64,000 nt of DNA, taken from Periweissella beninensis. Its GTDB lineage: Bacteria; Bacillota; Bacilli; Lactobacillales; Lactobacillaceae. The stretch is from NCBI RefSeq assembly GCF_016908275.1, contig NZ_JAFBDN010000005.1, forward strand, positions 1-64,000, in the 5' to 3' direction. Both the position numbers and the translations under genes were made by a program. The notes below the pieces were generated by a model. It worked only from the letters and a program-made list of their open reading frames with translations, made no database searches and was not told the origin of the DNA. Of this stretch, positions 1-64,000 are shown piece by piece (position 1 is the stretch's first letter; every line of letters starts with the position of its first letter).

Positions 1-95
1 ATACACCTGTACCCATGCCGAACACAGAAGTTAAGCTCTGTAGCGCCAAAAGTAGTTGGGGGATCGCTCCCTGCGAGGATAGGACGTCGCCATGC
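1..95 (+). rRNA. rrf: 5S ribosomal RNA, 3' part
   Basis: The window opens inside a 5S rRNA. The conserved core reading CCATGCCGAACACAGAAG and the 3' segment CTGCGAGGATAGGACG are present, and the end is placed where the terminal helix would close near CGCCATGCA. About 20-25 bases of the 5' end lie outside the window. A terminator follows directly and no tRNA follows it, so this is the distal end of an rRNA operon. The exact 3' end is uncertain by a few bases. Confidence 0.93.
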
Positions 96-101
96 AAGTG
101 C

Positions 102-133
102 AAAGGTTGAAGTAATTACTTTAACCTTTTTTT
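102..133 (+). terminator. rRNA operon terminator
   Basis: AAAGGTTGAAG pairs with CTTTAACCTTT (one G-U pair) around a short AT loop and is followed by a run of T. It sits just after the 5S rRNA. Confidence 0.85.
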
Positions 134-483
134 GTGTCTTGGGAAAATAGTACGAATTGCCAAACATACAGATGTTAGTTTCTAAATGATTAAACTATGG
201 TCGCAAAAAATCACAAAAATTGGTAATCGCTAAGAAATGCGATAGGCATTATTATTGTCTAAGGAGCTATTCATTTACAAGGGGTTGTATGTTGCTGTTA
301 AGCGCTAGCCTACAGCATATAAATGGAGCGCCGATAAGGTTTATTTTAAAGACGGGCAACTGTAAATAAATGTAGTTTAGATATTAAGTATAAAAAGTAA
401 TCGATATCTTCCAAAAGAGATATTGGATAACGTAGCATGTATTAGGGATAGGTGGGTGATAAGCATCTATACGAATAAAAAGA
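134..483. other. Intergenic stretch without a recognised gene
   Basis: No tRNA, no convincing coding frame and no recognised RNA family is seen between the rRNA terminator and the next hairpin. A 26-codon frame at 289-369 has an AGGAG-like sequence upstream but at poor spacing, and its peptide is featureless. Confidence 0.5.
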
Positions 484-512
484 CCCTTACTTGGAAGTAT
501 TCCAAGTAAGGG
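484..512 (-). terminator. Terminator after the VOC gene
   Basis: An 11-bp perfect stem (CCCTTACTTGG with CCAAGTAAGGG) encloses an 7-base loop. On the minus strand it is followed by TCTTTTT, so it ends the minus-strand operon whose last gene stops at 566. Confidence 0.75.
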
Positions 513-565
513 CTTTAAGTCATAATTTGCTAAGTAAATCAGCTAATCATCTTTAGTGAAATCAG

Positions 566-958
566 TTATTCATTAATGTGGCAAAATTCAACGACTTCGC
601 CATTAGGGCCAGTGATATTGAAATATTGAATACCATGATCCCAGAATGGTAAATGTTGAATTTCATTTTCAACCATCTTAAAACCATGTGCCTTAACATC
701 ATTAAAGGCTTTTTGAATATCAGTTGTATCAAGTGAAATGTGATTGATTGCACCAGCAATACCAGTTGCTTCAGCACCTTCCCAAGACTCGATGACAACG
801 TTTTTATATTCAAAAAATTTTACTGTAACGCCATCGTTGTCAAAAGTCCCTTTAACGGTAAAGCCAAGACTTGTCCAAAATGCAGTTGTTGCTGCCATAT
901 CTTTAGTGGGAATACCGATATGTTGCAAACCGGTTGTAAAATTATCAATTAAACTCAT
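566..958 (-). CDS. VOC superfamily protein (glyoxalase-like)
   Basis: A 130-residue protein with the vicinal oxygen chelate fold: two beta-alpha-beta-beta-beta modules, the first starting LQHIGIPT (residues 11-18) and the second INHISLDT (71-78). Candidate metal ligands H13, E57, H73 and E124 fall at the places expected for the glyoxalase I/dioxygenase family. The substrate cannot be told from sequence; many such proteins are annotated as lactoylglutathione lyase without proof. It is the last gene of a three-gene minus-strand group, 2 bp after the membrane protein gene, so it is probably co-transcribed with the dehydrogenase. Confidence 0.82.
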   Translation of the reverse strand: MSLIDNFTTGLQHIGIPTKDMAATTAFWTSLGFTVKGTFDNDGVTVKFFEYKNVVIESWEGAEATGIAGAINHISLDTTDIQKAFNDVKAHGFKMVENEIQHLPFWDHGIQYFNITGPNGEVVEFCHINE

Positions 959-960
959 AA

Positions 961-1683
961 TTAGTTATTATCTCCAATATCAATATTTTGGTGTGCTAAG
1001 GAAGGAATGACGCGTTTATCAGCCCAACCAGTAATGTTTCCTTGGAGAAGGAAGGCAAATAATGTTCCTAGACCAAAGTTTTCAAAGTTGTGAGTAATAA
1101 TTAAAGCAATAATTGCCATAATTGTAGGTGGGATATATGAAGCCCACATCGCGATACCAGCCCGCCCGTTGAAGTATTTAAAGCGTAAAATTTGCATTAA
1201 ATCATCTGCTGGATGCAAGACTAAATTAGCTCGTTGATAGATTGAAATAGCTGTTCCGATTAAAGCAACCCCGAAAAAGTTAATTACAATATACAGACCA
1301 ATCATGAAAGGTGTCGTTGCATCGGGCATGTGTGCATTGAAAAAATTAGCGAAAATTTGAATGAAAGCAGAGAAGGGAACCATAAAAACTAAGTTACCAA
1401 AAATACGTCGCCAATTAAGTTTACCAACTAAAAGAGCATTAAGAAACGAGATCAACATTCCTAAGACTAAAAAGGTCCAAAATAGGTTAACACCGAGGGC
1501 TTTTCCTAAATTAGTTTCTGCAGCAGTCCAGTAAGCGGAACCAAGATAACTAGGGTGTATATGGGCACTAGTTACGATTGTCAAAACATTTCCCAATGAA
1601 TTAATGACTAATGACAACACAAAGAAAATAATGCGGGTTGTCATGTTAGCTTGTTGTGGACTCGTTGAAATGTTTTCTTCCAT
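961..1683 (-). CDS. Integral membrane protein, YczE/YitT-like
   Basis: About 240 residues with five or six hydrophobic spans (for example the segments IIFFVLSLVINSLGNVLTIV and LFWTFLVLGMLISFLNALLV). The layout, including the N-terminal SLGNVLTI-type segment and the segment near NFFGVALIGTAISIY, resembles the YczE/YyaS/YitT membrane protein group, whose function is not settled. The start is taken as ATG at 1683, two bases after the upstream dehydrogenase stop; an in-frame GTG at 1698 would make the two genes overlap. Its place between a dehydrogenase and a VOC protein suggests a small catabolic or detoxifying operon, which is inference. Confidence 0.65.
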   Translation of the reverse strand: MEENISTSPQQANMTTRIIFFVLSLVINSLGNVLTIVTSAHIHPSYLGSAYWTAAETNLGKALGVNLFWTFLVLGMLISFLNALLVGKLNWRRIFGNLVFMVPFSAFIQIFANFFNAHMPDATTPFMIGLYIVINFFGVALIGTAISIYQRANLVLHPADDLMQILRFKYFNGRAGIAMWASYIPPTIMAIIALIITHNFENFGLGTLFAFLLQGNITGWADKRVIPSLAHQNIDIGDNN

Positions 1684-1684
1684 A

Positions 1685-2692
1685 CTAGGCTTCTTCACTA
1701 ACTTTTACGATCGCTTTTGATACCGTACCAAGCTTACCAGTTAGATAATCTTCAACAGTGTTAAAGTCTAATTCATGAGAGATAAGTGATAGGACATCAA
1801 GTTTATCAGCTGCTAATAATGCTAGTGAGTCTTCAAAAGCATTTGGATTAATGAATGAACCTTGCACAGTTAATTGTTTTTGGAAAACTTCATAGGTATT
1901 CATAGAGAAATGTTGATTTGGTTTACCAACACCAAACATAAGTACTTGGGCACCCTTAACTGTCGCTTCAATTGCTTGTTCTTGGGTTTCAGGTAAACCA
2001 ACGGCTTCGATGACAACATCGTAATCTGCAGGAATTTTTTCTTCCGGCATCTTAAAGGTCCGGGTTGCCCCAAAGTTATCTTTATTATTTTGGAGTTTTT
2101 CAGCACTGCGTCCAGCAAGGTCAACTTGGTGAACACCATAGGCTTGAAGTAATTGGACAAAAATTTGCCCCATAAAGCCATCACCAATAACAAGGGCTTT
2201 TTGGTAAGGAGTTAATTTTAATAATTTAACACCGTGTACGGCACAAGATATTGGTTCAGTAACGGCTGCAGCCTTTAATGAAACGTTATCTGGCACATGG
2301 TAAACCACTTCAGTAGGAGCAGTGAAATAGTCTTCAAAACCACCATCACGAGTAACCCCAACAGCTGAAAGGTGATCACAAAGTTCGGGACGACCAGTCC
2401 GACAGTACCGGCATTTGCCACAGTAGATGTTAGGATCGACAGTTACACGATCACCAACTTTAAAATCAGTAACAGCCGCACCGACTTTAGCGATAACACC
2501 TGAATTTTCGTGACCTAAAACAATTGGTGGTACAGCATCAGCTGAACCTGGAAGACCAGCATATAAAGCATGATCAGTTCCACAAATCCCAGCATAGGCA
2601 GTGTGAATTAAAACTTCATCATTAGCTAAAGATGGTTCTTTTACGTCTTGGACATCTAATTTTTTAGTACCATTTAAAACAAGTGCTTCCAT
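1685..2692 (-). CDS. Zinc-dependent medium-chain dehydrogenase (sorbitol/threonine dehydrogenase-like)
   Basis: A 335-residue MDR-family NAD(P)-dependent alcohol/polyol dehydrogenase. Catalytic zinc ligands are C37 and H61-E62 (GHENSG). The structural zinc loop has four cysteines (C91, C94, C97, C105). The Rossmann segment reads ALVIGDGFMGQIFVQ, with G-D-G-F-M-G in place of the common GxGxxG. The set of residues is closest to sorbitol, idonate or galactitol-phosphate dehydrogenases; the true substrate is unknown. It is the first gene of the minus-strand group and the start ATG is preceded by a strong GGAGAT-type ribosome site. Confidence 0.85.
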   Translation of the reverse strand: MEALVLNGTKKLDVQDVKEPSLANDEVLIHTAYAGICGTDHALYAGLPGSADAVPPIVLGHENSGVIAKVGAAVTDFKVGDRVTVDPNIYCGKCRYCRTGRPELCDHLSAVGVTRDGGFEDYFTAPTEVVYHVPDNVSLKAAAVTEPISCAVHGVKLLKLTPYQKALVIGDGFMGQIFVQLLQAYGVHQVDLAGRSAEKLQNNKDNFGATRTFKMPEEKIPADYDVVIEAVGLPETQEQAIEATVKGAQVLMFGVGKPNQHFSMNTYEVFQKQLTVQGSFINPNAFEDSLALLAADKLDVLSLISHELDFNTVEDYLTGKLGTVSKAIVKVSEEA

Positions 2693-2731
2693 TACTCTAT
2701 CTCCTCTAAAAACAAAAAGTATATATTTATT

Positions 2732-2758
2732 TGAACAACTACATTGTAGAACTGTTCA
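2732..2758. promoter_or_regulatory. Inverted repeat upstream of the dehydrogenase operon
   Basis: TGAACA and TGTTCA face each other 15 bases apart and enclose CTACATTGTAG, itself almost palindromic. It lies 40-66 bp before the dehydrogenase start, where an operator would be. No adjacent regulator gene was found. The rest of 2693-3054 is AT-rich with no coding frame. Confidence 0.4.
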
Positions 2759-3054
2759 CAAATTAATTCAATATGTAAATACTAATATTACGATAGCTTA
2801 ATTAACGATTATCATTTGTAATTAGCTAAAAGCCTATTTAATCAGGTTTTTACTTTATTATTTTGAAATATAAATTATAAAAAAGATTTTTTTGATATAT
2901 ATCATTAGTTATAACTTTAACTAATCATTGTTAAAGCATTACTTATTAAAGCTATTTTGTTAACAAGCCTGTGGTCTTTAAATACCATAGGCAGTATATT
3001 ATGACAGATATGCTAAAATTAGTTAAAAGAAATTAGAAAAAGAGGGGCTTGACA

Positions 3055-3969
3055 ATGATAAAAAAATGGCAACAGGTGCGCGATAATAAATGGTTAAAAG
3101 TAAGCCAGGAGTATTTTCTACGGGCAGATATTAGTAATGCCAGCGCTACAATTGCTTATTATTCACTATTAGCGCTTTTTCCAGCAATTATTGCATTAGG
3201 TGCAATTTTGCCTTTTTTAGGAATTAACATTAATCACTCGTTAGAATTACTAAAAACGGCAGTGCCTAATAATATTTACCAAGTATTAACACCAATCATT
3301 CGTTCTGTCTTAGCACGGCAGAGTGTCGGGTTGTTTTCAGTGGGGATCATAATTACACTGTGGTCATTGAGTAAGGTGGTTGCTGCGTTTAGACAACGTT
3401 TGGATATTATTTATAATATTAAAAAACCTAAGTCACCCGTCTTAGTTCGTATTATATCAATGGCGTGGTTGGTCGCAACAGTTGGATTATTAGGGTTAGT
3501 GATTATTATTATGTCATTGAGTCGTTTGATTCTTGAACAGCTCACAACCTTCAAAGAATTAAGGGGTTGGGTAACCTTAATACAAAATGCAAAATGGCCG
3601 ATTGTCTGTGTGGTTTTAGTCATTGGTGTAATGATTTTAAACTACGCGCTACCTGCCAAGCGCCCAAAGTTTAGATGGGCACTATTAGGAAGTAGCCTTG
3701 AAGTGGGTGGCTTTTTAGGATTGTCACAGTTATTTGGGCTTTATGTTAATATCGCTGCTGCCAAATACAGTTTTTATCAAGCAATTGGTACTTTTATTAT
3801 CTTGTTAATTTGGCTAAATTTAGTGGCATCGATTGCTCTAATTGGGGCAACTTTTATTGCAATTCTAAATCATGTAGAAACTGAGCAACACACAGCTAGC
3901 CAAAACGATGATGAGCAGCCTAACCAAATTAATGAAAATTGGGGTAAAACAAGATTTTTAAGAAAGTAG
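3055..3969 (+). CDS. YihY/BrkB family inner-membrane protein
   Basis: About 304 residues with six hydrophobic spans, typical of the YihY/BrkB family. The family hallmarks are visible: the early segment ASATIAYYSLLALFPAII, the middle ALPAKRPKFRWALLGSSL and the late LYVNIAAAKYSFYQAIGTFI. Older databases call these ribonuclease BN, which is considered wrong; the role is unknown and may be envelope-related. I chose ATG 3055 rather than TTG 3049 because AGAGGGG at 3041-3047 has proper spacing only to the ATG. It heads a likely operon with helD (18 bp gap) and a HAD phosphatase. Confidence 0.88.
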   Translation: MIKKWQQVRDNKWLKVSQEYFLRADISNASATIAYYSLLALFPAIIALGAILPFLGININHSLELLKTAVPNNIYQVLTPIIRSVLARQSVGLFSVGIIITLWSLSKVVAAFRQRLDIIYNIKKPKSPVLVRIISMAWLVATVGLLGLVIIIMSLSRLILEQLTTFKELRGWVTLIQNAKWPIVCVVLVIGVMILNYALPAKRPKFRWALLGSSLEVGGFLGLSQLFGLYVNIAAAKYSFYQAIGTFIILLIWLNLVASIALIGATFIAILNHVETEQHTASQNDDEQPNQINENWGKTRFLRK

Positions 3970-3987
3970 AAAGGGACTCGTTATAGC

Positions 3988-6264
3988 ATGAATGATGAAC
4001 AAAAAAAGGAGCAACAGCGTGTTGATTTAGTTATTACTGAAATAAAAGCACAACAAATTTTAGTAGATGACCAATTAAATAAAGCACACCAAGAAACGCG
4101 GGCAGTTGAAGGTAACTATACCGATAATGCTTCAATTAACACCTTTGAAATTGATGATGCGAGTGAGACGAATGCTGAGGTGCAACAGCAACGGCAATTA
4201 GTGGCGCGCGTTGTCGAGACTGAAAATATTTTAAAGAAACAAGGTGCTACGTTAAAAGCGCTAGCGCAAGCACCGTATTTTGGGAAAGTAGATATTACTG
4301 AAGCAGCCCAACCAATGAGCCTCTATATTGGCTTAGCATCGTTTCAAGACAAACAGCAGCATTTTTTAGTGTATGATTGGCGAGCCCCGATTGCGGCAAT
4401 TTACTATAATGGTACCTTAGGGCAAGTCACATATACCACACCGAGTGGAGCTAGGACAGTTCAATTAACCAATAAACGGCAATTTACGATTGAAAATGGG
4501 CAGATTACCAATATGTTTGATACCGACGAAACAGTTGGTGATGAAATGTTACAATATGCCCTAGGGCAACAAAGTGATGCATATATGCAAAACATTGTCG
4601 CCACCATTCAAAAAGAGCAAAATGATATTATTCGCGATACTAAACATGACGTCTTATTAGTACAGGGGGTTGCTGGTTCGGGCAAAACTTCAGCAATTTT
4701 ACAGCGGATTGCGTATTTGTTGTATCATGCACGGCGTGAATTAACGGCTGATCAAATTGTTTTATTCTCGCCTAATCGTTTATTTAGTCATTATATTGCT
4801 GATGTGTTACCAAGTTTGGGTGAGCGTAATATGCGTCAAATTACGCTAGCCGAATTTTTAGATGCTCGGTTAGAGGGCTTAAATGTTCAGAGTTTATTTA
4901 ACGAATATGAGATTAATCAAATTAGGCATGTGCCTACTGCGCTTAATCAAGCGATGGAAAGTGTTAAATTAGTTACTAATTTAGATGCATATGTTGCCCA
5001 GTTAGCACCAACTGATTTAAAATTTGCGGATATTTATCATGTTGATCAGGTTATATTTAGTGCATATCATAGTCGGATTATTTTTAATCGATTATCACCT
5101 AAATTATCAATTGGTGAACGTCTATTACAAACTAAAAATACGCTAATAAAAGAATTGAAACGCAAGTTAGCTCACTTAGCTGAGTCAGCGATTGTTGCAA
5201 AAGAAGTTAATCAATTAACCGTTGATGAATATCAGGCATTATTAGGATCACAATCGGCTTTTCATGACTTGGCCCGGCAGCAAGCATATGCGCAAAAACA
5301 ATATGTATATAAAAAATATCAACCTATTTATGATGCAATTTATAATAATTATTTCATTGATATTTTTAAGCAATATGCTGCTTTTTTACAATATTATGGC
5401 ACACAAATTGGGCAAAACGCCATGTTAGCAGCTAAGGAAGAGACCTTTTTAACAGAGCTTGAGTATCACCGCATTGATTTACAAGATGCAGTACCATTAT
5501 TGTTACTTCGTGATATGTTAACTAAAAATGGCCAAAATCGTGAAATTAAGCATTTATTTATTGATGAAATGCAGGATTATTCATTAGTCCAGCTAGCATA
5601 TTTAAAACATGCGTTTCCTAATGCCAAATTAACGATCTTAGGGGATATGCAACAGGCCTTATTTAGAACCAGTACTAATTTACATTTTTTAGCGGCTAAT
5701 TTAAAGACCTTATTTAAGACAAATAATTTAGCAACAATTGTTTTAAACAAAAGTTATCGATCAACACAAGAAATTACTAACTTTGGCAAGGCTTTATTAG
5801 AGAAGGGTGCTGCCATAACAGCCTTTACCCGGCATGGTGAACTGCCTGTATTGTTAAGAACAGGTTCGCGTGGCTGCTTGCCAGTGTTACTTGAACTTTT
5901 GCAGCAACCAACGCAGCAAAAGACCACAGCAATTATTACGAAAACGCAACAACAAGCGGCAATGGTCAGTCACCAACTAACTAACGCTAAGCTTGCTAAT
6001 AATTTAATGACCGCCACGGATCGGGAACTAAAAGCGGATCTCGTCGTGTTACCAATTTACTTAGCAAAGGGTTTGGAGTTTGATCGTGTGATTGCATATG
6101 ATGTATCAGCTGAAAATTATGCCAAACCGACTGATGCAGCGATTATATATACTATTGCATCGCGGGCAATGCATGAATTAGTATTAATAGCAGATGGACC
6201 AGTTAATCAGCAATTAGCCCAAATTGATCCATCTTTGTATCGTAAATTAATTGTTAATAAATAG
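3988..6264 (+). CDS. helD: HelD-type RNA polymerase recycling motor (UvrD-like helicase fold), copy 1
   Basis: A 758-residue superfamily 1 ATPase. An N-terminal coiled-coil-like arm (residues 1-100, rich in Gln/Glu) would reach into the RNA polymerase secondary channel. Walker A is VQGVAGSGKTS near residue 224-234, followed by QRIAYLLYHAR. The Walker B-like box FIDEMQDYSLVQL is near residue 523, and GDMQQALFR, LNKSYRST and the C-terminal YLAKGLEFDRVI motifs follow. HelD in Bacillota strips stalled RNA polymerase from nucleic acid with ATP. The segment between the ATPase halves is the clamp-opening insertion. A second homologue of similar length lies at 34889-37183. UvrD/PcrA is excluded by the long N-terminal arm. 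Confidence 0.88.
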   Translation: MNDEQKKEQQRVDLVITEIKAQQILVDDQLNKAHQETRAVEGNYTDNASINTFEIDDASETNAEVQQQRQLVARVVETENILKKQGATLKALAQAPYFGKVDITEAAQPMSLYIGLASFQDKQQHFLVYDWRAPIAAIYYNGTLGQVTYTTPSGARTVQLTNKRQFTIENGQITNMFDTDETVGDEMLQYALGQQSDAYMQNIVATIQKEQNDIIRDTKHDVLLVQGVAGSGKTSAILQRIAYLLYHARRELTADQIVLFSPNRLFSHYIADVLPSLGERNMRQITLAEFLDARLEGLNVQSLFNEYEINQIRHVPTALNQAMESVKLVTNLDAYVAQLAPTDLKFADIYHVDQVIFSAYHSRIIFNRLSPKLSIGERLLQTKNTLIKELKRKLAHLAESAIVAKEVNQLTVDEYQALLGSQSAFHDLARQQAYAQKQYVYKKYQPIYDAIYNNYFIDIFKQYAAFLQYYGTQIGQNAMLAAKEETFLTELEYHRIDLQDAVPLLLLRDMLTKNGQNREIKHLFIDEMQDYSLVQLAYLKHAFPNAKLTILGDMQQALFRTSTNLHFLAANLKTLFKTNNLATIVLNKSYRSTQEITNFGKALLEKGAAITAFTRHGELPVLLRTGSRGCLPVLLELLQQPTQQKTTAIITKTQQQAAMVSHQLTNAKLANNLMTATDRELKADLVVLPIYLAKGLEFDRVIAYDVSAENYAKPTDAAIIYTIASRAMHELVLIADGPVNQQLAQIDPSLYRKLIVNK

Positions 6265-6281
6265 AAGATAGGTGGAAAATC

Positions 6282-7100
6282 ATGGCAGATATTAAATTAA
6301 TCGGTTTAGATTTAGATGGAACTTTATTAACGAGTAACAAAACAATCACGGCTAAAACAACATTGGTGTTAAAACAGCTGCATGCTAAGGGCTACCATAT
6401 TGCGATTATGACTGGTCGACCAATTGCAGCGATTGGCCCCTTTATTGAACAATTGGGCTTAACAGGGCCAGAGGATTATAGTTTAACGTTTAATGGCGCC
6501 TTGGTTTTAAATAATGTTACGCGTAAAAGTATTGCTAAATTAACTACAACTAAAGCAGCGTTGGCACCGTTACATGATTGGTTAAAAGAACACCACTATC
6601 CGATGGATATTCTTGATTTTGATCAAAATTGGCAAATGGCCCAAATGGGGGAACGTTCGGTGTATGCCTCAATTATGAAAGCACCGCTTTTATTTGAATA
6701 TGTACCATTTAGCGCCTTACCAGACAGGCATGATTATGCAAAAGCAGTGGTGGCGACAACACAACCGCGAGTTGACCAGTTAGTAGATACTTTGCCAACT
6801 GCGATTAAAGCGCAATTTCATATCGTGCGCTCACAGCCACAGATTTTAGAATTTTTACAACCAATCCTAGATAAACGGGTGGGTGTACAAGCCTTAACTG
6901 AATATTTTCAGTTAACACCGGAAAATGTGATGGTCTTTGGGGATGCCGAAAATGATTTAGGTATGTTTGATTACGCTAAATATCCAGTTGCGATGGCTAA
7001 TGGGACACGTGAAGCGAAAGCAGCCGCAGTATATGTAACACCGACAACCAATGATGAAGATGGGATTGCTAATTTTTTGACAGCATATTTTAAACTGTAA
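6282..7100 (+). CDS. Cof-type HAD family phosphatase
   Basis: A 272-residue HAD superfamily IIB hydrolase, a cytosolic phosphatase of sugar phosphates or flavin-type phosphates. Motif I is DLDGTLL (residues 9-15) with the nucleophile and acid/base aspartates, motif II is MTGRP, and motif IV is VFGDAENDLGMF. The cap domain lies between motifs II and III, as in YidA/Cof proteins. A good AGGTGG ribosome site precedes ATG 6282. It follows helD by 17 bp and is probably in the same transcript. The substrate is not predictable. Confidence 0.87.
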   Translation: MADIKLIGLDLDGTLLTSNKTITAKTTLVLKQLHAKGYHIAIMTGRPIAAIGPFIEQLGLTGPEDYSLTFNGALVLNNVTRKSIAKLTTTKAALAPLHDWLKEHHYPMDILDFDQNWQMAQMGERSVYASIMKAPLLFEYVPFSALPDRHDYAKAVVATTQPRVDQLVDTLPTAIKAQFHIVRSQPQILEFLQPILDKRVGVQALTEYFQLTPENVMVFGDAENDLGMFDYAKYPVAMANGTREAKAAAVYVTPTTNDEDGIANFLTAYFKL

Positions 7101-7120
7101 TTACAAGATGGGATGGGCTA

Positions 7121-7663
7121 ATGAGGGCACTCAATTATATTAAAAGTGATTTATATCGGTATACTGGTAAACAAAATGTGGGGGCTTTTGTTAAGTTATA
7201 CTTTGTGGATGCTGGCTTTGCAACGCAAGTATGGTTTAGATTAATGCTATTACCTAGTATTTTTGGTAAGTTTGCTAAGGGCGTATCCTTTTTTAAACAA
7301 CGGTGTCATGGAATTTATTTAGGGTTTTGACCGCTAAATGTTGGCCAAGGGGTATACATTGGACATAACAGGCCAATTGTCATTAATTCAAATACCAAAA
7401 TTGGCAACAATGTTAATTTGGAGCAGTACACGTCGATTGGTTCAAATTCGAATAATTTTGCCCATATCGGTGATGATGTTTATGTTGGGCCAAACACCTC
7501 GATTGTTGAAGGGGTGACGATTGGCAGTGACGTTACCATTGGTGCTGGGAGTGTTGTGACTAAAGATATTCCAGCAGGGGTAACGGTTGCCGGTAATTAT
7601 GCCAAAGTGGTGAATCAACACAACCATGCTGAATATATTGTTAATCGGTGGGGTGTTAAATAA
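7121..7663 (+). pseudogene. Broken left-handed beta-helix acyltransferase (serine O-acetyltransferase-like), single in-frame TGA
   Basis: One reading frame from ATG 7121 to TAA 7663 is interrupted only by TGA at 7328-7330. The first part (69 codons) holds the N-terminal helical region; the part after the stop reads LNVGQGVYIGHN and then hexapeptide repeats such as HIGDDVYVGPNTSIVEG and TIGAGSVVTKDIPAGVTV, typical of CysE/WcaF-type acetyltransferases with the catalytic His of YIGH. Joined, the product would be about 180 residues, a normal length for a CysE- or EpsC-like enzyme. No frameshift is present. It could be a recent pseudogene, a sequencing error, or a gene with restart at TTG 7418. 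Confidence 0.8.
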
Positions 7664-7696
7664 TACAAAATTTTAAACGCTGACATAGAAAATATC

Positions 7697-7725
7697 GGGA
7701 CACCATCAGTATTCTAGGGTATAAT
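7697..7725 (+). promoter_or_regulatory. Putative metG promoter
   Basis: TATAAT at 7720-7725 is 17 bp downstream of GGGACA (weak -35). The leader to the metG ATG is about 50 nt and holds a small hairpin (GCGTTG with CAACGC, about 7739-7762), but no T-box features. Confidence 0.5.
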
Positions 7726-7783
7726 TAAGCAGAATATCCGCGTTGGGTCATTTGTCAACGCATGGAAAGGAAGATAATTTTAA

Positions 7784-9817
7784 ATGACAACAAACGATAA
7801 ATTTTATATTACAACGCCGATTTATTACCCCTCTGGTAAATTACAACTAGGTAACTCATATACAACGGTATTGGCTGATGCCGCCGCTCGTTATAATCGT
7901 TTACTTGGTAAAGAAACTTATTTTTTAACTGGTACTGATGAGCATGGCTTAAAAATTGAGCAAAAAGCAGCAGAATTAGGCAAGACACCTCAAGGTTATG
8001 TTGATGAAATGGCCCAACAGTTTAAAGATTTGTGGCAATTGATGGATATCTCATATGATCAATTTATCCGCACCACTGATGCTATGCATGAAAAGGCTGT
8101 CCAACAAATTTTTGAACAATTATTAGCCCAAGGCGACATCTATAAAGGAGCCTATGAAGGTTGGTATTCCGTTTCAGATGAAGAATACTTTACCGAATCA
8201 CAGTTAGCGGAAGTTTATCGAGATGCTGATGGTAATGTGATTGGTGGGAAAGCACCATCGGGCCATGAAGTAGAATTAGTTAAAGAAGAGTCATATTTCT
8301 TCAAAATGAGTAAATATGCGGATTGGTTATTGGACTACTATCAAAAGCATCCCGACTTCATTCAACCAGATGCACGGATGAACGAAATGATTAATAACTT
8401 TATCAAACCAGGCCTTGAAGATTTAGCGGTTACGCGTACTTCGTTTAACTGGGGTGTTAAAGTGCCATCTGATCCTAAACATGTTGTGTATGTTTGGATT
8501 GATGCGTTGGCTAACTATATTACGGCCTTGGGGTACGGTAGTGCTGATCAAACGTTATTTGAAAAGTTTTGGCCAGCTAATGTCCATCTTGTTGGTAAGG
8601 AAATTGTTCGCTTCCACACCATTTATTGGCCAATTGTATTACATGCTTTAGGGCTACCACTTCCCGATCAAATTGTAGGGCATGGTTGGTTAGTGATGAA
8701 AGACGGTAAAATGTCGAAGTCTAAGGGAAATGTGATCTATCCAGATGTCTTAGTTGAGCGCTATGGCTTAGATGCTGTCCGTTATTATTTATTAAAAGCA
8801 ATGCCATTTGGTAATGACGGGGTGTTCACACCAGAAGACTTCATTGGTAAGTTAAATTATGACCTAGCCAATGATTTGGGTAACTTGTTGAATCGGACCG
8901 TCGCCATGATTAATAAATACCAAGATGGTCACATTCCAGCTTTAGCCAGTGGGACCACTGAGTATGATGCTGACTTAGCTCAAGTGGCCACGGCAACGAT
9001 TGCTGAGTTTAATGCACAGATGGCACAAATTAGGACTGCTGATGCGCTTAGCACAGTTTGGAAATTAATTGCCCGGGCAAATAAGTACATTGATGAAACA
9101 GAACCTTGGGTATTAGCTAAGCAAGGAGCAAGTGCTGAGCTAGCCGATGTGATGGCGCATTTAGCTGCTAGTTTACGGATCGTAGCTATCCTATTACAAC
9201 CATTTATGACGCATGCACCAAAACAAATCTTTGCACAACTGGGCTTTGATCCAGCCGCAATGCAAATTGCCGGGTTAGCCTTTGCGGACTTACCTGCTAA
9301 CGCGCAAGTTGTTAAAAAGGGTGAGCCAATTTTCCCTCGACGTGATGCCGATGCCGAAATTGCCTTTGTTGCGGGCTTACTTACTAAATCAGATAAAAAG
9401 AAGGGACGTGCAGTGATGGAAGATGCCAAACAAGCAGAGACAACACCGTTTGATCCAAGTAAAACTGAATTAGTATCAACCAAGGATGCCCAAATTGAGT
9501 ATGCCGATTTTGACAAGGTTGAGCTAAAAGTGGCTGAAATTATTGAAGTCCAAGAAGTACCTAAATCAGATAAACTATTACAGTTCCGTTTGAATGCTGG
9601 TGACAAGGATGATCGACAAATTCTTTCAGGAATTAAGAAGTGGTATCCAGACTTTGAAAACCTCGTAGGTAAAAAAGTTGTGATTGTTGCTAACATGAAG
9701 TCACGTAAAATGATGGGTCGGTTATCACAAGGAATGATCTTATCAGCTGAACATGGGGATGCAGTGCAACTTACGATTTTACCAGATACAATGGTTCCAG
9801 GTAGTGAAATCGCCTAA
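7784..9817 (+). CDS. metG: Methionyl-tRNA synthetase
   Basis: A 677-residue class I synthetase charging tRNA-Met. The N-terminal Rossmann domain begins [20 protein letters not shown], where the HIGH signature is replaced by QLGN; this variant is usual in lactobacilli. The second signature [10 protein letters not shown] is intact. The anticodon-binding helical domain spans about residues 370-530, and a C-terminal OB-fold tRNA-binding domain ([17 protein letters not shown] to the end) supports dimerisation. The CP region lacks zinc-binding cysteines. A GGAAAGGAAG ribosome site precedes the ATG. It heads the metG-tatD-rnmV-rsmA order that is common near oriC in Bacillota, with an SGNH hydrolase inserted. 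Confidence 0.97.
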
Positions 9818-9866
9818 GCCTTGGTAGAAATGAAAAATTGTCCAAATAAGTAATTAGCTAATTAAG

Positions 9867-9912
9867 AAGGCGATTTGACACCACTCTCTTTTGAGTAGTG
9901 TCAAATCGCCTT
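9867..9912 (+). terminator. Long hairpin after metG
   Basis: A 20-bp stem with one mismatch (AAGGCGATTTGACACC paired to its complement ending CAAATCGCCTT) with a 6-base loop. The following bases are only moderately T-rich, so it may act as a terminator or as an RNA-processing/stability hairpin. Confidence 0.65.
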
Positions 9913-9948
9913 ATCTATTTATGCAAACTGTAAGTAAAGAGGGTAAAG

Positions 9949-10509
9949 ATGCTTAGAATCTTATTATTAGGGGATAGTTTATTGGCACGCTATGAAGGGG
10001 CCAAACAACCGATGATTAATTATCAGTTGGGTGTTTTAAATCCGGATGTAGTAATTGATAACTGGGCGCTAGCAGGTCAAACTTCAGCTGATGTTTTAAA
10101 TCAGTTAAAGCAGACTAGCATTCGTAAAAAATATGATAAAGTCTGTTTGTTGATTGGAACCAATGATGCCCGGTATCAAACGATTAAGCCGGTTAACTTT
10201 GCGGAAAATTTACTAGCAATTACAACTTATCTAACTGATTTTTCCGTGATTTTAATTACGCCACCGCCAGTTGATGAAAGTAAACAGCGGCCAAAACGAA
10301 CCAATGCTAATTTACGGCAATATGGTAAAATAGTAAGTGAACTTGCAGATAAGCACCAATATCAGTTAATTGATTTGTATCACTTGTTCCATCGTCAAAC
10401 CAATTGGTTAGAATTATTAAAAGGACAACTAGATGACGGTCTTCACTTTGGTGAGACTGGCTATAAATTACTAGCGACTGCGATAAATACACAAATACAA
10501 CTAAGATAA
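9949..10509 (+). CDS. SGNH/GDSL hydrolase
   Basis: A 186-residue esterase-type protein without a signal peptide, so probably cytosolic. The blocks are LLLGDSLLARYEG with nucleophile S10, a Gly near position 43, GTNDARY with oxyanion Asn72, and DDGLHFGETGY with D163 and H166 completing the triad. It resembles the small TesA/YpmR-like SGNH hydrolases. It stops 14 bp before tatD, and GTGAGGAAAA between them serves tatD, so the two are likely co-transcribed. The acyl substrate is unknown. Confidence 0.88.
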   Translation: MLRILLLGDSLLARYEGAKQPMINYQLGVLNPDVVIDNWALAGQTSADVLNQLKQTSIRKKYDKVCLLIGTNDARYQTIKPVNFAENLLAITTYLTDFSVILITPPPVDESKQRPKRTNANLRQYGKIVSELADKHQYQLIDLYHLFHRQTNWLELLKGQLDDGLHFGETGYKLLATAINTQIQLR

Positions 10510-10523
10510 AGTGAGGAAAAAAG

Positions 10524-11330
10524 ATGCCAATATATGATCCAACCAAAATGCCAGCAGATAGTTTTGATACGCACACTCATTTGAATGATGATTCATTATT
10601 TGAGGAATTAGCCGCGTATGTTGGGCGGGCCCATGAATTTCGGGTAATGGAAATGAATGTCGTGGGATATGACGGAATTGGTAACCAACGGGCGCTTGAA
10701 ATTGCCCATCAATACGCTGGCATTAATGCGATTTTAGGTTTTCAACCGGAAGATGCAAAATTATTCAGTGCCGATGAAGCAGCGCTTTTAAAAAGCCAGA
10801 TTAGTGACCCGGCAGTGGTTGGCTTGGGCGAAATGGGGCTAGACTATTATTGGGACACTTCAACTAAAAAGCAACAATGGGATGCTTTTGAACAACAACT
10901 AGCTTGGGCAAAAGAGTTTAATAAGCCGGTAACAATTCATGCTAGAGATGCCATGGATGATGTCTACAGTATTCTAAAAAATGCTGATGTTAGTACGATT
11001 GGTGGCGTTATGCATAGTTTTACTGGGAATGCTAGCGAAGCTGAAAAATTTCTTGATTTGGGGATGCATGTCTCATTTAGTGGTATTGTAACCTTTAAAA
11101 ATGCGAAAGAAATTCAAGCAGCTGCACAAGTAGTACCCATGGAACGGTTATTAGTCGAAACGGATGCCCCATATTTGGCCCCCACTCCATTACGTGGTAA
11201 ACAAAACGAACCAGCGTTTGTTAAGTATGTTGTTGATGGCTTAGCTGCGGTACTAGGTCTTGATCCCCAAGAGGTTGCGCAACAAACAACTGCAAATGCG
11301 CGACAATTATGGAGTATTCAGCATGACTAG
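10524..11330 (+). CDS. tatD: TatD family metal-dependent deoxyribonuclease
   Basis: A 268-residue TIM-barrel hydrolase. The metal-binding features are DTHTHLND (H17, H19), GEMGLDYY (bridging Glu), IHARDA, HSFTG and VETDAPYLAP near the C-terminus. The family acts as a 3'-5' exonuclease on DNA and takes part in repair. The gene overlaps rnmV by 8 bp, the conserved tatD-rnmV-rsmA coupling of Bacillota. Confidence 0.94.
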   Translation: MPIYDPTKMPADSFDTHTHLNDDSLFEELAAYVGRAHEFRVMEMNVVGYDGIGNQRALEIAHQYAGINAILGFQPEDAKLFSADEAALLKSQISDPAVVGLGEMGLDYYWDTSTKKQQWDAFEQQLAWAKEFNKPVTIHARDAMDDVYSILKNADVSTIGGVMHSFTGNASEAEKFLDLGMHVSFSGIVTFKNAKEIQAAAQVVPMERLLVETDAPYLAPTPLRGKQNEPAFVKYVVDGLAAVLGLDPQEVAQQTTANARQLWSIQHD

Positions 11331-11880
11331 GATCCAAGAAGTGATTGTTGTTGAAGGTAAAGATGATACTTTGCAACTTAAAAAAGCAGTGGATGCTGAT
11401 ACAATTGAGACAAATGGTTCTGCTGTTTCACGTGAAACATTAGCACAAATTAAAATGATTGCCCAAAAGCGAGGGATAATTATTTTTACTGACCCGGATT
11501 TTAATGGTGAACGCATTCGCAAGATTGTGAGTGCTGCTGTTCCGAATGCTAAACACGCCTTTATTAAGCGACAAGATGGCGTGCCAAGGACGGCAGGTGG
11601 CAGCCTTGGCGTTGAACATGCGAGTGTTACTACGATTCGTGAAGCCTTAGCGAACCTTTATCAAGAAAGTAGTGCAGCACCACAGGTGATTACGCAACAT
11701 GATTTGTTAGAAGCTCAATTGATTGGGCATCAAGCAGCCCGGATGCGCCGTGAACAATTGGGCCAAAAGTTACAGATTGGCTATAGTAATGCCAAACAAT
11801 TATTAAAACGATTACAAATGTTTGAAATTCAAAAAAGTGAATTTTTAGCAGCGATTAGCGAAATTGATCGAGGAGAATAA
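11323..11880 (+). CDS. rnmV: Ribonuclease M5 (5S rRNA maturase)
   Basis: About 185 residues. An N-terminal Toprim domain carries VVEGKDDTLQL and FTDPDFNGERIRK, the acidic metal-binding residues of RNase M5. The enzyme trims 5S rRNA precursor, and a 5S gene lies at the window start. The start is ATG 11323, 5 codons before VIVVEGKDD; longer frames upstream lie within tatD. The coding sequence contains a perfect parS palindrome at 11424-11439. The gene almost abuts rsmA (1 bp). Confidence 0.94.
   Translation: MTRIQEVIVVEGKDDTLQLKKAVDADTIETNGSAVSRETLAQIKMIAQKRGIIIFTDPDFNGERIRKIVSAAVPNAKHAFIKRQDGVPRTAGGSLGVEHASVTTIREALANLYQESSAAPQVITQHDLLEAQLIGHQAARMRREQLGQKLQIGYSNAKQLLKRLQMFEIQKSEFLAAISEIDRGE
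11424..11439. promoter_or_regulatory. parS: parS centromere-like site
   Basis: TGTTTCACGTGAAACA is a perfect 16-bp palindrome equal to the canonical Bacillota parS bound by ParB/Spo0J. It lies inside rnmV, where it encodes AVSRE plus flanking bases, and about 33 kb from parA-parB in this window. parS sites inside coding genes near oriC are normal in Bacillota. Confidence 0.92.
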
Positions 11881-11881
11881 C

Positions 11882-12772
11882 ATGACACCAGAATATCCAG
11901 AAATTGCAACACCGGTTCGGACGCAAGCAATTATGAATCAATATGGGATTGCTACCAAAAAAAGTTTAGGGCAAAACTTTTTAACTGATCTCAATATCTT
12001 ACGAAATATTGTGGCCGCTGCCGAACTTGGCCCTGACGATGATGTCGTCGAAATTGGCCCCGGAATTGGTGCTTTAACAGAGCAATTAGCTAAGAATGCA
12101 CATCAGGTTTTGGCATTTGAAATTGATGATCGGTTAATTCCAGTATTAGCTGATACTTTAAGCCCTTATAAAAATGTTAAAATTTTACAGCAAGATATTT
12201 TAAAAACAGATTTACCAACGACTTTAGCTCAAGAATTACCCGGTAATGGGCCTAAAAAGCTCGTTGCTAATTTACCATATTACATTACAACACCAATCCT
12301 GATGAATGTGTTACAAAGCGGAGTGGCGTTGACTAACATTGTGGTTATGATGCAAAAAGAGGTGGCTGAGCGATTAGCAGCAAAGCCTGGGACAAAAGAA
12401 TATGGTTCATTATCAATCATTGTGCAGTATCGAATGAATGCCGAGATTGCTTTTATCGTGCCCAAAACAGCCTTTGTACCACAACCAAATGTGGACTCAG
12501 CGATTGTTAAATTAACTGAGCGAGAGCCATTAACAGTCATGCCGTTTGATGAAAAAGCTTTCTTTAAGTTTGTTAAAGGTAGTTTTGTGCATCGGCGGAA
12601 GAGCTACTGGAACAATCTGTTAGTCTTGTTTGGTAAAAGTGATGATACGAAAGCAAAAATTACAGCGGCCTTAGCAGAATGTGCAGTTGATCCTAAAATT
12701 CGAGCTGAAAGGTTAGACTTACGGCAGTTTATTACGTTAACAAATGCTTTTCATGCGCAAGGGCTAATTTAA
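11882..12772 (+). CDS. rsmA: 16S rRNA (adenine1518/1519-N6) dimethyltransferase
   Basis: About 296 residues of the KsgA/Dim1 family, dimethylating two adjacent adenines in the 16S 3' hairpin during 30S maturation. The motifs are KSLGQNFLTD, the SAM loop EIGPGIGALTEQLA, FEIDDRL, and the catalytic NLPYYITTP (motif IV). The C-terminal domain contains VHRRKSYWNNL. ATG 11882 has GAGGAG just upstream; the longer frame from TTG 11864 lies within rnmV and is not preferred. Confidence 0.96.
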   Translation: MTPEYPEIATPVRTQAIMNQYGIATKKSLGQNFLTDLNILRNIVAAAELGPDDDVVEIGPGIGALTEQLAKNAHQVLAFEIDDRLIPVLADTLSPYKNVKILQQDILKTDLPTTLAQELPGNGPKKLVANLPYYITTPILMNVLQSGVALTNIVVMMQKEVAERLAAKPGTKEYGSLSIIVQYRMNAEIAFIVPKTAFVPQPNVDSAIVKLTEREPLTVMPFDEKAFFKFVKGSFVHRRKSYWNNLLVLFGKSDDTKAKITAALAECAVDPKIRAERLDLRQFITLTNAFHAQGLI

Positions 12773-12823
12773 ATTTAATCAAGGTATTGTATAATTAGGT
12801 TATTACGTAGAAGGAGAAAATAG

Positions 12824-13813
12824 ATGGCAATTTTAGTTTTAGGTGGTGCTGGTTATATTGGTTCGCATATGGTTGATCAATTAGTTGCTAATCAGCAAAA
12901 AGTAGTAGTTGTTGATAATTTACTAACCGGTCATCGGCAAGCAATTCCAACCGAGGTGCCGTTTTATCAAGTTGATATTCGGGACAAAGCGGCCCTAAGT
13001 GCTGTTTTTGAGCAAGAAGAGATTGAAGCAGTCGTTCACTTTGCGGCATCATCAATTGTGCCTGAATCAATGGAAAATCCTTTAAAATATTTCGATAATA
13101 ACACTGGGGGGATGATTACTCTATTAGAAGTAATGCATGAACATGGTGTTAAAAAAATTGTCTTTTCATCCACGGCAGCAACCTATGGCATTCCCCAACA
13201 AGTGCCAATTAAAGAAGACGATCCGCAACAACCAATTAATCCATACGGTGAATCTAAGTTACAAATGGAACATATGATGCATTGGGCTGACCTAGCTTAT
13301 GGAATTAAATGGGTTGCTTTACGGTACTTTAACGTTGCGGGTGCTAAACCTGATGGGTCAATTGGTGAAAATCATGGGCCAGAAACACATTTGGTGCCAA
13401 TTATCTTGCAAGTGGCGGCTGGTAAACGAGATAAAATTATGATGTTTGGTGATGATTATGCCACTCCAGATGGCTTTAATGTGCGCGATTATGTGCACGT
13501 TGTCGATCTCGTGACAGCCCATATTTTAGCCTTAGACTATCTTGCCAAAGGGAATGATAGTAATCAATTTAATTTAGGCTCATCAACTGGTTTTTCAGTG
13601 AAGGAAATAGTAGAAGCGGCTCGCATTGCGACTGGTCATCCTATTCCAGCTGAAATTGGCCCACGGCGTCAAGGTGATCCAGATACTTTGATTGCGGCTT
13701 CGGATAAAGCACGTGCTGTATTAGGTTGGACACCGCAGTATGATGATGTCACTGAAATCATCAAAACGGCATGGACCTGGGTACAAAAACATCCGAATGG
13801 TTATCCTGATTAG
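12824..13813 (+). CDS. galE: UDP-glucose 4-epimerase
   Basis: A 329-residue extended short-chain dehydrogenase interconverting UDP-glucose and UDP-galactose. The NAD-binding [14 protein letters not shown] is at the N-terminus, the substrate/catalytic region reads [11 protein letters not shown] and the YGESK box gives the Tyr-Lys pair (YxxxK). RYFNVAGA and the C-terminal GDPDTLIA region are typical of GalE. AGAAGGAGAAA precedes ATG 12824, and TATAAT at 12790-12795 suggests its own promoter. It interrupts the usual rsmA-veg adjacency. Other galactose genes are absent from the window, so a role in cell-wall sugar supply is as likely as galactose use. Confidence 0.94.
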
Positions 13814-13836
13814 CTATATACTATCTGTTTCTTGAT

Positions 13837-13866
13837 TTGTCAAGATAAAAATGTTAAAATTATAAT
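13837..13866 (+). promoter_or_regulatory. veg promoter
   Basis: TTGTCA (13837-13842) and TATAAT (13861-13866) are separated by 18 bp, shortly before veg. In Bacillus veg has a very strong promoter. Confidence 0.65.
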
Positions 13867-13896
13867 TATCTTGCGAAGAAAGGTCAGGTGGATAAA

Positions 13897-14133
13897 ATGC
13901 CAAGCACATTAGCAAGTATAAAGAAGAAGTTAGATGCTCATCTTGGGCAGGAAATGACCGTCGTTGCGCAAGCCGGCCGCAAAAAAACGACTGAACGAAC
14001 AGGCGTTTTGCGGGAGACTTATCCAGCAGTTTTTGTTGTTGATTATGATAAAACACAAAGCTCAGTAGAAACTGTATCATATAGCTATACTGATATCTTA
14101 ACCCAAAATATTGAACTTTCTTTTGCGGATTAA
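13897..14133 (+). CDS. veg: Veg family protein
   Basis: A small protein of 78 residues reading STLASIKKKLDAHLGQEM, then a basic AGRKKTTERTG turn and an SH3-like beta-rich C-terminal half with YPAVFVVDYD. It matches the conserved Veg protein found downstream of rsmA in Bacillota; in B. subtilis Veg stimulates biofilm matrix expression by opposing SinR. ATG 13897 fits the AGGTGG ribosome site; a GTG at 13888 is the alternative. Confidence 0.9.
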   Translation: MPSTLASIKKKLDAHLGQEMTVVAQAGRKKTTERTGVLRETYPAVFVVDYDKTQSSVETVSYSYTDILTQNIELSFAD

Positions 14134-14310
14134 GTCGCCTTTAAGGCGTAACCTATCTACTTAGTATTAGTTAGCCAAATTATTGTTGCAAACAATTTGG
14201 TAGAACATATCGTATATGTAAAGCTTTTAAAATAAGGATATCAAAATGACAATTGGCAATTGGCAATGAATTAAGCTGATTGACAAAGTCATTGTTGAAA
14301 AAGATAGTGC

Positions 14311-14363
14311 AAAAACCTGAGCGGCCACAATTTTTATTGAATTGTGGTCGCTCAGGTTTTTTT
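14311..14363 (+). terminator. Terminator after veg
   Basis: A strong stem of about 20 bp (AAAACCTGAGCGGCCACAAT with its near-complement) and a T7 run. Between the veg stop and this hairpin, 14134-14310 shows short AT-rich repeats (CAATTGG twice) but no gene. Confidence 0.85.
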
Positions 14364-14461
14364 AATCAAGGATTTGTTGTCAAACGCTAGCCAAGGTTCC
14401 GATAATTAAGTATTACTTCTTAGCAGCTGTTGGGCGTAATCGTACTGGTTTTAGATAATTA

Positions 14462-14491
14462 GTGACAGCGGCAACTGATTTTTTGTATAAT
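14462..14491 (+). promoter_or_regulatory. ispE promoter
   Basis: GTGACA (14462-14467) and TATAAT (14486-14491) are 18 bp apart, followed by a leader of about 35 nt to the ispE start. It would drive ispE and the two crcB genes. Confidence 0.6.
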
Positions 14492-14529
14492 TTTAATATA
14501 AATGCGCCATAGTTGGCAGAAAGGGCGTC

Positions 14530-15390
14530 ATGAATATGCAGATTATTGAAAAAGCAGCTGCTAAAATTAATCTAAGTTTAGACACACCATTTAATCATGC
14601 CGATGGCAAACAAGAATGGCAAATGATAATGACCTCAGTTGATTTGGCGGACTATGTTACGATTGAAACTTTGGATCATACGATGCGCATTGAAGTGCTA
14701 AATGATACGGGCTTTTTACCAAATGATCGTCGTAATTTAGTTTATCAAGCAGCTAAGTTATTACAGAAAAGCTTTAAAATTAAACAAGGTGTAAAGATTT
14801 CAATCGAGAAGCATATCCCAGTTGCAGCCGGGTTAGGTGGCGGATCTAGCGACGCAGCTGCCGTGTTGCGGGGGTTGAATAAGCTATGGGACCTTAATTT
14901 AAGCTTGGCTCAATTAGCGATTTTGGGCTTGGATATTGATGCTGACGTGCCATATTGTGTGTACTCACAAACCGCCTATGTTCACGGAAAAGGTGAGAAG
15001 ATTGAATTACTCGAGAAGCTACCGACTGCGTGGGTTATTTTAGCTAAGCCCAATATTAGTGTTTCAACACCGTCTATTTTGAGACAAATCGATCATGCTA
15101 AATTAAAACATATTAATACGCCAAGGCTCAAGCAAGTAATTAATGATCAAGCATATCAACAAATGTATCAGTTAATGGGTAATGTGTTAGAACCGGTTAC
15201 TTGTCAACAGCATAATCAGATTATGCAGCTTAAAGAACGAATGCTAACTTATGGGGCAAACGTTGCGCAGATGAGTGGGACTGGACCGACAGTCTTTGGT
15301 ATTTGTGAGAAACAATCACGAGCGCAACGCGTGTATAATTCAATGAAGGGGTTTTGCCGTGAAACCTATTTAGTAAGAACATTAGGATAA
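14530..15390 (+). CDS. ispE: 4-diphosphocytidyl-2-C-methyl-D-erythritol kinase (IspE) family, probably orphan
   Basis: A 286-residue GHMP kinase. The N-terminal AAAKINLSLD and the ATP loop PVAAGLGGGSSDAAAVLRG are the IspE signatures, with a C-terminal MSGTGPTVFGI glycine box. IspE is the fourth step of the MEP isoprenoid route. The window also holds an HMG-CoA reductase, meaning a mevalonate route, and lactobacilli commonly keep ispE without the other MEP genes, so the true role may differ. It follows the veg region as in Bacillus and is 21 bp from crcB. The start is ATG 14530 (AAAGGG upstream); ATG 14536 is possible. Confidence 0.88.
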   Translation: MNMQIIEKAAAKINLSLDTPFNHADGKQEWQMIMTSVDLADYVTIETLDHTMRIEVLNDTGFLPNDRRNLVYQAAKLLQKSFKIKQGVKISIEKHIPVAAGLGGGSSDAAAVLRGLNKLWDLNLSLAQLAILGLDIDADVPYCVYSQTAYVHGKGEKIELLEKLPTAWVILAKPNISVSTPSILRQIDHAKLKHINTPRLKQVINDQAYQQMYQLMGNVLEPVTCQQHNQIMQLKERMLTYGANVAQMSGTGPTVFGICEKQSRAQRVYNSMKGFCRETYLVRTLG

Positions 15391-15411
15391 TGATCAATGG
15401 AGATGTAAAAC

Positions 15412-15789
15412 ATGTTTAAGGCACAAAATATCATTAGTATCGGTGTTTTTGCATTTTTTGGGGGAACACTCAGATACTTATTAGGTGAATGGTTAAGTTA
15501 TAACGGGACGATTCTCGTTAACTTGAGTGGGAGCTTTTTATTAGCGCTATTAACCTATTATGCGATTGCCAATAACCGTTGGCCAGAGTGGCTCACCGTC
15601 GGCTTAGGGACCGGCTTTGTCGGCTCGTATACGACATTTTCCACCTTTAATATTGATATGCTAAAGATGATTACACAAAACCAAGCTGGACTTTTGAGTT
15701 ACTTTCTTACGACGGTAATCGGTGGGCTTGGTTGTGCATTTTTAGGTTATCTGGTAGCCAAGCAATTTAATAAGCGAGAGCAGCGATGA
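15412..15789 (+). CDS. crcB1: Fluoride channel subunit 1 (Fluc/CrcB)
   Basis: A 125-residue protein with four membrane spans. The Fluc hallmarks are GGTLRYLLG near the N-terminus, NLSGSFLLALL with the polar-track Asn, and GFVGSYTTFSTFNID in the third span with the break that binds the central sodium. Fluc channels export fluoride passively and act as dual-topology dimers. The stop overlaps the next crcB by ATGA. No fluoride riboswitch was recognised upstream; expression probably comes from the ispE promoter. Confidence 0.92.
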   Translation: MFKAQNIISIGVFAFFGGTLRYLLGEWLSYNGTILVNLSGSFLLALLTYYAIANNRWPEWLTVGLGTGFVGSYTTFSTFNIDMLKMITQNQAGLLSYFLTTVIGGLGCAFLGYLVAKQFNKREQR

Positions 15790-16142
15790 TATTAATGATT
15801 GGATTAGGGGCAGCCGTGGGGTCAATTATCCGCTATGTGTTAACCCAGATCGTGAAGCAAAAGCAAAAAACAGTCTTTCCGTTAGCGACCTTTGTGATTA
15901 ATTTGAGTGGTAGTTTTTTACTAGGGATGTTGCTAGGCCTAAATAGTACCCCAGTGGTTTATAAAATTTTTGGCACGGGCTTAATTGGTGGCTATACGAC
16001 ATTTTCCACCTTTAATACCGAAATTATATTACTTAAAAATAGTGACCAACCGAAAATGGCAATGGCCTATCTGCTAAGTAGTTATCTCGGTGGCGGTTTG
16101 CTAGCCATAATTGGTTGGCAGTTAGGTAAACTATTAGGCTAA
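15786..16142 (+). CDS. crcB2: Fluoride channel subunit 2 (Fluc/CrcB)
   Basis: A 118-residue paralogue of the preceding gene with the same plan: AAVGSIIRYVLT, NLSGSFLLGMLLG and GLIGGYTTFSTFNTE. Paired crcB genes usually make an antiparallel heterodimer in which each subunit has fixed topology; here the basic loop after span 1 (KQKQK) in this subunit but not in the first fits opposite orientation. It starts within the crcB1 stop codon, giving tight translational coupling. Confidence 0.92.
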   Translation: MILMIGLGAAVGSIIRYVLTQIVKQKQKTVFPLATFVINLSGSFLLGMLLGLNSTPVVYKIFGTGLIGGYTTFSTFNTEIILLKNSDQPKMAMAYLLSSYLGGGLLAIIGWQLGKLLG

Positions 16143-16167
16143 GATAAATTGATTGATATATAAAAAA

Positions 16168-16233
16168 GCGGATTCATCAAGGACCAGTTAGTTACGTTTA
16201 GTGTTAAACGAGTGGTCTTTTTGATGCATCCGC
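16168..16233 (+). terminator. Large hairpin after crcB2
   Basis: A long imperfect stem starting GCGGATTCATCAA and closing with TTGATGCATCCGC around an inner loop that can also pair. It sits between the convergent crcB2 and DUF1304 genes and could stop transcription from both sides, although the T-runs are short. Confidence 0.6.
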
Positions 16234-16265
16234 TGTTTGCGTAGTAGGTAATGCCTAGCTAAATG

Positions 16266-16637
16266 TTATTTAAAAAGTAAGAGAGCTAGTAAGGCTAAAA
16301 TGGCCGGAGTTCCTTGCATTAAGATAATTTTAGGATTTTTGGCACTCAGAGCACCATAGACCGCTGCAATTACGACAAAAATAACAAAGAGTAGGCTACC
16401 GTAATAATGAATATTAGTAGGGAAGATAAACCGATTTATTAATAAACCAATCCCGATAAAGCCATTATATAAGCCTTGGTTTTTCATCGCAATTTGCGCA
16501 TTGGGTAATTGTGTGTAGGTTAAGGGCATCGAAAAAGCTTGGGCGAGTTTGGTTGGTGATCCAAACATTTCAAGGAACATAATACCTAATGCTTCCAGTG
16601 CCACGATCGTAACTAAAATTGTTGAAATTAATGACAT
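16266..16637 (-). CDS. DUF1304 family membrane protein
   Basis: About 123 residues with four hydrophobic spans: TILVTIVALEALGIMFLEMF, a middle pair around GLYNGFIGIGLL and LLFVIFVVIAAVYGAL, and a C-terminal AILALLALLLF. The segment AMKNQGLYNGF is the conserved core of DUF1304, a family of unknown function. I chose ATG 16637 because AAAGGAAA lies just before it; the frame upstream runs into the promoter palindrome. It is divergent from a MarR-family regulator and shares a 26-bp palindrome with it, so it is probably controlled by that regulator. Confidence 0.85.
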   Translation of the reverse strand: MSLISTILVTIVALEALGIMFLEMFGSPTKLAQAFSMPLTYTQLPNAQIAMKNQGLYNGFIGIGLLINRFIFPTNIHYYGSLLFVIFVVIAAVYGALSAKNPKIILMQGTPAILALLALLLFK

Positions 16638-16673
16638 AAATAAGTTTCCTTTACATGAATAATTGTTAATGTT

Positions 16674-16699
16674 ATTATATATCGTGCACGATATATAAT
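16674..16699. promoter_or_regulatory. 26-bp perfect palindrome, operator for the divergent MarR/DUF1304 promoters
   Basis: A perfect inverted repeat with core ATCGTGCACGAT extended on both sides by AT-rich arms. Its right end reads TATAAT on the plus strand and its left end reads TATAAT on the minus strand, so both divergent -10 boxes are built into the palindrome. A MarR dimer here would shut both promoters at once. Confidence 0.85.
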
Positions 16700-16716
16700 C
16701 AAGGCTAGGATACACT

Positions 16717-17190
16717 ATGGATAAAAATAATGAATTATACGATGAACTTTGTTTATCAGTTTATAACACGAATCGCTATTTTCACCGCTTATATCAAAGT
16801 GTTTTAGAAGACTTTGATTTAACCTATTTACAGTATTTAAGTATTTTAATCGTTTGGCGCCATCAGGAAACACAACTGATGGAAATTGGTAAGTTACTCG
16901 ATTTGTCAAGTAACACCTTAACACCAGTGATTCAAAAATTAGTAAAAAAACAGTGGCTTTGTAAAATTGAAAATCCTAATGATAAGCGGGTCAAGTTATT
17001 GACGATTGATGAGACGCATCGGCATGATTTTGAACTTATTTTGGGTCGTTTAAGTCAAGTACAAGCGGTATTTAGTGAAAAAACACAACACGATTTACCA
17101 AATATTATCGAAAATCAAAATAAGTTGAATAAGATACTATTAACATTAATTACAAAGGAGTTTCGAATCGATGAAAGCAGCACAAATTAA
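16717..17190 (+). CDS. MarR family regulator, OhrR/MgrA-like with two cysteines
   Basis: A 157-residue winged-helix repressor. The N-terminal helix reads DELCLSVYNTNRYFHRLY and then DLTYLQYLSILIVW, closely following the OhrR/MgrA/SarZ plan, in which the Cys in LC is the peroxide-sensing residue; here it is C12. A second Cys, C82, is in the wing region (WLCKIENPNDKR). LDLSSNTLTPVIQKL is the recognition helix. It probably senses peroxide, hypochlorite or quinone stress and represses itself, DUF1304 and the oxidoreductase downstream, whose gene it overlaps by 20 bp. The ligand is inferred. Confidence 0.88.
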   Translation: MDKNNELYDELCLSVYNTNRYFHRLYQSVLEDFDLTYLQYLSILIVWRHQETQLMEIGKLLDLSSNTLTPVIQKLVKKQWLCKIENPNDKRVKLLTIDETHRHDFELILGRLSQVQAVFSEKTQHDLPNIIENQNKLNKILLTLITKEFRIDESSTN

Positions 17191-18103
17191 TAATTATGGT
17201 AGCGCCGATGAACTGTTTGTCGGTGAGCTAGCAGTACCTGAAATTGCGAATGATGAGGTTTTAGTACACGCTAAAGCAACTAGTATTAATCCGATTGATT
17301 GGAAAGCCCGCGAAGGACTGATGCAAAAGATGTTTGCTTGGCAATTTCCAGTTGTTTTAGGTTGGGATGTCGCTGGAATCATTACCGCAGTGGGGAGTGA
17401 GGTCAAGGATTTTAAAGTCGGTGATGCCGTCTTTGCACGGCCTGATATTTATAATGATGGGCGCCGGGGCACGTATGCGCAATATGTCGCCGTTAAAGAA
17501 GATAAACTAGCTCTTAAGCCAGCGAATGTCTCATTTGCCGAAGCAGCCAGTGTACCATTAGCAGGACTAACAGCGTTACAAATGTTAAATAAATTACAAG
17601 TAACTGCTGGTACGAAAGTGTTAATTCAAGGGGGTGCTGGTGGTGTCGGTTTATTTGCTATTCAGTTAGCCAAAATAATGGGGGCGACAGTAGCCACAAC
17701 CGCCAGTGCGCATAATCATGATTTTGTGCGTGCATTAGGTGCAGATATTGTAATTGATTATCATCAAAATAAAATTACAGATGTGTTGGCTGACTATGAT
17801 GCGGTTTTTGATACCGTTGGCGATATTGATGGCGGCTTAGCAATCTTACAACCCGAAGGTAAGTTGGTTACGATTACTAAACAACCAACTAGCGAGCAAC
17901 TGGCTGCGGCCCAAACGGTAATATACGGTTGGCTACAACCAAATGGTAAAGAATTAGCCTATTTAGGTGAGTTATTAAGTAGTGGCCAGTTAAAAACAGT
18001 GATTGATAGTACTTTTGATTTAACTACCGCGGGAATTCAGGCTGCTCACCGTAAAAGCGAAAGTCATCATGCTCGTGGGAAGATAATTATTAATATTGAC
18101 TGA
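17171..18103 (+). CDS. NADP-dependent quinone/zeta-crystallin-type oxidoreductase
   Basis: A 310-residue MDR-family enzyme without the zinc-binding cysteines of alcohol dehydrogenases. It shows ATSINPIDWKAREG, GWDVAGIITAVG and the nucleotide loop VLIQGGAGGVGLFAIQLAK. The absence of zinc ligands and the AGGVG loop place it with quinone oxidoreductases and enal/ene reductases. AAAGGAG precedes ATG 17171, which lies inside the end of the MarR gene, so the two are coupled. Reduction of reactive quinones or aldehydes is a reasonable but unproven role. Confidence 0.88.
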   Translation: MKAAQINNYGSADELFVGELAVPEIANDEVLVHAKATSINPIDWKAREGLMQKMFAWQFPVVLGWDVAGIITAVGSEVKDFKVGDAVFARPDIYNDGRRGTYAQYVAVKEDKLALKPANVSFAEAASVPLAGLTALQMLNKLQVTAGTKVLIQGGAGGVGLFAIQLAKIMGATVATTASAHNHDFVRALGADIVIDYHQNKITDVLADYDAVFDTVGDIDGGLAILQPEGKLVTITKQPTSEQLAAAQTVIYGWLQPNGKELAYLGELLSSGQLKTVIDSTFDLTTAGIQAAHRKSESHHARGKIIINID

Positions 18104-18121
18104 TTATTTAGTAAAAAATGA

Positions 18122-18150
18122 TTGTAATGTTCGGGTATTTCTTGCATAAT
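18122..18150 (+). promoter_or_regulatory. Promoter of the deoxyribosyltransferase gene
   Basis: TTGTAA (18122-18127), a 17-bp spacer and CATAAT (18145-18150). Confidence 0.5.
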
Positions 18151-18177
18151 TAAGGTACATTATGAAAGTTGAAGGTT

Positions 18178-18705
18178 ATGTTAGCTATGCAAACAGGTTT
18201 ACAAAGTCGAATTTACTTAGCAGGGCCATTTTTCTCTGATGGTCAAAATGAACGGTTAGCAACGGTTAAAGCTGTTTTAGATCAAAATCCAACGGTGGGT
18301 TATGTTTTTGAACCCGCAAAACACCAACAAGATGCGATTGTGGCCGAATTTGGGAATGGTTCATTAGTAGAAGCGATGAAGACACCACAATGGCAAAATG
18401 CAACTTATCATGCCGATATTCAAGCGATCAATCAAGCGGATGCTGTCGTTGCGATGCTAGATTTTGATGTTGAAGGTGGTAATCCACGGCCGGATGAAGG
18501 AACCATGTTTGAAATTGGTTATGCCATTGCTAACCATAAACCCGTAATCATTGTGCAGTTTACCCAAGATGATGAACCTTTGAACTTAATGTTAGCCCAA
18601 GCTTACACCGCTTTCTTTTGGGGGCAAGCTGATATTGCTAATAACTTAAGTCAATATGACTTCATTAACTTACCGAAAAAACTAGTTGCTAAACCAGTTA
18701 TTTAA
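18178..18705 (+). CDS. ntd: Nucleoside 2-deoxyribosyltransferase
   Basis: About 175 residues. RIYLAGPFFSDGQNERL at the N-terminus, ADAVVAMLDFD, and the catalytic segment PDEGTMFEIGYAIANHKPVI (with the nucleophilic Glu of GTMFEIG) define this lactobacillus-type salvage enzyme, which moves 2-deoxyribose between bases. The start is uncertain: TTG 18169, ATG 18178 and ATG 18187 are in frame, and none has ideal spacing to the GAAGG at 18171-18175. It stands alone between two terminators. Confidence 0.92.
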   Translation: MLAMQTGLQSRIYLAGPFFSDGQNERLATVKAVLDQNPTVGYVFEPAKHQQDAIVAEFGNGSLVEAMKTPQWQNATYHADIQAINQADAVVAMLDFDVEGGNPRPDEGTMFEIGYAIANHKPVIIVQFTQDDEPLNLMLAQAYTAFFWGQADIANNLSQYDFINLPKKLVAKPVI

Positions 18706-18724
18706 CGTAATTTAAAAAAGTTAG

Positions 18725-18764
18725 AAACGTGAGCGAAATTTTAAATTTCAATCACGTTTTTCTT
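18725..18764 (+). terminator. Terminator after the deoxyribosyltransferase gene
   Basis: AACGTGA..GAAATTT pairs with AAATTTC..TCACGTT, followed by TTTCTTATTTT. Confidence 0.8.
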
Positions 18765-18793
18765 ATTTTACCACGGCTTAATTATTAAAAATC

Positions 18794-18822
18794 TTGACAA
18801 TTTAAAAAAATATCGATATAGT
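18794..18822 (+). promoter_or_regulatory. adc operon promoter
   Basis: TTGACA (18794-18799), a 17-bp spacer and TATAGT (18817-18822). The -10 box touches the first AdcR box. Confidence 0.8.
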
Positions 18823-18845
18823 TAACTGGTTAATTAATCGGTTAA
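18822..18845. promoter_or_regulatory. Two abutting AdcR/ZitR zinc operator boxes
   Basis: TTAACTGGTTAA (18822-18833) and TTAATCGGTTAA (18834-18845) lie end to end. Both fit the known AdcR/ZitR palindrome TTAACYRGTTAA (the second with one change). They cover the -10 and start region, so zinc-loaded AdcR would block the whole operon. Confidence 0.88.
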
Positions 18846-18865
18846 CTATATACTGGGAGGTCAAG

Positions 18866-19327
18866 ATGACAAATCGAGCAAAGGTAATTGTTAATATTCA
18901 AACGCAGTTAAAGTATTTTATCCGTAAGATGACTACGAAAACTGAATTTTTAAATGCATCAATTAATGAAGAGGTTAATGAAACCCAAGCACATATTTTA
19001 ATGCTATTAGACCAAGCGGACTTAGGGAAATTAACTAATAGTAGACTAGCCGTGTTAATGAATGTTTCTAAACCAGCGATTACGAAGATAATTAAAGTGT
19101 TAGAACGTGAAGGGTATTTAATTTGTAGGCGTGATGAAAATGATCGCCGTATTAGTTATCCGGAGTTAACGGCAATGGGCCGCCTGGTTGCAGCAACCCA
19201 TGTTACGGTACATATGCAAAGCAATGCCCGCTTAGTGGCCGTGTTTGATAAGTATTCAGAAGATGAATTAGTCGTTATTCAAAAATTCATTGGTGATATC
19301 GGACAATTATTTAAGGATGTGAAATAG
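18866..19327 (+). CDS. adcR: Zinc-responsive MarR family repressor AdcR/ZitR
   Basis: A 153-residue winged-helix protein. Unlike most MarR members it keeps the zinc-site pattern of AdcR: H43 (in TQAHILMLL) and the H112-x3-H116 pair (THVTVH), with acidic residues in the NEEVNE loop. RLAVLMNVSKPAITKIIKVL is the recognition helix and RRDENDRR the wing. TGGGAGGTC precedes the ATG. It is the first gene of adcR-A-C-B and would repress its own operon when zinc is sufficient. Confidence 0.92.
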   Translation: MTNRAKVIVNIQTQLKYFIRKMTTKTEFLNASINEEVNETQAHILMLLDQADLGKLTNSRLAVLMNVSKPAITKIIKVLEREGYLICRRDENDRRISYPELTAMGRLVAATHVTVHMQSNARLVAVFDKYSEDELVVIQKFIGDIGQLFKDVK

Positions 19328-19330
19328 TAG

Positions 19331-20224
19331 ATGCGAGATAAGATTAAGATAAAATGGCTGCTAGGAGTAATATGTTTGGTGCTCGTTTTAGCAGGTTGTA
19401 GTGGTGTTAAAACTAAAAATAGTACTAAGCAAATTAATGTCGTGGCAACAACTGATTTCTACGCGCAAGTTGCCCAAACTGTCTTAGGCAAGCATGGAAC
19501 CGCGACGGCCATTATCCATAACTCAAGTGTTTCACCAGAAGAGTATGAAGCCAAGCCAGCAACGGCCAAGTTAGTCGCACAAGCTGATCTGGTGGTGGCG
19601 AATGGATTAGGCTATGATAGCTGGTTAAGCAAATTGGTTAAAGCAACCGGTCAACCGGATAAGGAAATAACGGTAGGGCAAGATGTGCTTAAGCAGCCAA
19701 TGGGGAGTAATCCGCATGTTTGGAATAATCCACAAAATATGATTAAACTGGCCAAGGCACTCGCTACTAAGTTTAGTAAAATGGATAAAAAGCATGCGCG
19801 TGAATACCAACAAAACGCCCAAAAATATATTAATCAACTAAAACCAGTAACACAATTACTGAAGCAATTAACGGTAAATGGGCAACATAATCAGGTGATT
19901 GTCAGTGAACCAGTGTATAATTTGATGCTACAAGCGTTAGGGTATCAAGTTGTTAACGCTAAATTTGCTATGGCGGTTGAAGAAGGTAATGATCCAACAC
20001 CCCAAGTCTATCATCAGTTACAAAAACAGATCAAAAAGCACCAAGTACAATTTTTAGTTGAGAATACCCAATCAACTAGTAATATTGTAAAGCAAGTGGT
20101 AACACTAGCGAAAAAGAATAATTTACCAATCGTGAAGGTCACGGAAACATTGCCCACAGGGTTAGATTATGTAAGTTGGCAACTACAAAACTTACGGCAA
20201 ATTGAAAAAATTCAAAAGGAGTAA
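19331..20224 (+). CDS. adcA: Zinc ABC transporter substrate-binding lipoprotein
   Basis: A 297-residue lipoprotein: signal peptide with lipobox LVLAGC (lipid-bearing C23) and a cluster A-I metal-binding protein fold. Ligand candidates are H63, H129 (SNPHVWNNP) and the later EEGNDPTPQ region. Where many ZnuA proteins have DPHxYEP, this one has SPEEYEAKP, with Glu for His, and no His-rich loop, so its metal site differs from classical ZnuA/AdcA. Operon position after adcR makes zinc the likely substrate; it is 3 bp after the adcR stop. Confidence 0.9.
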   Translation: MRDKIKIKWLLGVICLVLVLAGCSGVKTKNSTKQINVVATTDFYAQVAQTVLGKHGTATAIIHNSSVSPEEYEAKPATAKLVAQADLVVANGLGYDSWLSKLVKATGQPDKEITVGQDVLKQPMGSNPHVWNNPQNMIKLAKALATKFSKMDKKHAREYQQNAQKYINQLKPVTQLLKQLTVNGQHNQVIVSEPVYNLMLQALGYQVVNAKFAMAVEEGNDPTPQVYHQLQKQIKKHQVQFLVENTQSTSNIVKQVVTLAKKNNLPIVKVTETLPTGLDYVSWQLQNLRQIEKIQKE

Positions 20225-20227
20225 TTG

Positions 20228-20941
20228 ATGGAGACGATAATTAGCATTAAGAACTTAGCGGTTAATTTTCCAGATAAACAAGTTTTTAATGATATTAATT
20301 TAGAGATAAACCGCGGGGATTTTCTATGTGTGGTGGGAGATAATGGCGCTGGTAAAACCACTTTTTTGCGGACATTACTTAAGCAACTGAAACCCAATCA
20401 GGGTAAGATTGTCAATCACGCCCAGACAATGGGCTATGTGCCACAATTTAGAAATATCGATAGTGAATACCCGTTGAGTTTACGTAATTTCGTAGCGCTA
20501 GGGTTAACCACTAGTATGCGTCCTTGGTTGAGTCGACTGGAAAAGCACAAATTGACGAATATTTTAGCAGAAACAGAGCTAACCAGCTTAGCCAATATTA
20601 GACTTGGTACTGCTTCGGGTGGCGAAAAGCAAAAAGCCTATCTAGCCCAAGCCTTAGTTAATCAACCGGAACTCTTGATTTTAGATGAGTCAACAGCGAA
20701 TTTAGACAATGTGATGAAATATGAATTATTGGATTTGGTGGCGCATTACCGACAAGTACATGAATTAACGGTGATTTTTGTCACCCATGATTTACCACTG
20801 GCCAAACAGTATGGCACCCATTATTTATTAATTCAAAATGGGCGTGGTGTGACAGGGGCGATGGCGAACCTAGATACGACGCAACTTATGGCGAGTGGTG
20901 AAAATCAGATTGCGTGTGGAGAGGAGCATCTTAATGTTTGA
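20228..20941 (+). CDS. adcC: Zinc ABC transporter ATP-binding protein
   Basis: About 237 residues with Walker A GDNGAGKTTFLRTLL, the signature region reading TASGGEKQKAYLAQAL, Walker B LLILDESTANLD and the H-loop VTHD. The signature begins ASGGE rather than LSGGQ, common in metal importers of this family. ATG 20228 has AAAGGAG at the right distance. It overlaps adcB by 8 bp. Confidence 0.93.
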   Translation: METIISIKNLAVNFPDKQVFNDINLEINRGDFLCVVGDNGAGKTTFLRTLLKQLKPNQGKIVNHAQTMGYVPQFRNIDSEYPLSLRNFVALGLTTSMRPWLSRLEKHKLTNILAETELTSLANIRLGTASGGEKQKAYLAQALVNQPELLILDESTANLDNVMKYELLDLVAHYRQVHELTVIFVTHDLPLAKQYGTHYLLIQNGRGVTGAMANLDTTQLMASGENQIACGEEHLNV

Positions 20942-21728
20942 GTTTGAATTTATGCGCAATGCCTTTATGGCGGGGACACTGATTGCGATTGTTAGTGGCT
21001 TCGTGGGTGTTTTCGTCGTGGCGCGCCAATTATCATTTTTATCACATACCCTAAGTGAAATTGGGTTTGCGGGCGCCGCATTCGGTCTTTTTCTCGGGTG
21101 GAGTCCTCTGCTAGGAATGCTATTGTTTACGGTCATTAGTTCCATGGCAATTGGCGGATTATCATTAAAGGAAGCCCGGCGGGAAGCGGCAACGAGTAGT
21201 ATTTCGGCATTGGCCATCGGTTTGGGGATTTTATTTTTATCATTGTCGAATAAAAATGCTAGTTATGCGACAAATATCTTATTTGGTTCGGTCTTAGGAA
21301 TTAGCCAGCAAGATATTCAACGCATGATAATGTTAGCGTTGGCGGTATTAGTGATTATGCTGGTTAGCTATCGTAAAATGAAATTTTCGTCGTTTGATAG
21401 TATTGGTGCAAAGGTCAGTGGTATGGCTTCATGGAATATCACGATTATATTTCTAATTATTGTGGCGTTGAGTGTGTCGATTGCCGCACAAGTTGTCGGA
21501 TCACTGCTAATTTTTATCTTATTAACAATTCCAGCGGCAGCAGCTAAATATTTTGCTAAAAGTACGAGTGGCTTAATCTGTTGGGCCGTCGTGTTTGCGT
21601 TGATCGGGGTATGGTGTGGTCTGGCATTAAGTTATTGGACTAATTTACCGGTTAGTTTTTTCATCGCAGCCATTGAAGCCGCCCTATATTTTATCGGTAT
21701 TAGTTGGAATAAATTACAAAATAATTAG
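20934..21728 (+). CDS. adcB: Zinc ABC transporter permease
   Basis: About 264 residues with eight or so membrane spans of the ABC-3 family. Visible segments are FMAGTLIAIVSGFVGVFVVA, RQLSFLSHTLSEIGFAGAA (family hallmark) and VVGSLLIFILLTIPAAAAK. GAGGAG at 20921-20926 selects ATG 20934; the longer frame from 20895 lies in adcC. It closes the adc operon; no terminator is seen before the next gene. Confidence 0.93.
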   Translation: MFEFEFMRNAFMAGTLIAIVSGFVGVFVVARQLSFLSHTLSEIGFAGAAFGLFLGWSPLLGMLLFTVISSMAIGGLSLKEARREAATSSISALAIGLGILFLSLSNKNASYATNILFGSVLGISQQDIQRMIMLALAVLVIMLVSYRKMKFSSFDSIGAKVSGMASWNITIIFLIIVALSVSIAAQVVGSLLIFILLTIPAAAAKYFAKSTSGLICWAVVFALIGVWCGLALSYWTNLPVSFFIAAIEAALYFIGISWNKLQNN

Positions 21729-21797
21729 AAAATAGTTGCAAGTATGATAAAAACACGCTAAATTAAGCAGTAATAATAATTAAGTGAGGTTAAGGGA

Positions 21798-22598
21798 ATG
21801 GTTAATGAATTTCCACAAGTCGTCACAATTGCTGGTTCAGACAGTGATGGTAGTGCGGGGATGCAGGCAGATTTGCATGCTTTTTTCACGCATCAAGTTT
21901 ATGGAGCGAGTATTCTAACTGCAGCTGTTGCGGGTAATTCGTATGGAATTCACGCCGCAATCAATTTGCCGACTGATTTTATTGATCAAGAATTTGCGAC
22001 ATTAGCTGCGGATTATCACATACGAGCCGCTAAAACAGGCATGTTAGCAGATAGTACATTGATTAGAACCGTCGTAAAAAATTTAAAAAAGTATGATTTT
22101 GGCGCGCTGGTCGTCGATCCGGTAATTTATACAAAGCATGGTGATATGTTACTCGAAGAAGCGGCTTTTGCAACTCTTAGAAATGAATTAGTACCGCTAG
22201 CAACGGTTATTACTCCTAATTTCTTTGAGGCTCAAAAATTAGCAGAAATGCAGATTGTTACCGAGGCGGATACGATTGCCGCTGCACATAAACTACAAGA
22301 TTTAGGCGCTAAAAATGTTGTTATTAAAGGGGATCATCCAGTTGGGAAGACAGATGATGTGCGTGATTTTATCCTGTTAGAAAATCAACAAAGTTTTTGG
22401 TTGGCAGATGAGTATGTGGCGACACAGCGAGTTAATGGTACCGGTGATACGCTTTCAGCCGTGATTACCGCTGAATTGGCTAAACATACGCCAATCGCCG
22501 AAGCAATTAGGCGTGCCCACGACTATGTCCATCTAGCGATTGAACAAGAAATTGCGGTTGCCCATAAATATGGTCCAATTAATCATTGGGCTAAATAA
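21798..22598 (+). CDS. thiD: Hydroxymethylpyrimidine/phosphomethylpyrimidine or pyridoxine kinase
   Basis: A 266-residue ribokinase-fold kinase. TIAGSDSDGSAGMQADL binds the substrate, VVDPVIYTKHGDML and ITPNFFEAQKLA follow, and RVNGTGDTLSAVITA holds the anion hole and catalytic Asp. ThiD proteins use GTGCTLS or GTGDTLS; the D form also occurs in the ThiD-like pyridoxine kinase, so activity on pyridoxal is an alternative. A TPP-controlled YkoEDC transporter elsewhere in the window agrees with HMP salvage. No thi genes are adjacent. Confidence 0.85.
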   Translation: MVNEFPQVVTIAGSDSDGSAGMQADLHAFFTHQVYGASILTAAVAGNSYGIHAAINLPTDFIDQEFATLAADYHIRAAKTGMLADSTLIRTVVKNLKKYDFGALVVDPVIYTKHGDMLLEEAAFATLRNELVPLATVITPNFFEAQKLAEMQIVTEADTIAAAHKLQDLGAKNVVIKGDHPVGKTDDVRDFILLENQQSFWLADEYVATQRVNGTGDTLSAVITAELAKHTPIAEAIRRAHDYVHLAIEQEIAVAHKYGPINHWAK

Positions 22599-22641
22599 AT
22601 TAAAAATATTAAGTTTATTACATGGTAAATAAGAGTAGCGT

Positions 22642-22677
22642 AAAAAGGACCGAATTTTTAAAATTCGACCCTTTTTT
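22642..22677. terminator. Bidirectional terminator between thiD and the nucleoside hydrolase
   Basis: A hairpin with arms AAAAGGACCGAATTT and AAATTCGACCCTTTTTT, flanked by A- and T-runs so it works for both convergent genes. It is nearly the same sequence as the one at 26136-26170. Confidence 0.85.
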
Positions 22678-22773
22678 ATTTTATGCATATATTTGTTGTT
22701 GAATAATTACCAACAACAATAAAGCAATTACAGCACCATTTTTATTTGTTAATTAATAAGTATTCGGTTGAAA

Positions 22774-23733
22774 CTAATTCTTTTTAAATAAGTCAGTTAA
22801 TAATTGCATGAAGTAAGCAAGATAAGCTACATCATCAACACCGACAGCGGCTTGCATATTAATACGCTTATCATGGAGCCGGTCCGTATCACCAATTGTC
22901 CGGCCATAGTCCGCCCCATCATGGGTTACTTTCATATTTAGCGCAAGCGTGGTGACAAAAGCTGGATTAATTGCAACACCGACAGCTAATGGATCATGCA
23001 AGGCACAGCCGTTTTTATCAATGTCTAAGTTATAGTAAGCATCAATATAGAAATCAACAATATCAGCAAATGCTTTCCCTGCTTTTGTGTCAAGTTGGCG
23101 CCATTGGTTAGTTTCATTTTTGGTTAACAAAGTACGTAAAGTAACATCTAAACCAATCATGGTCATTTTAGCAGGTGAACGGAAAACCCGATCAGCCGCT
23201 TCGGCATCTTGGTTGATGTTAGCTTCGGTGAAAGGCGTTACATTACCAGGAACCGTTAGGGCGCCACCCATGAAGGTAATATTGCCGATTAACTCAGCAA
23301 TACTAGGATCTTTGGCAATTGCCGCATCTAAATTAGTCATTGGACCAGTGGGGATTAAAATTAAATCATCTTGATACTTATGTGCAGCTTCGATTAAGAA
23401 GTCAACCCCTGATTGGGTTTCAAGGGCGCGGTTGGCTGTTGGTAATTCAACTTCACCAATTCCGTTTTTACCATGAATTAGTTGTGAAATTTCCATAACA
23501 TCGAAGTGATCAGTCGTGCTTGAATGACTTTCTCCTAAAAATACCGGTACGTCAGTTTGTCCTAAAAGTTCTAACAGCTTTAATGAGTTTTTACCAGCTG
23601 TTTCAACCAAGGTGTTACCATATGAACTGATGATACCAATTAAATCAACCGCCGGATCAGCGATTGCATAGGCTAATGCTAAGGCATCATCGATACCAGT
23701 ATCTAGATCAAGAATCATTTTCTTTTGAGCCAT
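22774..23733 (-). CDS. Ribonucleoside hydrolase (IunH/Rih family)
   Basis: A 319-residue nucleoside hydrolase splitting the N-glycosidic bond of nucleosides in salvage. The calcium-binding motif DLDTGIDDALAL has D9, D11, D15 and D16. The mid-region GPMTNLDAAI, FMGGALTVPGN and the C-terminal LHDPLAVGVAI with the catalytic His/Asp are all present. Base preference cannot be assigned. It is a single gene with its own start signal, convergent with thiD. Confidence 0.93.
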   Translation of the reverse strand: MAQKKMILDLDTGIDDALALAYAIADPAVDLIGIISSYGNTLVETAGKNSLKLLELLGQTDVPVFLGESHSSTTDHFDVMEISQLIHGKNGIGEVELPTANRALETQSGVDFLIEAAHKYQDDLILIPTGPMTNLDAAIAKDPSIAELIGNITFMGGALTVPGNVTPFTEANINQDAEAADRVFRSPAKMTMIGLDVTLRTLLTKNETNQWRQLDTKAGKAFADIVDFYIDAYYNLDIDKNGCALHDPLAVGVAINPAFVTTLALNMKVTHDGADYGRTIGDTDRLHDKRINMQAAVGVDDVAYLAYFMQLLTDLFKKN

Positions 23734-23926
23734 GTCTTATTTCTCCATTTCCAAATCCAACAATATATAGGTGACAATAACGTCATTAGTTTAATTTTAC
23801 CTAACTCGCCCCATTATTTCAAACTAGTTGGCATAATCTAAATTAGGTGATAACTAATGATATAGGCAACAATCTAAAAAAAGCGTAAAATAGTAATTAA
23901 TACAAAAAACAGTGAGGGCAATAGCT

Positions 23927-24943
23927 ATGGAAGAATATGATTTAACAATTATTGGTGGTGGCCCAATTGGCATTTTTGCGGCATCCTATGCTAATTTACG
24001 GTCATTAAAAGTACAACTAATTGAAAGCCTAGAACAATTAGGTGGGCAAATTACCGCTTTATACCCTCATAAAAATATCTTAGATGTGGCTGGTTATCCA
24101 GCCGTTGAAGGGGAACAATTAGTCAAAAATTTGGTGGCTCAATTACAACAATTTAAAACGACAGTTAAATTGGCGACCTTAGTGACAGATATTACTAATC
24201 CAGCCCCTAATGAATTTATTATTACGACTAACCGAGGAATATCAAAAAGTAAGGCCGTCATTATGGCGACAGGAAAAGGCCGTTTTGAACCGCGTCGACT
24301 CCCTTTTGATGGTACGTTGACACCAGCAATCCAAAAGCATATCCATTATGCCCTTAACCAACCGGCCATATTTCAAGGGAAGCGCGTCTTAGTGGCGGGT
24401 GGTGGGGACTCGGCCGTTGATTTAGCGCTTCAAGTGAACGCGCTTGCTAAACAGACCTATTTAGTTCACCGCCGTGACCAGTTTAGAGCGTTGGAGCATA
24501 GTGTTGCCCAACTTAAGGCTTCGACAATTATTAAAACAGTCCCGTATTTAATTGATAGCATCACCCAGGCCGCAGATGGTAGCTTAGCAGTGACATTAAA
24601 AAAACTCAGAACTGATGAAACGCAAGTGATCGTTGTTGATGAAATTATTATCAGCTACGGTTTTATTTCGGAAAACAAAATGTTACAAGCTTGGTCAGTT
24701 AATGTAGCACAGGATCCTAAAACCTTAAATGTCCTAGTAAATCAAGAATTGATGACCAATGTAGCCGGTCTTTTTGCGATTGGGGATGTTAGTCAATATC
24801 AAGGGAAAACTGATTTAATAGCAACTGGTTTTGGAGAAGGCCCGTTAGCCGTGAATGCGGCGGTCCGCGGATTTGCTCCCAACCAACGAGGGCCAATCCA
24901 TTCTAGTTCGTTAAAGATTGCTAATGGTGAAATTGAAAAGTAG
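23927..24943 (+). CDS. Ferredoxin/flavodoxin-NADP reductase, YumC type (thioredoxin reductase-like fold)
   Basis: About 338 residues with FAD motif IIGGGPIGIFAASYA, NADPH motif VAGGGDSAVDLALQ and the C-terminal GLFAIGDVSQYQGK FAD segment. There is no redox-active CxxC between them, which separates it from thioredoxin reductase and places it with type 2 ferredoxin-NADP reductases. ATG 23927 is chosen; GTG 23912 is a longer option. The next gene begins 9 bp downstream, so the two are probably one transcript. Confidence 0.88.
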   Translation: MEEYDLTIIGGGPIGIFAASYANLRSLKVQLIESLEQLGGQITALYPHKNILDVAGYPAVEGEQLVKNLVAQLQQFKTTVKLATLVTDITNPAPNEFIITTNRGISKSKAVIMATGKGRFEPRRLPFDGTLTPAIQKHIHYALNQPAIFQGKRVLVAGGGDSAVDLALQVNALAKQTYLVHRRDQFRALEHSVAQLKASTIIKTVPYLIDSITQAADGSLAVTLKKLRTDETQVIVVDEIIISYGFISENKMLQAWSVNVAQDPKTLNVLVNQELMTNVAGLFAIGDVSQYQGKTDLIATGFGEGPLAVNAAVRGFAPNQRGPIHSSSLKIANGEIEK

Positions 24944-24952
24944 GGTTTAAAG

Positions 24953-25249
24953 ATGGGTGCAAAGAATAAAACGTATGATGTTTTTAAATATACCGCGGTA
25001 CCAGTTGAAAATGATGCGAGTGGTAATTATGTGATTAAAAAAGATGCTAAGGCGCACGTGTGGCGCACAGGTAAACATACGAAGGGTAAATTTAGTGAAC
25101 TTGGTCAGATTTTTCTAACTGAAAATAATTTACCGATGGCCGTAATTGATGTTACAGCAGTGCCTTTTAGCCAGCGCCATGCTTACCAACCAATGCAAAG
25201 ATGGACGACCGCCAAAACTGATGTGACCAAATGGAGGCCCTCATGCTAG
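24953..25249 (+). CDS. Unrecognised 98-residue protein
   Basis: I do not recognise this family. The protein is soluble-looking, lysine- and threonine-rich, with no signal peptide or membrane span: VFKYTAVPVENDASGNYV, then a basic KAHVWRTGKHTKGKF turn and a beta-like LPMAVIDVTAVPFSQRHAY. A start ATG with AGGGTTTAAAG upstream, 9 bp after the flavoprotein gene, and overlap with the ClC remnant gene suggest a real gene in an operon. Only one Cys occurs, at the C-terminal residue. Confidence 0.6.
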   Translation: MGAKNKTYDVFKYTAVPVENDASGNYVIKKDAKAHVWRTGKHTKGKFSELGQIFLTENNLPMAVIDVTAVPFSQRHAYQPMQRWTTAKTDVTKWRPSC

Positions 25250-26090
25250 ATCGAACACGTTTACAAGTCGTAGGGCATGCGATATTAATTGGGATTGGTG
25301 TTGGAATAGTTGTCAGTTCATTTCGTTTTCTAATCGAAAAAAGCTTAAAAATGTGGCAACTGGGTTATCACTGGGCTCACAGTAATGCTTCTTTAATCCT
25401 AGTGATGATCGGCCTGTTATTACTAATAGGGGTCTTTATAGGCAAACTACTAAAAAACACCCCAAACGCAATGGGGTCTGGAATTCCGTAAGTCGAAGGC
25501 CAATTACACGGTCAACTTGCGCTTAAAGCCTGGCCAATTTTATTGCTCATCAAATATTTGGCTTGCAACCAGTATTACGCATCATATACGTACAAAGTTT
25601 TCCACTTAATAGTTATTGGCTGTTACTTTTAATGGGATTAATATTAGGGCTACTTGGTTATCTTTATCAAATTTTTTTACTACATACGGACTATTTTTAC
25701 CGGTATTTTAGAATGATACCACGGCAATATCACGGAATTATCGCCTTCCTATTAGTGATACCAATTGGTTGGCAATTTACTGATACCTTAGGTGGTGCTC
25801 CAATTTATGAATCACTACTAGCTAAAATTGTTGTGCCTAAGCAATTAGCAACATTGCGTGGGCAAACCGATACGGTGGAAATAATTATTAATCAACCGAG
25901 TCATTTAGCTGAAAAGCAAGTTCGGGATATTAACTGGCCAAAGGGGGCTTTATTGGTAAAAATTTTTAGAGGTGAGCAAGAATTGGTGCCTAACGGTGAC
26001 TTAATTTTACAAGTGGGTGATCGTTTGGAAATTTTGACGGATGGTAATCAGCGTTCCCTTGTATGGCAAACGATGACGAAGCTTAATTAA
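25243..26090 (+). pseudogene. Decayed ClC-family chloride channel/transporter with TrkA-C domain
   Basis: The N-terminal part encodes two spans up to NAMGSGIP, then TAA at 25489-25491 stands where the ClC signature GSGIPQVEGQL needs Gln (CAA to TAA). VEGQLHGQLALKAWPILL continues in the same frame, after which the frame shifts and the text jumps to FGLQPVLRIIYVQSFPL (from about 25555), losing roughly 100 residues of the pore. A second in-frame jump from YHGIIAFLLVIPIGW to LGGAPIYESLL removes more of the membrane domain. The C-terminal TrkA-C-like domain is intact. So there is one nonsense change and at least two deletions: a clear pseudogene. Confidence 0.85.
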
Positions 26091-26135
26091 TAAGTAAAGT
26101 GGTATTAAAGGGACCGTACCTAGTTTCAAATACAC

Positions 26136-26170
26136 AAAAAGGGTCGAATTATTAAAATTCGACCCTTTTT
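26136..26170. terminator. Bidirectional terminator before the brnQ end
   Basis: A strong hairpin with arms AAGGGTCGAATT and AATTCGACCCTT, flanked by A- and T-runs; it closes the minus-strand brnQ gene and the plus-strand ClC remnant. Confidence 0.88.
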
Positions 26171-26194
26171 ACTATGTTTAATTATGAAGGATAA

Positions 26195-27574
26195 CTATTT
26201 TTGCCCAAGAGCAACAACATAGTTGGCTTGATAAAAGGTACGGTGGCGATAATAAATGCTTAAACCAATGCCGGCCCCAATCACGGCTGGAAATAAGAAA
26301 TCTAATTGATAACTATACAATGGAATATACGTTTTTGCCCAAGAAGCAAAATGATTAAGCCATGGCACATTAATTATTTGGGTTAAACTACCAAGTGTAT
26401 CAACAAATGAGGCCAAAAAAGTTAGATAGATGGCCCATTGATAAACGGGTTTCGCACCGTAGAATAACGGCCGGGTTAACGACAGCACAATTAAAACAAT
26501 GGCAAGCGGGTAAATAAAGTATAAGAGTGGAACAGAAACTTTAATTAGCGTAGTTAAGCCCACATTGGAAACGATAAAACTAATTAAGATAGCTACTAAG
26601 GCGAACCGTTGGAAGCCCACCTTTGGAGATGCTTCATGAAGTGTTGTTGCAAAAGCAGATGTTACCCCAATTGCAGTTGTAATACAGGCTAAGTAGATAA
26701 TACCCGCAAATAAAATATTACCAGCACTACCAAAGTAATGGGTCGCAATGTTAGCGAGAATAAGGCCACCATTAGCATTATGGCCGAATGTTGTGGTTGA
26801 GGTGGCACCGGCAAAAAGGAGGCCCAGGTAAATTAAACCCATCCCGAGCATGCCAACACTGCCCCCTTTGAGGGTGGCCATGGCTTTAGCACGGGGCTCA
26901 GTAATCCCAAAACTAGTAATAATTGAAACCGCTAGGATGCCGTATTCTAGTGATCCAAGCGCATCCATCGTGTTATAGCCAACTAAAAAACCGTCTGTAT
27001 AGGCACGCTTAGTTAGTAATTGTTGCCAATGTGTTGATAGGTTTCCAAAAGGTTGAAAGAAGACAAAAAGCAGAAGGGCAATTAGTAAAACTAAAAAGAT
27101 GGGATTCAAATATTTACCGATGTAAGCCATTAACTTATTTCTATTAAGGGCAAATAAAAATGTTAAGGTAAAGAAAATGCCAGAAAAAAGAGCTAGGAAA
27201 AGCGTATTATGACTTGCTTTGACATAGGGTTGGATAGCCATTGAATATGGAACGGTTGCTAACCGGGGTAACGCGTATAAAGGACCGATTAAAGTGAAGA
27301 GGGCAATGACCATGAACTTAGCAAAACGTGGACCGACTGGTTTCGCTAAATCATAGATCCCATTAGCTTGCGTAAAAGCAACGGCAATGATCCCTAATAA
27401 AGGTAACAGAATCGCTGATGATAAAAAACCGATACTAGTAGCCCAAAAATGATGAGTAGCTTGTTGACCTAAGCTAACCGGGAAAATCAGATTACCAGCC
27501 CCAAAAAAAAGGCCAAAAATGGTTGATCCAACTAGCAATAATTGCTTGAAGGAGAGTTTATTATTTGTTGTCAT
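26195..27574 (-). CDS. brnQ: Branched-chain amino acid transporter BrnQ
   Basis: A 459-residue LIVCS-family carrier with about 12 membrane spans importing Leu, Ile and Val with a cation. The N-terminal FGLFFGAGNLIFPVSLGQQA is the family signature, and GILAVSIITSFGITEPRAKA and ACITTAIGVTSAFATTLHEA are conserved loops. It has its own promoter region of about 200 bp upstream. Together with AzlCD at 59.6-60.7 kb the window holds both import and export of branched amino acids. Confidence 0.94.
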   Translation of the reverse strand: MTTNNKLSFKQLLLVGSTIFGLFFGAGNLIFPVSLGQQATHHFWATSIGFLSSAILLPLLGIIAVAFTQANGIYDLAKPVGPRFAKFMVIALFTLIGPLYALPRLATVPYSMAIQPYVKASHNTLFLALFSGIFFTLTFLFALNRNKLMAYIGKYLNPIFLVLLIALLLFVFFQPFGNLSTHWQQLLTKRAYTDGFLVGYNTMDALGSLEYGILAVSIITSFGITEPRAKAMATLKGGSVGMLGMGLIYLGLLFAGATSTTTFGHNANGGLILANIATHYFGSAGNILFAGIIYLACITTAIGVTSAFATTLHEASPKVGFQRFALVAILISFIVSNVGLTTLIKVSVPLLYFIYPLAIVLIVLSLTRPLFYGAKPVYQWAIYLTFLASFVDTLGSLTQIINVPWLNHFASWAKTYIPLYSYQLDFLFPAVIGAGIGLSIYYRHRTFYQANYVVALGQK

Positions 27575-27775
27575 AAAAACCTCGAATATAAATTATGAAT
27601 AAGCATGTTTGTAAAGCTCAATCATAGCATATCGGCAAACCCACAAATTAAAGATGATTAAAAGTAAAGCTGGTTTTAATCGTATTCTTAATTTGTTTTA
27701 AGGCAAATACAACAATTACAATTTCCAGAAGGTCTATGATAATATTTAAGAGATAATGATATCGAGGAGTTAACG

Positions 27776-28264
27776 ATGGCTAAGAAAAATAAAAGCAAAA
27801 AAACGTTAGTAGAACAAATATTAGATAAAGCTAGTATCGCTTATGAACCATTAACCTTTGCCACCTATGAAGAGCATGGAGTTGTGCAGTTTGAACATGG
27901 TGATATTGACGAACATACGATTTATAAAACGTTAGCATTAAATGGTAATAAAACAGGGCCAGTGGTGGGAGTGGTACCACTTGACTGGCATTTATCAGAA
28001 AAAAAACTCGCCGCTGTTTCTGGTAATAAGAAAGTAGAAATGATTCCATTAAAAGATTTAGTTAAAACAACAGGCTATATTCATGGTGCTAATAATCCAG
28101 TCGGGATATATAAAACCAAACATTTTCCCATTTTTATTGAACAAGAAGCCCAAAAACAGGGAACCATCATTGTTTCAAGTGGTGAGGTTGGGCGATCAAT
28201 TAAGATTGCCGCTAGTGATTTAGCCACATTTGTTGCGGCACCATTTGTGGATTTACAGCGATAA
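27776..28264 (+). CDS. ybaK: Cys-tRNA(Pro) deacylase, YbaK/EbsC type
   Basis: A 162-residue editing-domain protein of the YbaK/EbsC family that removes mischarged Cys from tRNA-Pro. Seen are GNKTGPVVGVVPLDWHLSEKKLA, the conserved KKVEMIPLKDLVKTTGYIHG and the GxxxP loop NPVGI. The early K and the GxxxP motif form the substrate pocket in the family. A GAGGAG site precedes the ATG. It is 16 bp before the HD hydrolase start, so the two are likely co-transcribed. Confidence 0.92.
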   Translation: MAKKNKSKKTLVEQILDKASIAYEPLTFATYEEHGVVQFEHGDIDEHTIYKTLALNGNKTGPVVGVVPLDWHLSEKKLAAVSGNKKVEMIPLKDLVKTTGYIHGANNPVGIYKTKHFPIFIEQEAQKQGTIIVSSGEVGRSIKIAASDLATFVAAPFVDLQR

Positions 28265-28280
28265 ACTGGGGGGAAGCGAT

Positions 28281-28943
28281 TTGACACAAGCTGAACAATT
28301 ATTAGCAATTAAAGCTTTTGTGGCACACATGTTTGAGCATGAGCAGACAGGTCATGATTTACCACATTTACAACGCGTAGTGTTATTAGCGCAAAAAATA
28401 GTGCTAACTGAGCCAACTGCTGACCAATTTATTGTTGAAGCAAGTGCTTGGCTACACGATACATATGATGATAAGTTGGTTGCCAATCAACTTATTGCTA
28501 AACAGCGTGTCGGGGCTTTTTTGACTACAATTAAAGTTCCATTGGCGCAGCAAAAAGTAATTTTTGCAATTATTGATAATATGTCATGGTCAAAAATGCT
28601 AACGCAACAAGCAAAGAGCCTTGATATTAATGGTAAAATTGTGCAAGATGCTGATCGCCTTGATGCAATCGGGGCGATTGGGATTGCTCGGACCATTATG
28701 TATGGGGTCAAACACAACACACCACTATATGATCAAACGATTAGGCCCCGTCAGGAAATGGATAAGCAGACGTATCGGCAAACCACAAATACGACAATTA
28801 TTAATCACTTTGATGAAAAATTATTAAAAATAAAAGATCACCTCAATACCCAGTATGCGCAACAAGTTGGTCAGGATCGGCATCAAGTCATGCTTACTTA
28901 TTTAGCAGCCTTTAAACAGGAATGGCAACTAGCTGAGCTTTAA
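28281..28943 (+). CDS. HD domain phosphohydrolase
   Basis: About 220 residues of the YedJ-like HD family. Metal-binding residues are HDLPHLQRVVLLA (first His), ASAWLHDTYDD (the HD pair) and DADRLDAIGAIGIART (the distal Asp). TTG 28281 is chosen as start because GGGGGGAAG lies 6-13 bp upstream; a longer frame from 28230 would overlap ybaK. The phosphate substrate is unknown; related proteins act on nucleotides or sugar phosphates. Confidence 0.85.
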   Translation: MTQAEQLLAIKAFVAHMFEHEQTGHDLPHLQRVVLLAQKIVLTEPTADQFIVEASAWLHDTYDDKLVANQLIAKQRVGAFLTTIKVPLAQQKVIFAIIDNMSWSKMLTQQAKSLDINGKIVQDADRLDAIGAIGIARTIMYGVKHNTPLYDQTIRPRQEMDKQTYRQTTNTTIINHFDEKLLKIKDHLNTQYAQQVGQDRHQVMLTYLAAFKQEWQLAEL

Positions 28944-28990
28944 TAATTGGTATTTAAACTTAAATAATTGGTTATAATTTAAAATAAAAG

Positions 28991-29001
28991 TGGTCAGACC
29001 A
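28991..29001. promoter_or_regulatory. Palindromic operator before the GntR gene
   Basis: TGGTCAGACCA, perfect apart from its central base, lies 13 bp after a TATAAT (28973-28978). TGGT..ACCA half-sites are common for HutC-type GntR repressors, so autoregulation is likely. Confidence 0.6.
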
Positions 29002-29064
29002 ATTGAAGTTGATTATAATAGACATTGGATAATAACGATTAATTGTATCGTGAAAGGATTGATT

Positions 29065-29793
29065 ATGGCTGATGTCATTTATATGAAAGTATTACAAGAT
29101 TTAAAACATCGGATATACAGTAATGAATTTCCGGATAAAAAATTACCAGATGAACGTTCATTATCAGAAAGTTATGGGGTTAGCCGTTCATCGATTAAGC
29201 GTGCGTTAAATATCTTAGCAGCGCAGGGCATTATTTTTAAAAAAAGGGGCTCAGGGACGTTTGTTAATCCGTTATACCTTAAAAATCAACCAATATTTCA
29301 TAACGAAGGGTCAAATTTAGGGGTTACCGATAGTTACCAAATTGATGGCCAAGCACCATCGATTAAATTACTTAATTTTCAAGTGGTGCCAGCTAATGAA
29401 GACTTGCAACAGGCATTATTTTTAAGTCCGGGTGATTTTGTGTATCAAATTGAACGTTTACGGATTCTCGAAGATGTTCCGTTTATGATTGAAACGGGTT
29501 TTATTCCCATTAAGATTATTCCAGAACTATCGCTGGGGGATGTGGAAGGCTCTATCTTTAATTATGTAGAAGAAAAAAAGAAAAATGCGGTAACCAAATC
29601 ATTTATGTCAGTGATGGCAGCACCATCAACGGCCAATGATCAAGCATTATTAGCTTTAAAGCCCACTGAACCAGTTGGTATTATGGAAGGGATTTTCTTT
29701 CTAGATGATGGGACACCGTTTGAGGTATCGACGATGCGGCTAAATTACAAATACATGCGCTATAATGCCTTTGTCAGTTTAGATTCAGAATAA
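29065..29793 (+). CDS. GntR family regulator, HutC/UTRA type
   Basis: About 242 residues. The N-terminal winged helix reads LPDERSLSESYGVSRSSIKRALNILAAQGI, with the wing KKRGSGTFVNP. The C-terminal UTRA ligand domain (from about residue 85) has YQIERLRILEDVPFMIETGFIP, typical of regulators binding a sugar phosphate or other small effector. ATG 29065 with AAAGGA upstream is preferred; the frame from 28990 covers the operator. It lies directly before xfp in the same direction, separated by 267 bp with a promoter and a second palindrome, so it may regulate phosphoketolase. Confidence 0.9.
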   Translation: MADVIYMKVLQDLKHRIYSNEFPDKKLPDERSLSESYGVSRSSIKRALNILAAQGIIFKKRGSGTFVNPLYLKNQPIFHNEGSNLGVTDSYQIDGQAPSIKLLNFQVVPANEDLQQALFLSPGDFVYQIERLRILEDVPFMIETGFIPIKIIPELSLGDVEGSIFNYVEEKKKNAVTKSFMSVMAAPSTANDQALLALKPTEPVGIMEGIFFLDDGTPFEVSTMRLNYKYMRYNAFVSLDSE

Positions 29794-29929
29794 ATTTTTG
29801 CGGTAAGATTGTTTTAAGGATTATTAGATTCGGTTAAAAAAGGCACAAGCTTAGATTTATTGATGGAATTTAGTTCATAAAACAGGTAAAATGATGGCGT
29901 AGTTTGGTAGAGGGATAATTTTTATTAAA

Positions 29930-29947
29930 AATTGGTGCGGTCCAATT
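29930..29947. promoter_or_regulatory. Palindrome upstream of the xfp promoter
   Basis: AATTGG and CCAATT face each other across TGCGGT, 10 bp before the -35 box. Its right arm, GGTCCAATT, resembles GACCAATT at the gntR operator. A further imperfect palindrome TGACAATTGTGTCA lies at 30000-30013, just after the likely transcript start. Confidence 0.5.
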
Positions 29948-29957
29948 AATTAATTAA

Positions 29958-29985
29958 TTGACTTTTACGCAAAAAAAGCTACAAT
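29958..29985 (+). promoter_or_regulatory. xfp promoter
   Basis: TTGACT (29958-29963), a 16-bp spacer and TACAAT (29980-29985), then a leader of about 70 nt with AAGGAG 9 bases before the xfp ATG. Confidence 0.75.
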
Positions 29986-30060
29986 AAGATTGTAAGCATT
30001 GACAATTGTGTCATGTTTTAAACTAAACTATAACAAATTAATTAAGGAGAGCTATTCCAA

Positions 30061-32499
30061 ATGGCAGTAGATTACGATTCAAAAGAATATTTGGAAAACG
30101 TTGACGCCTGGTGGCGTGCAACTACTTACATCTCAGCTGGTGTTATCTTCTTGAAGGACAATGCATTGTTCTCAGTTACTAACACTCCACTTACACGCGA
30201 AGATGTTAAGGCTAAACCAATTGGACACTGGGGTACTGTTTCAGGACAAACATTCTTGTATGCACACGCATCACGTTTGATTAACAAGTACGACTTAAAC
30301 ATGTTTTACGTTGAAGGTCCAGGACATGCTGGTCAAGTTATGTTCTCAAACTCATGGATTGACGGTTCATACACTGAAGATTATCCAGAAATCACACGTG
30401 ACCTTGAAGGTTTGAACCGCTTATTCAAGCGTTTCTCATTCCCAGGTGGTGTTGGTTCTCACGCAACTGCTCAAACACCAGGTTCACTTCACGAAGGTGG
30501 CGAACTTGGTTACTCACTTTCACACGGTGTGGGTGCTATCTTAGATAACCCAGATCAAATTGGTTTCGTTGTGGTTGGTGATGGTGAATCAGAAACTGGT
30601 CCACTTACAACTGCATGGCAATCAAACAAGTTTATTAACCCTGCAACTGATGGTGCTGTGTTACCTATCTTAGACCTTAACGGCTTTAAGATTTCTAACC
30701 CAACAATCCTTTCACGTTACAGTGACGAACAACTTGTTAAATACTTTGAAGGTTTCGGTTGGTCACCTCGTTTCATTGAAAACGACGACATTCACGATTA
30801 CATGGCATACCACGAATTGGCTGCTAAGGTATTCGACGAAGCTATCGAAGATATTAAGCAAATCCAAAAGGATGCTCGTGAAAACGGTCGTTACCAAGAT
30901 GGTGAAGTTCCAGCTTGGCCAGTAATCGTTGCACGTCTTCCTAAGGGTTGGGGTGGTCCTACTCATGATGAAGCTGGCATGCCAGTTGAAGATTCATTCC
31001 GTTCACACCAAGTGCCATTGAAGTTCTCTTCAAAACACTTTGACGAAGACATCGATGCCTTCAACGAATGGATGAACTCATACCGTCCAACTGAATTATT
31101 CAACGAAGATGGTACACCAAAGCAATTCCTTATTGACCTTGCACCTAAGGGTGACAAACGGATGTCAATGAACCCAATTGCTAACGGTGGTGTTGCACGT
31201 GGTGAAGAACCTAACCAATTAGACTTACCAGACTACCGTGATTTTGCTAACGATGTGACAGCTGAAAACCGTGGTCACGAATTAGCAGATGGTAACCGTA
31301 ACATGGATATGTTTGTTCTTTCAACTTACCTACGTGAAGTTACTGATCGTAACATGAAGGACTTCCGTTTCTTTGGTCCTGATGAAACAATGTCAAACCG
31401 TCTTTGGGATATGTTTGAAACAACAGATCGTCAATGGATGGAAGAAGTACGCACACCAAATGACCAATTCGTTGGTGCTAAGGGTCGTATTATTGATTCA
31501 CAACTTTCAGAACACCAAGCTGAAGGTTGGTTAGAAGCTTACACATTGACTGGTCGTCGTGGTTTCTTTGCTTCATACGAATCATTCTTGCGTGTTGTTG
31601 ACTCAATGATTACACAAATCTTCAAGTGGTACCGTCAAGCTGATGAAATCAAGTGGCGTAACAAGTACCCATCATTGAACTTGATTGCTACTTCAACAGC
31701 CTTCCAACAAGATCACAATGGATACACTCACCAAGATCCAGGTCTATTGACTCACTTGGCTGAAAAGAAGACTAAGTACATTCGTGAATTCTTACCAGCT
31801 GATGGTAACACATTGTTAGCTGTTGCTGATAAGGCATTACGTTTGAACCAAACTATCAACTTGATTGTTGCTTCTAAACAACCACGTCAACAATGGTTTA
31901 CTATTGATGAAGCTACTGAATTAGTTGAAAAGGGTCTTAAGATCGTTGATTGGGCATCAACTGTTGCTGACAATGAAACACCAGATATTGTCTTTGCTTC
32001 AGCTGGTACTGAACCAACTATTGAATCATTGGCTGCTGTTTGGTTACTTAACCAAAACTTCCCAGAATTGAAGATTCGTTACGTGAACGTTGTTGACCTT
32101 CTTCGCTTGAAGAAGCAAGACCCACGTTCATTATCAGATGATGAATTTGATGCGATCTTCACAACTGATAAGCCAGTTGTCTTTGGTTTCCACGGTTACG
32201 AAGATCTTGTTAAAGATATCTTCTTTGATCGTCACAACCATAACTTGGATGTTCACGGTTACCGTGAAGAAGGTGATATCACAACTACATTTGATATGCG
32301 TGTATACTCACAACTTGATCGTTTCAACCAAGTTAAGGATGCGCTTAAGATGCTTGATGGTGTTATTGATGCCGCTAAGTCTGCCGAAGTTTCTGCTAAG
32401 ATGGACGCAATTTTGGCTAAACACTTTGAAGTTACTCGTAATGAAGGTATTGATATTCCTGAATTTACTGAATGGAACTGGTCACCACTTAAAAAGTAA
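30061..32499 (+). CDS. xfp: Xylulose-5-phosphate/fructose-6-phosphate phosphoketolase
   Basis: An 812-residue thiamine-diphosphate enzyme that splits xylulose 5-phosphate into acetyl phosphate and glyceraldehyde 3-phosphate, the key step of heterolactic fermentation. The N-terminal [18 protein letters not shown], the loop GHWGTVSGQ, and the cofactor motif [12 protein letters not shown] (about residue 170) with the Asn of LNGFKISNP are diagnostic. [17 protein letters not shown] carries the catalytic His-Asn region and the C-terminal domain ends near WNWSPLKK. Codons are strongly biased (AAC, TTC, GAA, CGT) compared with neighbours, a sign of very high expression. Confidence 0.98.
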
Positions 32500-32532
32500 T
32501 CTACTGCCGATTATTTTGAATGGTTACCAAAG

Positions 32533-32563
32533 AAAGGTCGTTGCCTAGGCAACGACCTTTTTA
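32533..32563 (+). terminator. xfp terminator
   Basis: AAAGGTCGTTGCCT pairs perfectly with AGGCAACGACCTTT and is followed by TTATT. Confidence 0.9.
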
Positions 32564-32641
32564 TTATGCAAATATCGTAAAAACGCGTTGGAATAGCTAG
32601 TTGTGTATAGTTATTTGCACTATAAAGGTAACTCGCAGGAT

Positions 32642-32696
32642 AAAATAGCCTAAAAAAGCTGAATTTGCATAAATTCAGCTTTTTTTAGGCTATTTT
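32642..32696. terminator. Nested bidirectional terminator between xfp and hflX
   Basis: An outer stem AAAATAGCCTAAAAAAGCTG and its complement enclose an inner AATT stem; the A/T runs lie inside the stem. It overlaps the last codon of hflX on the minus strand. Confidence 0.85.
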
Positions 32697-33984
32697 AACT
32701 TTTATCGGTTGATGAAAGCTGATACTTTGCGTATTTACTAGCATCAGCTAAGGTTAATTCGACCTTGACTTGCGTACCTTCAGCGACATAATTGGTTTCA
32801 ATCACGTGGGCATTATCATTTAAATAGGTGATGATCTGACCATCGCTAAATGGAATTAGGAGATCAACAGTTGTGTAATCATTAAAAATATGTTCTTTGA
32901 TGATTGCTAATAAAGCCATGAGCGAAGCTTCGTCTCGCGCTGAATACACTAAGGTATCACCTTCACGCGTAGGATAGGCAATTGGATCAAGTAATTTATC
33001 AGCTTTGTTATAGCCAACAATCATAGGGATATTAGTAACACCGATGGCTTTGAGGGTTTGCTCAGTCGTTTGCATCATATCCTGATAATTAGGATCAGCA
33101 TAATCAACAACTTGAATTAATAAATCAGCTTGGGCAGCTTCGGCTAATGTTTGACGAAAAGCACTAATTAAGTTATGTGGTAATTTCGAAACAAAACCAA
33201 CCGTATCACTGAGTAAAAATTGCTTTTGATCAGGTAAGGTTAACACTCGAACTGAGGTATCAAGCGTTGCAAAGAGCATATCTTTTTCAAAGACTTGTTT
33301 GTCTAAATGTTGACCAAATAAGCGAACTAAACCATTCATCGTGGTTGATTTACCCGAGTTAGTATAGCCGACTAGGGCAACCGTGGGTAAACCAGCTTTG
33401 ACTCGTTGATTACGGCGGGTAGTATCAGCTTTTTCAATCGTTGCGAGTTCCTCTTTAAGATGCGCAATTTGTTTTTCAATCGTACGCCGATCTAATTCGA
33501 GTTTAGTTTCACCGGCACCACGGTTAGTGAAACTACCGCCACCCGCACCAGTTTGTTGATCAAGCCGGATATTCATACTAGTTCTTAGGCGAGGTAGTTG
33601 ATACTGTAACCGGGCAATTTCAACTTGTAGTTTAGCAGCCCGACTTTGGGCACGACTCGCAAAAATATCGAGAATTAAACCGGTACGATCAAGCACTTTA
33701 ACTTCAGTCTCGGCTTCGATATTCCGAATTTGGGAAGGCGATAATTCATCATTGGTGACAATCATATGACTATCGTGAATGGTCACTAACTCCTTTAGCT
33801 CGGCGATTTTACCTTTACCAAAGTAAGTTGCTGGATTGGGATGGTCCAATTTCTGGGTCATTTGGGCACTGACTGTCATGTTATTAGCAGCTACTAAGTT
33901 GGCAAGCTCTTCCATTGAGTAAGCAAAGCGTTTTGCACCATCATCTAAACCGGCCAGAATTACATTTTGTATATTTGTTTCCAT
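32695..33984 (-). CDS. hflX: GTPase HflX
   Basis: A 429-residue ribosome-associated GTPase that splits stalled or hibernating 70S ribosomes. The HflX domain has PNPATYFGKGKIAELKE at its N-terminal half and the glycine-rich linker DQQTGAGGGSFTNRGAGETKLE. The G domain follows: G1 GYTNSGKSTTMN, G3 DTVGFVSKLPH and G4 NKADK. The last gene of a two-gene minus-strand group with the phosphatase, 23 bp apart. Confidence 0.95.
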   Translation of the reverse strand: METNIQNVILAGLDDGAKRFAYSMEELANLVAANNMTVSAQMTQKLDHPNPATYFGKGKIAELKELVTIHDSHMIVTNDELSPSQIRNIEAETEVKVLDRTGLILDIFASRAQSRAAKLQVEIARLQYQLPRLRTSMNIRLDQQTGAGGGSFTNRGAGETKLELDRRTIEKQIAHLKEELATIEKADTTRRNQRVKAGLPTVALVGYTNSGKSTTMNGLVRLFGQHLDKQVFEKDMLFATLDTSVRVLTLPDQKQFLLSDTVGFVSKLPHNLISAFRQTLAEAAQADLLIQVVDYADPNYQDMMQTTEQTLKAIGVTNIPMIVGYNKADKLLDPIAYPTREGDTLVYSARDEASLMALLAIIKEHIFNDYTTVDLLIPFSDGQIITYLNDNAHVIETNYVAEGTQVKVELTLADASKYAKYQLSSTDKS

Positions 33985-34007
33985 TAAGTATCCTTCTAAT
34001 TTTTAAA

Positions 34008-34685
34008 TTAAGCTTCAGGGAGCTGTTCTGTTTGACTATAGAAAATGACTTTTACATCATCTGGGGTTAACGTGAGCTTAGTAATGCTACCATTTTCAGG
34101 GGCAATGCCTTCATATTCTTTTTTACCGAAATGACCAGCAATACTACGGATAGTTGAGCCATGCGATACAAGCAGAATGGTTGCGCCATTCGGATGGGCT
34201 TGGCGTAAGAAATCAAAACCAGCATCAATACGTGTCCAGAATTGCGCGGCATTTTCGGCATCATGATATGGATCAGCCGCTTTTAGCGCGTTAAGGGCGT
34301 TATCAACACCTTGTTTAGTTAGGAGTTCACTAAAACTTTCAATGTCAGTTAGATGATTAGCTTGCGTAATTTTTTTAATTGCTGCAACGGTATCAGTTCC
34401 CTCAAATGAACCAAAGAATTGCTCACGAAATTCAGGAAGGGTAGTTGGAGTTTTGATAGTGGTATGTGGGTTTTCGCTTAAAATATATTCAGCTGTTTTA
34501 ACGGCTCGTGATAAATCACTAGAATAAGCAGCATCAAATTTAATATTTGCAAGCAAATGACCACTACGATGTCCATCGGCCACACCTTTTTTGGTTAATT
34601 CAATATCTGACCAACCTTGAAAACGTCCGTAAAGGTTAAAATAGGTTTGACCATGACGGACAAGATAGATGTTTATGTTATTCAT
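34008..34685 (-). CDS. Histidine phosphatase family protein (GpmB-like)
   Basis: A 225-residue phosphatase. LVRHGQTYFNLYGRFQGWSDIEL holds the phosphorylated His of the RHG motif, and LLVSHGSTIRSIAG the second His. It is longer and more divergent than the true mutase at 61042-61743, and lacks the gpmA insertion, so it is more likely a broad-acting phosphatase than a glycolytic mutase. AAGGAG precedes the start on the minus strand. Confidence 0.88.
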   Translation of the reverse strand: MNNINIYLVRHGQTYFNLYGRFQGWSDIELTKKGVADGHRSGHLLANIKFDAAYSSDLSRAVKTAEYILSENPHTTIKTPTTLPEFREQFFGSFEGTDTVAAIKKITQANHLTDIESFSELLTKQGVDNALNALKAADPYHDAENAAQFWTRIDAGFDFLRQAHPNGATILLVSHGSTIRSIAGHFGKKEYEGIAPENGSITKLTLTPDDVKVIFYSQTEQLPEA

Positions 34686-34888
34686 AATTTACTCCTTTAA
34701 TCTGCTAATTCAATAGTTTCTTAACTTATATAGTAACATAAGATGGCAATAAAACGTTGGCTAGCGTATAATTGTATGCCAATGGGATAACAATGTGGTT
34801 AGCATAGCAAAATTGTTAGCTTCCATGACTTAATTAATTTAGGTATGATTTATCTAAAATAAAAAATAGAAATAAAGTGAGATAGATA

Positions 34889-37183
34889 ATGTCAAATTCA
34901 AACTACACATTCGAACAACAACACTTGAATGAAGTAATTGAAAAAATTAAAACTGCTCAAGTAAAAACACAACAAGAAATTACAACCGTAAAAAAGGACC
35001 GAACAGATATTGAATCTGGTTGGAATGATGTCCGGATTAAAACTAGTACCTACGAAAATATGTTAGATACTGCTTTATCAGTCCGGCAACAACAGCAATT
35101 ATTAATGGAACGAGAAAATAATTTACAGCATGCTACGGGACGCCTAGCAACGTTAGATAAATTACGAGCTAATCCTTATTTTGCGCGGATTGATTTTCAA
35201 GAAAACGGTGAGCAAAATGCGGAAACAATTTATATTGGGTTAGGCTCATTTTCAGATACGCCTGATAACTTTTTGATTTATGATTGGCGAGCTCCCATTT
35301 CATCAATCTATTATGATGGTGGGCTAGGCAAGGTAGAATATAACACGCCAGATGGACTACAAACCGCAGATGTTAAGCTCAAACGCCAGTTTCAAATAGA
35401 AGATGGTGTTATTGTAACAATTTTTGATACTGATGAAGCGGTTGGCGACCAAATGTTGCTTGATGCTTTAAGCGGCGAGTCAGATACTAAAATGAAAAGT
35501 ATCGTAACGACGATTCAAAAGGAACAAAATAAAATTATTCGAAATACTGATGCGGATCTATTATTTGTGCAAGGGGCTGCAGGTTCAGGGAAAACAGCTG
35601 CGGTGTTACAACGGGTAGCATACTTGTTATACCGTTATCGTGGAAATTTAAATAGCGGGCAAGTAATTTTATTTAGTCCTAATCAACTTTTTAACGATTA
35701 CATTGATCAAGTCCTGCCTGAACTTGGTGAGCAAAATATGGTGCAGTTAACCTATTTCCAATATGCTAATCGGCGCCTACCTAAGATGCAGGTTGAAACT
35801 TTGCAAGAACGCTTTGAAAAAGAAAATCCCACTTTACGGAAAATTAACGGCTTGAAAGGGAGTGCTAAGTTTTTTGATATTGTGACACAATATGCGCAGA
35901 CTTTGAATAAGAAGGGTGTTCATTTTAAAGACATTAAATTCCAAGGCGCACCATTTTTTGATCAGCAAAAAATCGCAAAGTTATATTATGGTTATAATGA
36001 AAATTATAAATTGGGTCAACGGATTAATGCAGTTAAAGACACATTGATTACTTCATTAAATGGGCGCGTTGGGAATACATTAAAAGAAAAATGGGTTGAA
36101 GAAGCAATTCAGAATTTGACCAAAACGGAAATTGACTCACTCTTTGGAGACCAACCACGTGAATTTGCTTCAGAAGCAAAAGAATATAATTTTATTGCTA
36201 GAAAAATCGTTATGAATGCCTTTAAACCGATAGCTAAGGCAATTCGGCGTAATCGATTTATTAACTTTAATGCGCAGTTTGTACAACTCTTAAAGAGTGT
36301 GCCAACTTATATTAATTTAGCAAACTGGGATATTAGTGAAGAAGAATGGCAAAGTCATGTAAATGAAGTTGTGCGTGACTTTAAACAACATCGGATTACG
36401 ATTGCTGATGTTTCAATTTATTTATATCTATATGATTTAATTACTGGTGCGCACGGTGAACGGGATATCCGCTTTGTATTTATTGATGAAATTCAAGATT
36501 ATTCTGCGTTTCAATTAGCATTTTTGAAGTTTAGTTTTCCAAAAGCGAAATTTACCATGTTAGGGGATCTTAATCAGGCTATCTTTACCAAAGAAAATGC
36601 GCGAACACTCTTACATGAGTTAAATAAACTGTTTGTCAGTGCTAAAACTGAGGTTGTCCAATTAACCCAGACTTATCGCTCAACGCAACAAATTACTGAT
36701 TTTTCAAAGGCTATTTTAGTCAATGGGGAAAAAATTACGGCCTTTAATCGGCATGGTGCGTTGCCAACGGTCTTAGTTAGTGCGAACCAAGCCACTTTAG
36801 CCACTGCGCTATTAAATCAACTAGCGGTGCATAATGCCCACGAAGATACAACGGCCATCATTACTAAAAACTTAGCTGATGGCCAAGCGGTCGCCGACAT
36901 GCTAGCAGCCAAGCAGGTTACGGCAACGTTAATTAAATCGGAAAATCAAAGGTTAGCTAGTGGGGTTTTAATCGTACCGTCGTACTTAGCTAAAGGGTTA
37001 GAATTTGATGCTGTTATTATTTGGGATGCATCAAAAAAGAATTATCCAAGTGAAGGCGATCGTCAATTACTGTATACGATTGCTTCACGGGCAATGCATC
37101 AATTAAGTGTACTGGCTTATCAAGAACTAACGCCATTATTAGCACGGGTAAGTCCGACTTTATATGAGGTAATTAATGAATAA
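34889..37183 (+). CDS. helD2: HelD-type RNA polymerase recycling motor, copy 2
   Basis: A 764-residue paralogue of the helD at 3988-6264. It has the same order: N-terminal arm of charged/Gln-rich helices (residues 1-105), the conserved FLIYDWRAPISSIYYDG box, Walker A VQGAAGSGKTAAVLQR (about 226-241), FIDEIQDYSAFQLAFLKF (about 530), GDLNQAIF, TQTYRSTQQITDF and SYLAKGLEFDAVIIWD. Both copies keep the ATPase residues, so both should be active. The stop overlaps coaA by 8 bp, suggesting translational coupling. Confidence 0.88.
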   Translation: MSNSNYTFEQQHLNEVIEKIKTAQVKTQQEITTVKKDRTDIESGWNDVRIKTSTYENMLDTALSVRQQQQLLMERENNLQHATGRLATLDKLRANPYFARIDFQENGEQNAETIYIGLGSFSDTPDNFLIYDWRAPISSIYYDGGLGKVEYNTPDGLQTADVKLKRQFQIEDGVIVTIFDTDEAVGDQMLLDALSGESDTKMKSIVTTIQKEQNKIIRNTDADLLFVQGAAGSGKTAAVLQRVAYLLYRYRGNLNSGQVILFSPNQLFNDYIDQVLPELGEQNMVQLTYFQYANRRLPKMQVETLQERFEKENPTLRKINGLKGSAKFFDIVTQYAQTLNKKGVHFKDIKFQGAPFFDQQKIAKLYYGYNENYKLGQRINAVKDTLITSLNGRVGNTLKEKWVEEAIQNLTKTEIDSLFGDQPREFASEAKEYNFIARKIVMNAFKPIAKAIRRNRFINFNAQFVQLLKSVPTYINLANWDISEEEWQSHVNEVVRDFKQHRITIADVSIYLYLYDLITGAHGERDIRFVFIDEIQDYSAFQLAFLKFSFPKAKFTMLGDLNQAIFTKENARTLLHELNKLFVSAKTEVVQLTQTYRSTQQITDFSKAILVNGEKITAFNRHGALPTVLVSANQATLATALLNQLAVHNAHEDTTAIITKNLADGQAVADMLAAKQVTATLIKSENQRLASGVLIVPSYLAKGLEFDAVIIWDASKKNYPSEGDRQLLYTIASRAMHQLSVLAYQELTPLLARVSPTLYEVINE

Positions 37184-38078
37184 ACTAGATGATTTTCAAG
37201 TGGTTGACCGTACAACATGGCAAGCCATTGAACCACATACGATTTTTACCAAACAGCAACTTGAAAAATTAGCGCAGACTTTTCCAATGTTTGATCCAAC
37301 GGAAATTAAGGTTATTTATCAGCCACTAATGGCATTATTAGAGTTGAAATTGGCGATTCAAAGCAAGCAAATGCAACAATTTAGTACATGGTATCCTAAA
37401 ATTAATGCGCAACCATTTGTGATTGGAATTGCTGGGAGTGTTGCGGTTGGTAAATCAACAATGGCCGCTTTACTAGCCGCTGCGCTAAAAATTATTTTTC
37501 CTAATTTGCAGACGGAATTAGTTTCGACCGATAGCTTTTTATATAATAATGCTTATTTAGATCAAAATGACTTAATGCAAGCGAAAGGATTTCCAATTTC
37601 ATATGATACGGCAAGTTTTATTGCGTTTTTAAAAGCCTTTAAACAACGCCAAACTAATTTGAAAATTCCAATTTATTCACATCAAAAGTATGATATCTTA
37701 ACCAACCAACAGCAACTTGTTAATAATGCCGATATTTTAATCGTTGAGGGGATTAATGCTTTGCAACGAGTATCAAAAGACGAAATGCCAGTTGATTTGA
37801 TGGATTACAAAATTTATATTGATGCTGATGAAAAAATAATTGAAAAATGGTTTTTAGAGCGTTTTGAACGGTTAGTAAAAGAGGCAACGCCAAATACGTA
37901 TTACTACCAGTTTCAAGCAGACTTAAATGTCGGGCGTTCATTAGCAAAGAACACTTGGCATAGTATCAATGGGGTGAATTTGCATCGCTATATTGGTCCA
38001 TCAAAAATCAATGCCAACTTAATTTTAATAAAAGGACCTAATCATCATTTAGAAGCTGTTGCTTTTAAGAAATATTAG
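37176..38078 (+). CDS. coaA: Type I pantothenate kinase
   Basis: A 300-residue P-loop kinase phosphorylating pantothenate, the first step to coenzyme A. Walker A GSVAVGKSTMAALL, the STDSFLYNN box and the KGFPISYDTASFIAFL segment are diagnostic of type I CoaA; the C-terminal WHSINGVNLHRYIGPSKINANLIL is conserved. It starts inside the helD copy 2 stop region. A strong terminator follows. Confidence 0.94.
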   Translation: MNKLDDFQVVDRTTWQAIEPHTIFTKQQLEKLAQTFPMFDPTEIKVIYQPLMALLELKLAIQSKQMQQFSTWYPKINAQPFVIGIAGSVAVGKSTMAALLAAALKIIFPNLQTELVSTDSFLYNNAYLDQNDLMQAKGFPISYDTASFIAFLKAFKQRQTNLKIPIYSHQKYDILTNQQQLVNNADILIVEGINALQRVSKDEMPVDLMDYKIYIDADEKIIEKWFLERFERLVKEATPNTYYYQFQADLNVGRSLAKNTWHSINGVNLHRYIGPSKINANLILIKGPNHHLEAVAFKKY

Positions 38079-38082
38079 TAAT

Positions 38083-38119
38083 AAAGCTGTAAAATTTACT
38101 TGATTTTACAGCTTTTTTT
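38083..38119 (+). terminator. Terminator after coaA
   Basis: AAAGCTGTAAAAT pairs with ATTTTACAGCTTT, followed by a T-run. Confidence 0.9.
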
Positions 38120-38197
38120 GATGAAAAAAACTTTTTTATGTATTTTTTTAATTTTTTTTGGCTAAAAAAGGGATTTATTTTGTAATAATTAAGGGGG

Positions 38198-38484
38198 TTA
38201 ACTATTTTGCATAAACGCTTGTATGATAGGTTTGAAACCACGAGATTAATTTAAATTAAAGCAAATATTACGAAAAAAACTACTTATATTACATTAAACC
38301 AGGTATCTTGCAATCAAATCGCGAAGTCACTGTCATATAAAGCCAGTAGTATATAGCATGTTGATTGATACGAACGAATCAACTTAAAAGAAAAATAACT
38401 GCAAAGATCAGTTATATAAAACGAGAAGTAATATAAAGTATAAAATTCAAAAACATTTCAATCATGAAGGAGAATTAATAAAAT
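38198..38484 (+). promoter_or_regulatory. Promoter and long structured leader of the Apf-like gene
   Basis: A possible promoter TTAACT (38198-38203), 18 bp, TATGAT (38222-38227) gives a leader of about 250 nt. It contains two clear hairpins: GTTGATT with AATCAAC at 38360-38383, and ATAACTG with CAGTTAT at 38395-38415. GAAGGAG precedes the start codon at 38485. No known riboswitch class was recognised. There is no coding frame in this 365-bp stretch. Confidence 0.5.
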
Positions 38485-39168
38485 ATGTATAGTTTAAAAA
38501 ATGCTAAGAAAATTGTTTTAACGGGTGCCGGTGTTGTGGCTGCTTTAGTATCAACTGGTGTTGTGGCTCACGCCGATACAACTGTTACTGTAAAAAGTGG
38601 TGATACTATTTCAAAAATTGCCAATGCGCATAATACAACTATTTCAGCAATTGCTAATGCTAACAAATTAAGTAACGTTAACTTGATTTTTGTTAACGAA
38701 AAGTTGACGATTCCAACAAGTAGCACAGCTTCAGTTAACCAAACTCCTAAAACAACTACGACCCAAGCGCCAGTTTATAAAACAAGTACAACTAAAAACT
38801 ATGGGTCAACAAATAATGTAGCTAAAGCAGCAACAACTAAGAGCTATAGCTCAACTAATACAACTGCCAAGGCTACTACGACAACTCAAACTGCAAGTAC
38901 TACTGCTAAGACAACTAATGTTTCAACAAGGACGTCAACTTCAACGTCAAGTAACTCTGCTAAAACTTGGATTGCACAACACGAATCAGGTAACAGCTAT
39001 TCAGCACGGAATGGGCAATACATTGGTAAATACCAATTGAGTTCATCATACTTAAATGGTGATTACTCAGCTGCTAACCAAGAAAAGGTAGCTGATAATT
39101 ACGTTTCAAGTCGTTACGGTTCATGGGAAAATGCTAAGCAACACTGGTTAGCAAATGGTTGGTACTAA
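38485..39168 (+). CDS. Apf-like LysM surface protein (aggregation-promoting factor type)
   Basis: A 227-residue secreted protein. Signal peptide with cleavage after AHA-30, a single LysM domain (about 33-77: VKSGDTISKIANAHN to NEKLTIPT), a Thr/Ser/Ala-rich linker with repeated KSYSSTN-like units (78-157), and a C-terminal domain 158-227 reading WIAQHESGNSYSARNGQYIG, then GDYSAANQEKVADNYV and ending NGWY. That C-terminus is typical of Apf proteins of lactobacilli, a lysozyme-like fold with E167 as the candidate acid. It binds peptidoglycan by LysM and affects shape or aggregation in relatives. Confidence 0.9.
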   Translation: MYSLKNAKKIVLTGAGVVAALVSTGVVAHADTTVTVKSGDTISKIANAHNTTISAIANANKLSNVNLIFVNEKLTIPTSSTASVNQTPKTTTTQAPVYKTSTTKNYGSTNNVAKAATTKSYSSTNTTAKATTTTQTASTTAKTTNVSTRTSTSTSSNSAKTWIAQHESGNSYSARNGQYIGKYQLSSSYLNGDYSAANQEKVADNYVSSRYGSWENAKQHWLANGWY

Positions 39169-39190
39169 AATAAGGTTTAAGCATTAAATC

Positions 39191-39219
39191 AGGTTAGGAT
39201 TAAATTCCTAACCTTTTTT
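39191..39219 (+). terminator. Terminator after the Apf-like gene
   Basis: AGGTTAGGA and TCCTAACCT form the stem, followed by T6. Confidence 0.88.
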
Positions 39220-39273
39220 GTGTTAATTAGTAATTACGGCTAATTGAGGCAAACACGTGATAAGCTAAGTTTT

Positions 39274-39304
39274 AATTTTTTGTCAAATAAATTGACAAAA
39301 AATT
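39274..39304. promoter_or_regulatory. Perfect inverted repeat over the MFS promoter -35 region
   Basis: AATTTTTTGTCAA and TTGACAAAAAATT are perfect 13-bp arms around ATAAA. The right arm contains TTGACA (39292-39297), a -35 box with TAGACT 17 bp downstream (39315-39320). A regulator binding here would block polymerase. Confidence 0.7.
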
Positions 39305-39382
39305 ATAAAGTAAGTAGACTATACTATTGTACGAAAAACAAAAAAATGTTTAAAAGCACGCATAAAAGAAGAGGAGAAATGT

Positions 39383-40849
39383 ATGATTGATACACAAGGG
39401 AAACCTTTTAATCGAGGTTTGTTGATTGCTGTGTTATTAACGGGGACATTTGTAACAGTTTTGAATCAAACCGTTTTAGCAACAGCCTTACCGACATTAA
39501 TGAAGTCATTGCACGAATCATTGGGAACGGTGCAATGGTTGACAACTGGATTTATGTTAGTTAATGGGATTTTAATTCCCATATCGGCATGGTTAAGTCA
39601 CCGGTTTAATACTAAGTGGTTATATTTAGGTTCAATGCTTATTTTTTTAATAGGGACGGTGATTGCATTCACAGCCGATAGTTTTAGCCAATTACTAATT
39701 GGACGGTTAACTCAAGCGGTCGCTGTTGGAGTAACGATGCCATTATTACAAGTTATTATGTTATCGATATTTCCCGCTAATAACCGTGGGGCAGCCATGG
39801 GAATGGCAGGATTGGTCATTGGTTTAGCACCAGCCTTGGGGCCCACTTTATCTGGTTGGATTTTGGACAACTACAAGTGGCAAATGCTATTTGGGATTAT
39901 GATTCCAATTATTTTAATCGTTCTAGTTGCTGGTTTTTTCTTTATGCGGCCGGTTATTGCAACCAAAAAGGAAAAGCTTGATTATTTCTCAGTAATTTTA
40001 TCAACGATTGGTTTTGGGAGCCTATTGTATGGCTTCTCAGAAGTTAGTTCTAAGGGATGGGGCGATATTAATTATGTTATTGTACCGTTAATTATTGGTT
40101 TGATTTTTATTGTGTTGTTCGTTTATCGGCAAACTAAAATCGAAAAACCTTTACTACAAGTCAAAGTGTTTAAAAATGTGCAATTTACAGTTGCAACTAT
40201 TTTGGGAGCATTGGTCATGATGACCATGATTGGTGCAGAAATGGTTATTCCACAATACTTACAAACGGTGCGCGGGATGACACCATTTCATGCGGGATTA
40301 ACATTACTAGCAGGGGCCTTTATGATGGGAATTATGTCGCCCATTACTGGTCGCATTTATGACCAAATGGGAGCCAAGCGCTTAGTAATTGCTGGGCTCG
40401 TAATCTTAACCGCCGGATCACTGCCATTCACGGCGTTAACTGAAACAACCCCAATTGTAACTGTGACGGTTTTATATGCTATTCGGATGTTTGGTATCTC
40501 GATGGTCATGATGCCGGTAACAACGGCTGGTATGTCAGCGTTGACTGGGGAGATGGTGGCTCATGGAACCGCAGTTAATAACACCACCCGGCAAGTAGCT
40601 GCTTCAATGGGAACGGCCATTATGATTTCAGTTTTATCAAATGTCATCAATAATAATATGCCAAGTAAACATTTATTAACGACAACACCGTTAGAATATA
40701 AAAACCAAGCCCTTAATGCTGCAATTGATGGTTATCACGCCGCTTTTTGGGTCGCCATTGGTTTTGCCATTATTGGTTTAGGGGTATCGTTCTTTTTAAA
40801 GGCGAAACGTAATAAAAGTCAGACATTGCAAAGTGGAGGTGCTAAATAA
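39383..40849 (+). CDS. MFS drug/solute exporter, DHA2 (EmrB/QacA) family
   Basis: A 488-residue protein with 14 predicted membrane spans. LNQTVLATALPTLMKSL is motif D1 and WLTTGFMLVNGILIPISAWL motif 1 region; GLAPALGPTLSGWI is motif C, the mark of proton-driven exporters. QYLQTVRGMTPFHAGL and GRIYDQMGAKRLV follow in the second half. Substrate unknown. It ends at the start of the DUF4811 gene with a one-base overlap (TAATG), so the two form an operon behind a palindromic promoter. Confidence 0.9.
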   Translation: MIDTQGKPFNRGLLIAVLLTGTFVTVLNQTVLATALPTLMKSLHESLGTVQWLTTGFMLVNGILIPISAWLSHRFNTKWLYLGSMLIFLIGTVIAFTADSFSQLLIGRLTQAVAVGVTMPLLQVIMLSIFPANNRGAAMGMAGLVIGLAPALGPTLSGWILDNYKWQMLFGIMIPIILIVLVAGFFFMRPVIATKKEKLDYFSVILSTIGFGSLLYGFSEVSSKGWGDINYVIVPLIIGLIFIVLFVYRQTKIEKPLLQVKVFKNVQFTVATILGALVMMTMIGAEMVIPQYLQTVRGMTPFHAGLTLLAGAFMMGIMSPITGRIYDQMGAKRLVIAGLVILTAGSLPFTALTETTPIVTVTVLYAIRMFGISMVMMPVTTAGMSALTGEMVAHGTAVNNTTRQVAASMGTAIMISVLSNVINNNMPSKHLLTTTPLEYKNQALNAAIDGYHAAFWVAIGFAIIGLGVSFFLKAKRNKSQTLQSGGAK

Positions 40850-41589
40850 TGATATTAGTAATAATTGCAATTAGTACCATCTTATTTTTCATGAGCTTTG
40901 TTTTGATTAAAAAAAATAGCTATCGTTTTATAACGGCTGGTCTGTTTTTAATCATTTTAATGGTAAGCGTTGCTGCGTTGGTTGCTAATGACAAAAATCA
41001 TTTTGGTATGGAACAAAAGACAACTAGTAAAACAATTAGCATTAAACCGATGGTTGCTAATAGCCAAATGCCATTGAAAATTGTCCTTTATCAGCCAGTT
41101 GGCACGTCTGGTAAAGATAATGTTTACCTATACAAAACTACTAATAATAAGAAAACTAATACGCAAACTGATGGTAAAACTAGCAACAAGGTTTTGTTGA
41201 CTACCACTAAAGAAGCGAGATTGACGGTAAAGACAACTAAATATGTCTATAAAAATAATTTAACTAAATGGTTATTTAAATTAGATAAGAAGCAACAAAT
41301 TGTGCGCCGTGAGAATAAATTTATCTTACCAAAAACTAATTGGGTGCAATTAAGTGTTGCCCAAGCAAAGAAATTACAAGTGGCAGCTACTAAAGCACAA
41401 ACTAAAACAGCACAAGCGCGCCAAAAACAAGCCGCAATGGCTTTTGTAAGTCAAAAACTAAAAGGTGCAATGACGAAAAAACCAGCGTTAATGACTGATA
41501 AGCAAGCCCAACAGGCATTAACGCAAAAATATTTAGCTGAATATAAAATGATGGTGGCGCGACAATTAATTGAAAAGATTAAAAAATAG
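40849..41589 (+). CDS. DUF4811-like membrane-anchored protein
   Basis: A 246-residue protein with two N-terminal membrane spans (residues 1-18 and 28-46: ITAGLFLIILMVSVAALVA), the conserved ANDKNHFGMEQKTT segment and a long lysine/alanine/glutamine-rich soluble part with a helix likely to form a coiled coil (about 160-246). This looks like DUF4811, which in lactobacilli often sits next to an EmrB/QacA-type exporter. A partner role for the exporter is inferred from that coupling only. Confidence 0.75.
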   Translation: MILVIIAISTILFFMSFVLIKKNSYRFITAGLFLIILMVSVAALVANDKNHFGMEQKTTSKTISIKPMVANSQMPLKIVLYQPVGTSGKDNVYLYKTTNNKKTNTQTDGKTSNKVLLTTTKEARLTVKTTKYVYKNNLTKWLFKLDKKQQIVRRENKFILPKTNWVQLSVAQAKKLQVAATKAQTKTAQARQKQAAMAFVSQKLKGAMTKKPALMTDKQAQQALTQKYLAEYKMMVARQLIEKIKK

Positions 41590-41778
41590 CGTAAAAAAAA
41601 TATCTAGTAAAGAAAACTTTTAATTACAAATTAATCATGTTATAATTACTCGTGTAGTTTGGTTCGGTAAAAATTAGGTCTTGTTTCATCAGTTTTGAGA
41701 AATATCTCCAGTTGCACCAATCAGTTACATAAACAATATGCTACTTTATTAGTAGTCAATAATAAGGAGATTCATCTA

Positions 41779-41979
41779 ATGGAACAAGGTACAGTTAAAT
41801 GGTTTAACGCAGACAAAGGTTTTGGCTTCATCACTCGCGAAAATGGTGACGATGTATTCGTACACTTCTCAGCTATCCAAGGTGACGGTTTCAAGACTCT
41901 TGAAGAAGGTCAAGCCGTAACTTTCGACGTTGAAAGTTCAGATCGTGGCCCACAAGCTGCTAACGTTAACAAAGCTTAA
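41779..41979 (+). CDS. cspA: Cold shock protein
   Basis: A 66-residue single OB-fold RNA chaperone. RNP1-like KGFGFI and RNP2-like VFVHF motifs are intact in [18 protein letters not shown] and [17 protein letters not shown] at 41764-41769 selects ATG 41779; the longer upstream frame is the leader. TATAAT at 41641-41646 suggests a leader of about 125 nt, usual for csp mRNAs, which fold differently in the cold. Codon use is of highly expressed type. Confidence 0.96.
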
Positions 41980-42006
41980 TTTTAAATTACTTATTTAAAA
42001 TTTGGA

Positions 42007-42038
42007 AAAAGACTAGGATCATAGATCCTGGTCTTTTT
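42007..42038 (+). terminator. Terminator after the cold shock gene
   Basis: AAAGACTAGGATC pairs with GATCCTGGTCTTT (one G-U), followed by T6. Confidence 0.88.
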
Positions 42039-42134
42039 TGTGCGGTCAAAACTTTTGTGGTGCGCTATTGTAATGACCAAAGGTGGTAATTATGTGTGAC
42101 CAGTTGAACTGAAATCTGTTCCAAAATAAGTTTA

Positions 42135-42166
42135 AAACTAAAAGTAAGATGGTCTGATTTTAGTTT
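42135..42166. repeat. Inverted repeat in the rsmG upstream region
   Basis: AAACTAAAA and TTTTAGTTT, 14 bases apart. The rest of 42040-42282 contains no gene; a TATTAT near 42230 could be the rsmG -10 box. Confidence 0.4.
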
Positions 42167-42282
42167 AGAAAATGATAAAATATTTCCCAATATTCTTGAA
42201 CAAATGTTTGAGCAAACAACGTTTTTAAGGTATTATTAATTTATGTGAAGTTACCAAGATATTCACAATTTGGAGGGATCTG

Positions 42283-43008
42283 ATGAACGAAGAACAATTT
42301 GTGGCAGCATTAGCAGCACAAGACATTACGTTGTCAACAAAGCAATTACAGCAATTTGCTGATTATTATGATTTGTTAATTGAAACTAATGAAAAATTCA
42401 ATTTAACAGCAATTACTGAAAAATCAGATGTATATTTAAAGCACTTTTATGATTCAATTAGTGCCGCTTTTTATTTTGAAGATTTTAAAACAAAGGAATT
42501 ACAAATTTTAGATGTCGGTGCTGGTGCCGGCTTTCCATCAATTCCATTAAAAATCGTGTTTCCGCAGTTACAAGTGACCATCGTTGACTCCTTGCAAAAA
42601 AGAATTAATTTTCTAGGAGCGTTAGCTAACAAATTAGGACTAACGAATGTCGCGTTTGTTCATGATCGCGCGGAATCATATGGGGCTAAAAAAGCCCCCC
42701 ACCGGGCAAGTTATGATGTTGTCTTGGCACGTGCGGTCGCTAGAATGACTATTTTGAGTGAATTGACATTACCGTTATTGAAACTAAATGGTAAGTTAGT
42801 GGCAATGAAAGGTTCTAGTGCTCAAGTTGAGCTAGCAAATGCCCAAACGGCATTGAAAATTTTAGGCGGACAAGTGATTGCCACCCACGCGTTTAAGTTG
42901 CCAAATGGTGATCCACGTGAAATTGATATTGTGGAAAAGATTAAGGTAACGCCTGCTAAGTATCCCCGTAAACCAGGGACACCTAATAAAGAACCATTAG
43001 GAGAATAG
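42283..43008 (+). CDS. rsmG: 16S rRNA (guanine527-N7)-methyltransferase
   Basis: A 241-residue SAM-dependent methyltransferase modifying G527 of 16S rRNA. The SAM-binding segment reads [31 protein letters not shown] follows, and VLARAVARM carries the active-site region. GGAGGGATCTG precedes the ATG. It opens the rsmG-noc-parA-parB string that is characteristic of the oriC neighbourhood in Bacillota. Confidence 0.96.
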
Positions 43009-43039
43009 TTAAGATGATGCTAAAGGGGGTTGATTAGCT

Positions 43040-43591
43040 GTGACGGATGAGATACACAAAAAAGTGCAGCTATCGCCAATACAAGTTGATAGATTGGTGC
43101 AAGAGTTACGTACCAAAACAACACAGCATCAGCTATCAATTTTGGCAGAAGCGAAGTGTTACGCTGAAATCATGCGGTTGAGTGATTATACCCAAGTCGC
43201 ATTAGCACATGAATTAGGTAAATCACAAGCAACAATTGCAAATAAAGTACGGTTGTTAAAATTAGGGCAACCCGCAAAAACTGCACTCGAAGAGGGTTTG
43301 ATTACGGAGCGACATGCGCGCGCCTTATTAAAATTAGATAAGCGCACACAAGCAAATGTGGTCAAAAAAATAATTCAACAAAATTTAACTGTTAAGGTTA
43401 CGGAAATGTTGGTTAAAAAATTATGCTATAACCAATTAGATTTGCCAGCTCAACAGGCAGTTGTCCAGGATTATTTAACAGTAGGAATTGAAAAATTCAA
43501 GAAACAGGGGATTTATCTTGATTATCATGCTAGTAAAAATCAAATCACATTAAAATTTATATCGAGAGAAGAAGCAGAAAGGAAAACGTAA
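43040..43591 (+). CDS. noc: Noc-like ParB family protein lacking the N-terminal CTP-binding domain
   Basis: A 183-residue protein in the Noc position (31 bp after rsmG, abutting parA). It begins almost directly with the helical DNA-binding part: YAEIMRLSDYTQVALAHELGKSQATIANKVRLLKL (the helix-turn-helix), then LITERHARALLKL and a C-terminal dimerisation-like region. The usual ParB/Noc N-terminal domain with the GERRxRA CTP-binding motif, about 100 residues, is missing, and the short gap before it cannot hold it. GTG 43040 with AAGGGGG upstream is the start. It should bind DNA but probably cannot make the CTP-driven spreading clamp. Confidence 0.85.
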   Translation: MTDEIHKKVQLSPIQVDRLVQELRTKTTQHQLSILAEAKCYAEIMRLSDYTQVALAHELGKSQATIANKVRLLKLGQPAKTALEEGLITERHARALLKLDKRTQANVVKKIIQQNLTVKVTEMLVKKLCYNQLDLPAQQAVVQDYLTVGIEKFKKQGIYLDYHASKNQITLKFISREEAERKT

Positions 43592-44362
43592 ATGGCACAT
43601 GTTATTGCAGTTGCAAATCAGAAAGGTGGGGTTGGTAAAACAACTACCAGTGTAAATCTTGGAGCAGCCCTAGCAACCGCGGGAAAACGCGTTTTATTAG
43701 TTGATATCGATGCCCAAGGTAATGCTACTAGTGGGACAGGGATTCAAAAATCAGCAATTGAAAAAGATATTTATGATGTCTTAGTAAACGAGGTTCCTTT
43801 AGCGGAAACAATCTTAGCGTCAACCCATGAAGGTATGGATGTTGTACCCGCAACAATTCAATTATCAGGAGCTGAAATTGAATTAGCCCCACAAATGGCA
43901 CGTGAAATGCGCCTAAAAGATGCTTTAGATACAGTGCGTGATCAATATGACTATATTATTGTTGATAATCCGCCTTCGTTGGGAGTTATCACGATTAACG
44001 CCTTTACGGCAGCGGATTCAATTTTAATTCCAGTGCAAAGTGAATATTATGCGTTAGAAGGATTAGGGCAGTTATTAAATACTGTTAAGCTAGTTCAAAG
44101 ACATTTCAATACAGATTTAAAAATTGAAGGTGTTTTATTAACGATGTTTGATGCGCGAACTAACTTAGGACAAGAAGTAAATTCAGAAGTTCGGACATAT
44201 TTTGGGGATCAAGTATATAAAACAATTATTCCCCGAAATGTCCGATTAAGTGAAGCACCTGCCCACGGATTAGCAATTACTGATTATGATCCAAGTTCAC
44301 GTGGAGCAGAAGTGTATACTGCTTTGGCAAAGGAGGTCTTAGCGGCCCATGGCGACTACTAG
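43592..44362 (+). CDS. parA: Chromosome partitioning ATPase ParA/Soj
   Basis: A 256-residue deviant Walker A ATPase: ANQKGGVGKTTTSVNLG (K11 to T18), DIDAQGNATSG, IIVDNPPSLG and PVQSEYYALEGLGQLL. It drives ParB-parS complexes and in Bacillus also controls DnaA. It follows noc with no gap and overlaps parB by 14 bp. Confidence 0.96.
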   Translation: MAHVIAVANQKGGVGKTTTSVNLGAALATAGKRVLLVDIDAQGNATSGTGIQKSAIEKDIYDVLVNEVPLAETILASTHEGMDVVPATIQLSGAEIELAPQMAREMRLKDALDTVRDQYDYIIVDNPPSLGVITINAFTAADSILIPVQSEYYALEGLGQLLNTVKLVQRHFNTDLKIEGVLLTMFDARTNLGQEVNSEVRTYFGDQVYKTIIPRNVRLSEAPAHGLAITDYDPSSRGAEVYTALAKEVLAAHGDY

Positions 44363-45272
44363 AAAGAAAAGTATTTTAGGTGAAGGTAAAGGATTAGGCG
44401 CATTATTGAGCAGTAATAATATTGACATTGATATTGAAGATTTAAATACTGAAAAAATCCACAAGATTAATATTACTGATATTGTTGCTAATCCATTTCA
44501 ACCAAGGATTACATTTGATCCAACCGCATTAGAAGAACTTGCAGAATCGATTAAAAATGAAGGGGTTTTTCAACCGATTATTGTCCGGCAACCAAACAGA
44601 ACTGAAAAAAAGTATGAAATTATTGCTGGTGAGAGACGGTTTAGAGCGTCTAAGTTAGCCGAACAAAAAAATATTCCGGCGATTGTTCGCGATCTATCAG
44701 ATAATCAGATGATGGAATTGGCAGTTGTTGAAAATTTACAACGTGAAAATTTATCCCCTTTAGAAGAGGCACAAGCATATCAAACGTTAATGGAACGTTT
44801 GAATTTAACCCAAGCACAAGTCGCTAAACGGCTCGGTAAGTCACGCCCATTTATTGCTAATTACTTACGGCTTTTAACCTTACCAGCTACGGTTAAGGAT
44901 ATGGTCCAAAAAAATGAATTATCAATGGGGCAAGCACGGACACTACTTGGCTTAAATGACAAGCAAAAAATTACACCATTAGCTAAAAAAGTGCTTGATC
45001 AAGGGCTCACAGTTCGCCAATTAGAAGCATTGGTTAATGAATATAATGGTATGACTGAACCATCAGCTAAAGTAGCAACTAAAGATGTGCAAAAACCAAA
45101 TAAAAAGCCCAGTCTGTTTATTAAAGCAGCTGAAAATCAATTAGAAGAGAAGTTTGGCACAAAAGTAGCCTTAAAGGGGAATTCCAAAGGACAAGGTAAG
45201 ATTGAAATCAATTATTTATCAGATAATGACTTGAATCGAATTTTGGAAATGTTAAACATTACTTTAGATTAG
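44349..45272 (+). CDS. parB: Chromosome partitioning protein ParB/Spo0J
   Basis: A 307-residue CTP-dependent DNA clamp. Complete domain order: N-terminal INITDIVANPFQPRITFD and the GERRFRASKLAEQ motif, VVENLQRENLSPLEEAQAY, helix-turn-helix TQAQVAKRLGKSRPFIANYLRLL, then a C-terminal dimer domain (about 245-307). The basic linker and tail are present. A cognate parS is at 11424-11439. AAAGGAGG lies 14 bp before ATG 44349, within the end of parA. Confidence 0.96.
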   Translation: MATTRKKSILGEGKGLGALLSSNNIDIDIEDLNTEKIHKINITDIVANPFQPRITFDPTALEELAESIKNEGVFQPIIVRQPNRTEKKYEIIAGERRFRASKLAEQKNIPAIVRDLSDNQMMELAVVENLQRENLSPLEEAQAYQTLMERLNLTQAQVAKRLGKSRPFIANYLRLLTLPATVKDMVQKNELSMGQARTLLGLNDKQKITPLAKKVLDQGLTVRQLEALVNEYNGMTEPSAKVATKDVQKPNKKPSLFIKAAENQLEEKFGTKVALKGNSKGQGKIEINYLSDNDLNRILEMLNITLD

Positions 45273-45284
45273 GTGGTAAGTGAG

Positions 45285-45482
45285 ATGGACTATCAAATTT
45301 CTGATATAGTAGAAATGAAAAAAGCACATGCATGTGGGACTAATGCATGGAAAATTTTAAGAATTGGTGCTGATATCAAATTAAAATGTGAGGGTTGTGG
45401 GCATATGATTATGCTTACTCGCTTGAATTTTAATCATCGTATAAAAAGAGTTATTTCATCAGCAGCCGAACCAACAAAATAA
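45285..45482 (+). CDS. DUF951 family small protein
   Basis: About 65 residues. The core VEMKKAHACGTNAWKILRIGADIKLKCEGCGHMIML fits DUF951, small proteins with two CxxC-like positions (here HACG and CEGCGH) that probably bind a metal. The family usually sits between parB and ychF in Bacillota, as here. The function is unknown. ATG 45285 is preferred over GTG 45273. Confidence 0.88.
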   Translation: MDYQISDIVEMKKAHACGTNAWKILRIGADIKLKCEGCGHMIMLTRLNFNHRIKRVISSAAEPTK

Positions 45483-45507
45483 TTAATAAATAAAGGAATA
45501 AAAAATA

Positions 45508-46611
45508 ATGGCATTAACAGCAGGAATTGTTGGGTTACCAAATGTAGGTAAATCAACTTTATTTAACGCAATTACTAAAGCAGGGGCCGAGATGGCTAAT
45601 TATCCATTTGCAACGATTGAGCCGAATGTGGGGATGGTGGAAGTACCAGATGATCGGTTAGCCCGCATTCAAGCAATTGAACCAGCGGATAAAATTATTC
45701 CAACAACTTTTGAGTTTACTGATATTGCCGGAATTGTGAAGGGTGCGTCAAAAGGTGAAGGTTTAGGAAATAAATTTTTAGAAAATATCCGGCAAGTAAA
45801 TGCCATTGTGCATGTGGTGCGGGCCTTTGATGATGATGAAATTACCCATGTTAATGGTGTGGTTGATCCAATTAGTGACATTGATACGATTAATACAGAG
45901 TTGATCTTAGCTGATTTAGAGGCTGTTGATAAGCGCTATGCTAAAACGGAAAAATTAGCAAAAACAGCGACAAATAAGGAAGCACAGGCAGAATTTGCGG
46001 TGCTGACAAAGATTAAACCAGTTTTGGAAGCTGGCAAGGCTGTCCGGTCAATTGAATTTAATGAAGAAGAACAAAAGGTTGTTAAAGGCTTATTTTTATT
46101 AACTGCAAAACCAGTATTGTATGTGGCTAATGTAGCTGAAGATGATATGGGTGACCCAACACAATCACCATATTTCCAAAAAATAAAAGAATTTGCAATG
46201 ACTGAACATGCCGATGTAATTGGTTTATCAGCACGGGCAGAAGAAGAAATTGCAGAGTTAGCAGATGAAGATAAAGCAGAATTTTTAACGATGGCTGGAG
46301 TAAGTGAACCTGGTTTGAATAAATTAATTCGAGCTGCTTATCATTTACTAGAACTACGGACATTTTTTACTGCTGGTGGTAAAGAAACGCGTGCTTGGAC
46401 GTTTAAAGCAGGAATGAAAGCACCACAAGTGGCCGGCGTGATTCATTCTGATTTTGAACGAGGTTTTATCCGTGCAGAAACGATTGCATTTACTGACTTA
46501 GATCAATATGGTTCAGTTAAGGCCGTTAAAGAAGCAGGTAAGCGCCGTTCAGAAGGTAAGGAATATATTGTTCAAGATGGCGATATCATTGAGTTCTTGT
46601 TTAATGTATAA
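45508..46611 (+). CDS. ychF: Redox-regulated ATPase YchF/OLA1
   Basis: A 367-residue Obg-family nucleotide-binding protein: GIVGLPNVGKSTLFNAITKAG, DIAGIVKGASKGEGLGNKF, and NVAEDD where G4 is changed (NxxE instead of NKxD), the reason the family prefers ATP. The C-terminal TGS domain has RTFFTAGGKETRAWTF and ends DGDIIEFLFNV. It associates with ribosomes and 26S-like factors in other species; the exact role is open. Confidence 0.96.
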   Translation: MALTAGIVGLPNVGKSTLFNAITKAGAEMANYPFATIEPNVGMVEVPDDRLARIQAIEPADKIIPTTFEFTDIAGIVKGASKGEGLGNKFLENIRQVNAIVHVVRAFDDDEITHVNGVVDPISDIDTINTELILADLEAVDKRYAKTEKLAKTATNKEAQAEFAVLTKIKPVLEAGKAVRSIEFNEEEQKVVKGLFLLTAKPVLYVANVAEDDMGDPTQSPYFQKIKEFAMTEHADVIGLSARAEEEIAELADEDKAEFLTMAGVSEPGLNKLIRAAYHLLELRTFFTAGGKETRAWTFKAGMKAPQVAGVIHSDFERGFIRAETIAFTDLDQYGSVKAVKEAGKRRSEGKEYIVQDGDIIEFLFNV

Positions 46612-46632
46612 ATTTAAGTGGAATAGGATATT

Positions 46633-47373
46633 ATGATGGGTGAAGAAAAGAAGATTAATGAAGATGTAATTCAACCGCACCATGGTGCAGTTAGTCATAA
46701 TGCAACATTTGCGGATGACGGTTTAACTAGTAAGAACCAAGACTTTATGTTCCAATTAAATAAGCATTTAGGTGATCAATTAGCAGCGGCTGATAAGCAA
46801 GCAGCTTTGACAGCGGTGATTACTGAACTAAAAGCTGGTCAACTTAAAGGGCAAACAGCTAAGCAATTGTTTGGAACACCTAGTGCTAAAGCACAAGCAA
46901 TTTTAAATCCACAAAAAAAAGTGAACAATAGTACCGTTAGGGCTGGCTATTGGGCCAATGTTATCGATACAGCATTAATGTTTTTGGCAATGTTTAGTGC
47001 AGTATTTGGCTTTTTCTTATTAACATCCAATGGTAAAATACAAACGCAAGGCACACCATATGGGCTATTAAGCTTGTTACTAACAGCCTTCACGGGAGGT
47101 TTAATTTTTGCTTACATTCAGCAATTGTTAGTACCTGTAAACCCTAAGGATAAAAAGCCACTGTGGTTTAGATTAGTGTTCACACTTGGGGCGATTGCAC
47201 TATGGATGGTAGTATACATCGGTGTAACTGCAATTCCAAGTGCTATTAATCCAATATTGCCGGGTTATGTTTATCTAGCATTAGCAGTATTAGCTTTCGT
47301 TGGATTTGTTTTTGAAAGACGAATTACCGGTATTACCGGTGGTGTCTTTGATAGTTCTAAACGAAATAATTAA
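46633..47373 (+). CDS. DUF1129 family membrane protein
   Basis: A 246-residue protein with a soluble N-terminal third (helical, LTSKNQDFMFQLNKHLG and GQTAKQLFGTPSAKAQAIL) and five hydrophobic spans in the rest. The N-terminal pattern with GxTAKQLxGTPxxxA is typical of DUF1129, found downstream of ychF in lactobacilli. Function unknown. It follows ychF by 21 bp and a start at ATG 46633 or 46636 is possible. Confidence 0.85.
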   Translation: MMGEEKKINEDVIQPHHGAVSHNATFADDGLTSKNQDFMFQLNKHLGDQLAAADKQAALTAVITELKAGQLKGQTAKQLFGTPSAKAQAILNPQKKVNNSTVRAGYWANVIDTALMFLAMFSAVFGFFLLTSNGKIQTQGTPYGLLSLLLTAFTGGLIFAYIQQLLVPVNPKDKKPLWFRLVFTLGAIALWMVVYIGVTAIPSAINPILPGYVYLALAVLAFVGFVFERRITGITGGVFDSSKRNN

Positions 47374-47400
47374 AATTAAAATTAACTCGAGGTAAAAATA

Positions 47401-48093
47401 ATGACCAAAATTCTTGTTGCTGATGATGATCGTGAAATTGCAGAATTACTTGAAATTTATATTAAAAATGAAGGCTATGAACCTGTTTTGGTAGCTGATG
47501 GTCGCGAAGCCGTATCAAAAATTCATACTAATCCTGATATTGCATTAATGATTTTGGATATTATGATGCCTGAGTTAAATGGCTTAGAAGTTGTTAAAGA
47601 AATTCGTAAAGACTCTAAAATTCCAGTCTTGATGTTATCTGCGAAATCAACTGATATGGATAAAATTCAAGGTTTGATAACCGGCGCTGACGATTATGTC
47701 ACCAAACCATTTAACCCACTTGAAGTTATGGCACGGGTTAAGTCATTGTTAAGACGTGCGGAAAATGCGGTTCAAAATGATAAGCCAGATATTCTAAATA
47801 TTAGGTCATTGGTGATTAATCGTGATTCACATGAGGTGAAAACTGTTCAGGGTGAACCAATCACACTAACTGCCTTGGAATTTGGCATTTTATATTTATT
47901 AGCTAGTCATCCCAACCGGGTATTTTCGGCTGATGATATTTTTGAACGGGTATGGCAACAAGAATCAGTAGTCTCAGCGAAAACTGTGATGGTTCACGTA
48001 TCGCATTTACGTGATAAAATCGAAGAAGCAACCAACGGTGAACAAGTTATTCAAACTGTTTGGGGTGTCGGTTATAAAATTGAACAAGTATAA
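47401..48093 (+). CDS. OmpR/PhoB family response regulator
   Basis: A 230-residue regulator. The receiver domain has the phosphoacceptor D53 (MILDIMMPELNG), acidic pocket DDD at 8-10, and switch region LSAKSTDMDKIQGL and DDYVTKPFNP (K). The C-terminal winged helix reads TALEFGILYLLASHPNRVFSADDIFERVW and ends VWGVGYKIEQV. Sequence resembles VanR/CroR-type regulators of cell-wall stress. The kinase gene follows 144 bp later, with a terminator-like hairpin between. Confidence 0.93.
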   Translation: MTKILVADDDREIAELLEIYIKNEGYEPVLVADGREAVSKIHTNPDIALMILDIMMPELNGLEVVKEIRKDSKIPVLMLSAKSTDMDKIQGLITGADDYVTKPFNPLEVMARVKSLLRRAENAVQNDKPDILNIRSLVINRDSHEVKTVQGEPITLTALEFGILYLLASHPNRVFSADDIFERVWQQESVVSAKTVMVHVSHLRDKIEEATNGEQVIQTVWGVGYKIEQV

Positions 48094-48157
48094 AGGCGGA
48101 TATTAGCTAAAATCAGTTCAGTAGTTAGGTTAAAGTACTAATTAGGCTAATAAGGAT

Positions 48158-48200
48158 AAAGGGGCTAGGTCACATTTACTTATGACCCAAGTCCCTTTTA
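48158..48200 (+). terminator. Hairpin between response regulator and kinase genes
   Basis: AAAGGGGCT.GGTCA pairs with TGACC..AGTCCCTTTT and ends in a T-rich run. It could reduce kinase expression relative to the regulator. Confidence 0.7.
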
Positions 48201-48237
48201 TTAATGTAATGACAAAGTATTATCTGAAAGGAGTGCT

Positions 48238-49398
48238 ATGAGACTAACTGGTAAAGAATACTGGCTACTATTTTGGGAAGCAATTGTGACAATAGGGGCG
48301 TTGTTGATGATTGACTGGGCCGTTTTAACAATGTTAGCCCATTTCATATATAGTAATCCGGGGGTTGAAAATGGGATTTTTGAAATTAAAAGAAGTATTA
48401 ATATTGGGCCTCAAAGAATCAAAATATGGAGTTATCAGTGGATTGCGATTTTCTTAGCACTGATATGTGATATCTTAGTATTAACATGGCGCTTAATTCG
48501 GAGATATCATTTATATCAGATGGGCCATATCATTCAAGAATTACATTATATTGCGGAAGGTAATTTTAAACATCGAATTCCTTATAAATTAGGTAAACGC
48601 CTCCAACCGATTATTGATAGTGTTAATGCACTGGTCGATGCCCAAATTAAAGCGCGGGAAGATGAACGTGCGGTTGAACGATCAAAAGACGAAATGATTA
48701 CAAATGTATCACATGATTTAAGAACACCGTTAACATCAATTATTGGTTATTTGGGATTAATTGAAAGTAGTCAGGGTCATTTACCACCAGCTGATGTAAA
48801 AAAATACAGCCATACTGCGTATACTAAAGCGATTCAAATGAAATCATTAGTGGATGATTTATTTGAATTTGCACAAGTACAACAGTTAGATATGCGAATG
48901 AAAATCAAAAAAATCAGTTTAACTGATATGTTGGATCAACTAGCAGCAAGTTTTGAACTTGAAGCGCAAAATAAGCACATTAAAATTGAAACGATGGTAC
49001 CTACAAACGAAATTTTTATTGAAGGTGATCCTGATAAATTAGCCCGCCTATTTATGAACTTAATTCAAAATGGTTTGAAATATGGGGAAAAGGCGACATA
49101 TATTAGATTGATCGCAACGATTGAAAATAAATATGTGCATATTATTGTCGCTAATGATGGGATTGCAATTCCGCAAGAAGCGGTTAAACACTTATTTGAT
49201 CGTTTTTATCGAGTCGAGAGTTCACGGTCACCAAAAACAGGCGGAACTGGTTTAGGTCTAGCAATCTCACAGGGAGTTGTGGAGGCCCATGGTGGTGAAA
49301 TTTTAGCTAGATCAAACTCACAGATAACTGAATTTGAAGTTATTTTGCCGATTGAACAAAAAGGTAATAAGGAGACCGAAGATGCAAGTAAAAAATAA
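48238..49398 (+). CDS. Sensor histidine kinase
   Basis: A 386-residue kinase. Two membrane spans (about 12-38 and 66-86) enclose a short outside loop of about 28 residues, so sensing is probably within the membrane. A HAMP-like segment follows (91-140). The dimerisation domain has H159 in MITNVSHDLRTPLTSIIGYL. ATP-binding boxes are LIQNGLKYGEK, VANDGIAIP, FDRFYRVESSRSP and GGTGLGLAIS. Similar to VanS/CroS-type kinases. It overlaps the carboxypeptidase start by 17 bp, pointing to a cell-wall role. Confidence 0.92.
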   Translation: MRLTGKEYWLLFWEAIVTIGALLMIDWAVLTMLAHFIYSNPGVENGIFEIKRSINIGPQRIKIWSYQWIAIFLALICDILVLTWRLIRRYHLYQMGHIIQELHYIAEGNFKHRIPYKLGKRLQPIIDSVNALVDAQIKAREDERAVERSKDEMITNVSHDLRTPLTSIIGYLGLIESSQGHLPPADVKKYSHTAYTKAIQMKSLVDDLFEFAQVQQLDMRMKIKKISLTDMLDQLAASFELEAQNKHIKIETMVPTNEIFIEGDPDKLARLFMNLIQNGLKYGEKATYIRLIATIENKYVHIIVANDGIAIPQEAVKHLFDRFYRVESSRSPKTGGTGLGLAISQGVVEAHGGEILARSNSQITEFEVILPIEQKGNKETEDASKK

Positions 49399-50638
49399 AA
49401 TACGTCAGCGTTGCTTATTCAGTATAGTTGTTTTATTAATTAGTTTTTTGCTACCATTGCCGATTTTGGCTGCTAATACAGCTACTAATACACCAGTGGC
49501 AACTAAAATCGCTGCTAAAGGCGCAATTGTAGTAGATGCTAAAAGTGGGCAAGTCTTAGGTGGTCAAAATATGACTAAACTGTTACCTGCGGCATCGACA
49601 TCAAAATTATTAACAGTCTACCTTGTTCACCAAGCAATCGCGGCGGGAAAGTTAACTTGGCAAACACCGGTTAAAATTTCTAAAAACATTGCTAAAGTTA
49701 GTGTTGAACCTGAATTAACGAATGTGACATTAACAGCTAATAAAAGCTATCGTGTGATTGATTTATATCGGGCAGCTTTACTAGACTCAGCTAATGCTGC
49801 AGCTATGGCATTAGGGCAAGCAGTTAGTGGTAGTCAAAAAGCATTTGTGGCCAAAATGCAGCAGCAACTTAAACATTGGGGGATAACTGATGCTAAGATT
49901 TATGGCGCCGCCGGTTTAAAAAATAGTCAGGTTTATACAGATGCAGTGGGTACTAATCGAAATGCGGAAAATATGATGTCAGTCCAAGATATGGCAATCA
50001 TCGCAAGTCATTTAGTAAATACATATCCAAGTGTTTTGAAGACGACCAAACTAACAACTGCAAAATTTAATACCACTACAACACTAACATCGACTAATTG
50101 GTTATTACCAGGTGGTCAGGTTAGTACTAAATACCATTTTGATGGTTTAAAAACTGGCGCATCACTAAAAGCACTGGGTAATTTTGTAGGAACGCTGACC
50201 TACAAGCAGCGGCGCTTAATAACGGTCGTTTATGGCGCAGGGACCGCCAATGCTGCGACTGATCCAGCACGCTTTATTCAAACCAATAATTTATTGAATA
50301 CCGTGCTTAAACAAAAACATTATATAAAGCTCGCAGCCCATCGTAAAAATGTTAAAATTAAAGTTAAAAATGGCCAAAAGCAAGTAATTACAAGTACGAA
50401 TAAGCAAGCCATTGGTGCTTGGGTTAATCATAATGTTAATAAACTTGAGGTCAAGGCAGTAAAAACTGATAATAATCAAGCTCCATTAAAGAAAGGGGCG
50501 AAAGTTGGTAAATTACAAGTAGCGCGAGTATACTTACCAACCTATCAAAAAATTAATGCTGACCTAGTTACTAAGAACAAAGTTAGTCGCGCTAATTTTT
50601 TGATATTAGCATGGCGTAATATAACCAGTTGGTTTTGA
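49382..50638 (+). CDS. dacA: D-alanyl-D-alanine carboxypeptidase (PBP5-type)
   Basis: About 418 residues with a signal peptide (cleavage near residue 30-31, LPILA-A). Active-site motifs are S72-x-x-K75 (AASTSK), S136-A-N138 (LLDSANAAA) and K257-T-G259 (FDGLKTGAS). It trims the terminal D-Ala of peptidoglycan stem peptides. The second domain (about 290-400) is beta-rich and it ends with an amphipathic NFLILAWRNITSWF, the membrane anchor typical of PBP5. AAGGAG before ATG 49382 sits within the kinase gene. Confidence 0.93.
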   Translation: MQVKNKIRQRCLFSIVVLLISFLLPLPILAANTATNTPVATKIAAKGAIVVDAKSGQVLGGQNMTKLLPAASTSKLLTVYLVHQAIAAGKLTWQTPVKISKNIAKVSVEPELTNVTLTANKSYRVIDLYRAALLDSANAAAMALGQAVSGSQKAFVAKMQQQLKHWGITDAKIYGAAGLKNSQVYTDAVGTNRNAENMMSVQDMAIIASHLVNTYPSVLKTTKLTTAKFNTTTTLTSTNWLLPGGQVSTKYHFDGLKTGASLKALGNFVGTLTYKQRRLITVVYGAGTANAATDPARFIQTNNLLNTVLKQKHYIKLAAHRKNVKIKVKNGQKQVITSTNKQAIGAWVNHNVNKLEVKAVKTDNNQAPLKKGAKVGKLQVARVYLPTYQKINADLVTKNKVSRANFLILAWRNITSWF

Positions 50639-50661
50639 GATTAGTAAGGGAGTTTAGGTAG

Positions 50662-51102
50662 ATGGCAAATGATCCGATTGAATTACATATCATGAAAAAG
50701 ATATTTAATGCTGAAAAATTATTTTTTCGAATTGGTGAACTAAGTAGTATGACCGGTGTTTCTACGCGACAGTTACGCTATTGGGAACAAAAAAATTACA
50801 TTCATTCTATTCAACGTGATGATGAACAAAGTGCACGCGTATTTCATTTCAAAGAGTATGCCCGTGTTAGTGGGATTAAATACTTTTTAGATCAAGGCTA
50901 CTCGTTACAAGCAGCCGTAAAACAAGTAAATCAATATATTGATGTTTCTCATTTTTTACATAAATTTGTTAAAGAGGGAATTAAAACAGTTAAGACAAGT
51001 AATAATACATGTGAAATTGATTTAGGCTGGCTAGATGAAGCTAAAACACAACATTTATACGCCCGATTGGAAGATGAAAAATTTAAATATTATGTTGAAT
51101 GA
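50662..51102 (+). CDS. MerR family regulator
   Basis: A 146-residue protein. The helix-turn-helix and wing reads FFRIGELSSMTGVSTRQLRYWEQKNYI, followed by RVFHFKEYARVSGIKYFLDQGYSLQAAVKQV. This is the DNA-binding half of MerR-type activators; the C-terminal effector part is short (about 60 residues) and has one Cys. It resembles GlnR/TnrA-like and other stand-alone MerR proteins, but no target is visible. TAAGGGAG is 14 bp before the ATG. Confidence 0.85.
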   Translation: MANDPIELHIMKKIFNAEKLFFRIGELSSMTGVSTRQLRYWEQKNYIHSIQRDDEQSARVFHFKEYARVSGIKYFLDQGYSLQAAVKQVNQYIDVSHFLHKFVKEGIKTVKTSNNTCEIDLGWLDEAKTQHLYARLEDEKFKYYVE

Positions 51103-51221
51103 TAAAAAATTATGGTCTTTATCAATTAAACGATCATATTTGCTTGAAGATAAGCACCAAAACTAATAAAATTAACTTAGATAGTTTTGTTAAAATTAAC
51201 GAGATAGGGTAGAGGACAAAA

Positions 51222-52208
51222 ATGAGAACATATGCCGATCCAAAGTTTAAATTGTTTTCATTAAGTGCAAATCAACCACTTGCAGAAAAAATTGCCGAAA
51301 CAATAGGTGTTGAGTTAGGTAAGATAAAGGTTGATCGCTTTAGTGATGGTGAGATCCGGATTAATATAGAAGAAAGTATCCGTGGAGATAACGTATACGT
51401 TGTGCAAGGAACATCAGCCCCCGTAAACGATAATTTGATGGAATTACTAATTATGATAGATGCATTGCGCCGGGCCAGTGCAGCAAGTATTAATATTGTG
51501 ATGCCATATTATGGGTATGCACGGCAAGATCGTAAGGCCCGTTCACGCGAACCAATTACTGCTAAGTTAGTTGCAAATATGTTGGAAAAAGCTGGTGCCA
51601 CAAGAGTAATCGCCTTAGATTTACATGCTGCCCAAATTCAAGGCTTCTTTGATATTCCGATGGATCATTTAATGGGCGCACCATTATTAGCTGATTATTT
51701 GTTAAGTAGCGGGATTGCTCAAGAAGATCAAACGGTTGTGGTATCACCAGATCATGGTGGTGTTACACGAGCACGGGCACTGGCCGAACTATTAAAAGCA
51801 CCGATTGCTATTATTGATAAACGACGGCCAAAGGCCAATGTGGCGAAAATAATGAATATTATCGGGGATGTTAAAGGTAAGCGCGCCATTATGATCGATG
51901 ATATGATTGATACTGCTGGCACAATTACCCAAGGGGCACAAAAGATTATGGATGAAGGGGCCAAAGAAGTTTATGTTGTCGCTACACATGCTGTTTTATC
52001 TGGTCCAGCAATCGAGCGTTTAGAAGCTTCAGCCTTTACAAAGGTTATTTTAACTGATTCCATCAAATTACCGGATAATAAAAAGTTTAGTAAATTAGTC
52101 CAAATTTCAGCAGCTGATTTGTTAGCTGATGCAATTATGCGCATTAATGAAAACAAACCGGTTTCACCGTTATTTACTAATCGTTTTCGGCGTGGTGCAC
52201 ATAAATAA
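51222..52208 (+). CDS. prs: Ribose-phosphate pyrophosphokinase
   Basis: A 328-residue enzyme making PRPP from ribose 5-phosphate and ATP for nucleotide, His and Trp synthesis. Seen are [15 protein letters not shown], the flexible loop with [34 protein letters not shown] and the PRPP loop [15 protein letters not shown]. It has its own promoter region of about 120 bp. The Bacillus position near the origin also fits. Confidence 0.96.
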
Positions 52209-52264
52209 TTAGTTACTAGCAGCTAAAATGTAAATTTACTAAGTAATGCTGATAGTAAAATAAC

Positions 52265-52319
52265 AAAAAAGATTGACTTAAAATGATTGAATGTAAATTA
52301 TTTTAAGTCAATCTTTTTT
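52265..52319 (+). terminator. Terminator after prs
   Basis: AAAAAGATTGACTTAAAAT pairs with ATTTTAAGTCAATCTTTTT around a short loop, followed by T's. Confidence 0.9.
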
Positions 52320-52622
52320 GTGTAGCGCTAAATAAAAATAAATGTAATATTTTATGACATTAATTACTGAAAAAGATGCTAAAAAGCGTCAGCTACCAAA
52401 TAGTAGTAGCAAAAAGTAAGACGAACGATTTTTAAAAAAAGTGACATTAAAGGGTGTTAATGACGAATTGATTAAAAAAAGATGAGTTTTTTATTAGCTT
52501 TTTTAATTAACAGGTTGTATGCTATTCATCAATACATCCATATAGTTGCTTAAAATTGTTCTAAAAAGTAATGATGGGATGGATGGTTAACGATTTGATT
52601 GTAAAGCATCAGTGATAGGAAA
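52320..52622. other. Intergenic region before the amino acid permease
   Basis: AT-rich with no coding frame. One weak stem (ATTAAAAAAG with CTTTTTTAAT, about 52471-52508) is present. No T-box or known riboswitch motif was recognised. The permease promoter must lie here but no clear box pair stands out. Confidence 0.4.
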
Positions 52623-52636
52623 AAAGGAGAATGCTT

Positions 52637-54046
52637 ATGGATGTCTTTAGAAGAAAACAAGTTGCAGATTTACTGAAAGAAACATCACCATTGAAACGAA
52701 CATTGCGGACATGGGATTTAATCTTTTTAGGAATTGGAGCCATTATTGGAACTGGGATATTTGTTTTAACAGGTAAGGGTGCGTTAACTGCTGGACCAGC
52801 ATTATCAATTTCATTTTTAATTGCTGCGATTTGTTGTGGTTTTGCAGGGTTATGTTATGCAGAATTTGCTTCATTAGCACCTGTTTCTGGTTCAGCATAT
52901 ACATATTCGTATATTGCATTTGGTGAAATTATTGCATTTATCATTGGTTGGGATCTGATTTTAGAGTATGCACTAGGGGCAGCAACTGTATCAGTTGGTT
53001 GGTCGGGCTACTTAGTAAGTTTATTAGCTGATTTTGGCATTCATATTCCGACCGTTTTAACCGCTGCGGCTGGAACGACACCAGGAGTTAGCACGTATTT
53101 TAATTTACCGGCATTTTTAATTGTCTTAGCAATTACGTGGCTAATTTCAGTTGGAATTAACCAAACTAAAAGAGTTAATGATACCATGGTAATTATCAAG
53201 TTAATTGTAATTGTGCTATTTATTATTTGTACCATTTGGTTTATTAAACCTAGCAATTGGCACCCCTTTAGCCCATATGGTAGTTATTCGTTCCATAATG
53301 GGACTGCGGCAGGCGTTATTCCAGCGGCATCAGTAGTCTTCTTTTCATTTATTGGTTTTGATTCAGTATCTTCGAGTGCGGAAGAAACGATTAATCCAAG
53401 TAAAACATTACCACGTGGAATTTTATTATCACTATTAATTTCGACGCTTCTTTATATCATCATGACTTTAATTATGACTGGAGTTGTTAAATATACGGTC
53501 TTTACTAAGTATTTAAATGCACCAATTTTAGCTGTTCTGCACGAAACTGGTCAAACATGGTTATCGATTATTGTTAGTGTTGGGGCCATCTTGGGGATGA
53601 CGACTGTTATTTTGGTTCAATTATATGGTCAATCAAGGATTAGTTACTCAATGGCGCGTGATGGGCTTTTTCCTGAATTTTTCGGGCATATCAACAAAAA
53701 ATATCAAACACCTTTTAAGGGTACTTGGTTTTTTGGAACTTTAGCAGCATTAGCAGGGGGCTTTATTAATTTAAATATTTTATCGGAACTAGTAAATGTG
53801 GGAACCTTAACGGCATTTATTCTAGTATCGGCTGGTGTTTTGGTGATGCGGTATCGTCAGCCTGATTTACACCGAGGGTTTAAAGCCCCTGGACTACCAG
53901 TAACGCCAATAATTGCCATTCTTTTCTGTATTATGTTAATTTTAGGGCTAAACTGGGAAACTTGGGTTCGTTTTATTATTTGGTTTACTTTTGGTTTGTT
54001 AATTTATTTTGGGTATTCTAAAAGACATTCAAAACTTAATCAGTGA
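52637..54046 (+). CDS. APC family amino acid permease (CAT/YfnA type)
   Basis: About 469 residues with 12 spans. N-terminal LIFLGIGAIIGTGIFVLTGK is the APC substrate-binding helix, then GFAGLCYAEFASLAPVSGSAYTYSYI, FFSFIGFDSVSSSAEETINP and the short cytosolic loop RDGLFPEFFGHINKKYQTP. These are typical of cationic amino acid transporter-like permeases (YfnA, YhdG). AAAGGAG at 52624-52629 selects ATG 52637 over ATG 52631. The amino acid transported is not certain. Confidence 0.9.
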   Translation: MDVFRRKQVADLLKETSPLKRTLRTWDLIFLGIGAIIGTGIFVLTGKGALTAGPALSISFLIAAICCGFAGLCYAEFASLAPVSGSAYTYSYIAFGEIIAFIIGWDLILEYALGAATVSVGWSGYLVSLLADFGIHIPTVLTAAAGTTPGVSTYFNLPAFLIVLAITWLISVGINQTKRVNDTMVIIKLIVIVLFIICTIWFIKPSNWHPFSPYGSYSFHNGTAAGVIPAASVVFFSFIGFDSVSSSAEETINPSKTLPRGILLSLLISTLLYIIMTLIMTGVVKYTVFTKYLNAPILAVLHETGQTWLSIIVSVGAILGMTTVILVQLYGQSRISYSMARDGLFPEFFGHINKKYQTPFKGTWFFGTLAALAGGFINLNILSELVNVGTLTAFILVSAGVLVMRYRQPDLHRGFKAPGLPVTPIIAILFCIMLILGLNWETWVRFIIWFTFGLLIYFGYSKRHSKLNQ

Positions 54047-54167
54047 TAAGGAATCAAGGATATTTGCAAGGGATGTGATAATCCTAACTGACTTTGGCTT
54101 AGGTAGGAAACTTAACGCGATAGTGTCAAAGAAATTAGGTAGTTGATAGTACTAAAAAGGACCTACA

Positions 54168-54218
54168 TGAGAGGCCCCCCAATGTTGAAGGTTAGTTCAA
54201 TATTGGGGGGCCTCTCAT
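54168..54218. terminator. Bidirectional terminator between permease and CorA genes
   Basis: A 22-bp stem including GAGAGGCCCCCCAAT and its complement, with A/T-rich flanks on both sides. GC content in the stem is far above the surroundings. Confidence 0.88.
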
Positions 54219-55139
54219 TTATTTTTTAAAGAAACCTGCTCGCCAAAGTAAATACGTAACAATTAACATACCAATTAAAGTAAAGAGGATGGTTAACTGC
54301 CAACCATATTTAGCGTTCATAAACGGTAAGGCGACATTTTCACCGTAAAAACCGGAAATAATTGTGGGAACAGTTAAAAGAATTGAGTAAACTGTTAATA
54401 ATTTCATGGTTTGGTTTAAATTGTCATTAACGAGGTTCGCGTAAGAATGGGATAACGAATCTGTGACTTCCTGGGCTAATTCAGCCATGTCAATGGCTTG
54501 GGTCACCTCTACTAATACATCTTCTAAATGTTCAAGTTGGAGATTAGTAAAGACATTAGCACTACGGCGTTGTAAATCTTGTAGCAGAAATTTGTTAGAG
54601 CGTAGTGAATTTAAATAGTACACTAATGATGTTTCTAGTTGTAATAAATCGTTGGTTTGTTTTTTAAATGACTTGCTCGCGCGTAACTCATCTGTTAATT
54701 CACGTCGACGCCGATTAATACCAATAATTGCGGTTACATAGTCACTATTTAAAGAGTACAAACCATTAAGAATAATATCGATTGGCGTTAATGAAGTATG
54801 TGTTGGTAATAATTGGTGATTATTAGGGGCTAATAGCGTTTGATTAGTGAATTGGGTGGCCGGTCTGACGAACACAAATAGGGCATTGTTTGTAAACAAA
54901 ATACCAACTGGCTCTGTTGCTTCTAGGTTTGAGTCAGGTGTTACAACATCAAAAATCATCAATGTTAAATTATGATCATAATCATACTCCATACGCGCAC
55001 TTTCATTTGGATCAGTAGCATAGTAGATTAATTCATCAGAAATATTGTGCTGATCATGTAATATTTTGCGTTCAGCAAGCGAAAGATCAGTTACCTCATA
55101 CCAAGCAAAGTTTTTATTAAAATGATGCTGTTTAATCAT
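54219..55139 (-). CDS. CorA-like divalent cation transporter
   Basis: A 306-residue protein with a cytosolic alpha/beta domain followed by a long helix (about 140-245, SLVYYLNSLRSNKFLLQDLQ) and two C-terminal membrane spans, the CorA plan. In the first span the pore signature YGMN reads YGENVALPF, with Glu for Met. The proton-sensing or ion-selectivity result is unclear. Mg, Co or Ni transport is possible. Single gene with its own leader. Confidence 0.88.
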   Translation of the reverse strand: MIKQHHFNKNFAWYEVTDLSLAERKILHDQHNISDELIYYATDPNESARMEYDYDHNLTLMIFDVVTPDSNLEATEPVGILFTNNALFVFVRPATQFTNQTLLAPNNHQLLPTHTSLTPIDIILNGLYSLNSDYVTAIIGINRRRRELTDELRASKSFKKQTNDLLQLETSLVYYLNSLRSNKFLLQDLQRRSANVFTNLQLEHLEDVLVEVTQAIDMAELAQEVTDSLSHSYANLVNDNLNQTMKLLTVYSILLTVPTIISGFYGENVALPFMNAKYGWQLTILFTLIGMLIVTYLLWRAGFFKK

Positions 55140-55181
55140 AATTATCCTCTTAAAATATAGTTATTACCAATAACTATAACA

Positions 55182-55841
55182 TTAGGGCCAAAGAGGGTAC
55201 ATTAAATATAATTGCACAATTAAAATAATACATAAAGCAACCCCCATATTCCAAGTTGGAATCGGCATTACTTGATAGTAAGTTCTAGGGGCCCCTTCAC
55301 TAAAGCCATGGGAAGTCATGGCTTGTGCAAGATTATTTGACCATCTTAATGACGTCAAAATGGCTTTGAAAAAAATCTGGGGTGACCAAAAATGCAACGT
55401 TACACCACGCATTTGGGCCGCAATTTTAATCGTTTTGATTTCCTGACCAATCTTAGGAATGAAATTAAAGGCGGCAAGCATACCATAAACAAATGTATTA
55501 GGAAGTTTAACATTTTGTTCTAATGCCTTTAAAATTTCATCAATGTGAGTGGTTAAGGTTAGTGTTGCACCAAGCCATACATAGGCAAAAATACGGCTAA
55601 ACATAACCCAGGCCATATGATGGTTATCACCAGTACCATAGAAATAAATAGATGACCATGAACCAAAGGCTGGTAGCAAGGGGATGCAGGCAGTATAGAT
55701 AAAATTTTTCAAATTGATTTTTTTACCTAGTAAATAAATTAGACTACTAATGACTAAAAGACAGTTTAAGCTAATAGATTTTGTAAATGAGATTTCTAAA
55801 CTAAGTAATAGGACGATGCCTAATTTTACACTAGCATTCAT
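55182..55841 (-). CDS. ykoC: ECF transporter transmembrane component T (YkoC-like)
   Basis: A 219-residue protein with about five spans. The EcfT coupling motif appears as KIAAQMRGVTL (A-x-x-x-R-G) followed by further helices. It starts 1 bp into the ATPase gene end (overlap at 55841), so it is the third gene of a thiamine-precursor transporter operon. It would join the ATPase to the S component. Confidence 0.9.
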   Translation of the reverse strand: MNASVKLGIVLLLSLEISFTKSISLNCLLVISSLIYLLGKKINLKNFIYTACIPLLPAFGSWSSIYFYGTGDNHHMAWVMFSRIFAYVWLGATLTLTTHIDEILKALEQNVKLPNTFVYGMLAAFNFIPKIGQEIKTIKIAAQMRGVTLHFWSPQIFFKAILTSLRWSNNLAQAMTSHGFSEGAPRTYYQVMPIPTWNMGVALCIILIVQLYLMYPLWP

Positions 55842-57250
55842 TAAAGTACCTCCTCGTAGGTAATTGACTGATGATTAAAGACAAGGTGATAGTCAAAGTA
55901 GTCAGGGATACCAGTCAGCTGATGACTAATCATCAAAACGGTTTGGTTTTGTTTGCGAGTCATTTGTTTTATTAATGACATAATCCTATCAACTGAAGCT
56001 AAATCTAGTCCAGCTAGTGGCTCGTCTAATAATAAAACAGGAGTACCAATAATCAACATAATTAATATTTGCAACTTTTTTTTCTGTCCGCCAGATAATT
56101 GATAAATAATATGATCTTGCATCTCAGCCATGTTTAAGAAAGCAAGGACTTCAGTTAGTTTAGTTTCTGACCATAATTCTGGATAATTGGCATACTTTAA
56201 ACTCAATTCAAGTTCTTCTTTGAGGGTCATTTTTAAAAATTGCATCTCAGCTTGTTGAAAAATTAAAGCTACCTGACGAGCATATTGCGGTGTTTTTATT
56301 TTCTTTATATTTTGATCTAAATAAAAAATACTACCAGTATAGGGATGTAATTTAGTTAACGCACCAAAGAGGGTTGACTTACCAACGCCATTAGGGCCAG
56401 TAAGTAAAGTCATCTTATTCTTTAACAAATTAAAATTTTCGGTTGCTAATAGTTTTGTTTGACCGGTGGTAATCTGTAGAGAAGGTGCGTTAAGGACAAT
56501 TTCAGCATTTGCAGGTGGTAGCGTAAAATTGGCCTGTAAAGTATTAAATGGCTTAAATAGTGCAGGAGCTGGTGTAATTTTTTTTACCTGATGCGCTTCA
56601 ATCGCAAAAAGATTAGGTGCTAAGTTTTGGTAGCCAGCCAGATCGTGATCACTAATAATGATTGTATGGCCGCGCTTTACTAATTCTTTAAGTTTTGTAA
56701 GTAGATCAAGGCGCGCTAACGGATCGACACTAGCAAAAGGTTCGTCTAATAAAATAATGTCACTTTGCATGGCTAAAACAACTGCTAGGGCAACTTTTTG
56801 AGCTTCCCCACCGCTGAGAGTTTTAAGTTGCCGATGCGCAAGGTGGCTAATACCAACAAAGGCAAGGGCATATTGAGCCCGTTCATCAATTTCTGAGGCG
56901 GTTAATGATAGATTTTCAAGCGTGAAGATAATTTCATGAAGTGGTGTCGTCATGGCAAATTGTTCACTAGGATTTTGAAAAAGCATACCAATTTTTTTAG
57001 TTCTTTGTTGAATGGAATAAGTCGTAATTGGCTGATCATCAAGCAGAATGGTCCCAGTAACATTGCTGCCATACTCAGGGTATAAGCCCGCTAAAGCTTT
57101 TAAAAAAGTCGACTTACCTGAACCTGATGGCCCAATTAATAGGTTAAATGATGGCTCAACAAATGTTAATGAAGTATCAGTGATCACGGATATATTTTGA
57201 TGCTCAGTGGGATATTCGATTGTAAGATTTGAAAGTGCTAAGCTTGTCAT
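55841..57250 (-). CDS. ykoD: Fused double ATPase of ECF transporter (YkoD-like)
   Basis: About 469 residues with two complete ABC modules. Module 1: GPSGSGKSTFLKALAG, LSGGEAQKVALA, IILLDEPFASVD, ISDHD. Module 2 (from about 265): GPNGVGKSTLFGALTK, LSGGQKKKLQIL, VLLLDEPLAGLD, ISHQ. So both sites look active. ATG 57250 is preferred because GAGG lies before it; ATG 57262 has no ribosome site. It powers uptake of hydroxymethylpyrimidine or thiamine with YkoE and YkoC. Confidence 0.92.
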   Translation of the reverse strand: MTSLALSNLTIEYPTEHQNISVITDTSLTFVEPSFNLLIGPSGSGKSTFLKALAGLYPEYGSNVTGTILLDDQPITTYSIQQRTKKIGMLFQNPSEQFAMTTPLHEIIFTLENLSLTASEIDERAQYALAFVGISHLAHRQLKTLSGGEAQKVALAVVLAMQSDIILLDEPFASVDPLARLDLLTKLKELVKRGHTIIISDHDLAGYQNLAPNLFAIEAHQVKKITPAPALFKPFNTLQANFTLPPANAEIVLNAPSLQITTGQTKLLATENFNLLKNKMTLLTGPNGVGKSTLFGALTKLHPYTGSIFYLDQNIKKIKTPQYARQVALIFQQAEMQFLKMTLKEELELSLKYANYPELWSETKLTEVLAFLNMAEMQDHIIYQLSGGQKKKLQILIMLIIGTPVLLLDEPLAGLDLASVDRIMSLIKQMTRKQNQTVLMISHQLTGIPDYFDYHLVFNHQSITYEEVL

Positions 57251-57371
57251 AAAATGCCTCATGTTTTTTTGCGAATATTCAAATTATAGTTAGTTAATAG
57301 TAGCTAAAAAGGCATGGTTATTGCGAAATTAACCATGTCTTTTTTAGATAAAAAGTAAAGTTAAGCATAAT

Positions 57372-57929
57372 TTACTTTAAAATACCAGCTTTATTAATTA
57401 GGTGGGTAATTGCATCAACAAGAATGCCACAAAAGAAGCCAATTGAAATAAAGCGAATGATTAATAGTGTTAGTAACATACCTAAATGATAGCTACCATA
57501 ACCATTTGCATACAAATCCCAAGCAAATGTAACAATAGTAGAGGTTAAAGTTGATAAAAATAAACCAAAGCGATTCCAGGCCTTGTAACCAGTGAATGCA
57601 AATCCTAGTTCAGAACCAATACCTTGAATAATACCAGAAAGAATCGTTGAAGCCCCCCATTGTGAACCAATCGCCATCTCGGCAACCGCAGCAAAAACTT
57701 CGCCTAATGTTGTTGCACCTGCTTTGCGGAGTAAAAAGCCAGCCATTGGACCAGCCATTAGCCAAGCGCCAATCGTTATGTCATTAGCAAAGGGTTTTAG
57801 TGGAGTTGCAGCAATTGCATTATAGACAAATGCCCAAGCCCAAAAAATGAAACCAAAGAAGATCCCGATTAACGTGAGTAAGATGACGTCACGTAAGCGC
57901 CATCCCCCTGGTTTTGATGTTGTTTGCAT
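57372..57929 (-). CDS. ykoE: ECF transporter S component for thiamine precursor (YkoE family)
   Basis: A 185-residue membrane protein with six spans. The start WRLRDVILLTLIGIFFGFIFWAW and segments GSQWGASTILSGIIQGIGSELGFAF fit YkoE, the substrate-binding subunit for HMP/thiamine. The gene follows a TPP riboswitch, which confirms thiamine-related control. GGAGGC precedes the start on the minus strand. A 109-bp gap separates it from ykoD, unusual but with no terminator seen. Confidence 0.92.
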   Translation of the reverse strand: MQTTSKPGGWRLRDVILLTLIGIFFGFIFWAWAFVYNAIAATPLKPFANDITIGAWLMAGPMAGFLLRKAGATTLGEVFAAVAEMAIGSQWGASTILSGIIQGIGSELGFAFTGYKAWNRFGLFLSTLTSTIVTFAWDLYANGYGSYHLGMLLTLLIIRFISIGFFCGILVDAITHLINKAGILK

Positions 57930-57980
57930 ATTTAAAGCCTCCTATTATGATGTATGAATTAACAGTCAGTTTATTGGAAT

Positions 57981-58025
57981 AAAAAAGCCGCCACTTCAGT
58001 TGAATACAATTGAAGAGGACGGCTA
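57981..58025 (-). terminator. Riboswitch-controlled terminator
   Basis: On the minus strand TAGCCGTCCTCTTCA pairs with TGAAGTGGCGGCT (one internal loop) and is followed by TTTTTT. It lies between the TPP aptamer and ykoE. Confidence 0.85.
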
Positions 58026-58060
58026 GCATATTATAAATTGCTAAATAAAAAAAGTGTCGT

Positions 58061-58128
58061 ATCTCCCTTCGCTAGTATTAGCTAGATCAGGTTCAATGGG
58101 TAATATCTCAGCAAAAAGCACCCCAGAT
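58061..58128 (-). ncRNA. TPP riboswitch (THI box) upstream of ykoE
   Basis: Minus-strand sequence shows the aptamer in order: ATCTGGGGTGC (P1/P2 5' side), GCTGAGA, ACCC, TTGAACCTGATCTAG and GCGAAGGGAGAT. These are the conserved TPP aptamer parts, including the CUGAGA and ACCUGAU boxes. With the terminator downstream, high thiamine diphosphate should stop ykoEDC transcription. Confidence 0.95.
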
Positions 58129-58279
58129 AACTTGGCTATTATTTCTAATGTATGATAGCAATATTGCTACAAAGTCAGTATAAACTAAAAAGTTATTTTT
58201 GTATAGAAATTTTTTTTATTATTAACTTTTTAAAAGTATGCTAAAATTTATAAGAATAATGAAAGAGATGGCGTTTTTA

Positions 58280-59182
58280 ATGAATGAGTGGATATATAAA
58301 GTTGTACTACCAAAGAACCAAGCAGCAATATCAATTAAAAATCAATTAATTGCTTGGTATATACCGCGGCGCTTACGCGGCAGTTTACGTATGCGTAAAG
58401 CGATTCGCTTAAATGGTATTAATCAACCGGTATCAACAATTTTACAGCCCAATGATCAATTGGAACTTTTATTCATAGAAAGTGATTTTAAAGTACCTAT
58501 ATCTAACTATGTTATTGATAATGCCGTTAAAGTAGATGTTTTGTATGAAAATAACGATTTATTAGTAATTAATAAACCAGCCGGGTATAAAACACATCCT
58601 AATTTTACTGGTGAAACAGGGACAGTGATGAATTTTGTTGCCGCTTATTTAGCCCATAAACAGCAGGTACCCTACATGGTTCATCGGCTAGATTTGCCGA
58701 CCTCGGGAGCCTTAATTGTGGCTAAAAATCCGATTGTTGTTCCAATTTTGAATCAAATGATTGCGGCTAAAATTATTGAAAGAACATACCTGGCATGGGT
58801 TAATGGGGTGGTTCGGGCCCCTAGCGGAGTATTAAGCCAACCAATTGGTCATGATCCAGCTGATCAAAGAAAACGTAAAGTGAATGGCGTTGATGCCCAA
58901 CCAGCTATTACCTATTGGTATCAGGTGCAACAAACATATCAAAAAACCTTATTACGGTTGCAATTAGCAACGGGACGGACCCATCAATTACGAGTCCATT
59001 TACAAAATTGGGGTCATCCAATTATCGGCGATCCACTATATGAAAAAACCCTTAGTTATCAAAGAATGCTGTTGCATAGTGTAACAGTTAAACTTTATAT
59101 ACCATTTTCAAACAATCTACAATTTGTTAGCGCACCATTACCACACGACTTTCCAATAAATATATCGGTTAAACTGGAGTGA
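58280..59182 (+). CDS. rluD: RluA family pseudouridine synthase
   Basis: About 300 residues. An S4-like N-terminal segment (LRMRKAIRLNGI) is followed by the catalytic domain: LLVINKPAGYKTHPN, VHRLDLPTSGALIVAKN with the catalytic Asp in RLD, and LATGRTHQLRVHL. It makes pseudouridines in 23S rRNA or tRNA; the exact site is not predictable and the RluD label is by closest family only. ATG 58280 (GAGATGG upstream) is preferred; longer in-frame starts at 58238 and 58259 lie over the probable promoter. It is 3 bp from trxA. Confidence 0.85.
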   Translation: MNEWIYKVVLPKNQAAISIKNQLIAWYIPRRLRGSLRMRKAIRLNGINQPVSTILQPNDQLELLFIESDFKVPISNYVIDNAVKVDVLYENNDLLVINKPAGYKTHPNFTGETGTVMNFVAAYLAHKQQVPYMVHRLDLPTSGALIVAKNPIVVPILNQMIAAKIIERTYLAWVNGVVRAPSGVLSQPIGHDPADQRKRKVNGVDAQPAITYWYQVQQTYQKTLLRLQLATGRTHQLRVHLQNWGHPIIGDPLYEKTLSYQRMLLHSVTVKLYIPFSNNLQFVSAPLPHDFPINISVKLE

Positions 59183-59185
59183 ATC

Positions 59186-59509
59186 ATGAAAATTATTAAT
59201 GATACAAATTTAAATTCAAGCGTTGCAGAGGGGTTGACTCTAGTTGATTTTTGGGCTGATTGGTGTGCACCATGTAAAATGATGAATCCGATTTTAGAAC
59301 AATTAGCAAAAGACTATGATGGACAAATTAATTTTGGTAAAATTGATGTTGAGAAATATCCACATTTGGCAGAAAATTATAAAGTAATGAGTATTCCATC
59401 ACTTGTGTTATTTAAAGATGGTCACGCTTTGGAAAAGGTGTCAGGTGTATATCCAAAAGGCAAACTGACACAATATCTAAATAAAAAATTGGCTGAGTAT
59501 CAAAATTAA
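59186..59509 (+). CDS. trxA: Thioredoxin
   Basis: A 107-residue single-domain thioredoxin: VDFWADWCAPCKMMNP with the redox pair CAPC (in place of the commoner CGPC), FGKIDVEKYPHLA and the cis-Pro loop VMSIPSLVLFKDG. CAPC should raise or lower its potential compared with CGPC. It is coupled to the pseudouridine synthase gene by GGAGTGAATC. Confidence 0.94.
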   Translation: MKIINDTNLNSSVAEGLTLVDFWADWCAPCKMMNPILEQLAKDYDGQINFGKIDVEKYPHLAENYKVMSIPSLVLFKDGHALEKVSGVYPKGKLTQYLNKKLAEYQN

Positions 59510-59604
59510 AATAATAAATAATATTTTAAGCTTATTTGCATGTAAATGATGTGTTACAATTATAGTGCTGTTTTTAATAACGAAATGGAGTTTTTTACTG
59601 AAAA

Positions 59605-60387
59605 ATGAAGGAACAAAAGAATGAACCGAGATGGTTCACGGTTATGAAGGTTACAGCCCCATTAATGCTTAGCTATTTACCTATTGGAATTGCGGCGGGG
59701 ATCTTATTAAAATCCGGTGGTTTTGCTATTTGGATGATTGTTTTATTATCAATTGCTGTTTTTTCAGGGGGCGCTCAGTTCATGATTGCATCAATGCTCA
59801 TGACATCTACCCCCGTATGGACAATAACGATAATGCTATTTTTCCTAGAATTACGGTATGTGCTCTTAGGTACGAGTTTGTCGAAATACTTAAAGAAAGC
59901 AAAGCAACCATTTATTTTACAGTTTTCGGCATCAATGAATGATGAAAACTATGCGGTGAATTATTTGAAATTCTCAACCGATAAATATTGGACACCAAAA
60001 GATGCCCTCGGTGTTGAGTACTATTCCTTAGCTGCATGGACAATTGGTAATATTATTGGTGGTATATTAGGTTCAACAATTACAATTGACTTACCGATTG
60101 TGCATTTTGCATTAACTGCAATGTTTTTATACATGGTGACAATGCAAATTAAGCGCAGAATTTTATTCTTCCCAGTTATTATTTCAGCAATTTTATCAAT
60201 TACGATAGTAGTTGCCTTAAAGAGTACGTTGGGCTTGATTATTGCAACCCTTTTAGCTGCCACAGCCGGCTACATGTTAGAAAAAAGTATCAAAAAACGT
60301 AATGTTAAAAGCCCGATGTTATCAAAAATTAAAGGGCCTAAAAATACACATGAGAAATTACATTCTGTAAAGAACGTTAAGGACTAA
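59605..60387 (+). CDS. azlC: Branched-chain amino acid exporter subunit AzlC
   Basis: A 260-residue membrane protein with six or seven spans: LMLSYLPIGIAAGILL, SIAVFSGGAQFMIASML (conserved AQF), FFLELRYVLLGTSLS and FALTAMFLYMVTMQI. AzlC with AzlD exports branched-chain amino acids and analogues. The 5' ribosome site is weak (GGAG is 14 bp before ATG 59605). It precedes azlD by 16 bp. Confidence 0.92.
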   Translation: MKEQKNEPRWFTVMKVTAPLMLSYLPIGIAAGILLKSGGFAIWMIVLLSIAVFSGGAQFMIASMLMTSTPVWTITIMLFFLELRYVLLGTSLSKYLKKAKQPFILQFSASMNDENYAVNYLKFSTDKYWTPKDALGVEYYSLAAWTIGNIIGGILGSTITIDLPIVHFALTAMFLYMVTMQIKRRILFFPVIISAILSITIVVALKSTLGLIIATLLAATAGYMLEKSIKKRNVKSPMLSKIKGPKNTHEKLHSVKNVKD

Positions 60388-60403
60388 TTGAGGAATTTTT
60401 AAA

Positions 60404-60748
60404 ATGGATACAGAGTTAAAACGGCATTTAATGATAGTTGGTTTTGGGGCAATTGCAGCGTTTATTCCGCGCTATTTTCCAATGCTATTTTTTACGACAC
60501 GAAAAGTACCAGCATGGTTTAATGAATGGATGAATTTTGTGCCAGTTTCGTTGTTTACAGCTTTAATTGCAAAAGATATTTTTGTAACTCATGATTATCA
60601 AATGACTTTTAGCAACTTTAATATGATGTTAGCAGCCATAATTGTGGTGATTGTCGCGTACTATACCCATTCAATGCTATTATCTGTTTTGTCAGGTTTA
60701 GTTAGTGTTTGGGGTTTTGCCCTGTTATTAGCAACATTTGGGCTTTAA
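60404..60748 (+). CDS. azlD: Branched-chain amino acid exporter subunit AzlD
   Basis: A 114-residue protein with three or four spans, starting with the AzlD-typical FGAIAAFIPRYFPMLFF and MNFVPVSLFTALIAKDIF. The small partner of AzlC. TGAGGAATTTTTAAA precedes ATG 60404; they form one operon. Confidence 0.92.
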   Translation: MDTELKRHLMIVGFGAIAAFIPRYFPMLFFTTRKVPAWFNEWMNFVPVSLFTALIAKDIFVTHDYQMTFSNFNMMLAAIIVVIVAYYTHSMLLSVLSGLVSVWGFALLLATFGL

Positions 60749-60822
60749 ACAGTTAGTAAGTGCTGATGGATGGCTTTTTAGCCAATAGGATGGCCGAATA
60801 CGTTTAAGTGAAAATAAATTTA

Positions 60823-60864
60823 AAAATAACTATCACTAATCGAATTTAGGGGTAGTTATTTTTT
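60823..60864 (+). terminator. Hairpin between azlD and gpmA
   Basis: AAAATAACTA and TAGTTATTTT form a 10-bp stem with a loop of about 19 bases, followed by TT. A moderate terminator for azlCD. The rest of 60749-61041 carries no gene. Confidence 0.6.
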
Positions 60865-61041
60865 GCTAGCGACAAAAATTGATGATAATTGCTTGCATAA
60901 ATTAGGTATTGGTTACTGCTAGAGATGGTAGCGTAATGCTATGTTGTTTTATTCTCTTTTTATTTTGATGTGCGTAATTGTCAAAAATTATGTATAATGA
61001 AGAAGAATAAATCTATCAAAATAAAAGAGGTAATTATCCGC

Positions 61042-61743
61042 ATGGCTAAATTAGTGTTAATTCGTCACGGTCAAAGTGAATGGAACTTAGAAAACTTGTT
61101 TACTGGTTGGGTTGATGTTAACTTATCAGAAAAAGGTGTTGAAGAAGCAAAGAATGCTGGTCGGTCATTAAAGGCTGAAGGGCTAGAATTTGATTACGCA
61201 TATACTTCAGTATTGAAGCGTGCCATCAAGACTTTGCATTTTGCATTGGAAGAATCTGACCAACTTTGGGTACCAGAAACTAAAACATGGCGTTTAAATG
61301 AACGGCACTATGGTGCATTGCAAGGCCAAAATAAAGCTGAAGCTGCTGAAAAATGGGGTGCTGATCAAGTTCATATCTGGCGTCGTTCATACGATGTGTT
61401 ACCTCCTCTTCAAGCCGCTGATGCAGAAGGTTCGATTGCTAATGATCGACGCTATGCTGATTTGGATGCACGGACTGTACCAGCTGGTGAAAACCTAAAG
61501 GTGACATTAGAACGGGTAATTCCATTTTGGCAAGACGAAGTTGCACCTAAGTTAAAAGATGGTAAAAACATTGTGATTGCGGCGCACGGAAACTCATTGC
61601 GGGCCCTAAGCAAGTATATTGAAAATATTTCAGATGATGATATTTTAAATCTTGAAATGGCTACTGGGGAACCAGTTGTGTATACATTCAATGAAGCACT
61701 AGAAGTGACTGATAAAAAGATTCTTACAAAAAATAAGGATTAA
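61042..61743 (+). CDS. gpmA: 2,3-bisphosphoglycerate-dependent phosphoglycerate mutase
   Basis: A 233-residue glycolytic mutase: [20 protein letters not shown] holds the phosphorylated His, [29 protein letters not shown] with the 3PG-binding residues, and [17 protein letters not shown]. The full length with the family insertions separates it from phosphatases. AAGAGG precedes ATG 61042; the frame upstream is not coding. A weak hairpin (AATAATAACG with CGTTATTATT, 61743-61773) follows. Confidence 0.96.
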
Positions 61744-62038
61744 TAATAACGTAACAATAATGCGTTATTATTAATTGAGCCATAGTTAATTTATAGCTAG
61801 CCAAGGTAATTTATTGGGTAGAATTATAGATTGATTATGGCTTTTTATGTCATATTGAGTTATTTTAGGGCCCTTTTATTCATATTATGTGAATAAAAAA
61901 ATAATAAAAATGTTATTAAATCAAAGTAGTTACTTAAAAAAAAGTAAAATTGTGATAAATTGAGCTTTATTTTTTTGATAAAGTGGCATACAATTAAGCG
62001 TGTTAAGAAAAATACTTAAATAATGTGAGGAATTTAAA
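61744..62038. other. Intergenic region upstream of the alcohol dehydrogenase
   Basis: Very AT-rich. TACAAT at 61989-61994 is the likely -10 box of the dehydrogenase gene; no good -35 box is seen, so an activator may be needed. No gene is present. Confidence 0.4.
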
Positions 62039-63094
62039 ATGAAAGCAGCTGTTGTTCGTGAAACTCCAGATGGATATGTAGACTTAATTGATGATTGGAA
62101 GCCAGCTACATTAGGCTTTGGTGATGCCCTTGTCGATGTTGAATACTGTGGTCTTTGTCACACTGATTTACATTGTGCTAATGGTGATTTTGGTAATCCT
62201 AACGAGATGGGAACACGTAATGGGGCTTTCCGCCGCGTAATTGGTCATGAAGGAGTAGGTCGCGTTGCTAAACTAGGTGAAGGTGCATCTGACTATCTAA
62301 AAGTTGGTGATCGCGTTTCAATCGCTTGGTTCTATGATGCTTGTGGTGTTTGTGATTTCTGTGTATCAGGTAATGAAACATTTTGTCGTAAAGTACGTAA
62401 TGCAGGATATACTGTCGATGGTGCAATGGCTCAACAAGTGATTGTTAACTCAAAATATGCAGTTAAAGTACCAGAAGATTTAGATCCTGTTGAAGCATCT
62501 TCAATTACTTGTGCTGGTGTCACAATGTATAAATCATTGAAGACTGGGGAAGCGAAACCAGGTGAATGGGTATCTGTACATGGTGCTGGTGGTTTAGGTA
62601 ACCTAGCTGTTCAATATGCACACAACGTTTTTGGTGCCCATGTGGCTGTTATTGATGGTAATGATGATAAATTAGCTGCTGCTAAGGCTAATGGTGCTGA
62701 AGTTTTAATTAACCGTAAAAAAGTTGATGATGTAGCTGCTGAAGTGCAAAAAGCCACTGGTGGTGTACATACTGCGCAAGTTACAGCAGTTAACGCAGCG
62801 GCTTTCAATCAAGCGGTAAATTCACTTCGCCCAATGGGTAAATTGGTTGCTGTAGCGCTACCACAAGGTGATATGGCGTTAAATATTGCTAAAACGGTAC
62901 TTGATGGAATTGAAGTGCGTGGATCATTAGTTGGAACACGTGCTGACCTTAAAGAAGCATTCCAATTTGGAGCTGAAGGTAAAGTTAAGCCAATTGTTGA
63001 AACAGTACAATTAACTGACATTAATGATGTGATTGACGAAATGAAAGCCGGTAAAATTACTGGTCGTAAAGTTTTTGATTTTACAACTCTTTAA
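62039..63094 (+). CDS. adhP: NAD-dependent zinc alcohol dehydrogenase (AdhP type)
   Basis: A 351-residue MDR alcohol dehydrogenase. Catalytic zinc residues are C40 (CGLCHTD), H70 and E71 (GHEGVG); structural zinc cysteines are C102, C105, C108 and C116. Nucleotide loop [15 protein letters not shown] and the [15 protein letters not shown] segment match AdhP. It probably reduces acetaldehyde to ethanol, restoring NAD in heterolactic fermentation with xfp. GTGAGGAAT precedes the start ATG 62039. Confidence 0.95.
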
Positions 63095-63116
63095 GATTAA
63101 TAATAAGCGTATCGTT

Positions 63117-63154
63117 AAAAAAGAGTCTCGGCTAAATGTTCGAGACTCTTTTTT
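63117..63154 (+). terminator. Terminator after adhP
   Basis: AAAAAAGAGTCTCG pairs perfectly with CGAGACTCTTTTTT around GCTAAATGTT. Confidence 0.93.
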
Positions 63155-63232
63155 GGGTTCAAAAAGACAGTTTTTGCTTATCGAAAATAGTATGCTAAAA
63201 TTAACTTGAATAGAGAGAATGGAAGGATAATT

Positions 63233-64000
63233 ATGAAATTTCATCAATTGACTAGTCATGAACGGCTAGCCCAGTTAGTAGATAAGCATTTAATCGATGA
63301 AAATGATGCGACATTATTAAATACTAGTTACAGTTCAATTCATGAAAAAATGATTGAAAATTATATTGGTAACTACGCGATTCCTTTAGGTCTATTACCT
63401 AAAATAACTGTTAATGGAACGGATTATGTTATCCCGATGGCGACAGAAGAACCTTCCGTGATTGCAGCAGCAGCAAATGGAGCCAGAATGTTTAGCTATG
63501 GCACAGTTACAGCTCAAGCGATAAATCGCGAAATGATTGGCCAAGTATTAATGCATGATATCGAATTTGTGGAATTTGAACAGTATGTCATTAAACACGA
63601 ATCATTACTAATTGCATTGGGGAATGCAGCCCATCCAAGCATGCAAAAGCGCGGTGGGGGGCTTAAAAAAATTACCGTTCGTAATTTAGGTGATAAAATG
63701 GTTTCGTTGGACCTACTTGTTGATGCACAAGAAGCGATGGGTGCTAATACGGTTAATACCATGGCTGAAGCGATCGCCGTCTACTTACGGGATAACGGGT
63801 TTAGCCAACAAGTTGATTTAGCAATTCTATCTAATTTAGCGACACAAGCGTTAGTTGAAGTTCGAGTTTCATTACCATTTAACGCCGTAGAAAAAGTCGG
63901 ATTTAGGAATGTAGAAATTGCGCAAAAAATTGCTCAAGCTAACTTATATAGTCATATTGATCCATATCGAGCGACAACCGAAAATAAAGGAATTATGAAT
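63233..64000 (+). CDS. mvaA: Hydroxymethylglutaryl-CoA reductase, class II (5' part)
   Basis: The first 256 codons of a class II HMG-CoA reductase; the gene runs off the window. Visible are ENYIGNYAIPLGLLP, ATEEPSVIAAAANGARM (catalytic Glu) and DAQEAMGANTVNTMAEA, the DAMGAN cofactor motif, here with DAQEAMGAN. It makes mevalonate for isoprenoids, or runs the reverse degradative reaction in some bacteria; in lactobacilli the biosynthetic role is usual. GGAAGGA precedes ATG 63233. Confidence 0.93.
   Translation, partial: MKFHQLTSHERLAQLVDKHLIDENDATLLNTSYSSIHEKMIENYIGNYAIPLGLLPKITVNGTDYVIPMATEEPSVIAAAANGARMFSYGTVTAQAINREMIGQVLMHDIEFVEFEQYVIKHESLLIALGNAAHPSMQKRGGGLKKITVRNLGDKMVSLDLLVDAQEAMGANTVNTMAEAIAVYLRDNGFSQQVDLAILSNLATQALVEVRVSLPFNAVEKVGFRNVEIAQKIAQANLYSHIDPYRATTENKGIMN

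Follow-up and report, generated by a model that had tools for sequence, protein, structure and literature searches.

The interval between rsmG and parA in Periweissella beninensis raises the question of what the DNA-binding half of a Noc protein does alone. Both ParB and the nucleoid occlusion protein Noc, a guard of cell division, serve as models of CTP-dependent switching, and the current view holds that Noc requires clamping as well as membrane binding. In the window analyzed here (the whole stretch of 64,000 nucleotides), the gene lying in the noc position, between rsmG and parA, had been described in an initial annotation as encoding a Noc-like protein devoid of its CTP-binding domain. 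The operon was assigned as follows.

42283–43008 (+): rsmG, the first gene of the operon (TIGR00138, 163.6 bits, above its cut-off).
43022–43029 (+): AAAGGGGG, the likely ribosome-binding site of the headless noc, as predicted from the sequence.
43040–43591 (+): headless noc, with a GTG start and 183 amino acids; orthologues in four further genomes (G001–G004).
43592–44362 (+): parA (ParA-family NCBIfam matches; position and length conserved).
44349–45272 (+): parB, complete, with ParB_N, HTH_ParB and ParB_C.

The headless noc starts 31 bp 3' of rsmG and abuts the parA start at 43592. Further 5', a cspA thermoregulator RNA (RF01766, 85.2 bits; 41629–42039, + strand) was also detected, located 5' of and overlapping the cold-shock gene that precedes rsmG.

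No match to ParB_N was obtained with Pfam in the headless noc product, and the N-terminal CTPase domain with its GERRxRA and ENLQR motifs was not present, while HTH_ParB (PF17762) was found at residues 31–128 with 97.7 bits. With the curated family nucleoid_noc of NCBIfam (TIGR04285), the protein scored 110.9 bits, i.e., below the cut-off of 315, and the alignment covered only positions 95–198 of the 255 of the profile. The missing domain was not encoded elsewhere, as the sole ParB_N match in the whole genome was parB; similarly, tblastn searches with the N-terminal domains of three full-length Nocs against the five Periweissella loci matched only parB. The absence of the CTP-binding domain was therefore borne out in all five species, as was the proposal that the loss is specific to noc, with parB being complete in each of them. 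The amphipathic membrane-targeting segment, whose absence had also been predicted, was missing from the N-termini of all five truncated proteins, which start with MTDEIHKK, MVKAVRQE or MNNDLQ-like sequences, in contrast to the mostly MA(F/L)SxF-type starts of full-length Noc. The description of a protein beginning at the helix-turn-helix region held only in part: the ParB/Noc DNA-binding domain does span from residue 31, but about 30 divergent residues come first. The gene is thus best called a headless Noc orthologue, which fails several of the tests that define the Noc family.

The same organization was observed throughout the genus. Our sample comprised five genomes (G000–G004), P. fabalis, P. 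fabaria and P. ghanensis among them. Since five species have been described in this genus of lactic acid bacteria (PMC10745875), the other two genomes, G000 and G001, probably belong to P. beninensis and P. cryptocerci. A truncated noc of 180–187 amino acids lay between rsmG and parA in every one of these genomes, and its frame has remained open in all of them after deep divergence. A loss of the 5' part of the gene by sequencing or assembly was practically discounted, given that the same form recurs in all five independently assembled genomes, including a chromosome in a single contig, and that the gap to rsmG measures just 6–32 bp in every species. Neither a lost 5' region nor a diverged N-terminal domain was thus found at any of the five loci, and an assembly artefact, a shifted frame and a hidden diverged domain were excluded by the five-genome conservation together with the tblastn results.

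When 401 genomes of the family were scanned, no further truncated Noc was found outside Periweissella among the strongest matches, which were the ones listed; those outside the genus all lay in open frames of approximately 276–419 codons. Related loci inspected in other organisms were full-length in 34 of 34 cases, with the GERR motif in 33. A tree built from RsmG, ParA, ParB and YchF recovered Periweissella as the sister group (support of 100) of seven genera that form their own clade (support of 96) and carry parA straight after rsmG, without noc; genera beyond this clade carry either a full-length Noc or none. The domain loss would have taken place in the Periweissella lineage or earlier. 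One full-length Noc (L147 of G059, 2414–3346), with GEHR instead of GERR, GNFQTE instead of ENLQRE and altered DNA-reading residues, may be another Noc on the way to giving up its switch, here through mutation instead of deletion, judging from its sequence. At G105:C44:23481-23990, a noc match of the full-length type is interrupted by an in-frame TGA and is perhaps a recent pseudogene.

The truncated gene is under purifying selection and is not decaying, as indicated by the low dN/dS values of 0.038–0.067 (dS of 0.6–0.7) obtained for pairs among P. fabaria, P. fabalis and P. ghanensis. In the same comparison, values of 0.010–0.018 were observed for parA and of 0.023–0.047 for parB. Over longer distances, the truncated Noc changes faster than ParB, with identities of 42–49% vs. 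68–73% (48% and 73%, respectively, between G000 and G001).

With regard to the remaining protein, the following parts were distinguished.

43076–43123 (+): predicted N-terminal helix (residues 13–28), which substitutes for the ENLQRE helix seen in full Noc (AlphaFold2 model, alignment).
43130–43432 (+): ParB/Noc DNA-binding domain (residues 31–131), with Q63, K69, K74 and R91 (PF17762, Foldseek, alignment).
43442–43561 (+): C-terminal domain (residues 135–174), a helix and two strands, with a probable role in dimerization (AlphaFold2 model).

The AlphaFold2 model had a mean pLDDT of 88.7, and the closest folds retrieved by Foldseek were the Noc structures 7nfu, 7ol9 and 6y93. The DNA-binding region was compared with the Noc sequences of the PDB, being 44–52% identical to the solved structures; the B. 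subtilis Noc row of the separate Noc alignment carries no conclusion. Between the deep Periweissella lineages, conservation was highest in the helix-turn-helix core (57–66% identity) and lowest in the N-terminus, i.e., the first 30 residues or so (11–26%).

The preference of Noc for its binding site (NBS) is set by Q173, K179, K184 and R201 (Caulobacter numbering), and this QKKR set switches ParB to NBS (PMC7383237). The equivalent residues of the headless Noc are Q63, K69, K74 and R91, which were invariant in the five Periweissella species; the arginine at 173 and glycine at 201 typical of ParB were not present, with Q and R in their place, while the ParB proteins of the same genomes carry parS-type specificity residues. 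A conserved DNA-contacting lysine is replaced by cysteine (GCSQ) in the three P. fabalis-like species. Recognition of DNA does not need the missing part, given that the isolated DNA-binding domain of Noc was co-crystallized with NBS without the CTPase domain (6Y93). In the AlphaFold2 models, the C-terminal domain shows the same alpha-beta-beta layout as that of the full Noc of genome G043, but the linker that precedes it comprises about 3 residues (132–134) vs. about 20 low-confidence residues in the G043 protein. Profile comparisons of the C-terminal domain of the headless Noc with those of full Noc and of ParB yielded no significant match, so that dimerization through this domain is suggested instead by its position and predicted topology.

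The NBS pattern ATTTCCCGGGAAAT was searched with up to one mismatch. The five Periweissella genomes contained 0, 0, 1, 0 and 0 such sites, compared with 4–26 in seven Noc-bearing genomes (those with two ParB/Noc matches) and 0–1 in ten Noc-less genomes. A parS positive control gave 4–12 sites per Periweissella genome by the same kind of search. At two mismatches, the P. beninensis genome had 3 sites vs. 13 for a reversed-pattern control, while a modest excess over this control was observed in G001 (17 vs. 5) and G002 (10 vs. 4). NBS-like sites with two to three mismatches, such as ATTGCCCGGGCAAA at 9068 inside metG, were set aside; 13 of the 14 inspected lay within predicted reading frames and looked like chance, one of these 13 forming part of a terminator-like hairpin stem. 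With the NBS array missing, Noc also has no chromosomal substrate on which to act in nucleoid occlusion, and the loss of clamp-forming nucleoid occlusion by Noc in Periweissella is the best explanation of this pattern. No match to MinD above the cut-off was found in the Periweissella genomes. The window itself also holds a perfect parS, TGTTTCACGTGAAACA, at 11424–11439, inside an open reading frame (11260–11880) that probably encodes RNase M5 (rnmV).

One NBS-like element was nevertheless conserved, at the promoter of the operon itself.

42181–42188 (+): NBS half-site TATTTCCC, a perfect match to the consensus, common to the five promoters; core of ATATTTCCC (42180–42188).
42208–42213 (+): predicted -35 box (TTGAGC) of the rsmG-noc-parAB promoter, conserved in the five species.
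42231–42236 (+): predicted -10 box (TATTAT), in a TTGAGC-17-TATTAT spacing.

The consensus NBS is TATTTCCC-GGGAAATA, and the A and the C within TATTTCCC distinguish NBS from parS (PMC7383237). Relative to the start of rsmG, ATATTTCCC was located at -103 to -106 in all five Periweissella species, and the five regions upstream of rsmG share no word longer than ATATTTCCC and the -10 region GGTATTATT; the distance from TATTTCCC to the -35 box was 18–19 bp in each of them. Given that this 8-mer is expected by chance in 200 nucleotides with a frequency of approximately 0.3–1% per species, its conserved occurrence at a fixed position carries the argument, and not its presence in any one species. The second half-site was degenerate or absent. 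The arrangement of half-site, -35 and -10 occurred once per genome at the rsmG operon in the five species, with one extra match in G004, and a wider regulon sharing this promoter arrangement was sought in the Periweissella genomes and not found. In 16 of 17 Noc-less genomes, the half-site ATTTCCC was absent from the 600 bp 5' of rsmG; the remaining one has it at -385. In G009, whose Noc is full-length (L160), a perfect full NBS was found 112 bp 5' of rsmG. The rsmG leader of this latter genome also carries the inverted repeat CGTGGAACAAGATGTTCCACG. In P. fabaria, P. fabalis and P. ghanensis (L169–L171), two direct parS half-sites (GTTTCAC) were observed at -143 and -131, just 5' of the NBS half-site, and part of this module is duplicated in P. 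ghanensis.

Taken together, our preferred reading, which we hold by a narrow balance, is that the headless noc encodes a Noc orthologue without CTPase domain and membrane helix which has been selected as a CTP-independent DNA-binding protein that tunes its own operon. The published Noc cycle comprises clamp closure, spreading and membrane recruitment (PMC8429893); with neither CTPase domain nor membrane helix nor NBS array, this cycle cannot operate, and the known mechanism of Noc gives the headless Noc no means to clamp, spread or carry DNA to the membrane. Instead, a dimer of headless Noc, with two DNA-binding domains of the NBS type, would bind the half-site 5' of its own promoter, and the bound dimer would adjust how rsmG-noc-parA-parB are transcribed, in the manner of any conventional operator-binding regulator. 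The half-site, at about 18–19 bp 5' of the -35 box, is placed such that it could serve either activation or, together with other sites, repression. As far as can be told from sequence, the protein is thus probably a local regulator, i.e., a small autoregulator of rsmG-noc-parAB, although five related species do not amount to five independent observations, and a factor other than the headless Noc could use the element. Among the three fates put forward in the initial annotation, a simple DNA-binding regulator is the one best supported, on the grounds of the specificity residues, purifying selection and the promoter half-site. That a CTP-switched, genome-wide membrane-tethering protein became a single-target autoregulator by losing a domain and its linker, while its array of sites eroded, is a tentative scenario, with the odds leaning somewhat against it.

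The contrary view, in which the headless noc is a decaying relic with no important function left, an intermediate towards full loss, is unlikely. The sister position of Periweissella to seven genera without noc between rsmG and parA, the NBS array already lost and the faster divergence of Noc than of ParB at long distance (48% vs. 73%, G000–G001) all fit a relic, and the idea of a first step to loss retains some footing in those sister genera; however, a dead relic is at odds with a frame open in five species, a dN/dS of 0.04–0.07 between close species, invariant DNA-reading residues and a conserved promoter element. We also regard as improbable, to a nearly equal degree, that the protein, as a DNA-binding regulator or nucleoid protein, acts mainly at other sites that do not fit the consensus, with the promoter half-site being incidental. 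The absence of the canonical array would agree with such targets, and the loss of the linker, together with the lysine-to-cysteine change at the DNA contact, could have shifted the site preference, but all four NBS-specificity residues are retained, and the only conserved NBS-like element found is that at its own operon.

Two further readings assign the protein a role close to partition. ParT of the Streptomyces plasmid SCP2 consists of DNA-binding and C-terminal domains joined by a flexible linker, with no CTPase domain (PMC12260392), and this shared lack makes a ParT-like, CTP-independent clamp conceivable, which would load at a site, diffuse along DNA and close through the N-terminal helix. 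In spite of the same domain loss (PMC12260392) and the predicted helix at residues 13–28 ahead of the DNA-binding domain, such a clamp appears decidedly improbable, as ParT has a flexible linker, whereas that of the headless Noc measures some 3 residues, compared with the 20 or so low-confidence residues of the G043 Noc, and no array of loading sites exists. Even less credence is given to a role of the headless Noc in partnering or antagonizing ParB, whether by forming mixed dimers or by competing at parS. The gene adjoins parAB, the C-terminal domains share a distant common origin within the family, and three of the species have two parS half-sites close to the element; nevertheless, the four specificity residues are of the Noc and not the ParB type, and the C-terminal domain profiles of both proteins do not match. 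No positive evidence was obtained for this role, which had also been suggested at the outset.

Set against known systems, the headless Noc shares with Noc of Bacillus, Geobacillus and Lactobacillaceae (TIGR04285) the rsmG-parA locus, the DNA-binding domain, the QKKR residues and the predicted C-terminal alpha-beta-beta layout, and differs from it in the absence of CTPase domain, membrane helix and NBS array and in having almost no linker. In domain layout, the closest precedent is ParT, likewise built of DNA-binding and C-terminal domains without CTPase; ParT, however, is a plasmid partition protein with its own parA and a flexible linker, whereas the headless Noc, an orthologue of Noc encoded on the chromosome next to an intact parAB, lacks such a linker. 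Chromosomal ParB/Spo0J has the same DNA-binding fold and belongs to the same operon, but it reads parS through R/G-type residues and keeps its CTPase domain, while the headless Noc carries QKKR. KorB of plasmid RK2, a ParB-family transcription repressor, was a distant fold match (1r71, E of 0.02 in Foldseek), with an identity of about 19%, and retains a CTP-dependent clamp (PMC11790492). In the literature searched, we found no paper pairing Periweissella with ParB and none describing a truncated Noc.

A natural Noc without its switch, selected over the age of the genus and with its chromosomal sites lost, would separate DNA recognition cleanly from the CTP clamp, and thereby makes testable what the DNA-binding half does alone. 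The same loci may also be read as a dismantling of nucleoid occlusion, from a full Noc with an NBS array, through a headless Noc with one half-site, to the sister genera with no noc. Other features of the locus were also noted: parB follows rsmG or noc with no parA between them in L163 (G008), L160 (G009) and L148 (G021), and in L142 (G011; 3835–4697) parB is seemingly split into open reading frames of 221 and 76 amino acids, by a frameshift or an assembly error.
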